In this document: piece after piece, positions 1 to 64,000 of the stretch
How positions within the stretch are numbered: the stretch's first letter is position 1
How the letters are laid out: each line of letters starts with the position of its first letter
Origin: Medicago truncatula
Taxonomy: Eukaryota; Streptophyta; Magnoliopsida; Fabales; Fabaceae
NCBI RefSeq assembly: GCF_003473485.1
Contig: NC_053044.1
Coordinates: 53,174,091-53,238,090 of the forward strand
Direction of reading: 5' to 3'
DNA length: 64,000 nt
Position numbers and translations under genes: made by a program
The notes under the pieces: generated by a model
Told to the model about the DNA's origin: nothing
Seen by the model: only the letters and a program-made list of their open reading frames with translations
Databases searched by the model: none

Positions 1-190
1 ATCAGGCACATCATCTATTTTGCCATTTTCGTCACAATCTATGTCCACATCTTGATTATCATCCAACTCAAATATAATATCAGATGACATAGTTTCGTCA
101 TGTACAACGTCGTTGATCTCCGCCACTACCAACATATATAGATTTGTTTCAAATGTAAACCTACCATTTATATAACATAAATACAGCCGT

Positions 191-1104
191 CATGGGCGGA
201 CCTAAGCAGGGCAGGGTGTGGCAATAGCCATACCAGCCCAGCCCAGCCCATACCTGTTTTTTTTTTTTTTTTTTATATACACAGCCTATGCTAAGTAATA
301 TATATCTTCTATTTCGTGGTATAAACAATTCTAAAGCTTTGGCCTGGTGGTGTGGGTTTTAAGTTTTTGAGTACGAACTTGGATGTCCCAGGTTCATTTT
401 TTCAAGTTCAACTCTCCTCGTTTGCAATGTTCTTAATTTTATGCCTCAGGTTCAACTCTCAGTTTCTCCAATTTTTCTTAATTTTTTCAAGTTCAACTTT
501 CCTCGTTTGCAATTTTCTTAATTTTTTTAGATAATAATATAAACAACATAAATTATATATGAATATATATTAAGATTTTGCAACTTCTGTCATGCATTAT
601 CTAATCTATAAAAAAAAAATATAAAGGGGAGACCCATTTTTAGATTGAAATATTTTACTCTGAATTTAACATTCATTTAAATTATTTTATCATTTTTATG
701 ATGTCATTTAAATTATAATTAAAAAGTTAAATTCACTAAAATATAAACAACTTTACTACACAAGGAACAGATGATTGACGATTTGTTACGATTTAATACA
801 AATGTTATTATTGGTATAATTTATTTCGTCAAAATTTTAGTCTTACTTCTTAAAAAAAAAAAAAATAGAGGAATGCTAAGGACACTTTCTTTTCAACGTT
901 CTCTCAAACACTCACTTGCTTATTAGTTTAAATGAAGGTGGGTCTCACACTTTGGAAATGGGTTCCACTTAAAATGGTGGGATATACATTCATTTAATCC
1001 AATAAGCAAGTGAGTGTTTGAGAGAGTGTTGAAAAGTGAGTGTCCTTAGCATTCCTCAAAAAAATATTAGCCCCATTAGTAATTTAATCTCAGATCCGCC
1101 CATG
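191..1104. mobile_element. Non-autonomous hAT-like element
   Basis: The ends are inverted repeats (CATGGGCGGACCTAAG on the left, CATGGGCGGATCTGAG reading in from the right). They resemble the CAGNGGCGGA termini common in plant hAT elements. The flanking 8-mers acagccgt (183-190) and acaatcgt (1105-1112) match at 6 of 8 positions, as expected for an old 8-bp hAT target duplication. There is no transposase coding. It lies inside the intron of the minus-strand gene and makes up nearly all of that intron. A Mutator-type MITE is nested in it. Confidence 0.55.
868..1057. mobile_element. Mutator-like MITE nested in the hAT element
   Basis: A 190-bp hairpin-forming element with terminal inverted repeats of about 70 bp beginning GAGGAATGCTAAGGACAC. 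It is flanked by a perfect 9-bp direct repeat aaaaaaata (859-867 and 1058-1066), the length typical of Mutator superfamily insertions. No coding capacity. Confidence 0.75.
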
Positions 1105-1242
1105 ACAATCGTTGTACTAAAAAATTCAATGCGCGAACACATACCGTGATTATTGTCAGGGATATAAAAGTCTTCTACATTCTCGTTGCACTCCATATAG
1201 TTGGCATGCTGATAGTTTGAACATTGACCATTATTATAACTA

Positions 1243-1779
1243 GGCTTAATTACACTTTTGATCCTTGCATTTTGACCAACTCACGAAATTGGTCCTACCT
1301 CTTTTAAATCGAACAAAATCGTCCCTAAAGTATACGTTTTTTGCAGTTTTAGTCCTATCTCCTTATTTCTAACTCCAGAAACGCACATAAATGACAGTTT
1401 TAGTCCAACCACCTATGCTCAACCATGAAATAAACAAGGAATAAATCATGTGGGTACAAGGAATCTACTTTGTTCAGAACACAAACCAAGAAAAACCCTA
1501 ATTTTTAAGACATGTTTCAGGTACGTAACATGTCTCGGAAATTAGGTTAGTGTGCTGAATAAAGTAGATTCCTTGTACCCACATGTTTTATTCTTTGTTT
1601 ATTTCATGGTTGAGCATAGGTGGTTGGACCAAAACTGTCATTTCTGGAGTTGGAAATAGGGAGATAAGACTAAAACTGCAAAAAACATATAGTTTAAGGA
1701 CGATTTTGTTCGATTTAAAAAAGATATGACCATTTTCGTGAGTTGGTCAAAATAGTAGGACCAAAAGTGTAATTAAGCC
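1243..1779. mobile_element. Mutator-like MITE with long TIRs, in an exon
   Basis: A 537-bp element whose two halves are inverted copies of about 230 bp, ending GGCTTAATTACACTTTTG. The flanking 9-mers ttataacta (1234-1242) and ttataaata (1780-1788) match at 8 of 9 positions. It sits in a coding exon of the minus-strand gene at 1-1906. The limited divergence between the arms suggests a fairly recent insertion. Confidence 0.75.
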
Positions 1780-1906
1780 TTATAAATATGGTCACCATTC
1801 ATTGAATCTCTGCGACGCTTCAAAACATATCTTTCGGGTGAGATTGGTGTAAGCCTCTGTGACGCACTATTGTTGCATCCTTCTTCAAACACGGAAGATG
1901 AAGGTA

Positions 1907-3234
1907 CTGCGATGCAAAATAGGAAGAGCAAGTCATATCACGTATACAAAATTCGTAGATGGACCAAAACTAAAAGGACAAAATTCGTAGAGGAACCAAA
2001 AACAAAATTCATAGAGGGACCAAAACCAAAAGACAAGAAAACAAAAAATTTAAATTTAAAAATTTAAATAGAGTAACCGTTTGAAAAATAGATAAGCCAA
2101 TCCAATAAATTTAGCAGAGTTTTCATTTTTTTTAGCAAGTTGCTTTCTATTTCTTTCATTGCTGCAATTTAAGTACAATACAAGTCCATATATTAGCTTA
2201 CACTAGAATCGGTGAGGTAATTCATGGAAAAAATGAATTGGTGATGTAATTACGATTTTATACACCTCAAAACTACATAAACACAACTTTTTTTTTGGAC
2301 AGGTGACAGGGACATAAACACAACTTTTTTTTTTTTTGGTCAAGTACATAAACACAACTTTAGTAACAAAAAAAACAAACACGACTTTTTACTTCTACTG
2401 AGAAATGAACATAAAATAGCAAAATGTTTGTCTTGTCACAACTCCAACAATTCCAAATAAATATTACTTAAACACACATATAAAAATACATATAATTTAG
2501 TTATTTCAAAAATACAGGTCATTTAAATATTTATTCTTCTTTTATTCAAAAAAAATATTTATTCTTCTACAATAGTTTATTTGAGGTTGTCATCGCACAA
2601 GATTTTCTCCTAAACCGTGCATCCATTTTTTAAACGTTCAAGTATAAAACATGGAGAAAAACAATGATTTATGAAAGTTAAAAGTGACTGGTAATATGGA
2701 AGTAATTTTCTTTATTAGACAATTTGGAATAATTAGATAGAATAGAAAGCAAGATCTTGTTTTGAAAGGTTAATACTTTTTTTTAGGGATGAAAGGTTAA
2801 TACTAAATAATGTTTTGAAATTATAATCTAACTGTAGTGAGAAATAATCTTTGTTACAAGATCGATCCAAGTGGCTGCCACTAAAGCAAGGGAATTAGAC
2901 TTCCAAATTTTTTAAGGCTTAAATTAGTTCTCTAAATCATTTTTGGTTTAAATATATTTTCGTAAGTCAAATTTTTTGAACATATTTTTGCCTAACTCAA
3001 TTGATTGTTAATTGGGGAGTTGTAGACTTGTAGTTCATGTTACAATACGTATATAAAATTCTTTTTTTTATTCTTTGAATTTCTATTAGTATAATGTTAG
3101 TTGTTGAAAATATATTAAGACCGCTTGTATGTATCCAAAATATGCAAAAGTAAAAAGTAATTTATATTTTTGTTAGAATTCTTTCAAAAAAAAAATTGTG
3201 TTAGAATTAATATTACTTCGTTGTTTCAAGGTTT
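1907..3234. other. Intergenic, no gene seen
   Basis: AT-rich sequence. Around 1960-2040 there are short imperfect repeats of a 'ggaccaaaa' unit, which produce a small open frame that I do not regard as a gene. Around 2275-2360 there are repeats of 'acataaacacaactttt'. Nothing else is recognised. Confidence 0.5.
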
Positions 3235-3250
3235 AACTATTACTAAATAA

Positions 3251-4240
3251 GTAAACACTTCCTAGAGAGAGAAGCTCTCACTTCTCTCTAAAATCCGACC
3301 CTTGCTGCTACTGCCTCTCCCCTTAAGATCTCTGGCTCTCCGCCCCCTCCGCCATGGAGGTCTCTCCCCCCTCCGAAATGGAGGTTTGTCTCCTCCACCA
3401 TGGAGGTCCTTTTCTCCCCTACTATGGAGGGTTGTTTTTCCCCTTTACCCTTCCTCCATCTCTACCCACCTCCACTGTGAGAGACTCACCACCATCCCAA
3501 CCACCACTAACACTCACATAACCTCAACCATAACAGATCTGACCCCATCTGAGCGGCCACCACCTGAACCTCCACCCACTTCCTCCACTTCCATGAACGC
3601 ATTTGTGCCGCCGGATCCAGATCTGTGTCGCTTGCCACCAAAGCCTCCATGGTTGATTTGCATTTTAGTCTACTTTGTGTTGTTTGTTTTATGCTCAAGT
3701 GTTTGTTGTTGATTTTACGTTATATGTGTGTAGTATTGTGTTATGTGTTTTATGTTCAGGTTTAGTTATCAAAAGTGTATCACAACTGAGTTTTGATGCT
3801 ATAAAGCACATAAGTTGTGTAGTTTTTTACGAGGATGCTCCCCACTTCAATACCTTTGCCTTTTATCAACTGATTTTTGTCCAGCATGATAAAGTGAACA
3901 AATCCGAGACCAAGTTTAGTCAAAACGCGCGTGATGAAGCCAAAAATATGATCCGTAACTGGATAGGAAAAAAGACTTTGGATTCTCACATCTTCTTTAT
4001 CAGCATTAGAAGATGAAAGCTGTTGATGAATGGGTTGTTAGGTTATGAATTTTGGTTTAATTTCTCATATTTGTCTGCAAAGTTTATGTGTTTTGCAAAT
4101 CATGCTCTTGTAGGATTTTTCTTTTGTACTGGATCTTCAAAATTGTTGGGGAATGTCCCTTCAATGTTAACGCTATCTGCTTGTAATGTTCTCTATGTTA
4201 TGAAATGCTAAGCTAGTGTTTACCGTAAAAATAAAAATAA
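3251..4240 (+). mobile_element. Retroposed segment with poly-A tail and 16-bp target duplication
   Basis: A 990-bp segment bounded by perfect 16-bp direct repeats aactattactaaataa (3235-3250 and 4241-4256), ending in an A-rich tail (aaaaataaaaataa) just before the right repeat. This is the signature of LINE-driven retroposition on the plus strand. The 5' part is C/T-rich with repeats of 'ccatggaggt' and encodes a Pro/Leu-rich frame (3302-3712). A second frame (to 4016) has no family that I recognise. It could be a LINE deleted internally or a retrocopied host transcript. Confidence 0.65.
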
Positions 4241-4256
4241 AACTATTACTAAATAA

Positions 4257-5486
4257 TATCTATATCATATATTATTTCTTAACATATATTATCAACTGTT
4301 TAAAGAAATTCATGCGCTATTGGGGTTGAGTCTAACGGAAGGAGTTAGACTTTCACAACCTGACGAATCAATGGTTCAAACTCTAATATAGAATGATATT
4401 CATATTTAGTGTATGACATGTCTCACATAAAATTACATATTTAATGTTCTTAATTTTTGTATTTCTTTATCAGCACATTTAAAATACCTCAATTTAAAAT
4501 TCGTTTTAGACCTACAAATAGTAATGGATTAGTCCGACCCTTTGTTATTGTAAGCAAATAGTAAAAGTATTTTTTTCTTTTGTTGATAAAAAATATAGTA
4601 AAAGTTTATCTTAGTACTTTATATAATTATCACTTTTGTTTTTTAGTTTTATAATAACGAAACAGGCTCGTATAAAAGTTCAAACAAAGATATTAAGAAG
4701 ACCCCAAATCAAATTTGTGATAAGATTACAATCATTAATCGTTCAAGCAACCCATTTTATCTACATATCTTGCCGTATTGGCAAAATCGCTTACTTTTGT
4801 CTGTTTTCACTTATGAACAAAGATTTGTATTTTCGGTATAAAAACACATTAATCACGTTAAATGTCTGTACAAAACAAAACAAATCAGATTGAATGCTAT
4901 CCCTAAAATGGAGTGTTCCAGCTATCCAAATCAATAATTTCACCTGAAAGTAGAATTTATTAGATGAAAAATGAACAAAACACCAATGTAAAGTAATTGC
5001 TTCCTTTTTCAAGTCTTAAGACTCAATTAATAATTACAGTTTTGATCAATTGTTATTTATCTGCTCATCACTGCAATTTTAATTTCATACTGCAGAGTGC
5101 TATAAAGTTTTGAAGTGACCACACCAGGTAGGTACGTCCATGCGCTTCATGATTCTTCTTTAATTTTGCATATCCATCTCAGTTTTGCTGCCTCCGGTGT
5201 AAATTAAGTTTTGTTTTTTTCAGTTTATGTTTTGTTGATCGCCTCTTTTTTTTAGTTACATTTTGTTGTCGTCTTTGATTTTTACTTGTAAATATTTTTT
5301 TTTTTTTTTAAATATGTTAATTGATCAGTTCACTTATATTCAGTAGCAATCTAACCCAACTAGATTGAATTGGGTTGAAATTTGAAATATAGATTTGAAG
5401 TTTGAAATTCATATCTAAATGTCAAGTTTATGGTTTTCTTTCTTTTAATACATAAGACCAAAAGCTGACATAGAAAGAAAATTATA
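4257..5486. other. Intergenic, no gene seen
   Basis: AT-rich DNA with poly-T tracts. The short open frames at 4636-4893 and 4791-5012 overlap on opposite strands, lack protein features and are probably chance. Confidence 0.5.
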
Positions 5487-5496
5487 GATATATAAG

Positions 5497-6970
5497 GAGT
5501 AAATAGTCAATTACCCCCCTGAAATTGTAATTTTCGTCAAAAACCCCACTGAAATTGTCAAGCGTCTGTCAATTATCCCCCTCCGTTAATTTCCTCCATC
5601 CAACATGCTGATGTGGCCGTTAACTGCCACGTGGCACTGACACATGGTCAAAAAAGTCATGCCACGTCATAGGGGGGTAATTGACTATATTTTATTTTTT
5701 TTTGGAAAAAATCTGATTTTTTTTCTTTTTCATAATTAACATTTGTGCCACCCACTGTACATGCAAATACCCCCTGAAATTAAACATTTATGTGCAAATA
5801 CTACCCTCAAATTTAAAATTTATGTAGCAAATATCCCCTCAAATTTATAACTTATATGCAAACATCCTCTTCAAATGTAAAACTTATATGCAAATTACAC
5901 CTTGAATCATAAAACTTTAATGGTTAAGTAAAACTTATTCTTAATCTATAATTTACTATATCTCTAATAACAATAAAAAAGAAAAAAAATCACATCTTTA
6001 AAATAAAACAAAGGGGGAGAGGTTATTGGTGCATGAATGGATGGTTGTGTGTAGGCTCACGTAGAATTGTTTTTTGGCCAAGAGCTTGGGAATATTTCTA
6101 GTTATGCTCCTTCAGGGGTTCCCACGGAACACACCACTAGTTCTCTATCTGTTAAGGCCTAATGGTGTTGCTCGAAATGATGACAAATTATTGCCATTAC
6201 ACTTTTGTTGTTGGAGAAAATTTAACTTCCCGCTGTAATTACACTTTGCCATAACTACCAAATTTACCTTCATATATTATATATATGTCTTGGTCAAATC
6301 CTTGTTAATTTTTTTTTCTGTAGGATCTGCAATTATTTGCTCTCAAAACACAACATTTTGATGCATATGCATCTCTGTTTCCATGTTATTTTAAAGATGT
6401 GATTTTTTTTTCTTTTTTATTGTTATTAGAGATATATAGTAAATTATAGATTAAGAATAAGTTTTACTTAACCATTAAAGTTTTATGATTCAAGGTGTAA
6501 TTTTCATATAAGTTTTACATTTGAAAAGGATGTTTGCATATAAGTTATAAATTTGAGGGGATATTTGCTACATAAATTTTAAATTTGAGGGTGGTATTTG
6601 CTCATAAATGTTTAATTTCAGGGGGGGTATTTGCATGTTCAGTGGATGGCACAGATGTTAATTATGAAAAGAAAAAAAAAATCACATTTAAAAAAAAAAT
6701 CAGATTTTTTTCAAAAAAAAAATCAGATTTTTTTCAAAAAAAAATAAATATAGTCAATTACCCCCCTATGACGTGGCATGACTTTTTTGACCATGTGTCA
6801 GTGCCACGTGGCAGTTAACGGCCACATCAGCATGTTGGATGGAGGAAATTAACGGAGGGGGGTAATTGACAGACGCTTGACAATTTCAGGGGGATTTTTG
6901 ACATTTTACAAAATTCAGGGGGGTTTTTGACGAAAGTTACAATTTCAGGGGGGTAATTGACTATTTACTC
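5497..6970. mobile_element. Long fold-back (Mutator-like) element
   Basis: A 1474-bp element with inverted arms of several hundred bases. The ends read GAGTAAATAGTCAATTACCC inward from both sides, and the flanks carry a perfect 10-bp duplication gatatataag (5487-5496, 6971-6980). The arms share G/C-rich blocks (TAGGGGGGTAATTGAC and CCACGTGGCA). The central 6010-6400 region is not repeated and has no open frame with recognisable protein. No transposase is seen. Classification as Mutator-like rests on target-site length and long TIRs. Confidence 0.7.
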
Positions 6971-7267
6971 GATATATAAGGTTTGAAATTCATATTCAAA
7001 TATGAACCAAAGTTCAAAATTATTTAAAAAAAATAAAAGATTAAATTATCATATGAAATTAACAGACAACAAACATAATTTTACATTTATTATTTATTTT
7101 AGTAATTACTAACTATTAGGATTTGAATAAAATTTCCAAAAAATCAAATCTTGGATCTTCTCGCTCATTTTTCTTTCATTCTCTTCTAATTCTCTCTCTT
7201 TGGCAAAGATTCTTTGGTCTTTCAGTCTTATACACTCTCTTCATTAAAAAATGAAATATATAATGAA

Positions 7268-7605
7268 GATTTAATTACAGTTTTGATCCCTTTATTTTCA
7301 TCATTTTATAGAATTGATTTTCCTATTTTAAAATTTGACAGTTTTGGTCCCTCCATCATATTTTGAACTATAAAAATATGATGAGATAAATTTTAAATGT
7401 CGTGGAATATAATTTGAAGATGTAAAAAGATCAACATCGATGAAATTGTAACAAAATTTTCTTGAAAACTTCATTTAAAATATATCATATCACAATATTC
7501 TGTACAAAATATTTGATAGAGAGACCAAAATTATCAAATATTAAAATAGAGGGATTAATTTCACAAAATGATAAAAATAAGGGGATCAAAACTGCAAATT
7601 AAGCC
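7268..7605. mobile_element. Mutator-like MITE
   Basis: A 338-bp inverted-repeat element. The arms carry 'cagttttgatccc' near the ends and a second 'ttttggtccctc' block. The flanking 9-mers tataatgaa and tatgatcaa match at 7 of 9 positions. The outer end resembles the GGCTTAATTACA family seen at 1243-1779 but is shorter and more decayed. Confidence 0.55.
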
Positions 7606-7614
7606 TATGATCAA

Positions 7615-8389
7615 AAAGAGATAGAGGTTAGAAGAGAGAAGAAAAGAAAAATGAAGTTTAAGTTTGAATAATTTATCACGTCAATAAAAGCTTTGAATAT
7701 TTATTTATTTATAATTAAAAAAATGGATTTGCTAACTCCTACGTGCCAACGGGTAACACCAACGGCGGTGGCCGGCATCAGAGACCCATAATTTGGACCT
7801 TGCCTGTCTGTTCGTAAGTGTGGAAATAATAACAAATGAAGGGACCCATAATTTGATTCCACTGCCACAAACCGACGAGGGCATCCATGAATTTGTTTTT
7901 GGAATTACATAAAGGGACAACTTTTTTAGATTTTTTTAACTGTCAATGGTGATAGTTAATTGTTACTTTTTTTTTGTTGTTGTTGTTAGAATTGGAGTTA
8001 AATTAGGGATGACACTTGAATAATATAGAATTTGTGATATTGTTTACACCGATCAATCACAATGTCACAATTTTTATGAAAGAGAGAGTAAAATGCCACT
8101 TGTGACATTGTAATCGGTTAATATCATCAATTATATATCACCCAAGTGCTACCTTTAAATCACGACTTTGCTACAAGCAGGGTATAATAGTTTAGATTTC
8201 AAGTGATCAATTTTAAATAAGGTGAAATTAATTCCAAAAACAATGAAGATCGTCTTTGATTGTTTTAGTTCAATTTTAATCAAAACATGAAAAACAATTA
8301 AACTAAATCAAGAGGATCTTAACACATTTAATTTGTTTGAATTTTTTTATTGAAATTCAAACCATGAACAACTAAATTTGATAGTAGCT
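7615..8389. other. Intergenic, no gene seen
   Basis: AT-rich DNA. A slightly GC-richer stretch at 7740-7890 contains a 62-codon minus-strand frame with no recognisable features. It may be a decayed exon. Confidence 0.4.
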
Positions 8390-9300
8390 TGTGAAGGATT
8401 CACACAGTTTCCTAGAGGACATTTTTGATTGGAAGTAGCTTGTGAAGGAGGGGTTGCTGAAACAACTAAATTTCATTGTTGTAACATGGACACGAGTTGA
8501 GCTAGTTGCTATTGAGAAAAACCAGCAGAAGGAGAACTTGCAGAAGCACCTGAACCAGAAGAAGACATTGCACCATTTTCTGAATCTTCTTGACAAGCAG
8601 TATTAGCATGAGGTGAAGGCTTATTGACATTAGGGTATCCATGCTTCATGTAACAAAAATCCACAGTATGATTTGTACGGTTACAAAAGGTCAGAATCTA
8701 GTTGGTTTGTTACCATAAAAACATTTACCACGCCCTTGAGATTTCCTTATGTCAGTGGCATTGATTTGACCAGAAGAATATTCAAAAACACTTAATGAAG
8801 AGAAGCATTGTTACTCTCTTCTTGAACAACCAAAGAATAAACTTTGATCAAGTATAGGAGAACTTGAGTTCTAACCACCAGAAATTGGTCATTTAAACCA
8901 GTTAGAAATTGCACGATTTGGTCTTCATTCATGAGTGTCTTAGCAACTCTAGATGCAACACAACGGCAAGGATGAATACAAGAACAATTGGGAATTGGTC
9001 TATGTGAAGATAACTTTTCCCAAAGGGACTTCATTTCAGTGAAGTAATCCAAGACAGATTTTGCACCCTGTTTGAGATTGTTGATTGAAGAACGCATATT
9101 TGCAATGCGAATGCGATCAATTTTAAAGAAACGTTCTTTCAAGTCAAGCCAAACCTCAAGTGCAGTATCACAGAAAACAATGGTTTGCGCGATGGAATCA
9201 GAAACTGAATTGATGAGCCAAGATTGAACAAGGTGATTGCAACGTTCCCAAGCAGCACGATTCAAATCATCATCATGAGGCATAGGAATAGAACCATTGA
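8390..9300 (-). pseudogene. Ty1/copia retrotransposon gag remnant
   Basis: The minus-strand frame at 9283-8792 is a UBN2/Retrotran_gag_2-type capsid segment. Diagnostic parts are 'AAWERCNHLVQSWLINSVS', 'ALEVWLDLKERF', 'LKQGAKSVLDYFTEMKSLWEKL' and 'FLTGLNDQFLVVRTQVL'. Downstream, in another frame, the 8690-8590 region reads as a Cys/His zinc-knuckle-like segment (CNRTNHTVDFCYMKHGYPN) and a Ser-rich linker. The frames do not join, protease/integrase/RT are missing and no LTR is seen next to it, so it is a truncated, frame-shifted remnant. The family call is firm; the exact limits are not. Confidence 0.8.
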
Positions 9301-9560
9301 TAAATCAAAGCTTGGAGTATATTTTATAATTATTTGTTCAATGAACCTAAAAAATCATTTTTTTTACAAACTAAAAAGTCATGTTATCTTAAAAAGAACC
9401 ATGGAGTATATTTTATAATTATTTGTTTAATTTCATATTATCTTAAAAACTATATTGCACTAATGTATTTTTTAATCGATTTTAACTTTTTTTCATCGTA
9501 GTTTACTTACTAATTTTAATAGTATAAAAATTATAGTGTTAGTTAAAAACAAGGATTTTT

Positions 9561-9682
9561 TTTTATCCCCTGAGCTTAACTCAATTGGTAGGGATATTGC
9601 ATTTTATATGCAAGAGCCAGGGTTCGAATCCCGGACACTCCACAATTAAATTGTGTGAGCTCTAGGGCTATTGACAAAAAAT
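9561..9682 (+). mobile_element. tRNA-derived SINE
   Basis: A tRNA-like head contains a Pol III A box (TAACTCAATTGG, 9577-9588) and a consensus B box (GGTTCGAATCC, 9621-9631). It is followed by a short body and an A-rich tail. Perfect 16-bp direct repeats aaaaacaaggattttt flank it (9545-9560, 9683-9698), showing retroposition. The anticodon region does not form a usable tRNA, so this is not a tRNA gene. Confidence 0.85.
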
Positions 9683-9698
9683 AAAAACAAGGATTTTT

Positions 9699-10320
9699 GA
9701 ATATATAAGTTTGTTAAATCGTTAAAAGTTACAATTGAAATGAACCAAATCAAACCAACTTATTGTTTGAAAAAAAAAAAAAAAATCAAACCAAATCCAT
9801 TTGGTTCATCTATACTTACGACTCCCCAAAGCCTAAACCACAATATAAGAATAACTTTTTAGATTAATATCGCTTTTCCTTTCTGCTTTTTTTGTGCAAC
9901 ATGTTTATACACTTTTATATTCTTTCTTTTTTCGTTTTCAAAAAGTAATATTTGATTCCCTATGAATAAGTGTTTGTTCTTCCTCTCAGAAAAAAGTATT
10001 TGTTCTTAGATACCACCAATATACTAGTAGTATATTTTTTTATCGAGAGCATAGCAATATATTCTATTATTAGTCAACGAATATTTAATCAAATTCTACA
10101 ATTAACCCATAAAATACTCTAGAAACTCGATAGAACAATAGTATTATTTTGATTTTTGATGAGTCTCTATGTAACAGTATTGATAGGCATGTTTAAAGGG
10201 CCAAGCAGAGACCATAGATTTTTCCGCGTTGACTTTGGCTAAACAGTATGTAATAAATAAACTAATTTTGCCTCATAGTTTCTTGAATTAGTTAGTTAAT
10301 TTGTACTTTATGCAGCAATC
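9699..10320. other. Upstream region of the EG45-like gene
   Basis: AT-rich non-coding DNA leading to the start codon at 10321. No unambiguous TATA box or other promoter element could be assigned. Confidence 0.4.
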
Positions 10321-11271
10321 ATGTTCAAGTCTCAATATCTTTCCTTCCAATACCTAATCATCATCCTCCTCCTCTCAATACTGTTCATTCACTTCTCTCA
10401 AGCTGACGTTGGCACTGCTTCCCATTACAGCCCTCCCTTTTTACGTAAGTGCCCCCTCCTATGCCTCAACTCAACAATAGCAGCATCCTTGGCCGGTACG
10501 TGTATCAGTTGTAGGAACCGTTAGATTTAAAAAGAGAATAATCTTTCTCTCGAAACTCAACGGTTCTTACCACTGATCGATGCAAGTGAAACAACGGTAG
10601 AGGATGTACGCTTGAAAATAAATTAGCTCATAATTAAATAACAAATTTGTTGTGCTTTGTGGAACGTGACAAGACAGCGACGGCGTGTTTTGGGGGAGAT
10701 GCGTCACAATTTCCATCGAGCAACATGTTTGGTTCAGCTGGAGAAGGCATATGGGACAATGGTGCAGCGTGTGGGAGGTTGTATGAGGTGAGATGTATAA
10801 GTGCAGCTGTTCCTAGGACTTGTATTCCTGGTCAAACCATTCAGATTAAGATTGTTGATAGAGCACAATCTTCTGTTTCTAGGCCTTCATCGGATGATAC
10901 TTCCATGGTTCTTTCCACCACTGCCTTTCAGATCATTGCAAATGTTTCTTCATCTTTGATTAACATTGAATTCCAACAGTAAGTTATATTATTATTATTA
11001 TTATTCATATGATCAATACTTTCTCTTTCTTATTATACTAATTCCGTGTTGGTTGTGTTTTGGTGAGATATTAATTAATTTAACTACTCCACATCACAAG
11101 TTGGTTAGTTGTTGAAAAATCAAATGTTGAACGGTGGACTTGTTAATTGTTTAAATGAAATTGTGAAAACGAGAGGATTGAAAATTACTAAAAGTTAAAA
11201 AGTTTATGAAAACTACAATATTTTTCTAGTTAGGTACTTAAATATGGTATTTTTTCATGTGCAGGGTTTGA
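10321..11271 (+). CDS. EG45-like / plant natriuretic peptide-type secreted protein
   Basis: Three exons: 10321-10444, 10678-10978 and 11265-11271, giving 143 residues. The first intron (donor ACGTAAGT, acceptor ACAG) joins ..SPPFL to PTACFGGD. The second splits the penultimate Gln codon, and the last exon supplies only the end of that codon, Val and the stop, a known arrangement in this family. Residues 1-28 form a signal peptide (LIIILLLSILFIHF) ending near ..FSQA|DVG. The rest is a double-psi beta-barrel domain with conserved IWDNGAACGR, YEVRCIS and IQIKIVDRA and several cysteines. Family members are small apoplastic proteins related to the expansin N-terminal domain, reported to influence water and ion balance; the role here is inferred. 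Without splicing the frame stops at 10524, so the intron is required. Confidence 0.85.
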
Positions 11272-11889
11272 AAATTTGAAATAGGCAATGAACTTAGATG
11301 GCGGCATTAAGAATTGGAGCGTGACAAGTTTTTTGCTCTGAAACTTATTTAAATGGTGATAACTCGCTGCAGAGGAACTTAGATGAGTAGTATTTGTATG
11401 TCATATTCTATAACTTAATAGTACTATGTTCGTATAAGTTCTATCAATTCAAAATTGTCCATCAGCTAATGCTATTATTACTGCATGTATGTTTCGATTC
11501 TTGTTTGAAAACATCAAGTTAGGTTGACTCCACAGTTCAATTATTGTGCAATTATTGATTTGAATATTATATCCTAAGTCATGCCGCTTACTGCGAAATC
11601 ACGGTGTGAATCAGAATTTTAGTAGTATAAGTAAAAGCAATCAAAAACAGGACAATCAATTATTTTCCTTACTCCCCTGATTTTTTTTATATTTTTTGAC
11701 AAAACAGGACAATCAATTATGTAGTTTTATATATTTTTATTTTTTAACAACTTTTTTATAGCATTTCATTAATAATAATATTAGGAATACAACGCGAGAT
11801 ATGAAAATAAATAGTAGGACTAGCTGATAACACGCTTCTCCAACTAAAGCATGAGCATTTGATTGTTGCTTGTTGAACTCCACCCGAGA
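11272..11889. other. Intergenic, no gene seen
   Basis: 3' flank of the EG45-like gene. AT-rich, with no open frame or repeat that I can name. Confidence 0.4.
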
Positions 11890-12300
11890 GTTTGTGAACT
11901 ATGCATGAATGAGTCTCTGGCATCCTGATATAATATGATCAAATTCTGGAACATTAGGTCCGTTGGAGTGAAAAACGTCATTGGTTGTTTTCAAATCCAC
12001 CACAAAGTCTACATTGTCCATCGACATATCACTTAACCATTCTATAGTATTAAACAAACCTAAAGCTTCACCAACAGGAAGAGAGCATAAAGGAGAGAAA
12101 CTCATTGTTTTGGTTAGAACAAAAGATTCATCATCGTCGTGCACACATATATCAATGCATATAGGATTCATGGATTGCGAAAAGGAAGCATCTATATTAC
12201 ACTTGAGACGACCAGGGATCGACCTTTGCCAATGCATATCACAACCTGCAGTTGACGAGGAACGCGAAGACATGGAAAGTCTCGTGTGCGAAGCCTGAAG
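11890..12300 (-). pseudogene. LINE RNase H-like domain fragment
   Basis: The minus-strand frame 12273-11899 matches the RNase H-like (RVT_3) segment found at the end of plant LINE ORF2. It has W..SIPGRLKCNIDASF at the start, then an 'ICVHDDDESFVLTKTM' strand, 'VGEALGLFNTIEWL' helix and 'VDFVVDLKTTNDVFHS'. The frame ends in LIHA, short of the complete domain, and no reverse transcriptase is adjacent. It is a separate remnant from the plus-strand LINE at 12417-13442. A related piece lies at 39.8-40.3 kb. Confidence 0.75.
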
Positions 12301-12318
12301 ACAATGGTTAACAAAATC

Positions 12319-12319
12319 C

Positions 12320-12354
<35 letters not shown>

Positions 12355-12356
12355 TT
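12319..12356. repeat. (ATT)n microsatellite
   Basis: About 12 uninterrupted ATT units between the RNase H fragment and the LINE insertion site. Confidence 0.9.
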
Positions 12357-12416
12357 AAGAAACACATAATGCCTATATTCATATCAACTTTGCATTCAAA
12401 TGTGAGTGAGTAAGTT

Positions 12417-13442
12417 CATGTGGCTAGGGGTAGTGATGGTGATGGAGAGTGCGGCTGGTTTGTTGATCATGTGGCTAGGAGGGTTGGAGATGGAGCTGAC
12501 ACATTGTTTTGGTTTGATAGGTGGTTAGGGGATGTTCCTTTTTGTGTCCGTTTTCGTAGACTGTTTGAGTTAACAGAGAATAAGTTCATGTATGTGGCAG
12601 ACTTGTTCTCTGTTGATCCGGAGCAGCGGGGGGTTATGTGGAGGTGGAGACGTAGTTTGTGGCAGTGGGAGGAGGAGTTGTTGGCGGAGTGTAGGGCTTT
12701 ACTTCTTGATGTTCTCTTGTTTCTGAATGTTTCAGATAGATGGGTTTGGCTTCCTGCTCCGTCAGATGGATACACTGTTAGTGGTTCTTATCATGTGCTA
12801 ACCTCTCAGGACCACTCTGGTGCGGCTACTGATGCGGAGCTGGTGTGGCACAAACAGGTTCCCTTGAAGATTTCAGTTTTTGCTTGGAGACTCCTCCGGG
12901 ATCGTTTACCGACAAAGACTAATTTGATTGCTCGACGGGTGTTATCGAATGACATGTCCTTATGTGTCGCTGGTTGCGGTCATCCGGAAAACGGCCCAAC
13001 ATCTCTTTTTGTTGTGTAACACTTTTGGTTCGCTTTGGCATGTGGTACGTGATTGGATTGGTTGCTCGGGGGTGGATGCTGATAATATATCCGACCATTT
13101 TCTTCAGTTTACTTATTTGACAGGTGGTGCTAAGTCTAGACGTTCTTTTATGCAACTTATTTGGCTTCTCTGTGCCCGGGTTGTGTGGAACGAGCGAAAT
13201 AATCGTCTGTTTAATAATGTAATAACTCTCATTCCCCGTTTGTTAGACAAGGTCAAGATGTTGTCCTTAGCTTGGTTGAAAGCTAAAAAAGCTACTTTTG
13301 TGTTTGGTACTCAGCAGTGGTGGTCATGCCCTCTTGTGTGTTTGGGTATAGGCTGATGTAGCTCTGTTGGGTTGGTTGTTTTGTTGTAACTCTTGATTCC
13401 TGTTGTAGTCTCTATGACACTTTTTGGCTTTTTCAAAAAAAA
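12417..13442 (+). mobile_element. 5'-truncated LINE (3' end of ORF2)
   Basis: Flanked by perfect 19-bp direct repeats aaatgtgagtgagtaagtt (12398-12416, 13443-13461) and ending in a poly-A run, this is a target-primed insertion truncated within ORF2. The coding part shows the zf-RVT region of plant L1-type LINEs: 'DTLFWFDRWLGD', 'WVWLPAPSDGYTVSGSYHVL', 'VWHKQVPLKISVFAWRLLRDRLPTK' and then the Cys/His zinc region. The frame shifts near 12990, and the continuation (QHLFLLCNTFGSLWHVVRDW.. to WNERNNRLF) ends at 13356. The C-terminal RNase H domain is absent. Its GC content is higher than that of the surroundings, consistent with a recent insertion. Confidence 0.9.
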
Positions 13443-13461
13443 AAATGTGAGTGAGTAAGTT

Positions 13462-14482
13462 AAGAATTTACGATCTTTTCAAAAGCTCTTAAAAAAATAA
13501 AAATATATCTTCAAAAGCTTTAAATGACGAGTTCAAAAAAAGTAGTCTATAGACTACCCAATATTATTAGCGGAGAGGTTTCAATAAATCAATCATAAAT
13601 TTCTAAGTTAAAGAATTTGATCCAATGGTCTTCCTTATTTAGGAGATCCCAAAACATGTAAATGGAGTATATTTAAATTCAACAATGATACAATATATAC
13701 TTTTTCTAAAAAAAGAAAACGACACAATATACTTATTTTTTTCTAAAATCAAGAGCGTCATGACATCACAAAGACGGTAAAACATCCTAACTATGTTGAC
13801 ACTCTTTATATCCCCTCATCCTCTGTCAATCACTCATAAATATTGTTAAAAAAAATAAAAAATACAAGAAGGGGTATTAGACTAAAACTCCCAAACAGAA
13901 CAAACAAAATAAATCTAACAAAAGCAAAAACTCAGAAGATTACAACAATCTCTAAAAAAGTCACCGAAAAGGCTTACAAATATAGCATCCCACCACAAAA
14001 AATCAGAACCGTCATGCCCCAAGGCTGCTAGCTTAAAGAAAAATAAGGCGCAACTTTTAAAATTCAAAAGATTATGTATAATTTTGAATTTTGCACTTTG
14101 ATTTTTCTCCTTTTTTTCAAAGGATTTTTTCCCATTAAACTATCAATTTTTTGTTGTTTTTTTAGGGGAAATTTTTATTTAATGACGACTAATGGACTAG
14201 TTCAACTAGCCTGGCCGCAATTAATTGAGTTTGATGTCACTTTGGAAAAATTGATGTACAACCAATTTTAAGATGTTTACAAAAAAAAAGTCTTTAGTTC
14301 TTTAATGTTCATGGATAACGTTTTCTAAGTTTTTAAATGTCCTCTAGAATTTGTCAAAACAAAAATGTCCTCTAGAATTTACATATCGTCTGCAACTTTG
14401 TTGGTTTAGACTTTAAAGCTTATTTTATCGAGACTTAATTATAAGAAAGATTCGAATTGGTGTACTCCAAAAAGAATTGGTG
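13462..14482. other. Intergenic, no gene seen
   Basis: AT-rich 3' flank of the ABCB gene. The 62-codon frame at 13843-14031 is Lys/Thr-rich and arises from A-rich sequence; I see no evidence that it is coding. Confidence 0.45.
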
Positions 14483-14484
14483 TA

Positions 14485-14632
14485 CTCCTTCCGGTCACAT
14501 TTATAAGCAAAACATAACTTTTTAGATTTATTGAATACTTAATGTATTGAGCATATAATATATATACCAAATACATTAAATATTCTATAACCTAAAATGT
14601 AAGATTTTGCTTATAAATATGACCAGAGGAAG
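14485..14632. mobile_element. Stowaway-like (Tc1/mariner) MITE
   Basis: A 148-bp element with TIRs starting CTCCTTCCGGTCACATTTAT, inserted at TA (TA at 14483-14484 and 14633-14634). The start resembles the CTCCCTCCGT ends of Stowaway elements. It lies just downstream of the ABCB stop codon. Confidence 0.75.
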
Positions 14633-14713
14633 TATATAATTTTTCAATTATACCTTTTATTTGAACTGTTGTATTTATATAAAATTATTCAAATCTTAAA
14701 TTAAAAAAATCAC

Positions 14714-17700
14714 TTAAATTCTATTGCAATAGGTACCACCCTTTGTTGTGCTAGTCGTGTGCAGTGCTACTAAAGAAGCATAGGTACCACTCTTGTTGAG
14801 CAACGTTTCATGCTTTCCTTTCTCTTCAATCACTCCATTTTTAACCACTGCAATTGAATTTGAACCCTTTATGGTAGATAGTCTATGAGCCACCACAATG
14901 GTGGTTCTGTCCACCCTCAATCTATCAAGTGCATCATGAACCACTTTTTCAGACTCAGCATCAAGTGCACTTGTGGCTTCATCTAGTAGTAATATTCTTG
15001 GATTCTTAACTATGGCTCTTGCAATTGCCACACGTTGCTTCTGTCCTCCAGAAAGTTGTATCCCTCTCTCCCCTACTATTGTGTCATACCCCTGCATATG
15101 TTGTTTTTCAACAATTCAGAACCTCATAAGCCATGCTACACAAATAGCTAGTTATTTGAAATATTGGAATTCACATGTTTGTTGCAAACTATGAAATAGT
15201 CACACAGACATTGAATATGACTTCAGATCGATGACGTGTTTAGTGACATGTGTAGTGTCTGACACCGACATGGTTACATTCAATCACTTTAATTTCTTAA
15301 ACTATTACAAGAGTGTTTACGTATTAGTGTCACTATCGTGTCCGATGTTTGTATTTGAGTTGGTATTTATCATAGATTGTGTGTATTTATTTACCTGCTG
15401 CAAACTGCTAATGAACTTATGAGCATTTGCAAGTTTTGCTGCAGCTATAATTTCAGCCTCAGTTGCATTGCCACCTTTTCCATACGCAATGTTGGCTCGC
15501 ACGGTGTCATTGAACAGCACAGGCTCCTGGGTTACCAGGCCCATTTGCTGCCTAAACCATCTAAGTTGTAGCTTTTGGATTTCTGTTCCATCCAGTTTAA
15601 TCTGACCAGAATCTGGATCATAAAATCTTTGCAGCAATGATATCACTGTTGACTTTCCACTTCCACTTTCACCTACTAGAGCAACTGTCTGATTTTCAAT
15701 AGATGGATTGTTTGATAGTGAGTTCTTGTGAGAATTAAAGCATTAACCTAATACATAATTTTTTAAGTTACCTGTCCTGAATGAATGGTCAAAGAAAGAT
15801 CTTTGAATATATGAACATCAGGTCTAGTTGGATACTTGAAAGTGACATGATGGAACTCAATATCTCCCTTCACATCTTCCAATGTCATTCCTGATTCTTC
15901 ACTAGAGTCTATTTTTGATTCCTGATCAAGAATAGCAAATATAGAAGCAACAGAGCTTTTTGCTTTACTAGCTCCTACAGCCATGAATCCAGATTGAGCT
16001 ATTGCGACGGCTGCCATTGTGAGAGAGAAAAACACCTGAAAATTAGGAAATTAAATGCTTGATGCTAGAACAATGTGATGAATTCAACTCTTATAAATCC
16101 TTGTTGCTTTGTATATATTTTTTTTGAAAAACATATTAATCTGTTTTAGAATTAGCTTATGCTTTGTAAGTAACAATTGACATAAGTAAAAAACTTAAAT
16201 TTGGACAATTCTGAACTTTGTCCTCTATATGTGACATAGCATCCAAGTTTGGACAATAACTTACTTGAAAAACATCTGATATTGAGGTTTTGCCATTCTT
16301 AACAAGTTGTGCTCCAGCATAAAAACTGCATGCATAAACACAGAACATAAAGAAGATTGATAAGCCAAAACCAACTCCACTAACTATACCCTGCCTTTTT
16401 CCTGTCTGTACTGGTACTACACATTTCTTTTGGTATAACTCCATCACCTTCTCTTCAGCACAGAAAGCGGAAACTGTTCTGATATTCCCTACTGCATCAT
16501 TCGCTACTTGACTTGCTTCCTCATACTGTTTCTGTCAAACATATATAGAGCATAGTAACATCATGTCAAATGGAGATTAGTACTAATTAAATATATAAAG
16601 CAAAATATGTACTAAATAAATTTAGACATGCTTTGAGACGAGAATTGAATCACATTTGTGTGTATAAGGCACAAACCCTTGCATCTGTGCTGAATCCTTG
16701 CATGGATTTGATTTGTAAATGTCCATTTACTAACAGTAGAGGTAGCAAAACAAGAATGATGAGAGAAAGCTGCCAGCTAGTCTCAAAGCCAATTACCAAG
16801 GCTGTAATTACAGTGGCAATATCTTGAACTAGCAAACCGAGTGCATCCCCAACCAAAGTTCGAATCGAAGCAGCATCGGTTGACAGCCTTGCACCAAGTG
16901 CACCACTTGAATTCTCAGCTTTATCAAACCATCCTACTTCCATGTGAATTATTTTCTCAAAGCACATTAACCGGATCCTTTTTATCAACTTAGAACCAGC
17001 AACAGCAAAAAAGTAGGACCTTAACGGCTGAAAAACGAATGAAGCCACACTAAAGAACACAAACATTAATGCCCAAAAATTCACATCTTTACGAAGTTCA
17101 TCTGCAGGCTCAAAGAATGTATTTATCATCTTGGAGACTAAAAGTCCCAGAATAGGTTGCATTGCTCCAATTACTGCTGCTGCTAGAGTCCCAATGAGTA
17201 GCGCCGGGATTTCAGGCTTGTTAAGATAAGCGAGACGAAGAAATGGGACATCTGGAGTCTTACTTTTATGTGATGCTGCTGCTGAAGGAAGAAATTCAGA
17301 CACTCCTTCTAGTGCGGTAGGCCTAGACTCTCTTCCAGATTCTACAAATGTTTCTAGCTTATCTGAGTCATTAGCACCATGCTGTTCTGATGAATCCTTT
17401 TTAATTTCTTGCAGCCTAATGAGCTGACTATAAGCTCCATCAGGATCATTGGTGAGCTCATCATGTGTACCTAATAACCAGTTAGAAGATATATGAATGC
17501 TTCATTGCAAGTGTCAAGGAAAACTAAGCAAATTGCCATACTGAGTTTCATTTTTCTACTACTTTTAAGAAAATTACTGCAGTATACCTTTTTCTACTAC
17601 TTTTCCTTGGTGAATAACGGCAATGATATCAGCATTCCTTATTGTGCTTAGGCGGTGGGCTACAATGATCATTGTTCGGTTTATCATAATTCTTTCTAGC

Positions 17701-20218
17701 GTCTCTTGTACCACTCTTTCCGACTCTGCGTCAAGGGCACTTGTTGCTTCATCTAGGAGTAGAATTCTTGGATCTTTCAGAATTGCTCTTGCTATAGCTA
17801 TTCTTTGCTTTTGGCCTCCAGAAAGTTGAGCTCCATGTTCGCCAACCATCGTGTCAAGTCCCTAAATTAATAATTTTCATGAACTAATAAGGTAAAAGGT
17901 ACATAACATGTAATGAACAAACATATACTAAAAAATGGTCTCCAGTATTGTATAATTTGAAACTGATGTTGAGATCTCACATGGGGAAACTTATCAATGA
18001 AGATAGCAGCTTTAGCTAGTTCTGTTGCAGCTCTGATTTCTTCATCTGTTGCTCCATCCTTACCATAGGCAATGTTCTCTTTAATGCTACAAGTAAAGAG
18101 AACTGGTTCCTGACTGACTAAGCCTATTTTTTGTCTGATCCATTTCAGTTGAAATTCTTTGAGGTTGATATTGTCAATGAGAATTTCACCACCCTGTGGA
18201 TCATAAAATCTCTCTATCAAACTAATAACCGTCGATTTCCCACTCCCACTTTGTCCTACCAAAGCCGCGGTAGTGCCACTTGATATTGAAATAGAAAGTG
18301 CATCGAATATCATTTCATTTGGCCTTGAAGGATAACCAAAGCAAACTTCCCTAAGTTCTATATCTCCAGAAATATCATCCAGCTGCCTACCAGCAGTGTC
18401 ATAAGCATCAATATTTGGCTGCCTCTTTATTATCTCAAACATTTTAATGGCGGCAGCTTGTCCAGCAGCAAATGCAGTTAAGCTCGGAGATGCCTGTCCT
18501 AGAGACCTGGAAAATAAAATTAGCTCAGAGAAAGTGATATATGTAAGTGTATTTTGTTTGGAAAAACCAGAGATGACCGTCCCTATAAAGCCAGTATCAG
18601 ATAACTAGGCCGACCAGAAAATACAATTTCACATCGCACTAACAATGACAGATAAATAAATATCAGAGACACCAGAATTCCACAGGTTATAAATTTTAAG
18701 ATATGTAATAATGTATGGACACACGGTGTAGATGATATATATAGCAGAAACTAACTTAACTTACAAGGAACCTGTCAGTACTGCAAAAAATACACTTATG
18801 ACTTCCCCTCCTGTATAACCTTTCGCTAATATCATCTTCCCTCCAAACCATACAGCCAAAGCATAACTACAATAAACAAATAAACGAACCAAGCCGAGGC
18901 CTAAACCAATAGCCAATCCCTCTTGCAGTCCAATTATGTAAGATTTAGTTAATGATTGATTGTATTGAGTTATGGCCTGCTTCTCACCAGTAAATGATGC
19001 AACCTTGCGTATTCGAGTAATTGTGTTAGCTAAAGATATGAAAAGGAATAAAAAATAGTAAAAGGTTCTTTATGTAGATTGGCGTACTGTTCGAATTGAA
19101 CCAATTATCCGGTCTACTATAGTTGCTGCTTCAGAATATGCTGCTTGTCCTCGGGATGCCATCTTTGCGAAAGCAAAGCTCATTATGGAACCAGAGAGGA
19201 CAAGAAGAGGAAGAGAAGATAGAAGGACAAGGCTTAGAAGCCAACCCTTGATGAATGCAACAACTAAACCTCCTAAAAAAGATGACACATACTGTATGAA
19301 TTTTCCTACCTGAGAAGATATCACCCAAAAAAGGAAGAATAAGCTATTATCCTTAAAACTTGTTATCATAGTTAGATCAAATGATTATGCATTAATAGAA
19401 ATACCTTCTCTCCCATGGCATCTTGAATAAGAACTGTGTCACCTGATATTCTTCCAACAACCTCAACACTGTTTGTTTCCCTGTCAAAGAAGCTTATATC
19501 TTGCCTTAAAATTGCTTTGAGGTATAAGGCCCGTATTCTTGCAGCTTGTCTCTCCCCGGTGACCATCCAACATGCCACCTCTGCAAGATTTCATGCATAA
19601 GTAACTCTCGTTATTTTAATCTTAAGGTAAACTATATATATAATTTTCTAGTTATAGCAAGTTGAATTATACTACGAAAGAAAATTGGCATGCTTACGCA
19701 GAAACGCTGCAAAAAAGGCGCCTGCACCCATGATTGCAAACTTGAGAGACACCTGAGCATGAAATGAACCATGGAGAATTATTAAATGAAAACAAGAGAG
19801 TTTGAAAACCAAATTGTTCCCCTAAAAAATAAAATCAATTCCGGTTGAAGGGGAGCTAGTTGTTTGTTACCTTGGAAACTAGATGAACTACTTGGTTGGT
19901 GTTAACATTTCCTCCAAAAGCATCAATAGCATCTCCAATAATTATAGTCAGTAAAGGCATAGAGACTCCATTCCCAACAGCACCGATAGTCCCAACAAAC
20001 ATCAATAAATAATCCCAAGAGTCTGCAAATGAGAAAAGCTTGTAAAAGGGTACTGTTTTCTTGCTTTGATCCTTCACCTTGTTCTTCTTGGAATCTTGGC
20101 GCATGTCAGCCATTTCTTGGCCATTTTCATGACCTGAAACTGGTAGATGATGATGATTTGTTGACCCTGTCATCTCAGTTGCAGTAATATCTCCGTCCAA
20201 GCTAGCCTTGGCCAACAT
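14714..20218 (-). CDS. ABCB (P-glycoprotein/MDR type) full-size ABC transporter
   Basis: Twelve exons (high to low coordinate): 20218-19871, 19752-19698, 19580-19405, 19309-19088, 19003-18765, 18506-17981, 17861-17588, 17470-16677, 16531-16265, 16035-15772, 15688-15395, 15091-14714. All phases agree and give 1278 residues, normal for the family. Order is TMD1-NBD1-TMD2-NBD2. NBD1 (about 400-620) has Walker [10 protein letters not shown], signature LSGGQ and Walker [17 protein letters not shown]2 (about 1020-1260) has [14 protein letters not shown] and the same Walker B. The linker (about 620-690) is acidic and divergent. The sequence is closest, from memory, to the Arabidopsis ABCB4/11/21 clade of plasma-membrane exporters, some of which move auxin; substrate here is unknown. 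An upstream in-frame ATG at 20263 would add 15 residues. I chose 20218 because [10 protein letters not shown].. fits an acidic cytosolic N-terminus. No disabling change seen. Confidence 0.93.
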
Positions 20219-20263
20219 TGTCCACGTGAAAAACCTCTGTTGCTTACACCTTATAAAAACCAC

Positions 20264-22034
20264 AATGAAACAGTTGAATAAAGTTCACCAGTTTGAGTTA
20301 GCAAATCTCATTAAGCTCTATGTAACAACTTAATTAAGCGCTTATGACATAAGCGCTTTTCATATAAGTGGTGATGTATAAGCTATTTTTACATCAAAAG
20401 ATAAAATAAAAGAATGAACTACAAAGCAACAAAAGAATGAAGGAAACTATAAGAACTACAAAGTTTGATGGAACAGTTGGCAATAGGCTTGCATTGCAAG
20501 CTAACCTGACCATCTTTAAACTATAAGATAAAGCAGAAGAATATATATTACAGAACAAGATGCTCATTACCAAAGCTAGCCATTTATGATTTATATATGG
20601 TTTAAACATTAAATGCACCTTGGAACAACATGTGCTCTTTGAATAAGGGAAAAAAATGTATATGGAAAGTATCACACACCATCCACTAATTAAATTAACA
20701 CTTGGAAGTTGTAATCATTCATCCTTGAATTATGTTTGAACTATGAATAGATATCAAATTTCAACTGTAGTTAGATGGTTCTAGACTATCTGAGAAGTTT
20801 TTTTTCCCCTGTTATTTGTCACTTTAATAGTGTACGGTACAGTTCCTTTGATATCACATGAAGTAAATTAAGAAATTGCTTTAAAATTTATATTTTCAAT
20901 TCCATTTTTAGCTCTTCAAGCATAACTCTTTAATCAATCCATTGCTTACATAAATATGAACCTTTCCAAGCATAATTCTAGACCATCAGAGAAGTTTTTT
21001 TCCTATTATTTGCCTCTTTAAATTACTATCTGGGAAGTAATTTAATTAATGCAATGCTTAAATTAGTTATTGCAAAACCTAAACAATTAATCACACAAAT
21101 ATACTTGCCTAAAAACTTGTTATTTTCGCATGAATCGCTATGAAACCCTTTCCAAGCCATGCAACTAAAACTCTTTGATGTCATCATATAGAAACAAAAT
21201 TTGAAGTTATAGAGATAAACATTATATGGTGAAGATAAAGAGGGTACAAAACACATTAAGCCATTCACTTTTTCATGTAAATTGTAGGTTTGAAGCTAAA
21301 TATTTGACCTAAGCAAGTGACTCGTGCTTTTTAAGTTACCCATTGATTATAATTTAGTGGTTGATTTGATGCTTAATATAGGCAGGACCATTGTATATTT
21401 TTTAGAATTAAAACTCATTTTAGTTCATAAGAAAAACATCAAAAACCCAATTTAGTTATTGAGAAAAATAGAAACAACTTTTTTTAGTTCACGAGAAGAA
21501 GAAAATAATAGAGACAGCTTGGTCTCTACCTGAAACATGAAACATGGTCGCAAAATGGACAATTAGAGACCTTAAACAATAATTATAGAAAGACAATTTG
21601 GTCCTTACAATTATTAAAAATAGATGATGCTACTTGTGTTTGATGTCGTGCTTCGAGAGTCGAGACTGTGACATAACAAGTGAGAATGAAAGAAATAATT
21701 ATGAATTTTTAAGATTTAAAAACCCCATTTAAACAACCCATGTGTCTTACTAGTCTATATGTATTCTTTGCATTCTTCAATATATCCTCAGCTCTGGTTT
21801 CATCGTACCGCCTGCGATAACAACAAACTATGTTTGCTAATGTTTTGTTTATGTTGTATGAGTATCCCCATTCCCGCCATCTTTAAATAACCTTTTTTGG
21901 GTTACTGATACAACAAAGCTTTTTGGTGTTAATTTGGCCTTGTATTATTACACTAAACTACGTAGTAATCAATGTTTAAATTGGGCTTAAAGTAAACTTA
22001 TTGGATGTGGCCGTTTCTCATTCTATGCACACGG
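20264..22034. other. Upstream region of the ABCB gene
   Basis: AT-rich non-coding DNA. At 20323-20390 there is a fragment (aacttaattaagcgcttatg..) of the same MITE family found complete at 53439-53724. No other gene or repeat is recognised, and no certain TATA box could be assigned. Confidence 0.45.
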
Positions 22035-22043
22035 TAATGTCAA

Positions 22044-23164
22044 GAATTCTCCTCTTCACCCAGCACATTTCGCTCGCACCCTGCCGTCATGTCCAAAATA
22101 ATCCTACTCTAGTTAACTAGCGCAAGTGTAAATTTGTGCGCATGTTAAGTGGCGCAAAGTGCCTACTTTTTTATTTATTTATTCAATATGATTCAATAAA
22201 TTATTTTATTTAGTCAATATGGCGCTAAGTCTAAATATAAATTCTATTTTATTTTATTTTATTCTAAATTATTTATGCACTTAAAATAAATTCGATTTTA
22301 TACTAATTCAATTTTCATTCTAATTTATTTATTCATTAAATGCAAAATTAGAAAATAAAATCGATTTTATTTATTCAATACATAAGCATAAACATAAAAT
22401 AAATGCGAAAAATAAATACAAATAAAAAACAAAATTAATAAAAATAACTTTCATTTTATTAATATGATTCAAACATTACATTATATAATACATATATTTT
22501 ACCCTCTTCGGTATATGCCAATAGCTCTTGGGGAAAATAGTGATCCTTCCTGTTGGGGAAAACGACATCAAGATCCCTTGAGTTAAATTTAAATTTGGTT
22601 CCTTTTATACCCCCATATTGATTCTTTCTACCCACGGTAAAAAGATTTTAGGAGTAAAAGGAAACAAACCTAATTTTATCTCAAGGGATGATGTCTTTTC
22701 CCCAACTTAACAGACCACTATTTCCCCCAAAAGCCACCGGTATTTACCTAAAGGGGTATAAAAAAGCCTAGAAACTAAAGAAGCAAAGAAGAAGAAGAGA
22801 AAGAGGGGGAGAGAGTGGGAGGAGAAAATGTGAGGAAAAGAGGAAGTATGTGAGAGTTTTTATAGGTGGTATAAGGTATATGGCACTTAATAAGGTCCAA
22901 AAACGTGTGAAAAACGTAAGAAAAACGTGTAAAATCCAATCAAAACCATTGACTATTGTCCAAGAAACGTTTGTGCTTCAGTTTCTACCACCGGGCAACT
23001 TGCGCAAGTTAACTCGCGCATAGACTCAGTGGTGCGTGACTTAAGTCACGCAGAGCTTGTGAGGTGCGTGAGTTAAGTCACGCTGCGTGACTTAACTAGC
23101 GCAAGGACATTTTTGGCATGGCTGCAGGGTGCGAGTAAAATGTGCATGGTGAAGAGCAGAACTC
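22044..23164. mobile_element. Non-autonomous Mutator-like element
   Basis: The 1121-bp element ends in GAATTCTCCTCTTCACC on the left and its inverted near-copy GAGTTCTGCTCTTCACC on the right (15 of 17 identical). Perfect 9-bp flanking repeats taatgtcaa lie at 22035-22043 and 23165-23173. The TIRs continue through 'gctcgcaccctgc' blocks. The interior holds a second inverted repeat (about 22500-22755, around 'ttggggaaaa') and, near 23030-23100, several copies of 'gcgtgacttaa'. No transposase frame. Confidence 0.8.
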
Positions 23165-23517
23165 TAATGTCAATGAGTCCGTGTTTGGAACTTTGGGAGG
23201 ATACGGATATACTAGGTAAAGGCACATGCATGGATTTTTTAAATGAGAAATCTCAACCATCTATTTTAAATTTTAAGGTTGATAATTAATTTTTTTTTTC
23301 ACTCTCGTATAAAAAAGGCATTATCATTAGATATACCTGTGTATGTCTAAATGTGTATAGTTCATATAAAGAGAGAATGTCTTTTTGTGAGGATAATAGG
23401 AACATCTGCCAAGAAAAGTATGTACATTACAGTAATCAACAATGCTACATTCAATTCTTGGTAAATAAGGGGAAGTTACATTGCAATAACTTAACCTCAC
23501 AAGCATACAATTATTCA

Positions 23518-24691
23518 CAAAAAATTTGATAGAATTTTTAGCAAGTGTACTAAAAACGTATCGAAGTAATAAAAAATATCGTTCTTACAAGGACTGTGTT
23601 AATCTCAATTTAGAAATAAAGTAAATATTTAGGATGTATAAATTATTTTGTTTAGATTTTATTTGATTGCATAAAATTAAATAACATAAAATAAAGATTG
23701 AGTAAGAAAATATAGATTTGGTTAGAAAATATGAAGAGAGATGAGATCAGGTCTTTCGAATCATTTATGTTCCCCTAATTGGTATATTGCACCTATTCTT
23801 ATGAACGATTTTCTAGTTCCACGATAGTTAACAAAATAGTCCTAATCAATCCCTTGAGTTAGGACCCTCTTCTCAAACTACAACCCCTAATTCCTTAGGT
23901 GGTCTAATAATCTTTGAAGGTTTTAAGAACGTTAACCTAATATCACTAACAGACGATTATCCATTCCTAAACTAACCCTGTTTATTAGAACAATTCAATT
24001 TTGTCTAAGTAGAAAGCTATGGTCAGTAGTCATTCATTCTCACTAAATCATGTTTATATTTGATCAGGATATAAAAAGCATTAAGAACAATTGAATTGAA
24101 TAAAAACTAGATTGTCATTCACAATAAATAGAGTTTCACAGCAACATGGTTCAATAAGGGTTACAAAGAATCATCTCAGACCTAATCCCTAAGAGATTTA
24201 ACTACTCATATTTGAGTTTACAAATAGCATAATCAATAGTGGAATCAAAACATACATGAACTGATAGAAGGTTGAAGAAATCGCCCTCCTAGCCGTCTTT
24301 AGGTCTCAAAATCGCACTTTGCTCTCTCCAAATCGTAACTCTTGTCTTTGGAATAGACTTCAACTTAAATAGGCACAAAATTCCGCCTAAAATCATGCCA
24401 TGATTTAAGTAAATCGTGGCACGATTCTCCTTGAATCGCAAATCATTGAATTAGGGTTTCCTCAGATCGTGCCACGATTATGCCATCGTGACACGATTTC
24501 TTCAATGTCGAAGCTTGATTTCGGTCTTCTAAAATCGTGTCACGTTTTTACCAAATCGTGACACGATTCTCTTCTTTGTATTTTCTTCAGTTTTCTACTC
24601 TTTTGCTGCATAAGTTACCTTGTGAACTCCAATTTATGATCAAAATACATATAAAAAGACTCTAAAAATAACTAATGACTGACTGTCATCA
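23518..24691 (-). mobile_element. Unclassified retro-element with palindrome cluster
   Basis: A 1174-bp segment flanked by perfect 14-bp direct repeats catacaattattca (23504-23517, 24692-24705). There are no terminal inverted repeats and no long open frame. Read on the minus strand it starts with a block holding copies of ATCGTGNCACGAT (24392-24567), has an mRNA-like middle, and ends with 'acagtccttgtaagaacg', a motif I associate with internal regions of plant retro-elements. A 14-bp duplication suggests LINE-type integration, but no poly-A tail is visible. Class uncertain. Confidence 0.5.
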
Positions 24692-24809
24692 CATACAATT
24701 ATTCAAAAAGCATAATACATCACATACATACTTAGTAATCATTGAAATATAGCAGCAACAACTTATTTAAATATGTTACATTAGTTGCATTCTATTTCAT
24801 TATTACGGT

Positions 24810-27800
24810 TTATGCATCATATTTAGCGACACTTGACTTGGGCTCAAAATCCTTCTTTTCCTTAACATCAGTAACATGGTCTCCATAAAGAAAAAAGTTA
24901 GGTCTTGGTTTAAAATCATCGGTGATCACCTTGTCTTCCTTTGCATCATTACCATTGGCTCGATAAAGAAAAAAGTTAGGTCTGGGTTCAATATCTTTAG
25001 TGCCAACCGTATTTTCCTTTGCATCAATCTCATTGTCACCATTAAGCAAAAAGTTAGATTTTTGTTCAAAATCTTTAGTAGTCCTCTCATTTTTCTTTGC
25101 ATCAACCTCGTTTTCTCCATAAAGAAAAAAGTTAGGTCTTGGTTCAAAATCTTTAGCCGTCCCCTTGTTTTCCTTTGTATCAACCCCTTTTTCTCCATAA
25201 AGAAAAAAGTTAGGTCTTGATTCAAAATCTTTAATGGACCCCTTGTTTTCCTTTGTATCAACCCTTTTTCCTCCATATAGAAAAAAGTTAGGTCTTGGTT
25301 CAAAATCTTTAGTGGCCTCCTTATTTTCCTCTGCATCAACCCCATTTTCCGCATACAGAAAAAAGTTTGGTCTTGGTTCAAAATCTTTAATGAACCCCTT
25401 ATTTTCCTTTGCATCTACCCCATTTTTTCCATAAAGAAAAAAGTTAGGTCTTGGATTAAAATCTTTAGTGGCCCCCTTGTTTTCCTTTGCATTAACACCA
25501 TTTTCTCCATAAAGAAAAAAATTAGGTCTTGGTTCAAAATCATTAGTGGCCCCCTTGTTTTTCTCTGTATCGACCCTTTTTTCCCCATACAGAAAAAAAC
25601 TAGGTCTTGGTTCAAAATCTTTATTGACCCCCCTGTTTTCCTTTGTATTAACCTCTTTTTTTCCATATAGAAAAAAGTTAGGCCTTGATTCAAAATCTTT
25701 AGTCGCCTCTTTGTTTTCCTCTCCATCAACCCCATTTTCCCCATAAAGAAAAAAGTTAGGTCTTGGTTCGAAATCTTTACCGGACCTCTTGTTTTCCTTT
25801 GCATCTACCCCATTTTCCCCATAAAGAAAGAAGTTAGGTCTTGGTTCGAAATCTTTACCGGACCTCTTGTTTTCCTTTGCATCTACCCCATTTTCTCCAT
25901 AAAGAAAAAAGTTAGGTCTTGGTTTAAAATCTTTATTGGCCACCTTGTTTTCCTTTGCATCAATCGCATTGTCTCCGTAAAGAAAAAAGTTAGGTCTTGG
26001 TTCAAAATCTTTATTGGCTCCCTTGTTTGCCTTTGCATCAATCTCATTGTCTCCATAAAGAAGATCATTAGGTTTTTGGGTCTTGAGATTCTTTTTAGCA
26101 TTGTTGTTAAGGAGTACTTGAATATCTTCTTTTGTATCTCGGTCTTTCATGACAAGTTTTGAGTGTGTTCCTGGATCTTTTCTTGATTCCATAGTTGTTG
26201 CAAACTATACACACACAAAAATGAAGACAGCGAAAAATTTAATGATGCACATGTGTTTATAACATCAGTGTTGCTATCTTTCAAAATAGTTATGAAAGTT
26301 TTTAAAAAATGGGAAAGAGAAAATTATTATTAATTAAAGTGTGACGCAAATAACCATTTTACAACCACTCTTGATAATATTTGAGTTTTTTCTGCTTGAG
26401 CTTTCATTGTCAAGCTATTATTACCACTAGGCTGATACCTTGTAGATAAATAGCTATGTGAAGTATTCTCATCAAAGGTTTGGACTTCATTAATTCTTAA
26501 TTACATTATTTTTTTATATGATATTCGATAAATTTCAAAGCACATTAATTATTTTTTTACTGAACTACATTCTCTTAAGAGTTAAATAAGTTTTTGTTGC
26601 TTAAAAATATAATGAATTTTGATTTTAGTATTTAAAAAATAAAACGGGATGTTTTCATTCTCACAAAATTTTCCGTTTCATTTTTTTTATCTCTAAGATA
26701 AATAATTTTGACATGTCTTTCATATTTCTAGAATATAATATGACCATAAGAAAGTTGGACATAATAGATTTGCATAACTTGAACATAAGTGTTCATAACC
26801 TTCACATTAATATTAACATAAATTGATCATTAAGCGCAAATAAATAAATAAATAATTGGAAAACGAAAAACATTAATTTTATTTTCAGAAGGACTAAAAT
26901 CAAAATTCATAATATTTTGAGAGACAAATCATGCATGAATTAACGGGGGAGTTTTAACTTGTGATAGACTAATCATGCATGAGAATATGTTAGACTCACT
27001 CAAGTAAATTTAAATTTGGTCAAAACCAATTATTTGACTGGTTTAATGAACCGGACCGAGTCCATACCAAAACAAATCATTGACCTCCTTTTTCATTCCC
27101 TTTTTTATTCTATGTTCCCTTTGTTTGAAAAAGGTGATGGAAATAGAAAGTTGCTGGAAGCAGCTTGTGTGGAAAAAAGAAAGGGGCGTTCAACATACGG
27201 ACAGACAGAGATAAGAAGCATTTGTTCAACACTCTTATAGGGAACAAAAGGAGATATATAGTGTGGTTTGGAAGATATTGAAATTAAATTAAGTAAACAA
27301 AATGAAATAGAGGTATTGTATAGCTACGGTAAGGAGTTGGTTTCTTTATTAGAGAATCTCTACTCTTACTCTTATATCGTCAATCACCAAGTTGGTTTTT
27401 AAAGCATAACTGAAGTTGCACCGTCGAAGAAAAAAATGCTAACAAATGTTTTCAAAGAGATATTGTTTAAATAACTAAAAATTCTAACTATTAAATAAAA
27501 GTCGTGTAATTATTATTTTTATTTATGTTTGACTTATACTTTTAAGATAAAATTTTCTATAATAGAATTTTTAAACAATGTTCTTAGACATTTGTTAACA
27601 TGATCCAAAAAGAGAAACAATTGTTTAATTGGTTAAGATATCAATGTTGGTTGCACCATAGACGTACTCTTAGTGGTTGGCTTTATTAATAAGGATAAGA
27701 GAGTGGGTGCCCTTAATTTACAATATAGATTAACAAGACCTAAGCAACTGTATTTAAGTTGTGTCCTATGTTTCCTAAAAAAAAAAGGTGTGTCCTCTGT

Positions 27801-28231
27801 AAACTGTAGTATATTAGATTATTAGTTCATATTTAACCCCTTTAGGACACATGGTAATCCTTGTAGTATAAGTTAGCACACTAACAGCCAACTCTAACAC
27901 TACATAGCTAGCTAGAGAATATAATGTTGCCCTTCAAAGATGTTGAAGTAAAAAAATAATGTAACATTGGGACAATTTGCTATTAGATTAGATTATATAA
28001 CAGAGAATAAAACAAATTCATATATGATTATATGGCTTTTTGTACGCCAAATCACCAAATTCGAGTACATTATATGGCTTTTTTTTTATTCATAATAATA
28101 AAAGGCTAAATATATATATATATATATATTTTTTTTATCTTAATCAAATCGTCAACAACAACTAGATTAACTGTGAAAAGTGAACATACCAAGAAAAGCA
28201 AGAGAGGCAGTAAAGCAAGAGCAGGTCTCAT
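24810..28231 (-). CDS. DUF2775 'organ-specific' (ST) tandem-repeat protein
   Basis: Two exons: 28231-28190 (14 codons) and 26204-24810, giving 478 residues. Exon 1 is a hydrophobic signal peptide (MRPALALLPLLLFL), continued by FATT in exon 2; the ~2-kb intron has donor TTG|GTATGT and acceptor TATAG. After a Lys/Asp-rich stretch, the mature protein holds 14 copies of a 26-residue repeat with core KDFEPRPNFFLYG plus shorter end copies. DUF2775 proteins are secreted or wall-associated, found mostly in legumes and Asteraceae, and are expressed in specific organs; molecular function is not established. The repeats have diverged enough to be distinct, except two neighbouring near-identical units at 25780-25900. 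The promoter carries a TATA box and two G-boxes. Without exon 1 the protein would lack a secretion signal. Confidence 0.88.
24840..26030 (-). repeat. 78-bp coding tandem array
   Basis: About fifteen 78-bp units (26 codons), all in frame, encode the DUF2775 repeats. The same periodicity produces several long open frames on both strands that are artefacts of the array. Units near 25800 and 25880 are almost identical over a full repeat, suggesting recent unequal exchange. Confidence 0.9.
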
Positions 28232-28307
28232 CTTAAGAATCAAATTAAAGCCTTAATGTGTGTTTTAGGTTTTGATGGATGGTCCTTTATGACTTGTTAA
28301 CCCCCCT

Positions 28308-28370
28308 CTATTTATAGGTAGATTCTCAACACCCATGCCAATGCCATAAGAGATAGCACGTGACCACGTG
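28308..28370 (-). promoter_or_regulatory. TATA box and paired G-boxes of the DUF2775 gene
   Basis: On the minus strand a TATA box (CTATAAATAG, 28317-28308) lies 77 bp upstream of the ATG. Two perfect CACGTG G-boxes (28357-28362 and 28365-28370) are separated by 2 bp, 40-53 bp upstream of the TATA box. Paired ACGT elements are typical binding sites for bZIP factors (ABA or light responses) or bHLH factors; the response here is inferred only. Confidence 0.75.
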
Positions 28371-28933
28371 CCTCAGTTATGAATCCATTTGGGAAAAATA
28401 TTGAAGCTACGTCACTGCTCATGTCTTTAGTTTATAATAATTATACAGTGAGTCCAAAAGAAATAGTAAGCATCTCTATTTCACTATCTGACCTTCCACA
28501 TATTTGGTTCTTTACTTTCTGGCAACATTACTTCTAAAATCATTTCCGGCAATTTAACTTTCAAGTCATTTATATATGTTTGTTTTTTAACTTCAAGTAT
28601 TTCTACATAATTCGTGCTATTTAAACTTAATTGTTATTTCTACATAAGAACAATTTAACATTAAATATTTTCAAAACAACAACCCTAAATTGCAAGTCTA
28701 TAACTTGTTTTAACTTTTGTAGTCACACCGATTAAATATTTACTTATGTTTTGAATTTGGTTGACTTTTTTAGACCGAAAATATATGTAAACATATGTCA
28801 AGGCTTATCATGTGATGTCTTGACAATCTAATCTTTTCTTTAAGAAAAAAAAAAAGGACCAATAACATGCTTCAATATTAAGAGAAAAAAAAGTGTATTT
28901 GTTTGTCAACTTTTCTTGCTTCAATAACTTGCG

Positions 28934-28983
<50 letters not shown>

Positions 28984-29052
28984 TTGTGTACAATAATTAT
29001 CCAAATAATGACCAATAACATGACCGTATGAACAAAAATATGGGATTATTAT
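28371..29052. other. Intergenic with (TTA)n microsatellite
   Basis: Distal upstream DNA of the DUF2775 gene. A TTA/ATT microsatellite of about 16 units occupies 28936-28984. Nothing else recognised. Confidence 0.6.
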
Positions 29053-29330
29053 TTATTCATACTTTACATTTACAGTGAAAGCATAACCATCTCTTTTAAC
29101 ACGAAGGTAATTAGGCAAGAGGTCTAATAAATCAATATTCACAAAAATTCTAGCATAATAACCAAACTGCTTACTACTTGTAGCTTCATGTAGGGCAAGA
29201 GAAATGGTAATACCTCTGGTGATTGCAAAGAGAATTATTGGCATTCAATACTCAAGGGGAAGCCCATATGAATCCTAATCAAACATTGAACATTTGTATT
29301 TTTTGACAAAATTCAGATTGAAATATGGCG
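29053..29330 (-). pseudogene. DUF4283-type LINE ORF1 / gag-like fragment
   Basis: The minus-strand frame (RGITISLALHEATSSKQFGYYARIFVNIDLLDLLPNYLRVKRDGYAFTVNVKYE) matches the stretch that follows DUF4283 and precedes the zinc knuckle in plant LINE-type ORF1 proteins, typically '..DEAT..FGHYARVLVDIDL..'. It is short, has stop codons just upstream and no partner domains, so it is a relic. Confidence 0.6.
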
Positions 29331-29980
29331 TCTAAGAGAATAAGCAAAGAATCCCTAGATGAAGATGATAAGAATTCTCTTCCAACTTAATCAGGGATTT
29401 TGAATTCGAATCCAACCCTATAAATGTAACTTACCTCTCCCTAGAGACTCTAAGAAAGTTTGGATTCGATACCTCTAAATTCAAAGCATGTTTTACCACT
29501 AGACGAAACTCTTGGATTTAATAAATTGATTATACTTTCTTCTATTAATTATATTGAAACAAAAGACATATTTTGAAATTTTATTGAAACAAAAGACATA
29601 TTTAACTTATTAATATACTATTATTTACCTTTTGTTATTAAAAAAATATGGGTGCGTTTGATTTGCTAGAAAATGAAGGATAGGATAGAACAACTCAAGT
29701 TGTTTAGTGTTTGATTTGTAAAACTGTTTCAGGTACAGGACAAACTGGAGGCAAAGGACATGACAAAAACTGATATTTTTGTCCCTCACCAAACCACAAC
29801 ACAACTTTTTGTCCCACGTACAAGTTGTTTTAAATACCAAAATAACATTTCGTCCCCCAAAAATCGTATAAAACAAAAAATTATTCAATGTCAATTTTTT
29901 ATTTTTTTTTTGATCAATAAATCTCATCATTCAATAGTAAAAACAAACTTGTACACATACAAAACTATCTTATTTATGCA
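29331..29980. other. Intergenic, no gene seen
   Basis: AT-rich. The overlapping frames around 29625-30032 are on opposite strands and lack protein features. There is a decayed 'gggtgcgtttgatttg' motif at 29650, possibly an element end. Confidence 0.4.
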
Positions 29981-29989
29981 TGTTAAACA

Positions 29990-30924
29990 GGTGCCATTTA
30001 ACTTGGGAAAGGAAATTTTTTTCCCATCATAGGAAAGTGAGTGTTTCAGCCATAGATTTATTATTTTTTTAATTGAATGGTCCAGATCTTTCACCTGTTA
30101 CCTCTTTACAACTTGTTGATAAACAAAAACAAAAAATGAGACCCCACACATAATTATTTATCTATAAATTCCTCTAAAAAATTGTTTTTCTATAAATCAA
30201 TTATTATGTTTTTAAAGATGGGTACAAAAATAATTAACACTTTTTTTATGGAGATTAACATTTTGTTTAAGGAAAAATGACTAACGCTTGTGTTATTTGT
30301 CTTAGCGCTGTTTTTTTTTTTTGACAAACTATTTATTTTAAATTCACTTTAAACAAATTAACACCATTCACCATCAAAAACCAAATTAACACCATTAACG
30401 TAGAAAAAAATCCATTAATACCTCGTCTTATTCATCACCCTGTTTTTAATCAAAAATCCCAAATTTCAATGTGCATTAAACAACAACAATCTTTTTTCAA
30501 AAAAAAAAAAAACCTAATCCGGATTCGGATGATGCCTAAACTGGTTTCAGATCCGACAACCATGCACCTATCTGTGAAGCCGCCGATAAGAGCTGTCTTA
30601 TTTGTTTCTTTTTCTGAATTCCCATCGTTTGTGAACATGGAACAAAACAGAGATTTCACTAGCTGCTAAAAAAATGGTATATAATTTGGTGGAGGAAGAA
30701 AGAAAAGGAACAAGAAGAAAGATGAGGCAACGAGAAGAAGAGAGTGTAGCGGTTTTATGTCAGGGAGGTGATTCAGAAAAGTATTTTCTCAATATTTGCC
30801 CATTATAATATTTTTTATTAATAAAAAATTTAAATCACAGCAGGTGATACACAGACAGTTGTAGGTAAAAATCAAAGTTTTCCATGATAGAAAAAAAATG
30901 TGCTTTCCCAAATTAAATGACACC
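29990..30924. mobile_element. TIR element, GGTGCCATTTAA family, copy A
   Basis: TIRs of about 50 bp read GGTGCCATTTAACTTGGGAA from the left and GGTGTCATTTAATTTGGGAA from the right. The flanks tgttaaaca (29981-29989) and cattaaaca (30925-30933) match at 7 of 9 bases, consistent with a 9-bp Mutator-like duplication. The interior (30440-30780) contains a GC-richer stretch with a short open frame unlike the interiors of copies B and C. It may be captured host sequence. Confidence 0.7.
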
Positions 30925-30944
30925 CATTAAACAAAACAAGCAAT

Positions 30945-31110
30945 CCTAACCAAAATACCCATCCTTTTCTATAATGCCATTTGCAAATAGCCAAAAACAT
31001 CCGTGTTAGTAATCTAGAATCCACCCACAAGCTACCACCATATAAACCAAGCTGACACCACCAATGCTATGTCTCTCTCTAATTACATTTACTAAAGTTA
31101 AGCCTCTCAA
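30945..31110 (+). repeat. Duplicated promoter-like block, copy 1
   Basis: About 165 bp that is repeated, in the same orientation, at 34280-34460. Shared landmarks are tataatgycatttg, agccaaaaac, the TATA-like accatataaaccaag and a ctctctctaattacatt run. No coding sequence follows; a SINE insertion lies 100 bp downstream. Confidence 0.7.
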
Positions 31111-31205
31111 CCACTTCTACAATTGATTTACCTCAAGCCCGCCCCTCTCATACACCAAAACATATGTGCCCGTATACGATCTCCAACTTGCCAATGCTTA
31201 ATTTT

Positions 31206-31343
31206 TATTTTTTTTTTAATCACGTAATCTAGTGGCTAGAGCTTCACATTTTAAATGTGAAGAAGTGGGGTGTCTGGAATTCGAACCCCAGCCCCTGCAT
31301 ATAATATGCAATATCCCTATCAACTGAGCTAAGCTCACGAAAA
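31206..31343 (-). mobile_element. tRNA-derived SINE
   Basis: Same family as the SINE at 9561 but complete. On the minus strand it has a tRNA-like head with A box TAGCTCAGTTGA and B box GGTTCGAATTCC. A body follows with an internal inverted repeat (cttcacatttaaaatgtgaag), then an A-rich tail (the T-run at 31206-31218). Perfect 17-bp target repeats tgccaatgcttaatttt lie at 31189-31205 and 31344-31360. Confidence 0.88.
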
Positions 31344-31360
31344 TGCCAATGCTTAATTTT

Positions 31361-32453
31361 ATCACCTCACCAAAGCACCATCGTGACACAAGAATTTAGA
31401 TCTTCTAAATTGAATATAGTGTAAAATGAGAAAAAGAAAATAAGAAATGTTAACAATTCACGTTTTAAAACATATTTTTCAACACATTCTCTTTGATTGA
31501 TTAAAATTCACATGGATTCCACTAAATCGTGTGAGCCTCGTATAAATTTGGTAGGATCCATGTGAATTTTAACTAATCAAATAGAGTGTACTGAAAAATA
31601 TGTGCCGCTGACATTTTTCAAAGAAAATATAGAGATTTTAATCCTCTTGTCTCTAATATGTCTTATATAATTATATGTCTTACACGGTATATGTTGCGTC
31701 GCTTTTATATGGTTAAATATATTTTTGTCTCTGCAAAAGTTTGATTTTTTTGCTCTCACAAAAAAAAATCACATTTTTTTTTTTTGTATAAAATTATCCT
31801 GCAAGCAATTTTAATTAGTCCTATCGTTAATCCTTAAAATAAAAATAGTCATATTGTTAAGTTGGCTTAAATTTTAAATGATTTTTTTTTTAGACATGTT
31901 TAAAACATTATTAAAAGTTCTAGCACAAGATATAACTTAAAATTCAATTTATAAGTCTAAATTTTCATTACTTTTATTTTATTACTTTTAAGTTTTTTTG
32001 TTAAAAAAATCATTTTAATTAATCTCATATTGAAGAAAAATAATTGTAGGATGACTTTTTTATAATGTCCTAAACACAACTATAATAGCCCCCCATTATT
32101 GGTTGATCAAGTTTTGTCATCTAATAGTGCGTGTGCAATGGTGTGCGTGTGATATTTATTTGATATTTCGACTAAGCTGTAAAAAAACATAATTGTAGTA
32201 AATCGTTCAAAAAATTTAAAGTTGAACCAACATAGTGTGACATATATAGTAGATGCTTTGATTCACTGATAATTTGGTCCAAAGTTTGATCTTTGATCGA
32301 TGATAATGGAGAAGTGTTTGTGGTGAGTGAGGGGACCAACCCTTAAAAAAAAAAATAAGTTATCTAAAATTATTTGTTTGTGCAGTTGTGCGCAAAAGTT
32401 AACCTGATTTACAAGAAAATTAAAAGAAAGTTAAAACAATATTAATCTAACAG
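31361..32453. other. Intergenic, no gene seen
   Basis: AT-rich. At 31470-31600 an imperfect inverted repeat (acacattctctttgattgattaaaa and its complement) suggests a small MITE relic. No gene found. Confidence 0.4.
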
Positions 32454-32466
32454 CATGAACTATTTG

Positions 32467-32789
32467 GAAGGAGCGGAACAATCGTGTGTTTCAAAACACG
32501 ACAGCTACTCCATCTATTTTTATTGAAAAAGTCAAGCTAAATTCATTTTTATTGTTGAAATTTGAACAGGCAGTCTTAGCTTATACTTATAATAACCGGT
32601 GGAAACTTTTGTTGCCTTGTATGGATGTGTACTTGTAATTTTTGTTTCTTGGTTGGTGCTCTTAGGGGCACCATGACATTGTAATTTTGTAAATTTTTGG
32701 CGGTGTTTCTTCTTTGCGCATCTTGTACGAGGGAAAACACCTTTATATATATATATATATATTCATTTTGATTTGTTAAAAAAAAAAAA
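32467..32789 (+). mobile_element. Strongly 5'-truncated LINE
   Basis: Only the last ~320 bp of a LINE: the C-terminal ORF2 codons (WKERNNRVFQN.. to LLLPCMDVYL, stop near 32637), the 3' UTR and a poly-A tail. Target repeats catgaactatttg (13 bp) lie at 32454-32466 and 32793-32805. The sequence is a relative of the LINE at 12417, whose ending also carries 'WNERNNRLF'. Confidence 0.85.
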
Positions 32790-33128
32790 CAACATGAACT
32801 ATTTGTGTAAACAAAAATATTGACATAGGAAATTTTTTTTTTGAGCAAAAATATCGAAATAGGAAGTTTATAAAGTGTAAAAACATTTTAATCAATTAGT
32901 CTATTCTTACGTTTTCAAAAAGAAAACAAACTCTTTCGAAAAAAAAATCCTTAAAAAAACTATATCCAAGCACAAGATACAATGCACACCGTCGGCCAAA
33001 ATACCAATAAGGGAAAGACAATGACATAAGATAACGAAATAGTGATAAAATTGTTACATATCACTATCAAAAAACAAAATTTCTTTTTTTGAAGGGAAGA
33101 AACAAGATTTCTATTATTTGAATTTCCT

Positions 33129-33875
33129 GGTGTGTGATCACATGGGAAAGGTTAATCCTTTATTCTTTTCCTATTATGGGAAAGTAGGATTCAATGATTA
33201 GATTAAGTGAAGAACATATTCTTAACATGCTCTCTCAACACTAGATTTTTCTTCACACTATCTTCCAACAATTTAAAAATTCTGAAAATTAATTTTCAGA
33301 AATTAAAAAAATCAAAAAAAATTCAGATTTTTTTTTTTTTTAAATTCTGTAATTCATTTATTGAATGTTAGAATTTATTTTTTTTTTGGAAAAAAATTAT
33401 TTCAATAAAATTAAAATTTTGGAAACTAAGATAAGTTTTTATTTTTCTAAAAAGAATATATTTTTTTAATTTCATAATAAAATAAGATATTTTGAAAAAA
33501 AAAATATTTTGAAATTAAAGTTTTTTATTTTTCTAAGAAAATAAAATTCTGGAAAATAAGGTTTTTGAAATAAAATTCTGGAAATTTCTGAATTTTTTTT
33601 TTTCATTTTTTCAAAAAAAAAAATTCTAACATTCAATACATTCAATAAATGAATTACAGAATTTTAAAAAATAAAATTATCTGATTTTTTTTAATTTCTG
33701 AAAATTAATTTTCAGAATTTTTAAATTGTTGGAAGATAGTGTGAAGAAAAATCTAGTGTTGAGAGAGCATGTTAAAAATATATTCTTCACTTAATCTAAT
33801 CATTGAATCCAACTTTCCCATGGTAGGAAAGGTTAAGGTGGGAAAGGATTAACCTTTCCCATGTGAAATGCCACC
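33129..33875. mobile_element. TIR element, GGTG..GGGAAAGG family, copy B
   Basis: Nearly the whole element is a fold-back. The left arm begins GGTGTGTGATCACATGGGAA, the right arm GGTGGCATTTCACATGGGAA, and the similarity extends inward for more than 200 bp through 'gattcaatgattagattaag'. Flanks gaatttcct (33120-33128) and taatttcct (33876-33884) match at 8 of 9. The very AT-rich centre consists of further inverted copies of 'aattctgaaaattaattttcag'. Confidence 0.75.
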
Positions 33876-34279
33876 TAATTTCCTTGCTTATGTAAACACT
33901 TTCCGATCTAAAATTCCAATCGAATCTAGAGCATAATAAAAAATCAAATATCTACAAAAACAAAACAAAAAATCATATGCATTGCTCCAAGGCAGCCACA
34001 CAACTAATCATTCATAACCGAACTTCATTAAGGTCAGTTTTATAATGTACAAGTGATAAACTTTTTCTTTAACATTAACCTTTCGGTTCTTAGAGAAATG
34101 AGGTCTAGTAATCCAGAACTTAGCCGCGAAATAACTTTGTATCATATAAAAGTTAGTTTTTTCTATTAAATTAATAAATTTTACCATTAAATCAAATGAG
34201 ATATTATAAGACTTATTAATTATTAAAAATAAACTTATACATAACACAAAACTATTTAACTTATGCACATCACACAACT

Positions 34280-34460
34280 TCCTATCATAACCAAATAGTT
34301 AATCATCATATCTTTGTATAATGTCATTTGTAAACAGCCAAAAACGTCCATGTTAATATTTCACCTATAGCTATATCCACCCACATGCCACCACCATATA
34401 AACCAAGTTGACACTGCTACGTATCTCTCTGATTACATTGATTATAATTAAGCATCCCCA
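34280..34460 (+). repeat. Duplicated promoter-like block, copy 2
   Basis: Second copy of the block at 30945-31110, direct orientation, about 80% alike by eye. It lies 1.1 kb upstream of the BURP gene. Confidence 0.7.
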
Positions 34461-35436
34461 CCATCACAGTTAAATGGTTTAGAAAATGTCGATAATGAAA
34501 TTCCAAAAATAAAGTGCTTAGTGTACAAGCTAAGTCAATATAAAACAAAACCAAAGGTTGGGAAACACAGGAATAATACTCTTCAAGCATTGTTGAAATT
34601 CCCTTAATTAAATAACTTTTGTCTTTGAGTGGAATAAATCGTCATTTTTTTTTAGTTATTATCAATCATCAAATTAATCGTCACTTTTTAATTTATTATT
34701 ATGGAGAACTTAATTGATTACTTTTAATTATTGTCAAATATATAATTGACTCTTTTGAAACAAAATGACATTTTGGATGAATCCAGCGGTGAGTTAGAGC
34801 ACAAGTCATCATAAAAAAATCGATTTTTCAACATGATTTAGGTGTAGATTAAGGTTTTCTTTGTTATAAATTAAAAAAGTGATTTTTACTTCAAATTTTT
34901 AAAAACGATTATTGTGAAAACTTACTCAGAAGTAGTATAAATTATTTTAAACTTGTTTGTTATATTTGGTGGCGAATGACTTCAGCATCGCTACCCAAAA
35001 AAATATTCTCGAATAATTAGTATAGTTTTGAATGTCCTTACTCCATTAATATATTATTCGGTTATTCCAAACAATTTGTTGGTTCTAAAAGGGATGATAT
35101 TAAAATAAATAGTGATAATGTATTTCTTAAAACTTTATGGAGTTCAACTTTTATAAATAATTATTCTTAGATTTTATTTTCTTCGTTAACATTTCATTCA
35201 ATATAAGTAAAAATTACTATGAATTTATTTTACTTATTGATTAAGTTTAATATATTAGTTTTTAAAATATATTTTATTTCTTCTTTATATTTGACCCCCT
35301 CATAAAAATTATGTGAACTTCGCCATTTGGTTATATTTCTTTGTTAAGAAAATATAACAAAAAGATAAAACGCTACAAGATTTATTTAAAAAAAAAAATT
35401 GTAACAATTAAGTTGTCTTGATATTTTTTTTGTTCT
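34461..35436. other. Upstream region of the BURP gene
   Basis: AT-rich, no open frame of note and no named repeat. Confidence 0.45.
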
Positions 35437-35443
35437 TATATAA
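35437..35443 (+). promoter_or_regulatory. Probable TATA box of the BURP gene
   Basis: TATATAA in the context ttcTTATATAATCC, 102 bp upstream of the ATG at 35545. Position and sequence fit a core promoter; no start site was mapped. Confidence 0.5.
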
Positions 35444-35544
35444 TCCAAGTTAGATCTTGTTGTTTAACTCATGCTCCAAGTCTTCACTCTTGAGTCTGTA
35501 CTAATTCGATCTCTTTCTACTCATTCAACGTTGAAAATAGAAAT

Positions 35545-36445
35545 ATGGGAATAAATTTTATATCTTGGATCCTCCTTCTTCATCTACTAGTAATCCTACT
35601 GGTATGTTAAAAGTTTAAGTTAACTTGAAACTCCGTTTCTCTTTTTATTTTAATTATTGTTACTTTTGCAGTGTTCTCATGGAGACCAAGCGAGGGAAAT
35701 TCAAAAAAACCATCATGATCATAATCATATGAGTCATAATATTGATCCTTCACTAATGGTTTTCTTCACTTTGAAAGATTTGAAAGTAGGGAACATAATG
35801 CAAATTTATTTTCCTAAGAGAGACCCATCAACTTCCCCTAAGTTATGGTCCAAACAAAAAGCTGAATCACTTCCTTTTTCATCAAACCAACTCTCATATC
35901 TTCTCAAATTCTTCTCTTTCTCTCAAGATTCACCTCAAGCAATGGCCATGAAAAACACTTTAAGAGAATGTGAGAGTAAACCCATCAAAGGAGAGGTAAA
36001 GTTATGTGCTACCTCTTTTGAATCTATGCTTGAATTTACACAAAACGTTCTTGGTTCAAAATATGAAATCCAAGGTTATGCAACTTTGCACAAAACCAAG
36101 TCAAGTGTTACTCTCCAAAATTATACTATAGTAGAAATTCTAAAGGAAATTCTAGCTCCCAAAATGGTGGCTTGTCACACTGTGCCTTACCCTTATGCTG
36201 TTTTTTATTGTCATGGCCAAGAAAGTGATAATAGGGTGTATAGAGCTTCATTGGTTGGTGAGAATGGAGATAAGGTGGAAGCTATGGCGGTTTGTCATAT
36301 GGATACATCACAATGGGCACCAAGTCATGTTTCATTTCAAGTTCTTGAGGTTACACCAGGAACCTCTTCTGTGTGTCACTTTTTCCCAGCGGATAATTAC
36401 ATCTGGGTCCCTAAATTGAAATCACAAGGTTCTTCTAGGATGTGA
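35545..36445 (+). CDS. BURP-domain protein, USP-like
   Basis: Two exons, 35545-35601 and 35672-36445, joined in phase (CTACTG|gtatgt .. tttgcag|TGTTCT), encode 276 residues. Residues 1-19 are a hydrophobic signal peptide. A short His/Asn-rich spacer (KNHHDHNHMSH) follows, then the BURP domain from about residue 45 to near the end. It begins with the FF pair (VFFTLKDLKVG) and contains the diagnostic CHX10CHX26CHX25CH pattern. The short spacer without repeats places it with USP/BNM2-type proteins rather than RD22 or PG1-beta types. Members are secreted or vacuolar and expressed in seeds or under stress; biochemical role unsettled. No disabling change is seen. Confidence 0.92.
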
Positions 36446-37129
36446 TTTCAAGCTATCTATAATATATAAGTATAATGGTACTAGTGTGCTTGCACATTGT
36501 GTTTATGTGCTTCCATAATGCTAAAATAAATAATTGTGTGTTGTAATAGTGTCTTACAGAGCTAAATAATGTAATGAAAAATAAATTTATAATAATAGTG
36601 AAGTCAGATATGCTCCATTTATTTTTAAAAAAAATAAGTTCAATGGTCTGCAATTACCATACACGATCGCTTTTCTTTCCCTCTGCAAATCACGTTTCTC
36701 CCTTATCTTCTCCCAAACAGACCTGAACTCTACGAATGAACAAAAGATGGAACAAATAAAGAAATCAAAAGAAGATTAAACACTCTAGAGAGACAATATC
36801 CATACTGATTTGCCATTTGCCCTCTTTCCTATTTCTTCCAAAAGCTGGAAACCCAAATCTTTTGTCTATATTGTTTATTACTATTAGAAAAATTACAGCA
36901 AAAAATAGAATATTACTCAATTTGGGATCACTCGGGTGGAAGTACGATGATATGAGAAGAAAATCCCCTATATAGAATTTTCGGTAACCCTCCTGTGGGC
37001 TAACCCCTGGGTCGCTTGTGACTTTTTTTTTGTCATGACAAACTAAAATGATAGGGTCCTAACACTCTGTTAATATTATTATATCTCACTGTGTAGAAAC
37101 ATTGAAACAAACAACACTACATAATATAT
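36446..37129. other. 3' flank of the BURP gene
   Basis: AT-rich DNA with possible polyadenylation signals (aataaa near 36580) but no further gene. Confidence 0.45.
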
Positions 37130-37138
37130 CAATTATTA

Positions 37139-38094
37139 GGTGCCATTTAATTTGGAAAAGGAATGTTATTTCCCACCATGGGAAAGTTTAGATTTAGTCA
37201 TTCAATTAATGAGGTGTATTGATCTTATCATGGTCCACCCATACTTTATTCATCCTCTAAGATCTGGAATTTTAAACAGGAAATCAACTAATCTTCCACC
37301 CCTCTTTCTTCCATGTCCCCACCCACCATCAAACAAAAGCATTTGCTTCCTTCTTCTATGTTCTCACGCAGTCATCATCACCATGAACATTACAAACTCA
37401 TAAAACACCATCATCAACAACTTGTTAACCCAAATAGAATTATTCAAAAAACGCGTTTGTTGTTTTCTATTTGGTTTGTGTTGCCAAATCTATTTCCAAA
37501 GAATTTGATTCTGGACCCTTTTGATAATTTGTTCATCATTGTTTTGATAAATGACTTTCTGATATTTTTTTTATTTCAGACTTAGATCTAGCTGTTGAAA
37601 GATTGATTTGAGGTTGTGTTGTTTCTAGTTTTTGATTTTGTTTTGTTTTGGGGAAGAATCGCCACAGCGCTAACGTGAGGAAGAGGAGAGACGGCGGTCG
37701 GCAGTGATGATGGAGAGAAGGAGAAGAATGAGCCTGATGTGCAGTTGAAATCAGAAGTAGTTAGTTTCGATTGTTAAATAGAACACATACATGGTTTTGG
37801 AAAATAAGAAATAGTGAAGAGGATAGAGTAAAAAGTATCCACAATTGTGAAGGCAAAACGTCGGAAGTAGGGAGGTGAGAGAGGAAGATACGGCGACGGA
37901 AACGGTGGTTGTAAGCGGCGACGGCCATGGAAGAGGCGTCGGAAGAATGGAAGAAGAAGATGATAATAGAGGATGAGTGGTTATTTCTCGTACTGACAGA
38001 CCATAATAATATTATGTTCCTTGCATAATCCAATGATCCAAAAAAACTTTCCCATGGTAGGAAAAAAGTCTCCTTTCCCAAATTAAACGGCACC
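37139..38094. mobile_element. TIR element, GGTGCCATTTAA family, copy C
   Basis: TIRs of about 60 bp: GGTGCCATTTAATTTGGAAA on the left and GGTGCCGTTTAATTTGGGAA from the right, both continuing through a CCATGGGAAAGTTT block. Flanks caattatta and caacttatta are the same apart from one inserted base. The interior differs from copies A and B and includes GC-rich stretches (37310-37400 and 37650-37960) that look coding-like but have no long frame. They may be captured fragments, as in Pack-type elements. Confidence 0.72.
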
Positions 38095-38103
38095 CAACTT
38101 ATT

Positions 38104-38748
38104 AATCTCAAAACTCGTCTAGAAAAAAAATCTCAAAATTGTCAAAGCTTATTTCATATAAACTACTAATTTATTCTTTTTGTTAATATAAAATGACCTA
38201 AAACTTAAACAACTTAAATCCTATTAAGAAAACAACCATTACAACTTTTAATGTTGTGAGTTGATACACAACTTACTTGAATCAATTTGTAAATAGCATC
38301 ATTTTAGAAATTATTGAACCTTGGTGAATGCATGATTTGTTATTTAAATAAAAAAAATTAATATATAACTAACTTCAAATTTTTAAAAAATGAATATTAG
38401 ATAAATCACACACTATTGATTTTTTCTTATGCTCATGAACTAAAGATAAAGATGACTTTGGAGTAATGTATTGCAATCAAACTATATGCCCAGACCAACA
38501 ATATATTGTGCAAATAAAATAACACATATCAATTTCATTTCTCATGTTTTAAATATGACTTCTGAAGTCATGTATTTCAATCACAAACAACAAAACCAAC
38601 TACACATGAAGCATGAATATATCTTTTAAATAATATATATTTTCCTCATTCTATATATATTTAAATAAGTCTCTTTATATCATGTGAGAATAAATATTAT
38701 ATATGTTAGAAATATAAAGAGATTCTAAACTTTAACACTTATTACATA
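38104..38748. other. Intergenic; small local duplication
   Basis: AT-rich. The stretch 38360-38440 (acttcaaatt.. attagataaatcacaca..) recurs at 41055-41135. No gene found. Confidence 0.45.
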
Positions 38749-39077
38749 CTAGCGTGTCTATCTTTCCGCTCTTTTTATTGCACTAACGCGTGTAGATTAT
38801 CAATGATATTTTATAGAAATTTTGCGTGTAAATTACAAACGATAATTTATATAAATTTTTGATATAGATTAAAATTATAAGTATAAGTATTTGTGACTTT
38901 CAAATGTAATAAACTCAACAATTCATATTTATATTTTTGAAAGACATCGATAATATAACAAAATTCTTATCTTTTTTTAATAACACTTACAATATAATAT
39001 TATTATAGAAAAAATTGTTTAAGGGTATAATTGAAATAATAAAAAATCCAACCCAAAAACTCCTATTATATATATAA
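38749..39077 (-). mobile_element. Decayed Helitron-like copy
   Basis: On the minus strand the 3' end reads GCAATAAAAAGAGCGGAAAG..CTAG, matching the terminus of the neighbouring Helitron, but the hairpin has decayed. The interior also resembles that element (gggtataattgaaataat). Its 5' limit is not clear because the intact copy abuts it. Confidence 0.4.
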
Positions 39078-39602
39078 CTAGCGTAAAGACGGGCACTCAC
39101 GTGCCCGTCTTTTCGCTCTTTTTATTGCGTTAACGTTTGAAAATTTTGAAGGGTGTTTTTCTTATGAAATTTAGATTTTGATTAAAACTAAAAATATAAA
39201 TGTATGTTGCTTTCGAGTTATAATAAATCAAACTAACCATGATTATCTATTTTAATGACACCAACAATATAATCTAAGTTCCTTTTTTTATGAAACCAAA
39301 AACGATCTTAATTATAGAAAAATTTGTTTAAAGGTATAATTGAAATAATGAAAAAGTAAGTATAGATATACTCATCTAGTTTGTTACACTTTTTAAATGA
39401 TAAAGGAAAAAAGTTCGATATATATACACACACTAATATCGTGTTAGTTACACTTTTATTTTAATATTTGAATTTACTCTTATCTATTTGTTATATGTGT
39501 TATTTGTTTTGAAAGTTGAGGATAATTTTAGAAACAGAAAAAGTCAACCCAAAAGAGTCAAAACATGCTATTTTCTTTACGTATATAGTATAGAAGTATA
39601 GA
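39078..39602 (-). mobile_element. Non-autonomous Helitron
   Basis: Read on the minus strand, it starts TCTATACTTCTATACTATAT and ends in a GC-rich hairpin (GACGGGCACGTGAGTGCCCGTC-like, 39088-39109) followed by a short spacer and CTAG. The host bases at the junctions are A and T, the classic Helitron target, with no target duplication. At 525 bp it has no helicase coding. Confidence 0.65.
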
Positions 39603-39799
39603 TGTAGATTATGTTTCTATTTTGTGTCAAATAATTGAATTAATTTTCTAGAAACAATCACATAATATAATATTTAGTAACATTCTATTGGCGGAGAATA
39701 TCATGATTTATCACTTTAAAATTAGTCGAAGAACATCGACAGAGTTAATTATTTATGTGTTTTCTCATTTGTTTTTAGAAAAGAAATTCATTTCTTTTC
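39603..39799. other. Short intergenic stretch
   Basis: Nothing recognised. Confidence 0.4.
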
Positions 39800-40460
39800 A
39801 TTAGCTATCATCTGTCTAATACCCTAGTCAATTCATGAGCGATCCCATTAGCTTGCCTCCTATTGAACCCGACATAAGAGTTCTGAAAATTACAAGCAAG
39901 CAACAGCCTACAAGTCTGAATAATGCAACCTAGTTCACTACTATCCTCTAGGTTTGAATTAAAACGATATACAAACTTGGATCCAAAACAAAATCGACAT
40001 GATCAAAGTCAAGAGTAGCCGCCATGTGAAGGCCAACAACCTCACTCACATCAACATCACGAGAGAGAAACAATTCATCTTGGCCATGACAAACTTACCC
40101 TGATCATCACGAATCCATATGCCAATACCTACCACATTCAAAGGATCAGAGAGTGAAGCATCAATATTGCATTTGTACCTGCCATATGCCGGTTTCGTCC
40201 AATCAATGTCATGACCACTGCTAGCACCGCTCGGATGAGCAGAAATATCAGGAGCTTTGTGCGATGCCACTCCTTAGTCTGTTCGCCAATCATCTATGAT
40301 AGAAGGGACTGGTTTTGCATGGAAAGGTGTGCAAGTTTGGACTATTGGAGCCAACTATTGCCGATATAATCTCCTAAAGTGGAGAAGTGGTTTCGGCGAC
40401 AGCATTTCGGCTACATCGTAATGTAGCCGAGATTGTTTATGTCGCAACCTTGACATCAAC
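39800..40460 (-). pseudogene. LINE RNase H-like domain fragment
   Basis: The minus-strand frame 40270-40046 contains 'IDWTKPAYGRYKCNIDASLSDPLNVVGIGIWIRDDQGKFVMAKM', the N-terminal RNase H-like strand pair of plant LINE ORF2. Further codons continue in shifted frames to about 39810 and upstream to 40440. It is related to the fragment at 11.9-12.3 kb, frame-shifted and lacking the rest of ORF2. Confidence 0.72.
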
Positions 40461-40664
40461 ACAAAAAAAAAAGTTTTGTAGAGTGTTGATGAATGTATTG
40501 TAACAATATTATGTTAGCAATAAAATAAATTATTCTTCATTCCTTTCCCATTGCCTCTATTACATGGACAAACTCTTTTGAAATTATATTTTGATGCACA
40601 AAAAAAAATCAAATGATAAATGTTGTTCAAATATATGGTCAATTACATTTTACGAATAATTAAA

Positions 40665-41058
40665 GAATATAACAAAATGTCACAACTCGGTAAGCATCCT
40701 CTGAACGTAACGAATCATGATTTTGAATATCATTACTCATTGATCATTTAACGGTTAACCATTCAAATTGTGTTTAAATTTACCTGATTTTTTCAGGGGT
40801 TCAAATATGCATGATATCCAATAACCACTTTTTGTGTTCAAATATACACTTAAAAGTCATGGTAAATGACATTAAGAATTGTGGTTATTGTGTTTCATGA
40901 ATGGTTAATGAGTTGCAACAACTCGAATTTTGTGTAAAAATAACACACTTCTATTGGTATTGTATAGTGTATACTGTGTAGCATACGTTTATGGTTAAAG
41001 TAAACAATACAACTCTCTGTGTGCACTTGTGCACTTTGAAAGGTTCAGACGTATATAA
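40665..41058 (+). repeat. Partial copy of intron 4/exon 5 of the 43-kb gene
   Basis: This block matches 43647-44060 in the same orientation. It follows intron 4 of the gene at 42996 through several landmarks (aatatgcatgatatcc, accactttttgt, gagttgcaaca, ggtattgtatagtgtat) and ends in the first codons of exon 5 (tttgaaaggttyagrcgta). The copy stops there, so it is a non-functional fragment. Confidence 0.75.
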
Positions 41059-41259
41059 TTAACTTCAAATTTTAAAAAAAATTAAATATTAGATAAATCA
41101 CACAAAATTGATTTTCTTTATGATGATGAACTAAAATATTATGACCAACTAGTTCTATGGTACATGGAATTCTTTAAATAGAGGAGAAAAAAAGTTTTGT
41201 CGACTTTTGATGAAGGGATTGGAGGAATATTGTCTCAAATATTACAAGCGATCAAAGTC

Positions 41260-41870
41260 CATAGGCAACATTGACCACACATTGTTTTGAAAGTATTGGA
41301 GACATATATTGGTATCCATACACCATTCCGAGTTCCACGTTTTGAAGCAAATCAATCTCAGCATTGATATTAGAAATATTTGTTCTAACCAAATTACACA
41401 AACCTAAAATTGGTCTCTCTGAATATGGTGATTCTACTCGTAAAACTTTTTATTCCAAATCCTGCAAAATGGGTCATCAAGATCAAAGTTTCAAGATATA
41501 TTCATAATATGTGTAAGTGACAAGTTCCAAGTGAAGGGCTTTGAGCGAAGGAAGATCAACGTACGGAACTCCAGTCAATGTTATCCTCTTCAATTTGAGG
41601 ACTAACAATGTTTTGCTCACAAAAAAGGCAATGTGACTAACGAAAAATGAGTTGGAGAAGTCTATGTTTACGTTACTTCCAATATAATCAAAATTGCATA
41701 CATCCCTGCAGTCGTAGAAGTAGTTACAACATTCGAGGTGGAATGAGAAGATGGATAAGGTGATATCTTGCATGGCCGTCATTGAGTAAACAAAATTGCA
41801 AAAGGTTATAAAGTCTAAAAATGGTTCGTCATCCAAATTTTGAGTATGAGTTGTGATATTGAGACGTAAT
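41260..41870 (-). pseudogene. F-box/FBD/LRR-type gene fragment
   Basis: Minus-strand frame 41836-41483 reads DDEPFLDFITFCNFVYS.. and then 'SKTLLVLKLKRITLTGVPYVDLPSLKALHLELVTYTYYEYILKL'. This is the middle LRR region of plant F-box/FBD proteins (usual motif 'LKVLHL..V.Y..YE.ILKLLSGCPILQDL'). Further decayed codons continue to about 41270. The F-box start and FBD end are missing, so it is a truncated relic. Confidence 0.75.
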
Positions 41871-41940
41871 GCAAGTCTACTTATAGACGCAATGTAAAAA
41901 TAACAATCAAATGGATTGCTTTTTATAATAGTAAAAAGAG

Positions 41941-42121
41941 TAGTGTTATTTCAACATCAATTTGCTTGACAACTAAATGGACAACCACATTTTTACAAAG
42001 AAAAATATGTATTGGCACAAATATCAAAGTAATAGAAAGAGAAAGTAAAAATATAATGTGAGTGTGAGAGAGAAAGTTGTACAAAAATTGTTAGAAAATG
42101 GTTGTACAAATATCATTTCTC
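41941..42121 (+). mobile_element. MITE (GTTATTTGAACAA family), copy 1
   Basis: About 180 bp starting 'agtgttatttcaacatcaa' and ending 'gttgtacaaatatcatttct'. The interior has 'tattggcacaaatatcaaagtaatag'. An inverted relative lies 62 bp away and a third copy is at 61489. Confidence 0.7.
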
Positions 42122-42183
42122 TGGTAAAAACTAAAACAAAACATTAGATCCAGTTAACTATTCTCTAAAATAAAATAAAAAAG

Positions 42184-42354
42184 AGAAATGATATTTGAAC
42201 ATCCATTTTGTGACAACTTTCTCTCTCATACTCACATTATTTTTTACTTTATCTCTCTATTGCTTTGGTTTTTGTGCAAATACCTACTTTTTCTTTATAA
42301 ATTATGATTGTCATGTAAGTTGTCAACTAAATGATTGTTCAAATAACACTCCTC
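42184..42354 (-). mobile_element. MITE (GTTATTTGAACAA family), copy 2, inverted
   Basis: Reverse-oriented copy of the element at 41941, beginning 'gaaatgatatttgaacatcc' and ending 'gattgttcaaataacactcc'. Together with copy 1 it forms a large imperfect hairpin. Confidence 0.7.
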
Positions 42355-42995
42355 AATAAAAAAACAAGGAATCCATGATGAAGACAATAGTAGAGATTTG
42401 GAATAAGGAAACTCAACGGTACCACACCACATTTCAAGTTTACCTTGGCTTGAAAGGAGACTTTCTCACGTTTAACACATGATGATGGGAGGTAAGAGTT
42501 AATAAGCACCAAAGAAAAAACAATGAATGTTCATCACAAAAAAAATATCAATATTAGTCCACGCAAGCTTTTCGAATTACTATCTGTTTCAGAGAATTAT
42601 TATCTCAAACATATTATTATGTATTGTATCAAATTTTAAATGTAAACCAAAAAAAGGGGAGGGGAATCGAGAAAATCATGAGATAGTAGCACGATCAAAT
42701 GAAACCATATGACAAAAAATTTAAAAACAAAAAAAAATGTGAGAAGTGTAGGTTGAAATTGTTGAAATTTGGTGAAAAAAATGATTCAAAATTTTGAAGG
42801 ATATATATATAAACTTACTTACACATAATGTGGAAAAAAGAGAAAGAAAGAAAAAAAAAAAAAAAAAAAAAGTAAAAAGCCACGTGGGCACAGATGAAGT
42901 GAGACCGAGAGAGACCATAGACAATTTAATTTAGACATCATCATCCTCCTTAACTAAATTCAAAGGATGCTTTGAATCTTCAATTTAGCAATACG
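42355..42995. other. Upstream region of the 43-kb gene
   Basis: AT-rich with a poly-A tract at 42850-42870 and one G-box-like cacgtggg at 42882-42889, about 110 bp upstream of the ATG. No certain TATA box. Confidence 0.45.
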
Positions 42996-45900
42996 ATGTC
43001 GTTTGGTTGTTGTCTGTTTTCTTCTCCTCCGCCCCACCTTGTTTGCAGAAAACGAAACAGAACCTCTCTCTTCAAGGTCTCTGCAAACGTTCCCGATTTT
43101 CTCTCTGCTGACTGGTCAGTACTATTCTTTTCATTTTTCATTCATCTTCATATTCTTAATTTCATCATCATCATCCTCATCACTTCAGGTTTGAATCTCG
43201 CAAGAAAAAACCATTTGGTCCAAAATTAGATGTGAGCACTATTTGATTTGCCAAGTATGTTTCCCTTTTTTATTTTTTAGTTTAATTCTGTTAAATAAAT
43301 CTTGCTATAGTTCACTGCAGAAGATGCTGTTCATCATCAGCTTGAAGCATTGAAGTATAATGACCAGCCTCGTCAAGATTATGGAATTGAAGTCATGTAC
43401 AGAGTAGGCTAATCATTTCATTTCTCTCCTTTTCTTCTATAACAAATTATTTGTAATGCTTCATTTTCATTGTAGTTTGCTGGTTTTGATCCTTTTGAAA
43501 GGTCGACATACTTTGGCCCATTCTTTGATCTCGGTCAGGTTAGCAATATATACTAAATGTTTCTTTTTTTTTCTTCATTTTAGAATTGATATTTTGATAC
43601 TCTATTTTCTCAAAAATTTGGACTACATTTTGAATGATTAATGAATATAACAAGTGTCCCAACTCAGTAACCATTGGACGTAATTAATCACGATTTTTAG
43701 GTGTTCAAAGATAACATGATATCCATTAACTATTCAAATTGTCTTTAAATCTATCCGATTTTTTCAGGTGTCCAAATATGCATGATATCCATTAACCACT
43801 TTTTGTCTGCAAGTATATATTTAAATGTCGTGGTAAATGATGTTAAAAATCGTGGTTATTGTGTTAATGAGTTGCAACACCTTGTTACATTAGTTAATCA
43901 CCCGTGATTGACAAATGTATTTGAAATGTGTTAACCATCCAAATTGTTGTCCTATTTTGTGTCAAAATAACACAGATTGATTGGTATTGTATAGTGTATA
44001 GCATATGCCAAAGTAAATAGTACAACTCTTGGTATGCAGTTTGAAAGGTTTAGGCGTATTTTTCACCATTCTACTTACAGAGTCTTATTGGGTCACAAGG
44101 AAAGAAAGATCATGAGCAGTTTGTTTGTGGAGGAGGTAAATAAAACGGACATGTCACAATAACTTTCATTTAAGACCAAAAAGTCACTGCCACAAGTTCT
44201 TAATATTCTTTTTCATTTTTGGCATTTTTCTGGGGTGTGATGAACTTCTAACAGAACAAATATAAGCAGCGGATTTGGGTTCGAGGAAGTCGACCAGAGG
44301 AAGAGGAGATATTTCAATTTACAATGGTTCAGGTTTGATCATTAATAGCCATTCTTGTTAGACATCAACTATTTTCATTAGAGTGTTTGATTTTGACATT
44401 AAATTACCATAATTATTGGGATAATTAGCTACATATCAGCAGTTGATTGCTTAAGATCTTCTAGAATATCATATTTACCTCCTAGAATATTTGTTGTACA
44501 TATTTAGCTCATAGAATATCTCATGTACGTAAAAAATCGTCTCCGACTTTTGAATTGCCAAAACAAGAACTTTATGTGAGAGTTGAGGCCTCCAAGGGGG
44601 AATTAGGAATTTTTCTAATAGGAGATCAGAATGATTTTCCTTGGAGATGGAAAATTCGTCCACCTGGTTTTATCAATTTGCAAATTCTTCCTCAATTAGT
44701 TAAAAGAATGAAATTGGCTCAGCTCCTGATTTTTGGTAGTAGCGATAGTATGTGCACGCTCTGTATAAATAACTCTTTTTTTTTTTTTTTAAGAAGCTAA
44801 GAAAAATATATTAAAACAACAGACAATTCCTCAAGCACAAGTAGTGCTTAAGGGAGCTGCCAAGAAACTGTTACAATAATGTTAAGCCACAAACAGCCAT
44901 AATGCAAGAAAATAAAGCTAACAATTACGCAATAGCTTTAAGGCAACTAAGAGGATTCTGCCTCCATACAGAGTAGTCAAAATCAAACAGGATGTAGTAC
45001 GATCTCAACCACCAATACGTTTGGAGTTTAACCTTTTCAACAAGAGTCTCAATTTGATCAGACTTATTGTGGAAAATTCTGTTGTTGCGATCTTTCCAAA
45101 TAACAAAAAGAACTGAAGTCCAAATAGTGGTAACGCAATCCTAGAGTTTTTGGAAAACCCTCCAAGACCACGAAACTGATGAGCATGAACAAGAATGTCT
45201 CCATGAAAAGCCGCCTCGAACCCCAACCACAAAACTATTTTCATTAGACTGTATAAATAACTCTTGGTACTGTCAATGAAAAACACAACTTTGCCTTCTA
45301 CCATTTCTTTAATAATTCATAAAGCAATTAGACCATCTAATAAATGGTTTAGAAATTACACTTCCCTCCCCTCAAAGATGCTTGAATTACACTTCCCTCC
45401 CCTCTTATGTTAAAATATACACTTCTCTCCCCTCTTATTCAAAACATATTAGAAAATATTTCACTCCCCTCCCTTGAGAGAAGCTTGAATTACATTCTCC
45501 TCCCCTCTTATGTTAAAATCTACTATTTAGTCCCTCAATAATTTTTTTTGTTTCTAATAATCTAGCAAACAAATAATCTAACACACTTCAAAGAAAAATA
45601 ACATTGCGGGTTCATTTTAATATAATCAAATTTTGAATACATATATTTCTCTATTTTGTATTCACAATTTCATTAAGGTATAGTTTTAAACCCTATTACA
45701 AAATATGAAACATTCCAAAATAAAATTAAAATATGTGAAAAATTACTAAAGTCGGTTAAGTATGGTTATTTAAAAGTTAATTTTATACTCTGAATTATAA
45801 AATTAATAACAAAATATTTAAATTTAATTGTCATTGACATTTACGTTGTCATTGTCAAAATTAATATATATTATAAAAATATTTATTTATATTAAAATAA

Positions 45901-46592
45901 ATTAAAGTGTAGTCCATATTTAATTATTAAGGGGGGTTGTAATTCAAGTATCTTATAGGGGAGGGGAGTATAAATTTTACCTTTCAAGGGAGGGGAATGT
46001 ATATTTTAACATAAGAGGGGAGGGGAGTGTAATTCAAACATCTTTGCGGGGAGAGAAGTGTAATTTACTCAATGGTTTATATATCTCAATCCTTTGGGTC
46101 TATTCGTATGAATCACCAACACTTTCACATACATAGACAACTGACATAACACTGACACATCGACACCGATAATAATTTTAAAAAAAGAAAAGATTAAATG
46201 TCATTATAAGTGTTGGTGTCATGTCGGTGTCTTACACCAACACATATCAGACACACTTTTAATTTCAAGGTTCGGTGTTACACAGGTCTATACTGTAGAT
46301 TATCTAATACATTTTTTGCATGTTTTTGAATTTTGGTGCTTGCTGAGTTGTGCTCTTACCACATTGGGTAGCTAGATGATTATTTAACTTCGATTTATCG
46401 TGCTTAATTCAACGATAACATGGAATTATGAACTGTTGGTTTATTTTCAGTTCCCTTTTATTATTTGATTTATCGATAATATCCATCTCTTGTTGTTATT
46501 GGCAGCGGGTTGGTGGTTGCTGGGATGGTTATTGGCTGACGGAGTCTGTGCTTCACGACTTGGATACGTTTTCTGGTGGGGTAGCATATTGA
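42996..46592 (+). CDS. Conserved plant protein of unknown function, probably plastid-targeted
   Basis: Seven exons: 42996-43114, 43189-43231, 43311-43403, 43476-43538, 44040-44135, 44255-44332, 46506-46592. All join in frame to give 192 residues. The first ~35 residues are Ser/Arg/Cys-rich and lack acids ([23 protein letters not shown]), like a chloroplast transit peptide. The mature part has a strongly ordered look: '[30 protein letters not shown]', '[12 protein letters not shown]', '[39 protein letters not shown]'. I have the impression of a conserved single-copy plant family but cannot name its domain. No disabling change is seen. The last intron (2.2 kb) has collected a plastid DNA insert, a LINE and a fold-back element. 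Confidence 0.82.
44530..44715 (+). other. ndhH: Nuclear insert of plastid DNA (ndhH 3' part)
   Basis: Within intron 6, one frame reads [44 protein letters not shown].. and continues to KRMKLA. This is the C-terminal region of the plastid NADH dehydrogenase subunit NdhH. The match ends abruptly after 'atgaaattggct', and only about 60 codons are present. It is on the sense strand of the host gene but in an intron, so it is a NUPT relic, not an active ndhH. Confidence 0.85.
44778..45248 (-). mobile_element. 5'-truncated LINE
   Basis: Bounded by perfect 17-bp repeats ctgtataaataactctt (44761-44777, 45249-45265), with the poly-A tail as a T-run at the left (44778-44791). The minus strand carries ORF2 C-terminal codons in two frames. 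These include '[19 protein letters not shown]' and '[14 protein letters not shown]'. It is inserted antisense in the last intron of the 42996 gene. Confidence 0.85.
45352..46070. mobile_element. Fold-back element with G/C-skewed subrepeats
   Basis: Inverted arms rich in 'cccctcccctc' / 'ggggaggggag', each made of repeated ~50-bp subunits ('ttgaattacacttccctcccctc'). The left end is GAAATTACACTTCCCTCCCC and the right end, inverted, GAGTAAATTACACTTCTCTC. Perfect 9-bp flanks aatggttta lie at 45343-45351 and 46071-46079. Mutator-like by target size; no coding. Confidence 0.75.
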
Positions 46593-47424
46593 AAAAATTT
46601 CAAAGCAGTAGTCAGTTTCGTGAAGCTCCATGGCCAAAACATAAAGTGATATGCAGTATGCTATTATTACTATCATAGATTCCTAATTCTAATCTGTAAA
46701 ATTTGTACATATTTATAAGAAATTCAGTTGTTATTATGTGTAAATAAACGAGGACTATAATTGGTCCTTGCTGATCCAATGTAAACAGTCCTGCACATTT
46801 TGACAAGTTGCCATGTGTTTCGTGCTTATACTCAAATGTGTATACTTGTGCAAGATAGAATAAAATGAAGAGAATTACTCCTTCAATTGCATACATTACA
46901 TTTTCTTTGCACTGTCATTACTCATTTTCAGTTATGTTCATATATGATTTAACTAATCCTTAGAATGCAAGCCTGATTTCATGGTTTGAATTTGAATAAT
47001 GATTAGTATACAAAATATGTGCCAAATGAGTAAAGTTTCTGCCTCATAAAGAAGTACTACTGAATGAGTAGAAACAAAAGTACATGGCGTCTTTTGGTGT
47101 ATATCATGAAAGATTTAAATTTGGATATGCTAAGAAAGTATGTATCAGTTTCATGCTGTTGTTGGTTACAAATTCAGGAAAGACGCCAATATTATTGGAA
47201 AACATAAAAGGTAGTACATAGTATTTACACATTTTCATATTCAAGATAGAGTCGTGAAACAATTTTCATGACATCCAATATTAGCAAACGTTTGGTGGTT
47301 TCTTGAATTATATGTGATATGATCGATGATGTATATAAAATTTAGTTGCATTAAATGAAATATGTATGGAGTGCGTATTCTTTACAGAGAAATTGAAGAT
47401 ATTTAATACAAAAAATAAATAAAT
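46593..47424. other. 3' flank of the 42996 gene
   Basis: AT-rich, probable 3' UTR and intergenic DNA. No further gene until the tRNA. Confidence 0.45.
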
Positions 47425-47496
47425 TGCGTTTGCCGGGAGTCGAACCCGGGTCTATTGCTTGGAAGGCAATTATCCTAACCGTTGGACTACAAACGC
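47425..47496 (-). tRNA. tRNA-Gly (anticodon UCC)
   Basis: The 72-nt minus-strand sequence folds as a cloverleaf. The acceptor stem is GCGTTTG/CAAACGC with discriminator A, the anticodon arm ATTGC-CTTCCAA-GCAAT has TCC at positions 34-36, and the T arm is CCGGG-TTCGACT-CCCGG. Internal A (TAGTCCAACGG) and B (GGTTCGACTCC) boxes are intact. A T6 run (minus strand, 47415-47410) ten bases downstream can terminate Pol III. No CCA is encoded, as expected for a nuclear gene. Confidence 0.95.
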
Positions 47497-48929
47497 TTGA
47501 TGTTAACATGGATATGTTTTAATATTATAGCGTAATTTTATAGAGTCATTGATTTATTAGGATGACATCAATATTTTTGTTTGTATCACAGTGGCAGTTA
47601 GCATATAAACGAATCAACTATGTTACGTATGCATGGAATATGCTTAAGTTCTCAATTCCTAATTTGTTTCCATGACAATGATTGTTCTCCCTAACTAATT
47701 TATTCATCAAACCACAAAAAAACAAAGCTAAACTTTTCCATATCTAAACTGCTGTTTAATCATTACTATTAATTAATACAAAACAGCGGCTAATTTCAAC
47801 TTAACTTACGTCCCAGATGCACAACATGTTTGTTTAGGTTCCATAATTCATGAGTTTATGTTTAATCTAGAAAATTAGTTTTGTTCCTCAAGCAAGAACT
47901 GGAATATCCTCACCCTTCCAAATTTGTCTTATCTCATCCACTTTTATTTAAACAAAATGTTTTTAGTTCAGCTAATTAGCTGGTTGATGATATTGTTAAT
48001 TATAGTTTGACAAAGACATATATTTTCTTTCACATGTCATCCTACAAATTGCAAATAAACTAGAGCTTGGTTTTGTCTTTTATACCAACGTTAAAAGTTC
48101 ATTTTCGTTTGTTGTTCATGAAGGAAAAAAAAAACTTCATGTTTGAGTGATTAGTTTGTCGCAAGATGTGTGAGATGTTCTCTTTCAAAACTATAAATTC
48201 ATCATTGTGTGTGTCTTATGTTAGTAATTTATGAATAAAATTGATTAACTTATAAAAACACATTTGAAATCAAATTAATGAAAGACACATTCGATAAACA
48301 AACAAACAAACTAATAAGCTACACATTTGTGAATGTTTTTGTTATAGGAATGACGCTTATCAGATTCAAGTATAAAAAAATGGTTGCTCACTCTATTTCA
48401 AACCAAAGAAAAAATAAACAAAATGAACCCTTTTAAAGCCGCTGTCAAAACCAGATTTGGATTCCCTGCAACTGCTAATGCAACAACTATAATAACCGAT
48501 AGATTTAGAGACATAAAACTTCTTATTCATAGTTGTTGCACTATTTAGCATGGATCCATTTGATGAAAAGGTACCAATATAATTATTTGAGGAAGAAAGA
48601 CTTTAAAAATACACAAACATTTATAAAGGAAACAAAAAAATTATTCGTATTATATAGTTGGCAGTGGAATGTGCGTTTGGCATGTTAGGTGGCGGGAAAA
48701 GGGGACTTACGATAACTGAGACATGGTGCATACAATCACATCACCTCATTTTATTATTTGATTGAATTGAATAAAAATTTGATACAAAACAAATATGCTG
48801 AGGATATAACACTAAACATAATGTCTACTGTCTATTTTTTATATGAAGTTCATGTCTGAAGTACTAGCATTGTTTATTCTAATAATTGATTACTTCAAAC
48901 TTATTTAACGACGTAGAAATTTGTAACGC
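47497..48929. other. Intergenic, upstream of the ABCG gene
   Basis: AT-rich. No gene, long repeat or clear element is recognised. Confidence 0.45.
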
Positions 48930-48937
48930 TATAAATA
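48930..48937 (+). promoter_or_regulatory. TATA box of the ABCG/PDR gene
   Basis: TATAAATA in the context gcTATAAATAag, 49 bp upstream of the ATG at 48986, implying a short leader of roughly 25 nt. Position and consensus fit a core promoter. Confidence 0.6.
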
Positions 48938-48985
48938 AGAAGTTGGTGACTCTAAACAGAGTACATAATACAAAATAATACATAC

Positions 48986-51900
48986 ATGGAAGGTGGTGAA
49001 CTGAGAGTGGCGAGTGGACGCGTAGGGAGCTCCAGCATATGGAGAAGTGGTGCAGTTGATGTATTTTCAGGATCGTCAAGAAGGGATGATGATGAACAAG
49101 AGCTTCAATGGGCTGCTATTGAGAAGCTTCCGACCTATCTACGCATGACTAGAGGTATACTGAATGAATCACAAAGTGAACAGCCTATAGAGATTGATAT
49201 CAACAAACTTGGACCACTGCAGAGGAAGAATTTAGTGGAGAGACTTGTCAAGATTGCCGAGGAAGATAATGAGAAGTTCTTGTTGAAGTTAAGACAACGC
49301 ATTGATCGGTATGTATGCTACCAACTTATCTAGCACCGACATTTCAAATTGAATGCATGTTTATTGCGTTGATTAAGATAGGACATTTTCTTAAATTATA
49401 AACAAATTCCGTGTCTGTGTAAATGTTTCTAACGCAGTACTAACTTGAGTTGTTGTTTTGTGTCTGTGTTTGTTCTAGTTTTGAAATGAATCTTAAAGAA
49501 ATTATGTAAGGTTTTAAGTAGTGGTTGCATCGTAATTCTTGATATTTGTGTTGAATTACTGTCAAATGCAGTTGATACAATATTGGTTGTGGTTGCGAGA
49601 TATAAAAAATCGACGATGTTTTGGCCAAATAGTGATAATGTACCATTTTTTGAAACTCTGGCATCATGTGTAGAGGAATTTACAAGTTTGTGTAATTTTG
49701 TTCGTTTCATGGTTCAGGGTTGGACTTGATTTTCCGACAATTGAAGTCCGTTTTGAGCACTTGAATGTTGAAGCAGAAGCTCATGTGGGAAGCAGGGCAT
49801 TGCCTACAATCCTCAACTTCTCCATTAATTTGTTGGAGGTAGTCATAACAAAAATTTTGGAATTGGATGTTTTGCTATCCCAAAAAAATCCTTTTGAAGC
49901 AGAATATACTGACAAGCTCTAATGTTTATGTATTTGTGCTCTCTTTTTGAAGGGATTCCTGAATAATCTTCACCTTATCCCGAGTCGAAAGAAGCCGCTA
50001 ACGGTTCTTCATGATGTTAGTGGAATAATCAAGCCTAAAAGGTAAGACAACATTGCCTTAGTGAAATTCACACGATTGACAGAAAATATCTATTTCTCAA
50101 TTAACAATTTGTTTTGCCTGTTGCAGAATGACACTGCTCTTAGGTCCTCCAAGTTCTGGAAAGACTACATTGTTGTTGGCACTAGCCGGAAGACTCAGTA
50201 GAGATCTAAAAGTAAGCACATGTGACATTCCTTTTGTTTCAGAAATTATGTTTCACAATCATAATTCATTCATTTCCAATTTTCCATTGATGATTAATTG
50301 CAGTTTTCGGGGAGAGTTGCGTATAATGATCACGGGATGGAAGAATTCGTACCACAGAGAACATCAGCTTACATAAGTCAAACTGATTTACACATAGGAG
50401 AACTGACAGTGAGAGAAACATTGGCCTTTTCAGCAAGGTGTCAAGGAATAGGAACTCGTTATGGTCAGTAATATAGTCCTTTGTTGTCTGTACAATGAAG
50501 GGTTATGTATTGTCACTTACATTTGATTGAACTGTTTTTCAACTTTGTGCAATCGGAAGATATGCTCGCAGAATTATCAAGAAGAGAAAAGGCTGAAAAC
50601 ATTAAACCAGATCCTGATCTTGATATTTATATGAAGGTAAGATGAGATAAAGATTAGATAAATGTTAATAGACCTCTATGCATAATGAATAACTTGGAGA
50701 TAAAGCTAACCTGCTTAATTTTCAGGCTGAAGCACTAGAAGGCCAAGAAACCAACATAGTTACAGATTATATAATTAAGGTAGAAAATCCAGTTCATCAA
50801 ATTTTTAAAGATGACTTTAGGATAAAATAAGGAAGAATCTCATTTTTTTCCTGTTTTAAAACATTTGGCAGATTTTAGGACTAGATGTTTGTGCTGATAC
50901 CATGGTAGGAGATGACATGATTCGAGGTATTTCGGGTGGACAAAAGAAGAGAGTCACAACTGGTAAAACCATAAATCTCATTATCTGTGTAATACTAATA
51001 TGAAATGAAGTGTTTATGTTTTCATTTGTGTTTTGTGAAACTCAAGATGTGACTATGAGCTACAGGTGAGATGCTAGTTGGACCAGCAAGAGCGCTTTTC
51101 ATGGACGAAATATCGACTGGTTTGGACAGTTCAACAACATTTCAAATGATTAATTCACTAAGGCAATCCATCCACATTCTGAATGGAACAGCTCTTATCT
51201 CTCTTCTACAGCCAACACCTGAAACTTACGATTTATTCGACGACATAATTCTCCTCTCAGACGGACAAATTGTGTATCAAGGTCCAAGGGAAAACGTCCT
51301 CGAATTCTTTGAGCATGTTGGTTTCAAATGTCCAGAGAGGAAAGGAGTAGCAGATTTTTTACAAGAAGTACTTTTTCTTAGCTTCATTAGACTCTATGAC
51401 TTGTTTTGCACTTTTCACCTTTAATAGAAGACACTATACTTATCTCTTTATATGACAGGTAACTTCAAGAAAAGATCAAGAACAGTACTGGTCAAATAAA
51501 GATAAGCCATATACCTTTATCACTGTTAGAGAATTCGCTGAAGAATTTCAGTTGTTTCATGTCGGTCAAAAACTCGGTGATGAACTTGGTACTCCATTTG
51601 ATGCCTCCAAAGGCCACCCTGCCGTTTTAACCAAAAACAAGTATGGTGTGAGCAGGAAAGAACTCTTAAAAGCCTGCGTATCAAGAGAACTCTTACTTAT
51701 GAAAAGGAATTCGTTTGTCTATATTTTCAAGATGTGGCAGGTAAACACAAACCGATCAAAAAAACCTTACTTGATCATTCATCGGTGTTATTTACACTAG
51801 ATTCATGTTTGATTTCATTTGTTTTCAGTTGATCTTCACTGGCATCGTAACAATGACAATGTTCCTACGAACTGAGATGCACCGGAATACTGAAACAGAT

Positions 51901-54900
51901 GGTGGGATCTATATGGGTGCTCTATTCTTCATACTAATTGTAATTATGTTCAATGGATACTCCGAGCTATCGATGTTCATAATGAAACTCCCAGTTTTCT
52001 ATAAGCAAAGGGACCTTCTGCTTTTCCCTGCTTGGGCATATTCTTTGCCTACTTGGATCCTTAAGATTCCTATAACCTTTGTAGAAGTTGGTATTTGGGT
52101 TGTGTTGACTTACTATGTAATCGGATTTGATCCATGTTTTGAAAGGTGGGAATATTGTTTTTCCTTTGGTACGTAGATTCCAAACATAATATTCTCCAGT
52201 CTGCTAAACACAGTTGGATCATTTGCTTTACTTGTAGGTTCATCAAACAGTACTTTTTGCTAGTTTGTATCAACCAGATGGCATCTGCACTTTTTCGATT
52301 TATTGGCGCAGTTGGGAGGAATGTTATTGTTGCAAACACAGTTGGATCATTTGCTTTACTTGCAGTTTTGGTCATGGGTGGATTCATCCTATCGAGAGGT
52401 GAAGTGCAACTTGTTAGTGCCGTTTGTTATCGAAGATGCATACTTTTTGTTTCAATGTATTATAATATCAAAAGCTCACTGAACTATGTTCTTATGCATC
52501 AGTTGATGTGAAGAAGTGGTGGTTATGGGGTTACTGGGTATCCCCAATGATGTATGGACAAAATGCTATAGCTGTGAATGAATTCCTTGGAAAAAGTTGG
52601 TCCCATGTAAGCAAGCAATATAATCACACTTCCATGAGTGAAAGATCTTACATATACAAGAATACAAATATGACTAATGAAGAGTTTCAATCTGTGTCTG
52701 ATAATACATGAATACCTTTTCATTGCAGATTCCACCTGATTCAACAGAACCATTAGGAGTGCAGATCTTGAAGTCGCGTGGGATTTTCCCTGAAGCATAC
52801 TGGTATTGGATTGGAGTTGGAGCTTCCATTGGATACATGTTACTATTCAACTTCCTTTTCCCTCTAGCCTTACATTATCTTGACTCTAAGTATCCAATAT
52901 ATTATATGTGGTTGTCAGGTTATAAAATTGATAGTTCTCTTGGTAACAAATGAAACATTTTATTGCAGCATTTGGTAAACCGCAGGCTTTAATATCAGAA
53001 GAAGCATTGGCTGAGAGAAATGCTGCCACTGCTGGAAGCAAACAGATTATTGAACTGTCGCCTAAATTGGAATGTTCGTCAGGTGAGTTACAATTAGCTT
53101 ACTAAACTTCTTCCTATTTTACTTCACATGTTAATTCACTGTAAGATGATTGATATAATTTTGATGTAACAAAAGGAAATGCAAGTCGAAGAAGTTTTTC
53201 TTCAACGACGCTATCAACAAAGGTAGGCAGCATTAATGCAGCTGATCACACTAGGAAGCGGGGGATGGTTCTTCCTTTCACTCCCCTTTCTATCACTTTT
53301 GATGAAATCGGATATGCCGTGGACATGCCGCAGGTACAAGAATTAGCTTCAAACTTCAAAGGAACTTTTAAGTGGATAATTCCACTATCAAATCATCAAC
53401 TTGAAATGTAGTGGTCATTTCTATAATGGAGCATTAGAAGTGTTTGTTTGGATTGACTTATTTAAGCTTACATACTAACTAGCATAAACACTAGTGAGAC
53501 TGTTTAGGAGAGCTTATGGAAACAACTTATGAGATGTCCATAAGCTTTTTTTAGCTTCTTTACGTAAGAATTCAAAGATAGCTTACGAAAACAACTTATA
53601 ATTCCTACGAAAACAATTAGACTTTATTTTATTTTTTATTACAAAAATAGCTTATACATAAACACTTATATGATAAGTGTCTATGCTATATAAGCGCTTA
53701 ATTAAGTTGTTTATTCAAACAGGGCCTGATTCATCCTGCATGCACATAGCATAATATAGTGGTTGCATGTGAAGCTTACCAAAGTTACACACTCTGAATA
53801 AAACAAGCATAAAAAAGTGACAGTAAATTTACACTCTCCTTACTGATATATTTCTAATAGTCTCCCTTTAATTTGTGCTTGCTTGTAGGAAATGAAAGCC
53901 AAAGGTATTCCTGAAGATCGACTTGAACTTTTGACAGGTGTTAATGGAGCTTTTAGACCAGGAGTTCTGACAGCTCTAATGGGTATAAGTGGAGCTGGTA
54001 AAACAACTCTAATGGATGTGCTGTCTGGAAGGAAAACAACAGGATATGTTCAAGGACAAATCACTATATCCGGGTACCCTAAGAAGCAAGAAACATTTTC
54101 TCGGATATCAGGATACTGTGAGCAAACTGATATCCACTCTCCCCATGTTACTGTCTATGAATCTCTTGTTTATTCTGCATGGCTCCGGTTACCCCCCGAG
54201 GTTGATACTTCTACAAGAAAGGTAAAGTTTGTCAATTTTGTGTTTCTCTTTTACTTTGTAGATAAAATCAGAGTATATTAACAAGACATGCAACACACAC
54301 CACTAATTTCAGATGTTCATTGAGGAAGTTATGGAGCTGATAGAGCTGACTTCAATAAGAGAAGCGCTTGTTGGATTACCTGGTGTGAATGGTCTGTCCA
54401 CAGAACAGCGCAAGAGGTTAACGATTGCAGTTGAACTTGTTGCCAATCCATCTATTATATTCATGGATGAACCTACCTCTGGCCTTGATGCAAGAGCTGC
54501 TGCTATAGTAATGAGAACAGTGAGGAATACAGTGGACACAGGGAGAACTGTTGTCTGCACAATTCATCAGCCTAGTATTGATATATTTGATGCTTTTGAT
54601 GAGGTCAGAGACCCTTTTCCTTTTTTTTCTTTCTAAGTTGTTAAAAAATAGTGTCCCAAGGCTGAACATCTATCTTGTAAATTACAGCTACTTCTCTTGA
54701 AGCGTGGAGGAGAAGAAATATATGTGGGGCCATTAGGCCGACATTGTTCTCATCTGATCAACTACTTTGAGGTCACTATCTCTAATTTTTTACTAATAGT
54801 CTAATGCTAAATACTTAACATATTATCAATCAGTTTTTTCACCAAAGCAAAACTTACCTGCTTCGTATAGGGAATTAATGGAGTGCCAAAAATCAAGAAT

Positions 54901-56466
54901 GGTTATAACCCTGCCACTTGGATGTTGGAGGTTACTTCAGAAGCACAAGAAGAAGCTCTCGGAATTAACTTCGCCGAACTATACAAGAACTCTGACTTAT
55001 ATAGGTAAGACAGGAAAAACTTGTAAATTAAAGCACATTCCATAGATTATCATCTTGAATCCATAATGAAGCTTGGAAATAAAATCTGCTCTTTAAGGAT
55101 ATATGGTTTATTAAGCCATATTGTATAATTACATTCAGGACAAACAAGGCCTTGATCAGGGAACTAAGTACTCCTCCAGAGGGTTCTAAAGACTTGTACT
55201 TCACAACACAGCACTCTCAGTCTTTCTTAACCCAATGTATGGCTTGCCTTTGGAAGCAGAACCTATCGTATTGGCGAAATCCCCCATACAGTGCAGTGAG
55301 ACTTTTATTCACAACGGTCATAGCCTTCTTGTTCGGGACAATATTTTGGAATATTGGCTCAAAAAGGTACCAAGCCATGTTCCTGACTCGTTTCTGAGTT
55401 GCTGTTCATTATACCTTTGCTTATGTACTATTGTAATGCAGGGAAAGAAGACAAGATCTATTTAACGCGATGGGGTCCATGTACGCTGCAGTGCTCTTCA
55501 TTGGGGTACAAAATGCTACATCGGTGCAACCAGTTGTAGCCATTGAGAGAACAGTTTTCTATAGAGAAAAGGCTGCTGGAATGTACTCAGCATTGCCATA
55601 TGCATTTGGACAGGTATGCATTAAGTTTCTTGATCACGAAATGGCTAAGGAATGTTAACTTTTATGAATAAACCATCAATTTATCCTTAAATTATCATTA
55701 TCTCTCTAATTAGCTAGGTTCATGGTAGTTTAGTGACTAAATTGAAGGTTTATTCTAAATATTAGTGAACAGATAAACTTTTTAATTAATGAATACTAAT
55801 TATATGAAGTTGAGAGAATGAAAACTGTTTAGAAAACTTACCAGATTTGAAATATTCAGGTTGCTGTTGAGATCCCATACATACTCATACAGAGCCTTGT
55901 ATATGGGGTTATAGTGTATACCATGGTTGGGTTTGAAAGGACACCTACCAAGTTCTTTTGGTATCTCTTCTTCATGTTCTTCACCTTTCTATACTTCACC
56001 TTTTTTGGAATGATGCTTGTCGGTGCTACACCAGATCACAATGTTGCTGCTATAGTTTCCTTTGGCTTCTACTTGCTATGGAACCTTTTCTCAGGATTCG
56101 TTATTCCCCGAACCGTAAGTTTCATTGTTCCTTTCGCTTCAAATTTAATATTAGACCATGCAAGTGTAAACATGTAAGTTAACTCGGTTAAAATGTTTTA
56201 TATAACAGAGGATGCCGGTATGGTGGAGATGGTTTTTCTGGATTTGTCCCATCTCTTGGACATTATATGGCTTGATTACAACACAATTTGGTGATGTTAA
56301 CGAACGTATGGATACTGGAGAGACAGTGGAAGAGTTTGTTAGGAGTTATTTTGGTTACAGAGATGATTTCAAAGATGTAGCTGCAGCTGTGGTTGTTAGT
56401 TTTTCACTGATCTTTGGATCTGCCTTTGCTTTTTCAATTAAGGCATTTAATTTCCAAAAAAGATAA
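48986..56466 (+). CDS. ABCG full-size transporter, PDR type
   Basis: Twenty-four exons, starting 48986-49308 and ending 56209-56466. Intermediate exons include 49718-49838, 51066-51367, 51829-52145, 52238-52398, 52729-52918, 53889-54221 and 54313-54603. Every junction is GT..AG and phase-consistent, giving 1460 residues. Order is NBD1-TMD1-NBD2-TMD2, the reverse order typical of PDR proteins. NBD1 has Walker [10 protein letters not shown] (near 184), signature [14 protein letters not shown] and Walker [19 protein letters not shown]2 has GISGAGKTT (near 908), [43 protein letters not shown] proteins are plasma-membrane exporters of terpenoids, phenolics or hormones; substrate unknown here. Odd points: the usual exon-14 donor is mutated (52886), so a cryptic donor adding 11 residues is assumed, and exon 12 is partly duplicated into intron 11. 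The gene may be functional or a weak allele. Confidence 0.9.
53439..53724. mobile_element. MITE in ABCG intron 16
   Basis: About 285 bp. The left end reads tgtttgtttggattgactta, and the right end, inverted, ccctgtttgaataaacaact. The interior has 'ataagcgcttaattaag' and inverted 'cataagct' blocks. A fragment of the same family is at 20323-20390. The ends resemble TGTTTGG-type hAT/unclassified MITEs; no clear target duplication was found. Confidence 0.6.
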
Positions 56467-56843
56467 GCATTTTGTCCAAATTGTACATTCACATCTTAAT
56501 TAGTAACAAGATTAAGAGTATAAAGTTGTAAATGTAATCTCAAGTGTGTATGAAATATCTGTGAAGTGTTCAACATGAATAAGTATCCAACTGATAATGA
56601 CGGTTTTGTTTGAAATGAAGCTAGCTATGTATTCATTGGCTTTGTTAATGCAACAATGAAATAAGAACGAACAAGTGCCAGTAAATTAAAATGTCAGATG
56701 CCGCATATGATACAGTCAGAAAGTTCTCTCTCATCCTACTACACCTAACAAGTAACACCTACAGTTACAAATGAATCTCAATTCTCGTAAGAGGTACATA
56801 AAATTAAATTAAACAAGAAGGAACCGTAAAGACTTGTGCCAAC
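56467..56843. other. Convergent 3' region of ABCG and PP2C
   Basis: 377 bp between two facing stop codons. It must hold both 3' UTRs, so the transcripts may overlap. No other feature. Confidence 0.5.
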
Positions 56844-59164
56844 TTATTTTGCCAAGCTATCCAAAAAGCTTTGCAACTCCTTCAAACCTTCAGCAGAGAA
56901 GCTCCTGTGCACTCTGGAGCGTGGTGCTACCAAATTCGGTGGAGGCTGCTGCTGAAAGCAAACCACAACAACCGCTAAATTGTCTCCACTTTTTCTCTTC
57001 AAGGCCTCATCAACCAGATCCTTGCTGCAAACAGCTGGGTCGTTATGCTCCTGAAGCCTGCGCCGTGCAAAATCTACAGCATTTTGGCTTCTAAAAACAT
57101 CCCAAATCCCATCGCAGCCTATGATGAGAAATTCGTCCTCGGCAGTAAGTTTTGTAGTCATGAGCTCAGGCTCTGCACTGAGTGGTCCACCATCTTTGCC
57201 TTTCATTCCTTCCATGTGCCAGTCACCAATAGCTCGAGCAACATTAAGTTGCCCGTTAAGATACCCATCGTAGACAGACCCCCCAGATGCCTCGATACGC
57301 CTCTGCTCTTTCATGCAACCTGGTTTGTGGTCTCTTGACATGTCAATTGCTTTTCCACGACGGCACAGCACTGCTCGACAATCTCCAGCATTTGCCACCA
57401 CCAACAACCTACAGTCAGAAACTACAATCAGCATGCAACTTATCACATTATCACATGTATGTATATGATGTCATGTCAGAGCAAGAGCATGAAAATGGAA
57501 ATATGGGCCAACTTTTGTAGCAGACCAAAAAGATCCCAAACCTCAATTAGATTTATGTCTTTCGTACTTCCAAAAAACACAGTAAAAAAAATAATCATAC
57601 TTTTGGTGCTAATTTAAAGAAGAAGAAAAGGATATATGCTCAAATTATTGAATATCAAAATCCTGACCTTCCTATAACAAGAGTGGCCAAAGCAGTGGTG
57701 CCGGATGCAAGGGCAGCATTGAGAGAACAAGCTTCCGCAAATGCATAGTCTGTTTGCAGAAAGGCGGAAGCAACTATCCTTTCAATATCCACTGGGAAAT
57801 CTTTATCCTCGAGAATGAACTTTGGCAAATGATTGCAAGCAAAGTCAGCAGCATGCTTTCCACCGTGCCCATCAAACACCTGACCAAGCCATTCGACATA
57901 TAACGTTACTTGACTTTTCTAAGCAGTTTAAAAACAAATGCAAGCAACATAAATAAACCTATCTATTCTTGTCAGCTGTAAAAACTCCATAGCTAGTAAA
58001 GGCGCATCTAATATGTGTTTATGCACATTGGTCCACACCAAAGGTAAAGCAACACCAATTATAAAATAAGATTAGCATGTGAACTAAGATTTGCAAAGAA
58101 CTTCCGAAAGATGCCATCAGATGTGCAGAACATGAGAATGAAAAAAGACAACGGAGGAAAAGAGAATAATGGCACATGAGGATGTCAACGAATAAAAAAT
58201 CATGAAGAAAAAATGAAAATCCATTCCAACAACTATCATATCAGTACTCCAATCAAGATAAGCGCCAAGGAGAGAGAGAGAGATATATACCCCATAGAAA
58301 GCACTTGGTCCATCTATATGTTTGTTGAGCCCATGGCCCTGCCTAAAATTGTCAACACAAACATACACATCCTCCATATTTGACCGGAACCCTATATCAG
58401 CACATCCTCCGGAACGGAGCTTTGGAAGGAAATCAGACTGGAAACCTTCAGTAACATCCTCAGCAGATACATCAGACAACTTCATTTTCGTCTGCTGATT
58501 TTTCCGTGAAAGAACACATCAATAAAATGAAGAAAAAAATTGTAGAAAGATGAACTTTTTTCAGTGCAGAAATAAACTTATACTACTCCAGAAATAACCC
58601 TACTAAAACTGATAATCAATAATCAATCCTAAAGTTGCAAACTGAACCCACAAAACATAATCAACAGCTAATCATAATGAGATGAATAAATCATAATGTT
58701 GTTGCCGTCTAATTTTCAACTTCCCCAATCTCTCTTTCCCAACAAAAAATTCCTTCTATTCTAGTCCTAGATTCTATCTACATTAAATACCAAACCAAAG
58801 CTTAAACTATACGCTCTCAGTACATCAAAGTGACAAATGGAAACAAAAAAAAGGAATGAAGTTAAAAAAGTAGAAATGAAGATAAGAATCATTTTAAGAA
58901 AAGTAATAAATGCTGTAATAACTGTTCCAAAACAAGAAAAGTAACATCATTATCACAATGAAAACACAAGACACTAAAAAACAAAGATTCGTTTCTTACA
59001 AGAGAAGCGTGGCGAACAAGAGATTTTCTGCATGGTAAAACAAGAGGATCATTGCGTTGACATTGACGAAAAGCAGAAGCAATAGATGAATTAGGATTTG
59101 GAGGTCGAGTCTCACTAGAGCTTCTACCTTCACTGAAACAATTCACACCTTCAATTTCTTCCAT
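56844..59164 (-). CDS. Protein phosphatase 2C
   Basis: Four exons (59164-59000, 58491-58291, 57879-57668, 57408-56844), all phase-consistent, encode 380 residues. The PP2C catalytic domain starts near residue 85. It has GFRSNMEDVYV (first metal Asp), VFDGHGGKHAA, SGTTALAT, ANAGDCRAVLCRRG, SRDHKP, VARAIGDWHM, EFLIIGCDGIWDV and GDNLAVVVVCF, so all metal-binding residues appear intact. It removes phosphate from Ser/Thr with Mn2+/Mg2+. The ~75-residue N-terminus (Ser/Pro/Arg-rich) and short C-tail carry no clear targeting signal. From memory it is closest to the Arabidopsis PP2C27/49-type proteins, not the ABA co-receptor clade A. The exon-2 acceptor could also be 3 bases upstream (cag|CAG), which adds one Gln. 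Convergent with the ABCG gene. Confidence 0.92.
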
Positions 59165-59817
59165 TTTTCTTAACCATAAGATCCAAACTTCAAAAATACA
59201 GACCCAGTAACCAAAATTCGAAAATGGGTTTAACCCAGATTGTAAAAAGGAATTGGGTTATCAGAAAAAGTGTAAAAATTAGGTCTTTTTTATATGTCGG
59301 CGATTCAAAGGGTGGTTTGACGAATGTGGAGATTTGTTTGAAAGGGTTCGAAAGAAAGGAGTGTGTTGGGAAAGAGGAAGAATGACCGTCGTAATTGAAG
59401 GCGGTGGTCGGTGGTCGGTGAGGGTTTGGGTTTCGAAGATGCGGTGGAATGAATGAATGTGTTTCCTTGTTTTATGATTTGTTTTTGCAACGGCACAACC
59501 CTTTTTTGAAGGGGTACTTATGTTTTGTAGTATAAAGAAAAGGTACAATAAATAATGAATTTTTTTTAAGAAAAATAATGATTACATGTTTTTTTAGACA
59601 TATGATTATGTTTTTTTTTTAAGATAAAGATCGTGTCAATAAGAATGTCTTTTCTCTCAAAAAAAAAAATGTCTTGTAAAAAACTATAATTGTAAGAATG
59701 CTCCTCAACAAAAGAAAATAATAATAATATTAATAATAATAATAAGTGAATTTTAGTTTCGGTTGTTATTAATAATATTTCATTTTAGTTTGTTCAAAAA
59801 AATATTAATAATAATAA
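59165..59817. other. PP2C leader/promoter region and AAT microsatellite
   Basis: The 300 bp upstream of the PP2C ATG are GC-richer and include 'ggtggtcggtggtcggtgagg', probably 5' UTR/promoter. Further out, (AAT)n tracts occupy 59718-59744 and 59805-59824. No other gene. Confidence 0.5.
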
Positions 59818-59826
59818 TAATAAAAT

Positions 59827-60813
59827 GAGTTTTTCTATTAACACCTTATATATTTCTGGTTACATCCAATTTTTTTAAAAAGTTTTTTATAATACCAAAA
59901 TTGTCCTTTTATATAAATTTTCTTAAAATCTTGATTTCATTTAATGTCACTCTAAAATTCCACTCTCTTTCACCCACCAACGATCAAACAATCCTGATGT
60001 TCAATTAATCTCTATGGAAGATTAAAGAGTAAATCAAAACATCTTTCATTCATACTCGATTGCATATAAATAAGTGAATTTTTTCTTCTTTTTCAATAAC
60101 GCTGGTTTCAATTTTCTTCTTCTTATTCAACTGCAATGTACGACAGTTTCAGTTTTACATTGTTGAGGTTAACTTAAATTCAGTTTAAATAGGTTCATGT
60201 AAACTTAGTTTACATAATCTACTTAAACTTAGTTTACATAACTTACTTAAACTGAGTTTAAGTATGTACACTTAAACGCAGTTTACATGAACTACTTAAA
60301 TTAAGTTTACATGTACATACTTACTGATATTACGTATAATCATTGAACAAGGTTGAACTTTTAGATGTACACTTAAACTCAGTTTACATGACCTACTTAA
60401 ACTGAGCTTACATGACCTACTTAAACTGAGTTTAAGTCAGTTTACATGATCTACTTAAACTAAGTTTAAGTATGTACACTTAAACTAAGTTTACATGACC
60501 TACTTAAAATAAGTTTACATGTACATACTTAAACTGAGATTACATAGAATCATTGAACAAGGTTGAACTTTTAAATGTACACTTAAACTCGGTTTACATG
60601 ACCTACTTAAACTGAGTTTAAGTATGTACACTTAAACTCAGTTTACATGACCTACTGAAACTAAGTTTACATGACCTACTTCAACTGAAAAGAGATTTTA
60701 GGGTGTAACCAAGAAAAAAGGAAGATGCTTTTTGAAAATTAAATTTTATGAAAAGATAATTTTGTCATTTTGGGATGCAACCAAGATTAAACAGGTGTAA
60801 TTAGAAAAAACTC
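59827..60813. mobile_element. Mutator-like TIR element carrying a minisatellite
   Basis: The ends read GAGTTTTTCTATTAACACCT on the left and GAGTTTTTTCTAATTACACC from the right, both followed by a 'tggttrcatcc' block. Flanking 9-mers taataaaat (59818-59826) and gaataagat (60814-60822) match at 7 of 9. The interior is largely the tandem array at 60180-60700. No transposase. Confidence 0.6.
60180..60700. repeat. Palindromic minisatellite (AAACTNAGTTT units)
   Basis: About 20 copies of a ~20-24-bp unit, consensus acttaaactgagtttacatg, in which 'taaactnagttta' is itself a palindrome. A ~200-bp higher-order block is repeated: 'cattgaacaaggttgaactttt' occurs twice (near 60340 and 60550). Confidence 0.85.
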
Positions 60814-61087
60814 GAATAAGATTGACAAAACTCATTAATTTAGAGTTTCTTTTTCCTTTGAATAATTAGTAACATGGTTGAAAACATTTCGAAACAAACA
60901 AAAATGCTTAAATGAATATGTTTAAATTTAGGATTTAAAACATTTGGTAGTGTAAAACAATTTTATACTAACATCTAATAAAAACACTTTTAGAATAGTA
61001 TTTTAAAAAGATAAACTTTTTGAGATTTAGTTAAAAATGTATTCATCATCACTCGATTATTTAGAGTTATTTTATCATCTTTTCATA

Positions 61088-61367
61088 CTCCCTCCGTCCC
61101 AAATTGTATGACGTTTTAGCTATTTCACACGTATTAAGAAATGTAATTAATATTGTGTGGGGAAGATAAATTATGAGTTGTTTTACAAAATTATCCTTAA
61201 TAAATGGTATAGAAAAGATAAATGAAATAATTGAAAGAAGAGGGAGTAATTAATAGTTAAGAATATAATAGGAAAATTAACATTAATATTTCATTGGTTT
61301 TGTAAAGCGGCATATAATTTGGGACAAATTTTTTTTCCAAAGCAAGATACAATTTGGACGGAGGGAG
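61088..61367. mobile_element. Stowaway-like MITE
   Basis: A 280-bp element with TIRs CTCCCTCCGTCCCAAATTGT (right end, inverted: CTCCCTCCGTCCAAATTGTA), inserted at TA (61086-61087, 61368-61369). Classical Stowaway termini; no coding. Confidence 0.85.
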
Positions 61368-61488
61368 TATTTAATTATCTTAAAATAGATTTAAATTTTG
61401 AAATTAGTAGCATGCACAATCTCATTGAACACCACAACTCATCTAATTAAACTAGTGATCTAGTACATGCCTTCTTTCCAATAATAAT

Positions 61489-61671
61489 GGAGTTGTGTTA
61501 TTTGAATAACTATTTAAGTGATAATTTTTATGACAACCATAAATTTACAAAGAAAAGGAGGTATTGGCACAAAAACCAAAGCAATAGAAAAAAAAAAAAA
61601 ATATAATATGAATATGAGATAGAAAGTTGTCACAAAAGTTGTGCAAAAATGATTGTTTAAATATCATTTCT
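61489..61671 (+). mobile_element. MITE (GTTATTTGAACAA family), copy 3
   Basis: Same family as 41941-42121 and 42184-42354. It starts 'gttgtgttatttgaataac', carries 'tattggcacaaaaaccaaagcaatag' and ends 'gattgtttaaatatcatttc'. Confidence 0.7.
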
Positions 61672-61679
61672 GTAATAGG

Positions 61680-63716
61680 TGATAGTAGTAATGCTGTTGT
61701 TGAGTTGAGTTGTAATCATTAGGCACAGTGCAAGCTGGAATTGAAGTTTTTTGATTGAGCTGCATCAACCAAATATTGGTTGTTCACCAATCACGACACG
61801 TTGACACCCCTTTGAGTCAACTCAACATCAGGTTATCATATACACATTTTTTAAACTTAAAATTTCATGTAATAGTAGTAGCAGAAACAGATATTATACT
61901 GTTTTATTCTAACGAAATTTGCTGTCAAAAAACAATCAAAGGTATTATAATTTGTACCACCATCGTATAAGTAAGAAAAATATCTTTAGACTTGAGAAAC
62001 TTTTTTTTTTTAATTTTATAGCCTACATTTTAAAATTCTAAAAAATGTTTTTTTTTTAAGTTGAATTTATTTTTTCTGATAAGTGCTCTTATAACATGTG
62101 TTTGCATGATATGATGCCGTGAATTCAATCAAACTCACAAATAATATGATTTCTTGGGCAAAATTAGTAGCAACCAATAAATAAAGTGATCAAACAAACC
62201 GCAAACAAAAAAAATATAAGATATAAGATGAAGGAAAAGGAGAATGAGAACGAGCACCGTAATATTTATTTATTCAATTCGGTCTAAATTGACCTACATC
62301 TGAAAGACAATGGCTCTCAAATCCACTATCAATGTTACAAAATGAAACAAGGGTGACAAGATACTCAATGATTTTACTACCAAAGTGTTTTCCAACCCAA
62401 GAATCTATTCCAAAAGAAATCAACATTTAATCTTTGATTTTACAGGGATCTCTTCTTTTGGTAAACCCTAGTTTGCCTCACTCCAACTTCATGGTAGAAC
62501 TGAAAACAACACCTTGTATATAAAGGCATCTCTCAACTTATCTTGCATATAAAGAAAACAACTTTGTAGATTACAAGACTTGCCGAGCAAGAAGGTAAAC
62601 AAACGAAACTGCCGTTTTACTTGTTTTACACTTCAAGAAATAGCATTTTAACTCGTATCTCTTATCGGAAAGAAAAAAAACTACTTTATATTTACGCTTT
62701 TTTGATGAATGAGTAACTTTAAATTAAAATAATTTTAAACCACAGATAACATGATCTTATAAGTAATAGTGTACATTTGGACAGATTTTTCAAAAATTAA
62801 CTATGAAAACATGCAAATATTAGTCATATCTTCTCAAAATATCTTGGATCTGGGCCTTATGTACTAAGTCCTTCATAAGAAGCCTAATCTGTGATAAACG
62901 GTGCAATATGTCGTAACAATCTTTTCATGTAACATGTTAGAAATGTTGAACAATGCAAATAACACAGATAGAAACAAAACATGAGTTTTGTCATCTATGA
63001 CAAATTTAGTGTCAAAAATTCACAACTAAAATAAAGTTTATGACATAGGATCTAAATTAAGAAACTTTTGACGAAGGCATGAACTATTTTGAAATATTAA
63101 TAGAGTTATGGACTAATTTGAAAAACACTTATAAAGACAGGGATCACTTTAGTGATTTACTCAATTTATTTGGTATTGATCAATCAATCTCAAGTTTGAC
63201 GACTACTTAGCTAACGAGTTTTGATTGCACCGAAACTCCATCGGCATCGGTACAATGAAATGAAGTTATGAAAAGTAGTCCTAATTAGTAGTTACAGGTG
63301 GTAGGAAATTAGTACAAAATTTCTTTTGTTTGGTGGTAGTTTAGTTTGAACTTGGAAAGTTGATTAAGCCAAGTTTCATACATATTGACGGTTGTAGGTT
63401 TAGCAGACGTCCAGACCGTGACTCCTCTTGTGTCCTCTACGTACTTTACTTGTTGCCAACATTGTTGGAGAGACGCCAAAGCAATATCAACATGACTCAT
63501 GGAACCTGCTAATTAGACTCAACTCAACCCCCTCCTCCAATCACAATTTGCCACTTCATCAGTCCATCCTTTTCACTCACAGTTACCGTGCTCTGACCAT
63601 CCATCCATACATACACACCAATTTCTCTACTTTACATTATTTCATTACACACGCACCCTATAGAAGAATATAGATACATTCATTCATTCATTTGACATTT
63701 CTATTTTCTGCTTCCC
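61680..63716. other. Intergenic, no gene seen
   Basis: AT-rich. Open frames at 61755-61970, 63309-63500 and 63428-63673 overlap or lack protein features. No named repeat was recognised. Confidence 0.45.
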
Positions 63717-63724
63717 TATATATA
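63717..63724 (+). promoter_or_regulatory. Probable TATA box of the last gene
   Basis: TATATATA about 106 bp upstream of the ATG at 63830. The TA/CA microsatellite that follows (63778-63800) would be in the leader. Confidence 0.4.
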
Positions 63725-63829
63725 CTTTATACAATACTCGTAATAATTAATTAATTTATAGTTGAACATCATACATAATATATATATATACACACACACA
63801 TAGAATCTAACCTCTCAAGTAGTTCCACC

Positions 63830-64000
63830 ATGACATCAACCAGTTGCTGCCTCCGTCTTTACCCTACAACTTCAAACGCTTCTCTCATCCCTAAAAACTC
63901 ACCTCAACTTTCCTCGTAAGTTTTTATTTATTTTTAATTTAATGCTTATTTATATTGGATCACAATTAATTAGTAGATCATATGATCATGTCTATTAAGT
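63830..64000 (+). CDS. First exon of a gene cut by the window end
   Basis: ATG at 63830 (context accATGac) opens a frame of 28 codons plus 2 bases to a GTAAGT donor at 63916; the rest lies in intron 1 and beyond the window. The peptide MTSTSCCLRLYPTTSNASLIPKNSPQLS is Ser/Thr/Pro-rich without acids, typical of a chloroplast transit peptide. The product cannot be named from this. Confidence 0.5.

Follow-up and report, generated by a model that had tools for sequence, protein, structure and literature searches.

Apparent loss of the intron 14 splice donor in a probable strigolactone exporter gene of Medicago truncatula

Strigolactone export has been published for MtABCG59 of Medicago truncatula, though not for the allele described here (PMC7019051). 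The gene is also known as MtPDR23, MtPDR1 and Medtr3g107870, the last of which is named MtABCG59 or placed under PDR1 in the available text of two further papers (PMC11035146, PMC5316927). The genomic clone of MtABCG59 is given as 7,500 bp; MtABCG43/44 correspond to MTR_1g011640/50, and MtABCG44 is 71% identical to MtABCG59 (PMC7019051). In protoplasts, a GFP fusion built from the genomic clone localized to the plasma membrane, which means that the cloned allele gave protein; the accessible part of that paper names neither the accession of the clone nor the length of the protein, and its text describes the fusion as C-terminal, yet gives the construct, in pMDC43, as GFP-MtABCG59 (PMC7019051). 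The available portions of the literature that we found on the gene make no mention of a splice defect in MtABCG59. Mutations at position +1 of plant donors and rare, reference-specific non-canonical splice sites are known, and the case described below is likewise a one-base departure from GT-AG.

The DNA analysed here, hereafter the window, is a stretch of 64,000 nucleotides (C3:53174091-53238090) on the third contig of the assembly, which we take to be chromosome 3 of M. truncatula. It contains an ABCG gene that is very probably MtABCG59, an identity that we infer rather than read from an annotation. Its span of 7481 bp is similar to the length of the published clone. Two paralogs at C1:2.19-2.20 Mb, L014 and L029, share 70.9% and 72.6% identity with the window gene over 23 and 21 exons, respectively, and by location and identity they fit MtABCG43/44. 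Among the full candidates, identity to the window gene ranks L029 (72.6%), L027 (71.9%) and L014 (70.9%), and the highest summed score belongs to L010. Among viral contigs and genome contigs, relatives were represented by pattern matches, none of which was confirmed.

The gene lies on the forward strand (48986-56466) and is a complete full-size ABCG (PDR) gene with 24 exons running from ATG to stop. Exon boundaries were set by hand at splice-like sites. In this model the 22 introns other than intron 14 are GT-AG and 75-555 nt long, the stop codon at 56464-56466 is reached in one open frame, and the coding sequence of about 4.35 kb has no frame-breaking indels. The predicted protein has 1449 amino acids if exon 14 ends at 52885 and 1460 if it ends at 52918, and both frames are open. 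Both NBD-TMD halves are encoded in a single frame, and a pair of Walker A regions and a pair of signature regions can be read directly in the translation. An 842-residue part of the protein finds its best matches among solved structures in fungal pleiotropic ABC efflux transporters. The acceptor of intron 11 seems, from the sequence, to derive from a short duplicated piece of coding sequence: the 3' end of the intron including the acceptor TTGTAG (52206-52237) is a 31/32 copy of exon 12 sequence at 52334-52365, 128 bp downstream, and no similar copy was seen in those paralog introns 11 that were displayed.

Other features of the window include a protein phosphatase 2C exon (56847-57470, minus strand; PF00481, 176.3 bits) that lies tail to tail with the ABCG gene, and a tRNA-Gly gene with anticodon tcc (47425-47496, minus strand). 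There are also a BURP-domain protein (35654-36442, plus strand; PF03181, 265 bits) and a 464-residue stop-to-stop frame on the minus strand (24813-26204) in which a tandem repeat of 78 nt (26 residues) recurs about 15 times and which matches the Pfam family Organ_specific (PF10950) at 334.8 bits. Open frames of an ABC transporter at 14717-19384 on the minus strand, of which two were scanned and both carry ABC_tran, probably belong to a full-size ABCB.

The canonical donor is missing at a conserved exon boundary, the start of intron 14. Sequence and paralog comparison place this boundary at 52885/52886, where the window reads T/CTAAGTAT (the slash marks the end of the exon), so that the hexamer at 52886-52891 on the plus strand is a disabled donor, CTAAGT. 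It differs from GTAAGT by one mismatch, and a site within one mismatch has a chance of about 0.7% at one fixed position. Paralogs were sought in the same genome (429.9 Mb, 42 contigs); 21 PDR regions were taken and 20 gave an exon 14 match above the score cut. These 20 full-size ABCG/PDR loci share the exon boundary, its phase and the flanking residues with the window gene. They differ from it in that 18 carry GT where the window gene has CT (17 C/GT, one G/GT), with the hexamer GTAAGT or GTGAGT in 15 and GTAAGA in three, and that the other two, L012 and L028 (both on C2), have no intron 14 at all; their exons 14 and 15 join exactly (..LG-P-FDKP..) and have no 11-residue insert between them. 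The 18 GT-bearing loci were taken as having kept the intron; because exon 15 is poorly conserved, both intron ends were checked in L014, L018 and L029. Taken together, the 18 GT donors and the two intronless loci indicate that the ancestral donor stood at 52885/52886 and that the base at 52886 (C3:53226976) has changed. The preliminary description of this sequence had reported a GT-to-CT loss at 52881-52920, and the stretch does read as it was quoted there. It had also attributed the loss to a single base, which is correct in that the change at 52886 alone abolishes the donor, but 52885 departs from the family consensus C/GT as well, making two adjacent altered bases (CG to TC, 52885-52886).

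We compared exon-exon junctions across the family, taking their positions from the window gene, leaving out any pair in which one of the exon ends had over six unaligned residues, and admitting gaps down to about 20 nt. The resulting 353 junctions from 21 loci comprise 328 with GT-AG at the exact place, nine with GC-AG, none with CT at +1 and +2, and 16 with neither GT-AG nor GC-AG. In our reading these 16 reflect shifted boundaries or wrong pairings, which leaves no clear donor defect among the 353. The shortest of the 328 GT-AG introns is 69 nt.

The ancestral exon 14 (52729-52885, plus strand, ending in phase 1) follows from the paralog boundaries and from the plant segment after the first membrane domain, Pfam PDR_assoc (PF08370). 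In a 178-residue piece of the protein with exon 14 at its ancestral end, and hence without the insert, this segment is matched over its full length (1-65 of 65) at 101.9 bits; with the 11 extra residues the match falls to 89.6 bits over 1-57. The next in-phase GT is the cryptic donor CAG/GTTATA at 52919-52924. As had been claimed, it lies exactly 33 nt on, and the interval 52886-52918 (30% GC) is open in frame; together with the codon that starts at 52885 (residue 775) it would add a net 11 residues. That these residues are not normal in relatives is likewise borne out, since the intronless paralogs read through the junction without them, and they are thus not part of the family.

Beyond this, the preliminary description offered two readings, an assembly or base error and a fresh mutation with splicing rescued through the cryptic donor. 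Such a rescue is not favored by the analysis, so that the overall interpretation was half right: the donor is lost, and in-frame rescue is unlikely. Joining 52919 to the native acceptor of intron 14 (52959-52968, TTTATTGCAG) would leave an intron of 50 nt (52919-52968), below the family minimum of 69 nt. For plants in general, the minimum intron length is given as 56 bp in the accessible text of PMC6310983. Intron 14 has two YTNAY-like sites, one of which is 6 nt from the acceptor, while the other, with its A at 52931, is 12 nt past the cryptic donor. The acceptor is strong, its percentile among the acceptors of the family being 98.2, and the cryptic donor scores 7.3 in the family matrix, the 37.5th percentile of 328 donors, compared with 6.21 (18.9th percentile) for the intron 14 site with G restored at +1; in a matrix built from the gene's own 22 donors this order is reversed (3.54 and 4.39). 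The cryptic donor is therefore decent as a 9-mer, and it is mainly the intron length and the branch-point spacing that speak against rescue.

We enumerated 50 donor/acceptor pairs between exon 14 and exon 15 that keep the frame, and the pair of 52919 with the native acceptor scores highest. Another pair joins 52919 to 52999 by way of a cryptic acceptor, TTAATATCAG, at 52989-52998 within exon 15; its 80-nt intron is in frame and would yield 1450 residues. Exon 15 (52969-53082, 114 nt) runs from phase 1 to phase 1 and can be skipped in frame, in which case donor 52919 could pair with the acceptor of exon 16 (53176-53333). The product is in frame with 1422 residues, a length computed as a join to 53083, which gives the same coding sequence as the exon 15 skip. 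Retention of intron 14 leads to a stop after residue 796. Several other candidates were rejected. Donor 52778 is in phase but stands at the 0.3 percentile and would delete most of exon 14, and donor 52943 leaves only 26 nt of intron. A U12-type donor at 52890 (GTATCCAAT) agrees at 7/9 positions with the U12 donor consensus, but by reading of the sequence its phase does not fit the native acceptor, and a join between them runs into a stop immediately. Skipping exon 14 breaks the frame, with a stop after residue 729; skipping exons 13 and 14 together keeps it (1362 residues) at the cost of 87 residues.

The closest other copy of the window gene is a scrambled pseudogene on chromosome 6, L042 (C6:3764898-3767163, within G000:C6:3761500-3771400, minus strand). 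An 831-bp query against the assembly found a single full-length match, the locus itself, among the 31 matches listed. L042 holds fragments of exons 3-10, 14 and 15, partly duplicated. We polarized its differences from the window gene using L014 and L029 as outgroups, over 362 codons for copy A and 183 codons for copy B. In copy A, the ratio of nonsynonymous to synonymous changes is 8:11 on the window side vs 42:14 on the pseudogene side (Fisher p = 0.012; 36 of 111 differences unpolarized); in copy B it is 7:5 vs 20:7, which is not significant (p = 0.46; 15 unpolarized). The copy A sequences suggest that the window gene has been constrained for most of the time since it split from L042, and given such constraint one would expect the loss of the donor to be either recent or tolerated, or else an error.

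On the ancestral base at 52886 the pseudogene is silent, because an insert of about 1.3 kb sits exactly on its exon 14 donor. By our reading of its ends, the insert contains a solo LTR. A C at +1 common to L042 and the window gene was rejected, as the C in L042 belongs to the insert: five of the six other copies of the inserted stretch extend to query position 96-98, past the C, and the sixth ends at 74. Within the 33-nt segment, 6 of 30 aligned sites (20.0%) differ between L042 and the window; the corresponding figure is 13.1% for the other introns (105 of 799 sites) and 10.0% for the coding sequence. L042 also has no cryptic AG/GT. These differences do not suggest an old coding use, although they concern a short segment.

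A change at donor +1 normally blocks splicing. We consider the best explanation, at a probability of roughly one in two, to be a real +1 substitution that disables intron 14 and results mostly in retention, with a minority of transcripts spliced in frame. The C at 52886, where the family has G, would then kill the intron 14 donor of an otherwise intact gene. If the base is real, most transcripts would keep intron 14, with translation ending after residue 796, and would give half a transporter or enter transcript decay; a minority may be spliced from 52919, either to 52999 or, with exon 15 skipped, to exon 16; the product with 11 extra residues and a 50-nt intron would not be expected as the main form. 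Long-read assemblies generally have low substitution-error rates. It appears slightly likelier that the sequenced accession really carries a young allele than that the base is an error. An error of assembly or base calling, in which case the plant would have G at 52886 and a normal intron 14 of 83 nt, is nonetheless a serious contender, if a tentative one. The gene reads intact elsewhere and copy A of L042 suggests constraint; apart from a single base, everything is consistent with a normal donor, and 83 nt falls within the 75-555 nt of the neighboring introns. The accessible text of PMC6310983, moreover, points to sequencing and assembly as potentially major reasons for non-canonical sites being inferred in error. 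Against an error stand the departure of two adjacent bases, not one, from the family consensus, the absence of frame-breaking indels from the coding sequence as modeled by hand, and the junction comparison, where the nine GC-AG sites and the 16 apparent shifts or wrong pairs leave no clear donor defect.

The remaining explanations keep the gene working and are all improbable to differing degrees. The least doubtful of them holds that the donor-dead allele is real and the gene active by way of 52919 to 52999, an exon 15 skip, or a 50-nt or CT-AG intron, so that strigolactone would be exported by an altered or reduced transporter. Slightly less credit is due to a real mutation in which donor 52919 is joined to the native acceptor to give the 1460-residue protein. 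Such a junction is in phase, has no stop and is the best-scoring of the frame-keeping pairs, but it demands an intron shorter than any of the 328 family introns and YTNAY-like sites crowded against one splice site or the other, and L042, with no AG/GT and a 33-nt segment more diverged than its other introns, likewise speaks against it. Removal of a CT-AG intron at the old boundary, which would give a near-normal protein with serine at residue 775 in place of the proline of most paralogs, is very unlikely. In its favor are an unaltered donor from +2 to +6, a strong acceptor and the existence of minor non-canonical combinations, which the available text of PMC6310983 puts at about 0.09% of the validated splice sites in plants. 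Against it, CT occurs at none of the 353 family positions. As for the GFP fusion, pMDC43 is an N-terminal fusion vector. An N-terminal GFP would label a truncated product too, so the localization of the fusion does not decide between these modes of splicing.

The loss of a donor is an ordinary kind of event, here in an interesting gene. The general lesson is that a cryptic donor should not be taken for a rescue until the length of the resulting intron has been examined. If the base is an error, a well-studied gene needs a one-base correction. If it is real, the gene models at this locus would be wrong, and the reference sequence of a model legume carries a damaged allele of a gene for the exporter of a mycorrhizal signal, which would affect the reading of work on mycorrhiza and parasitic weeds in that accession.
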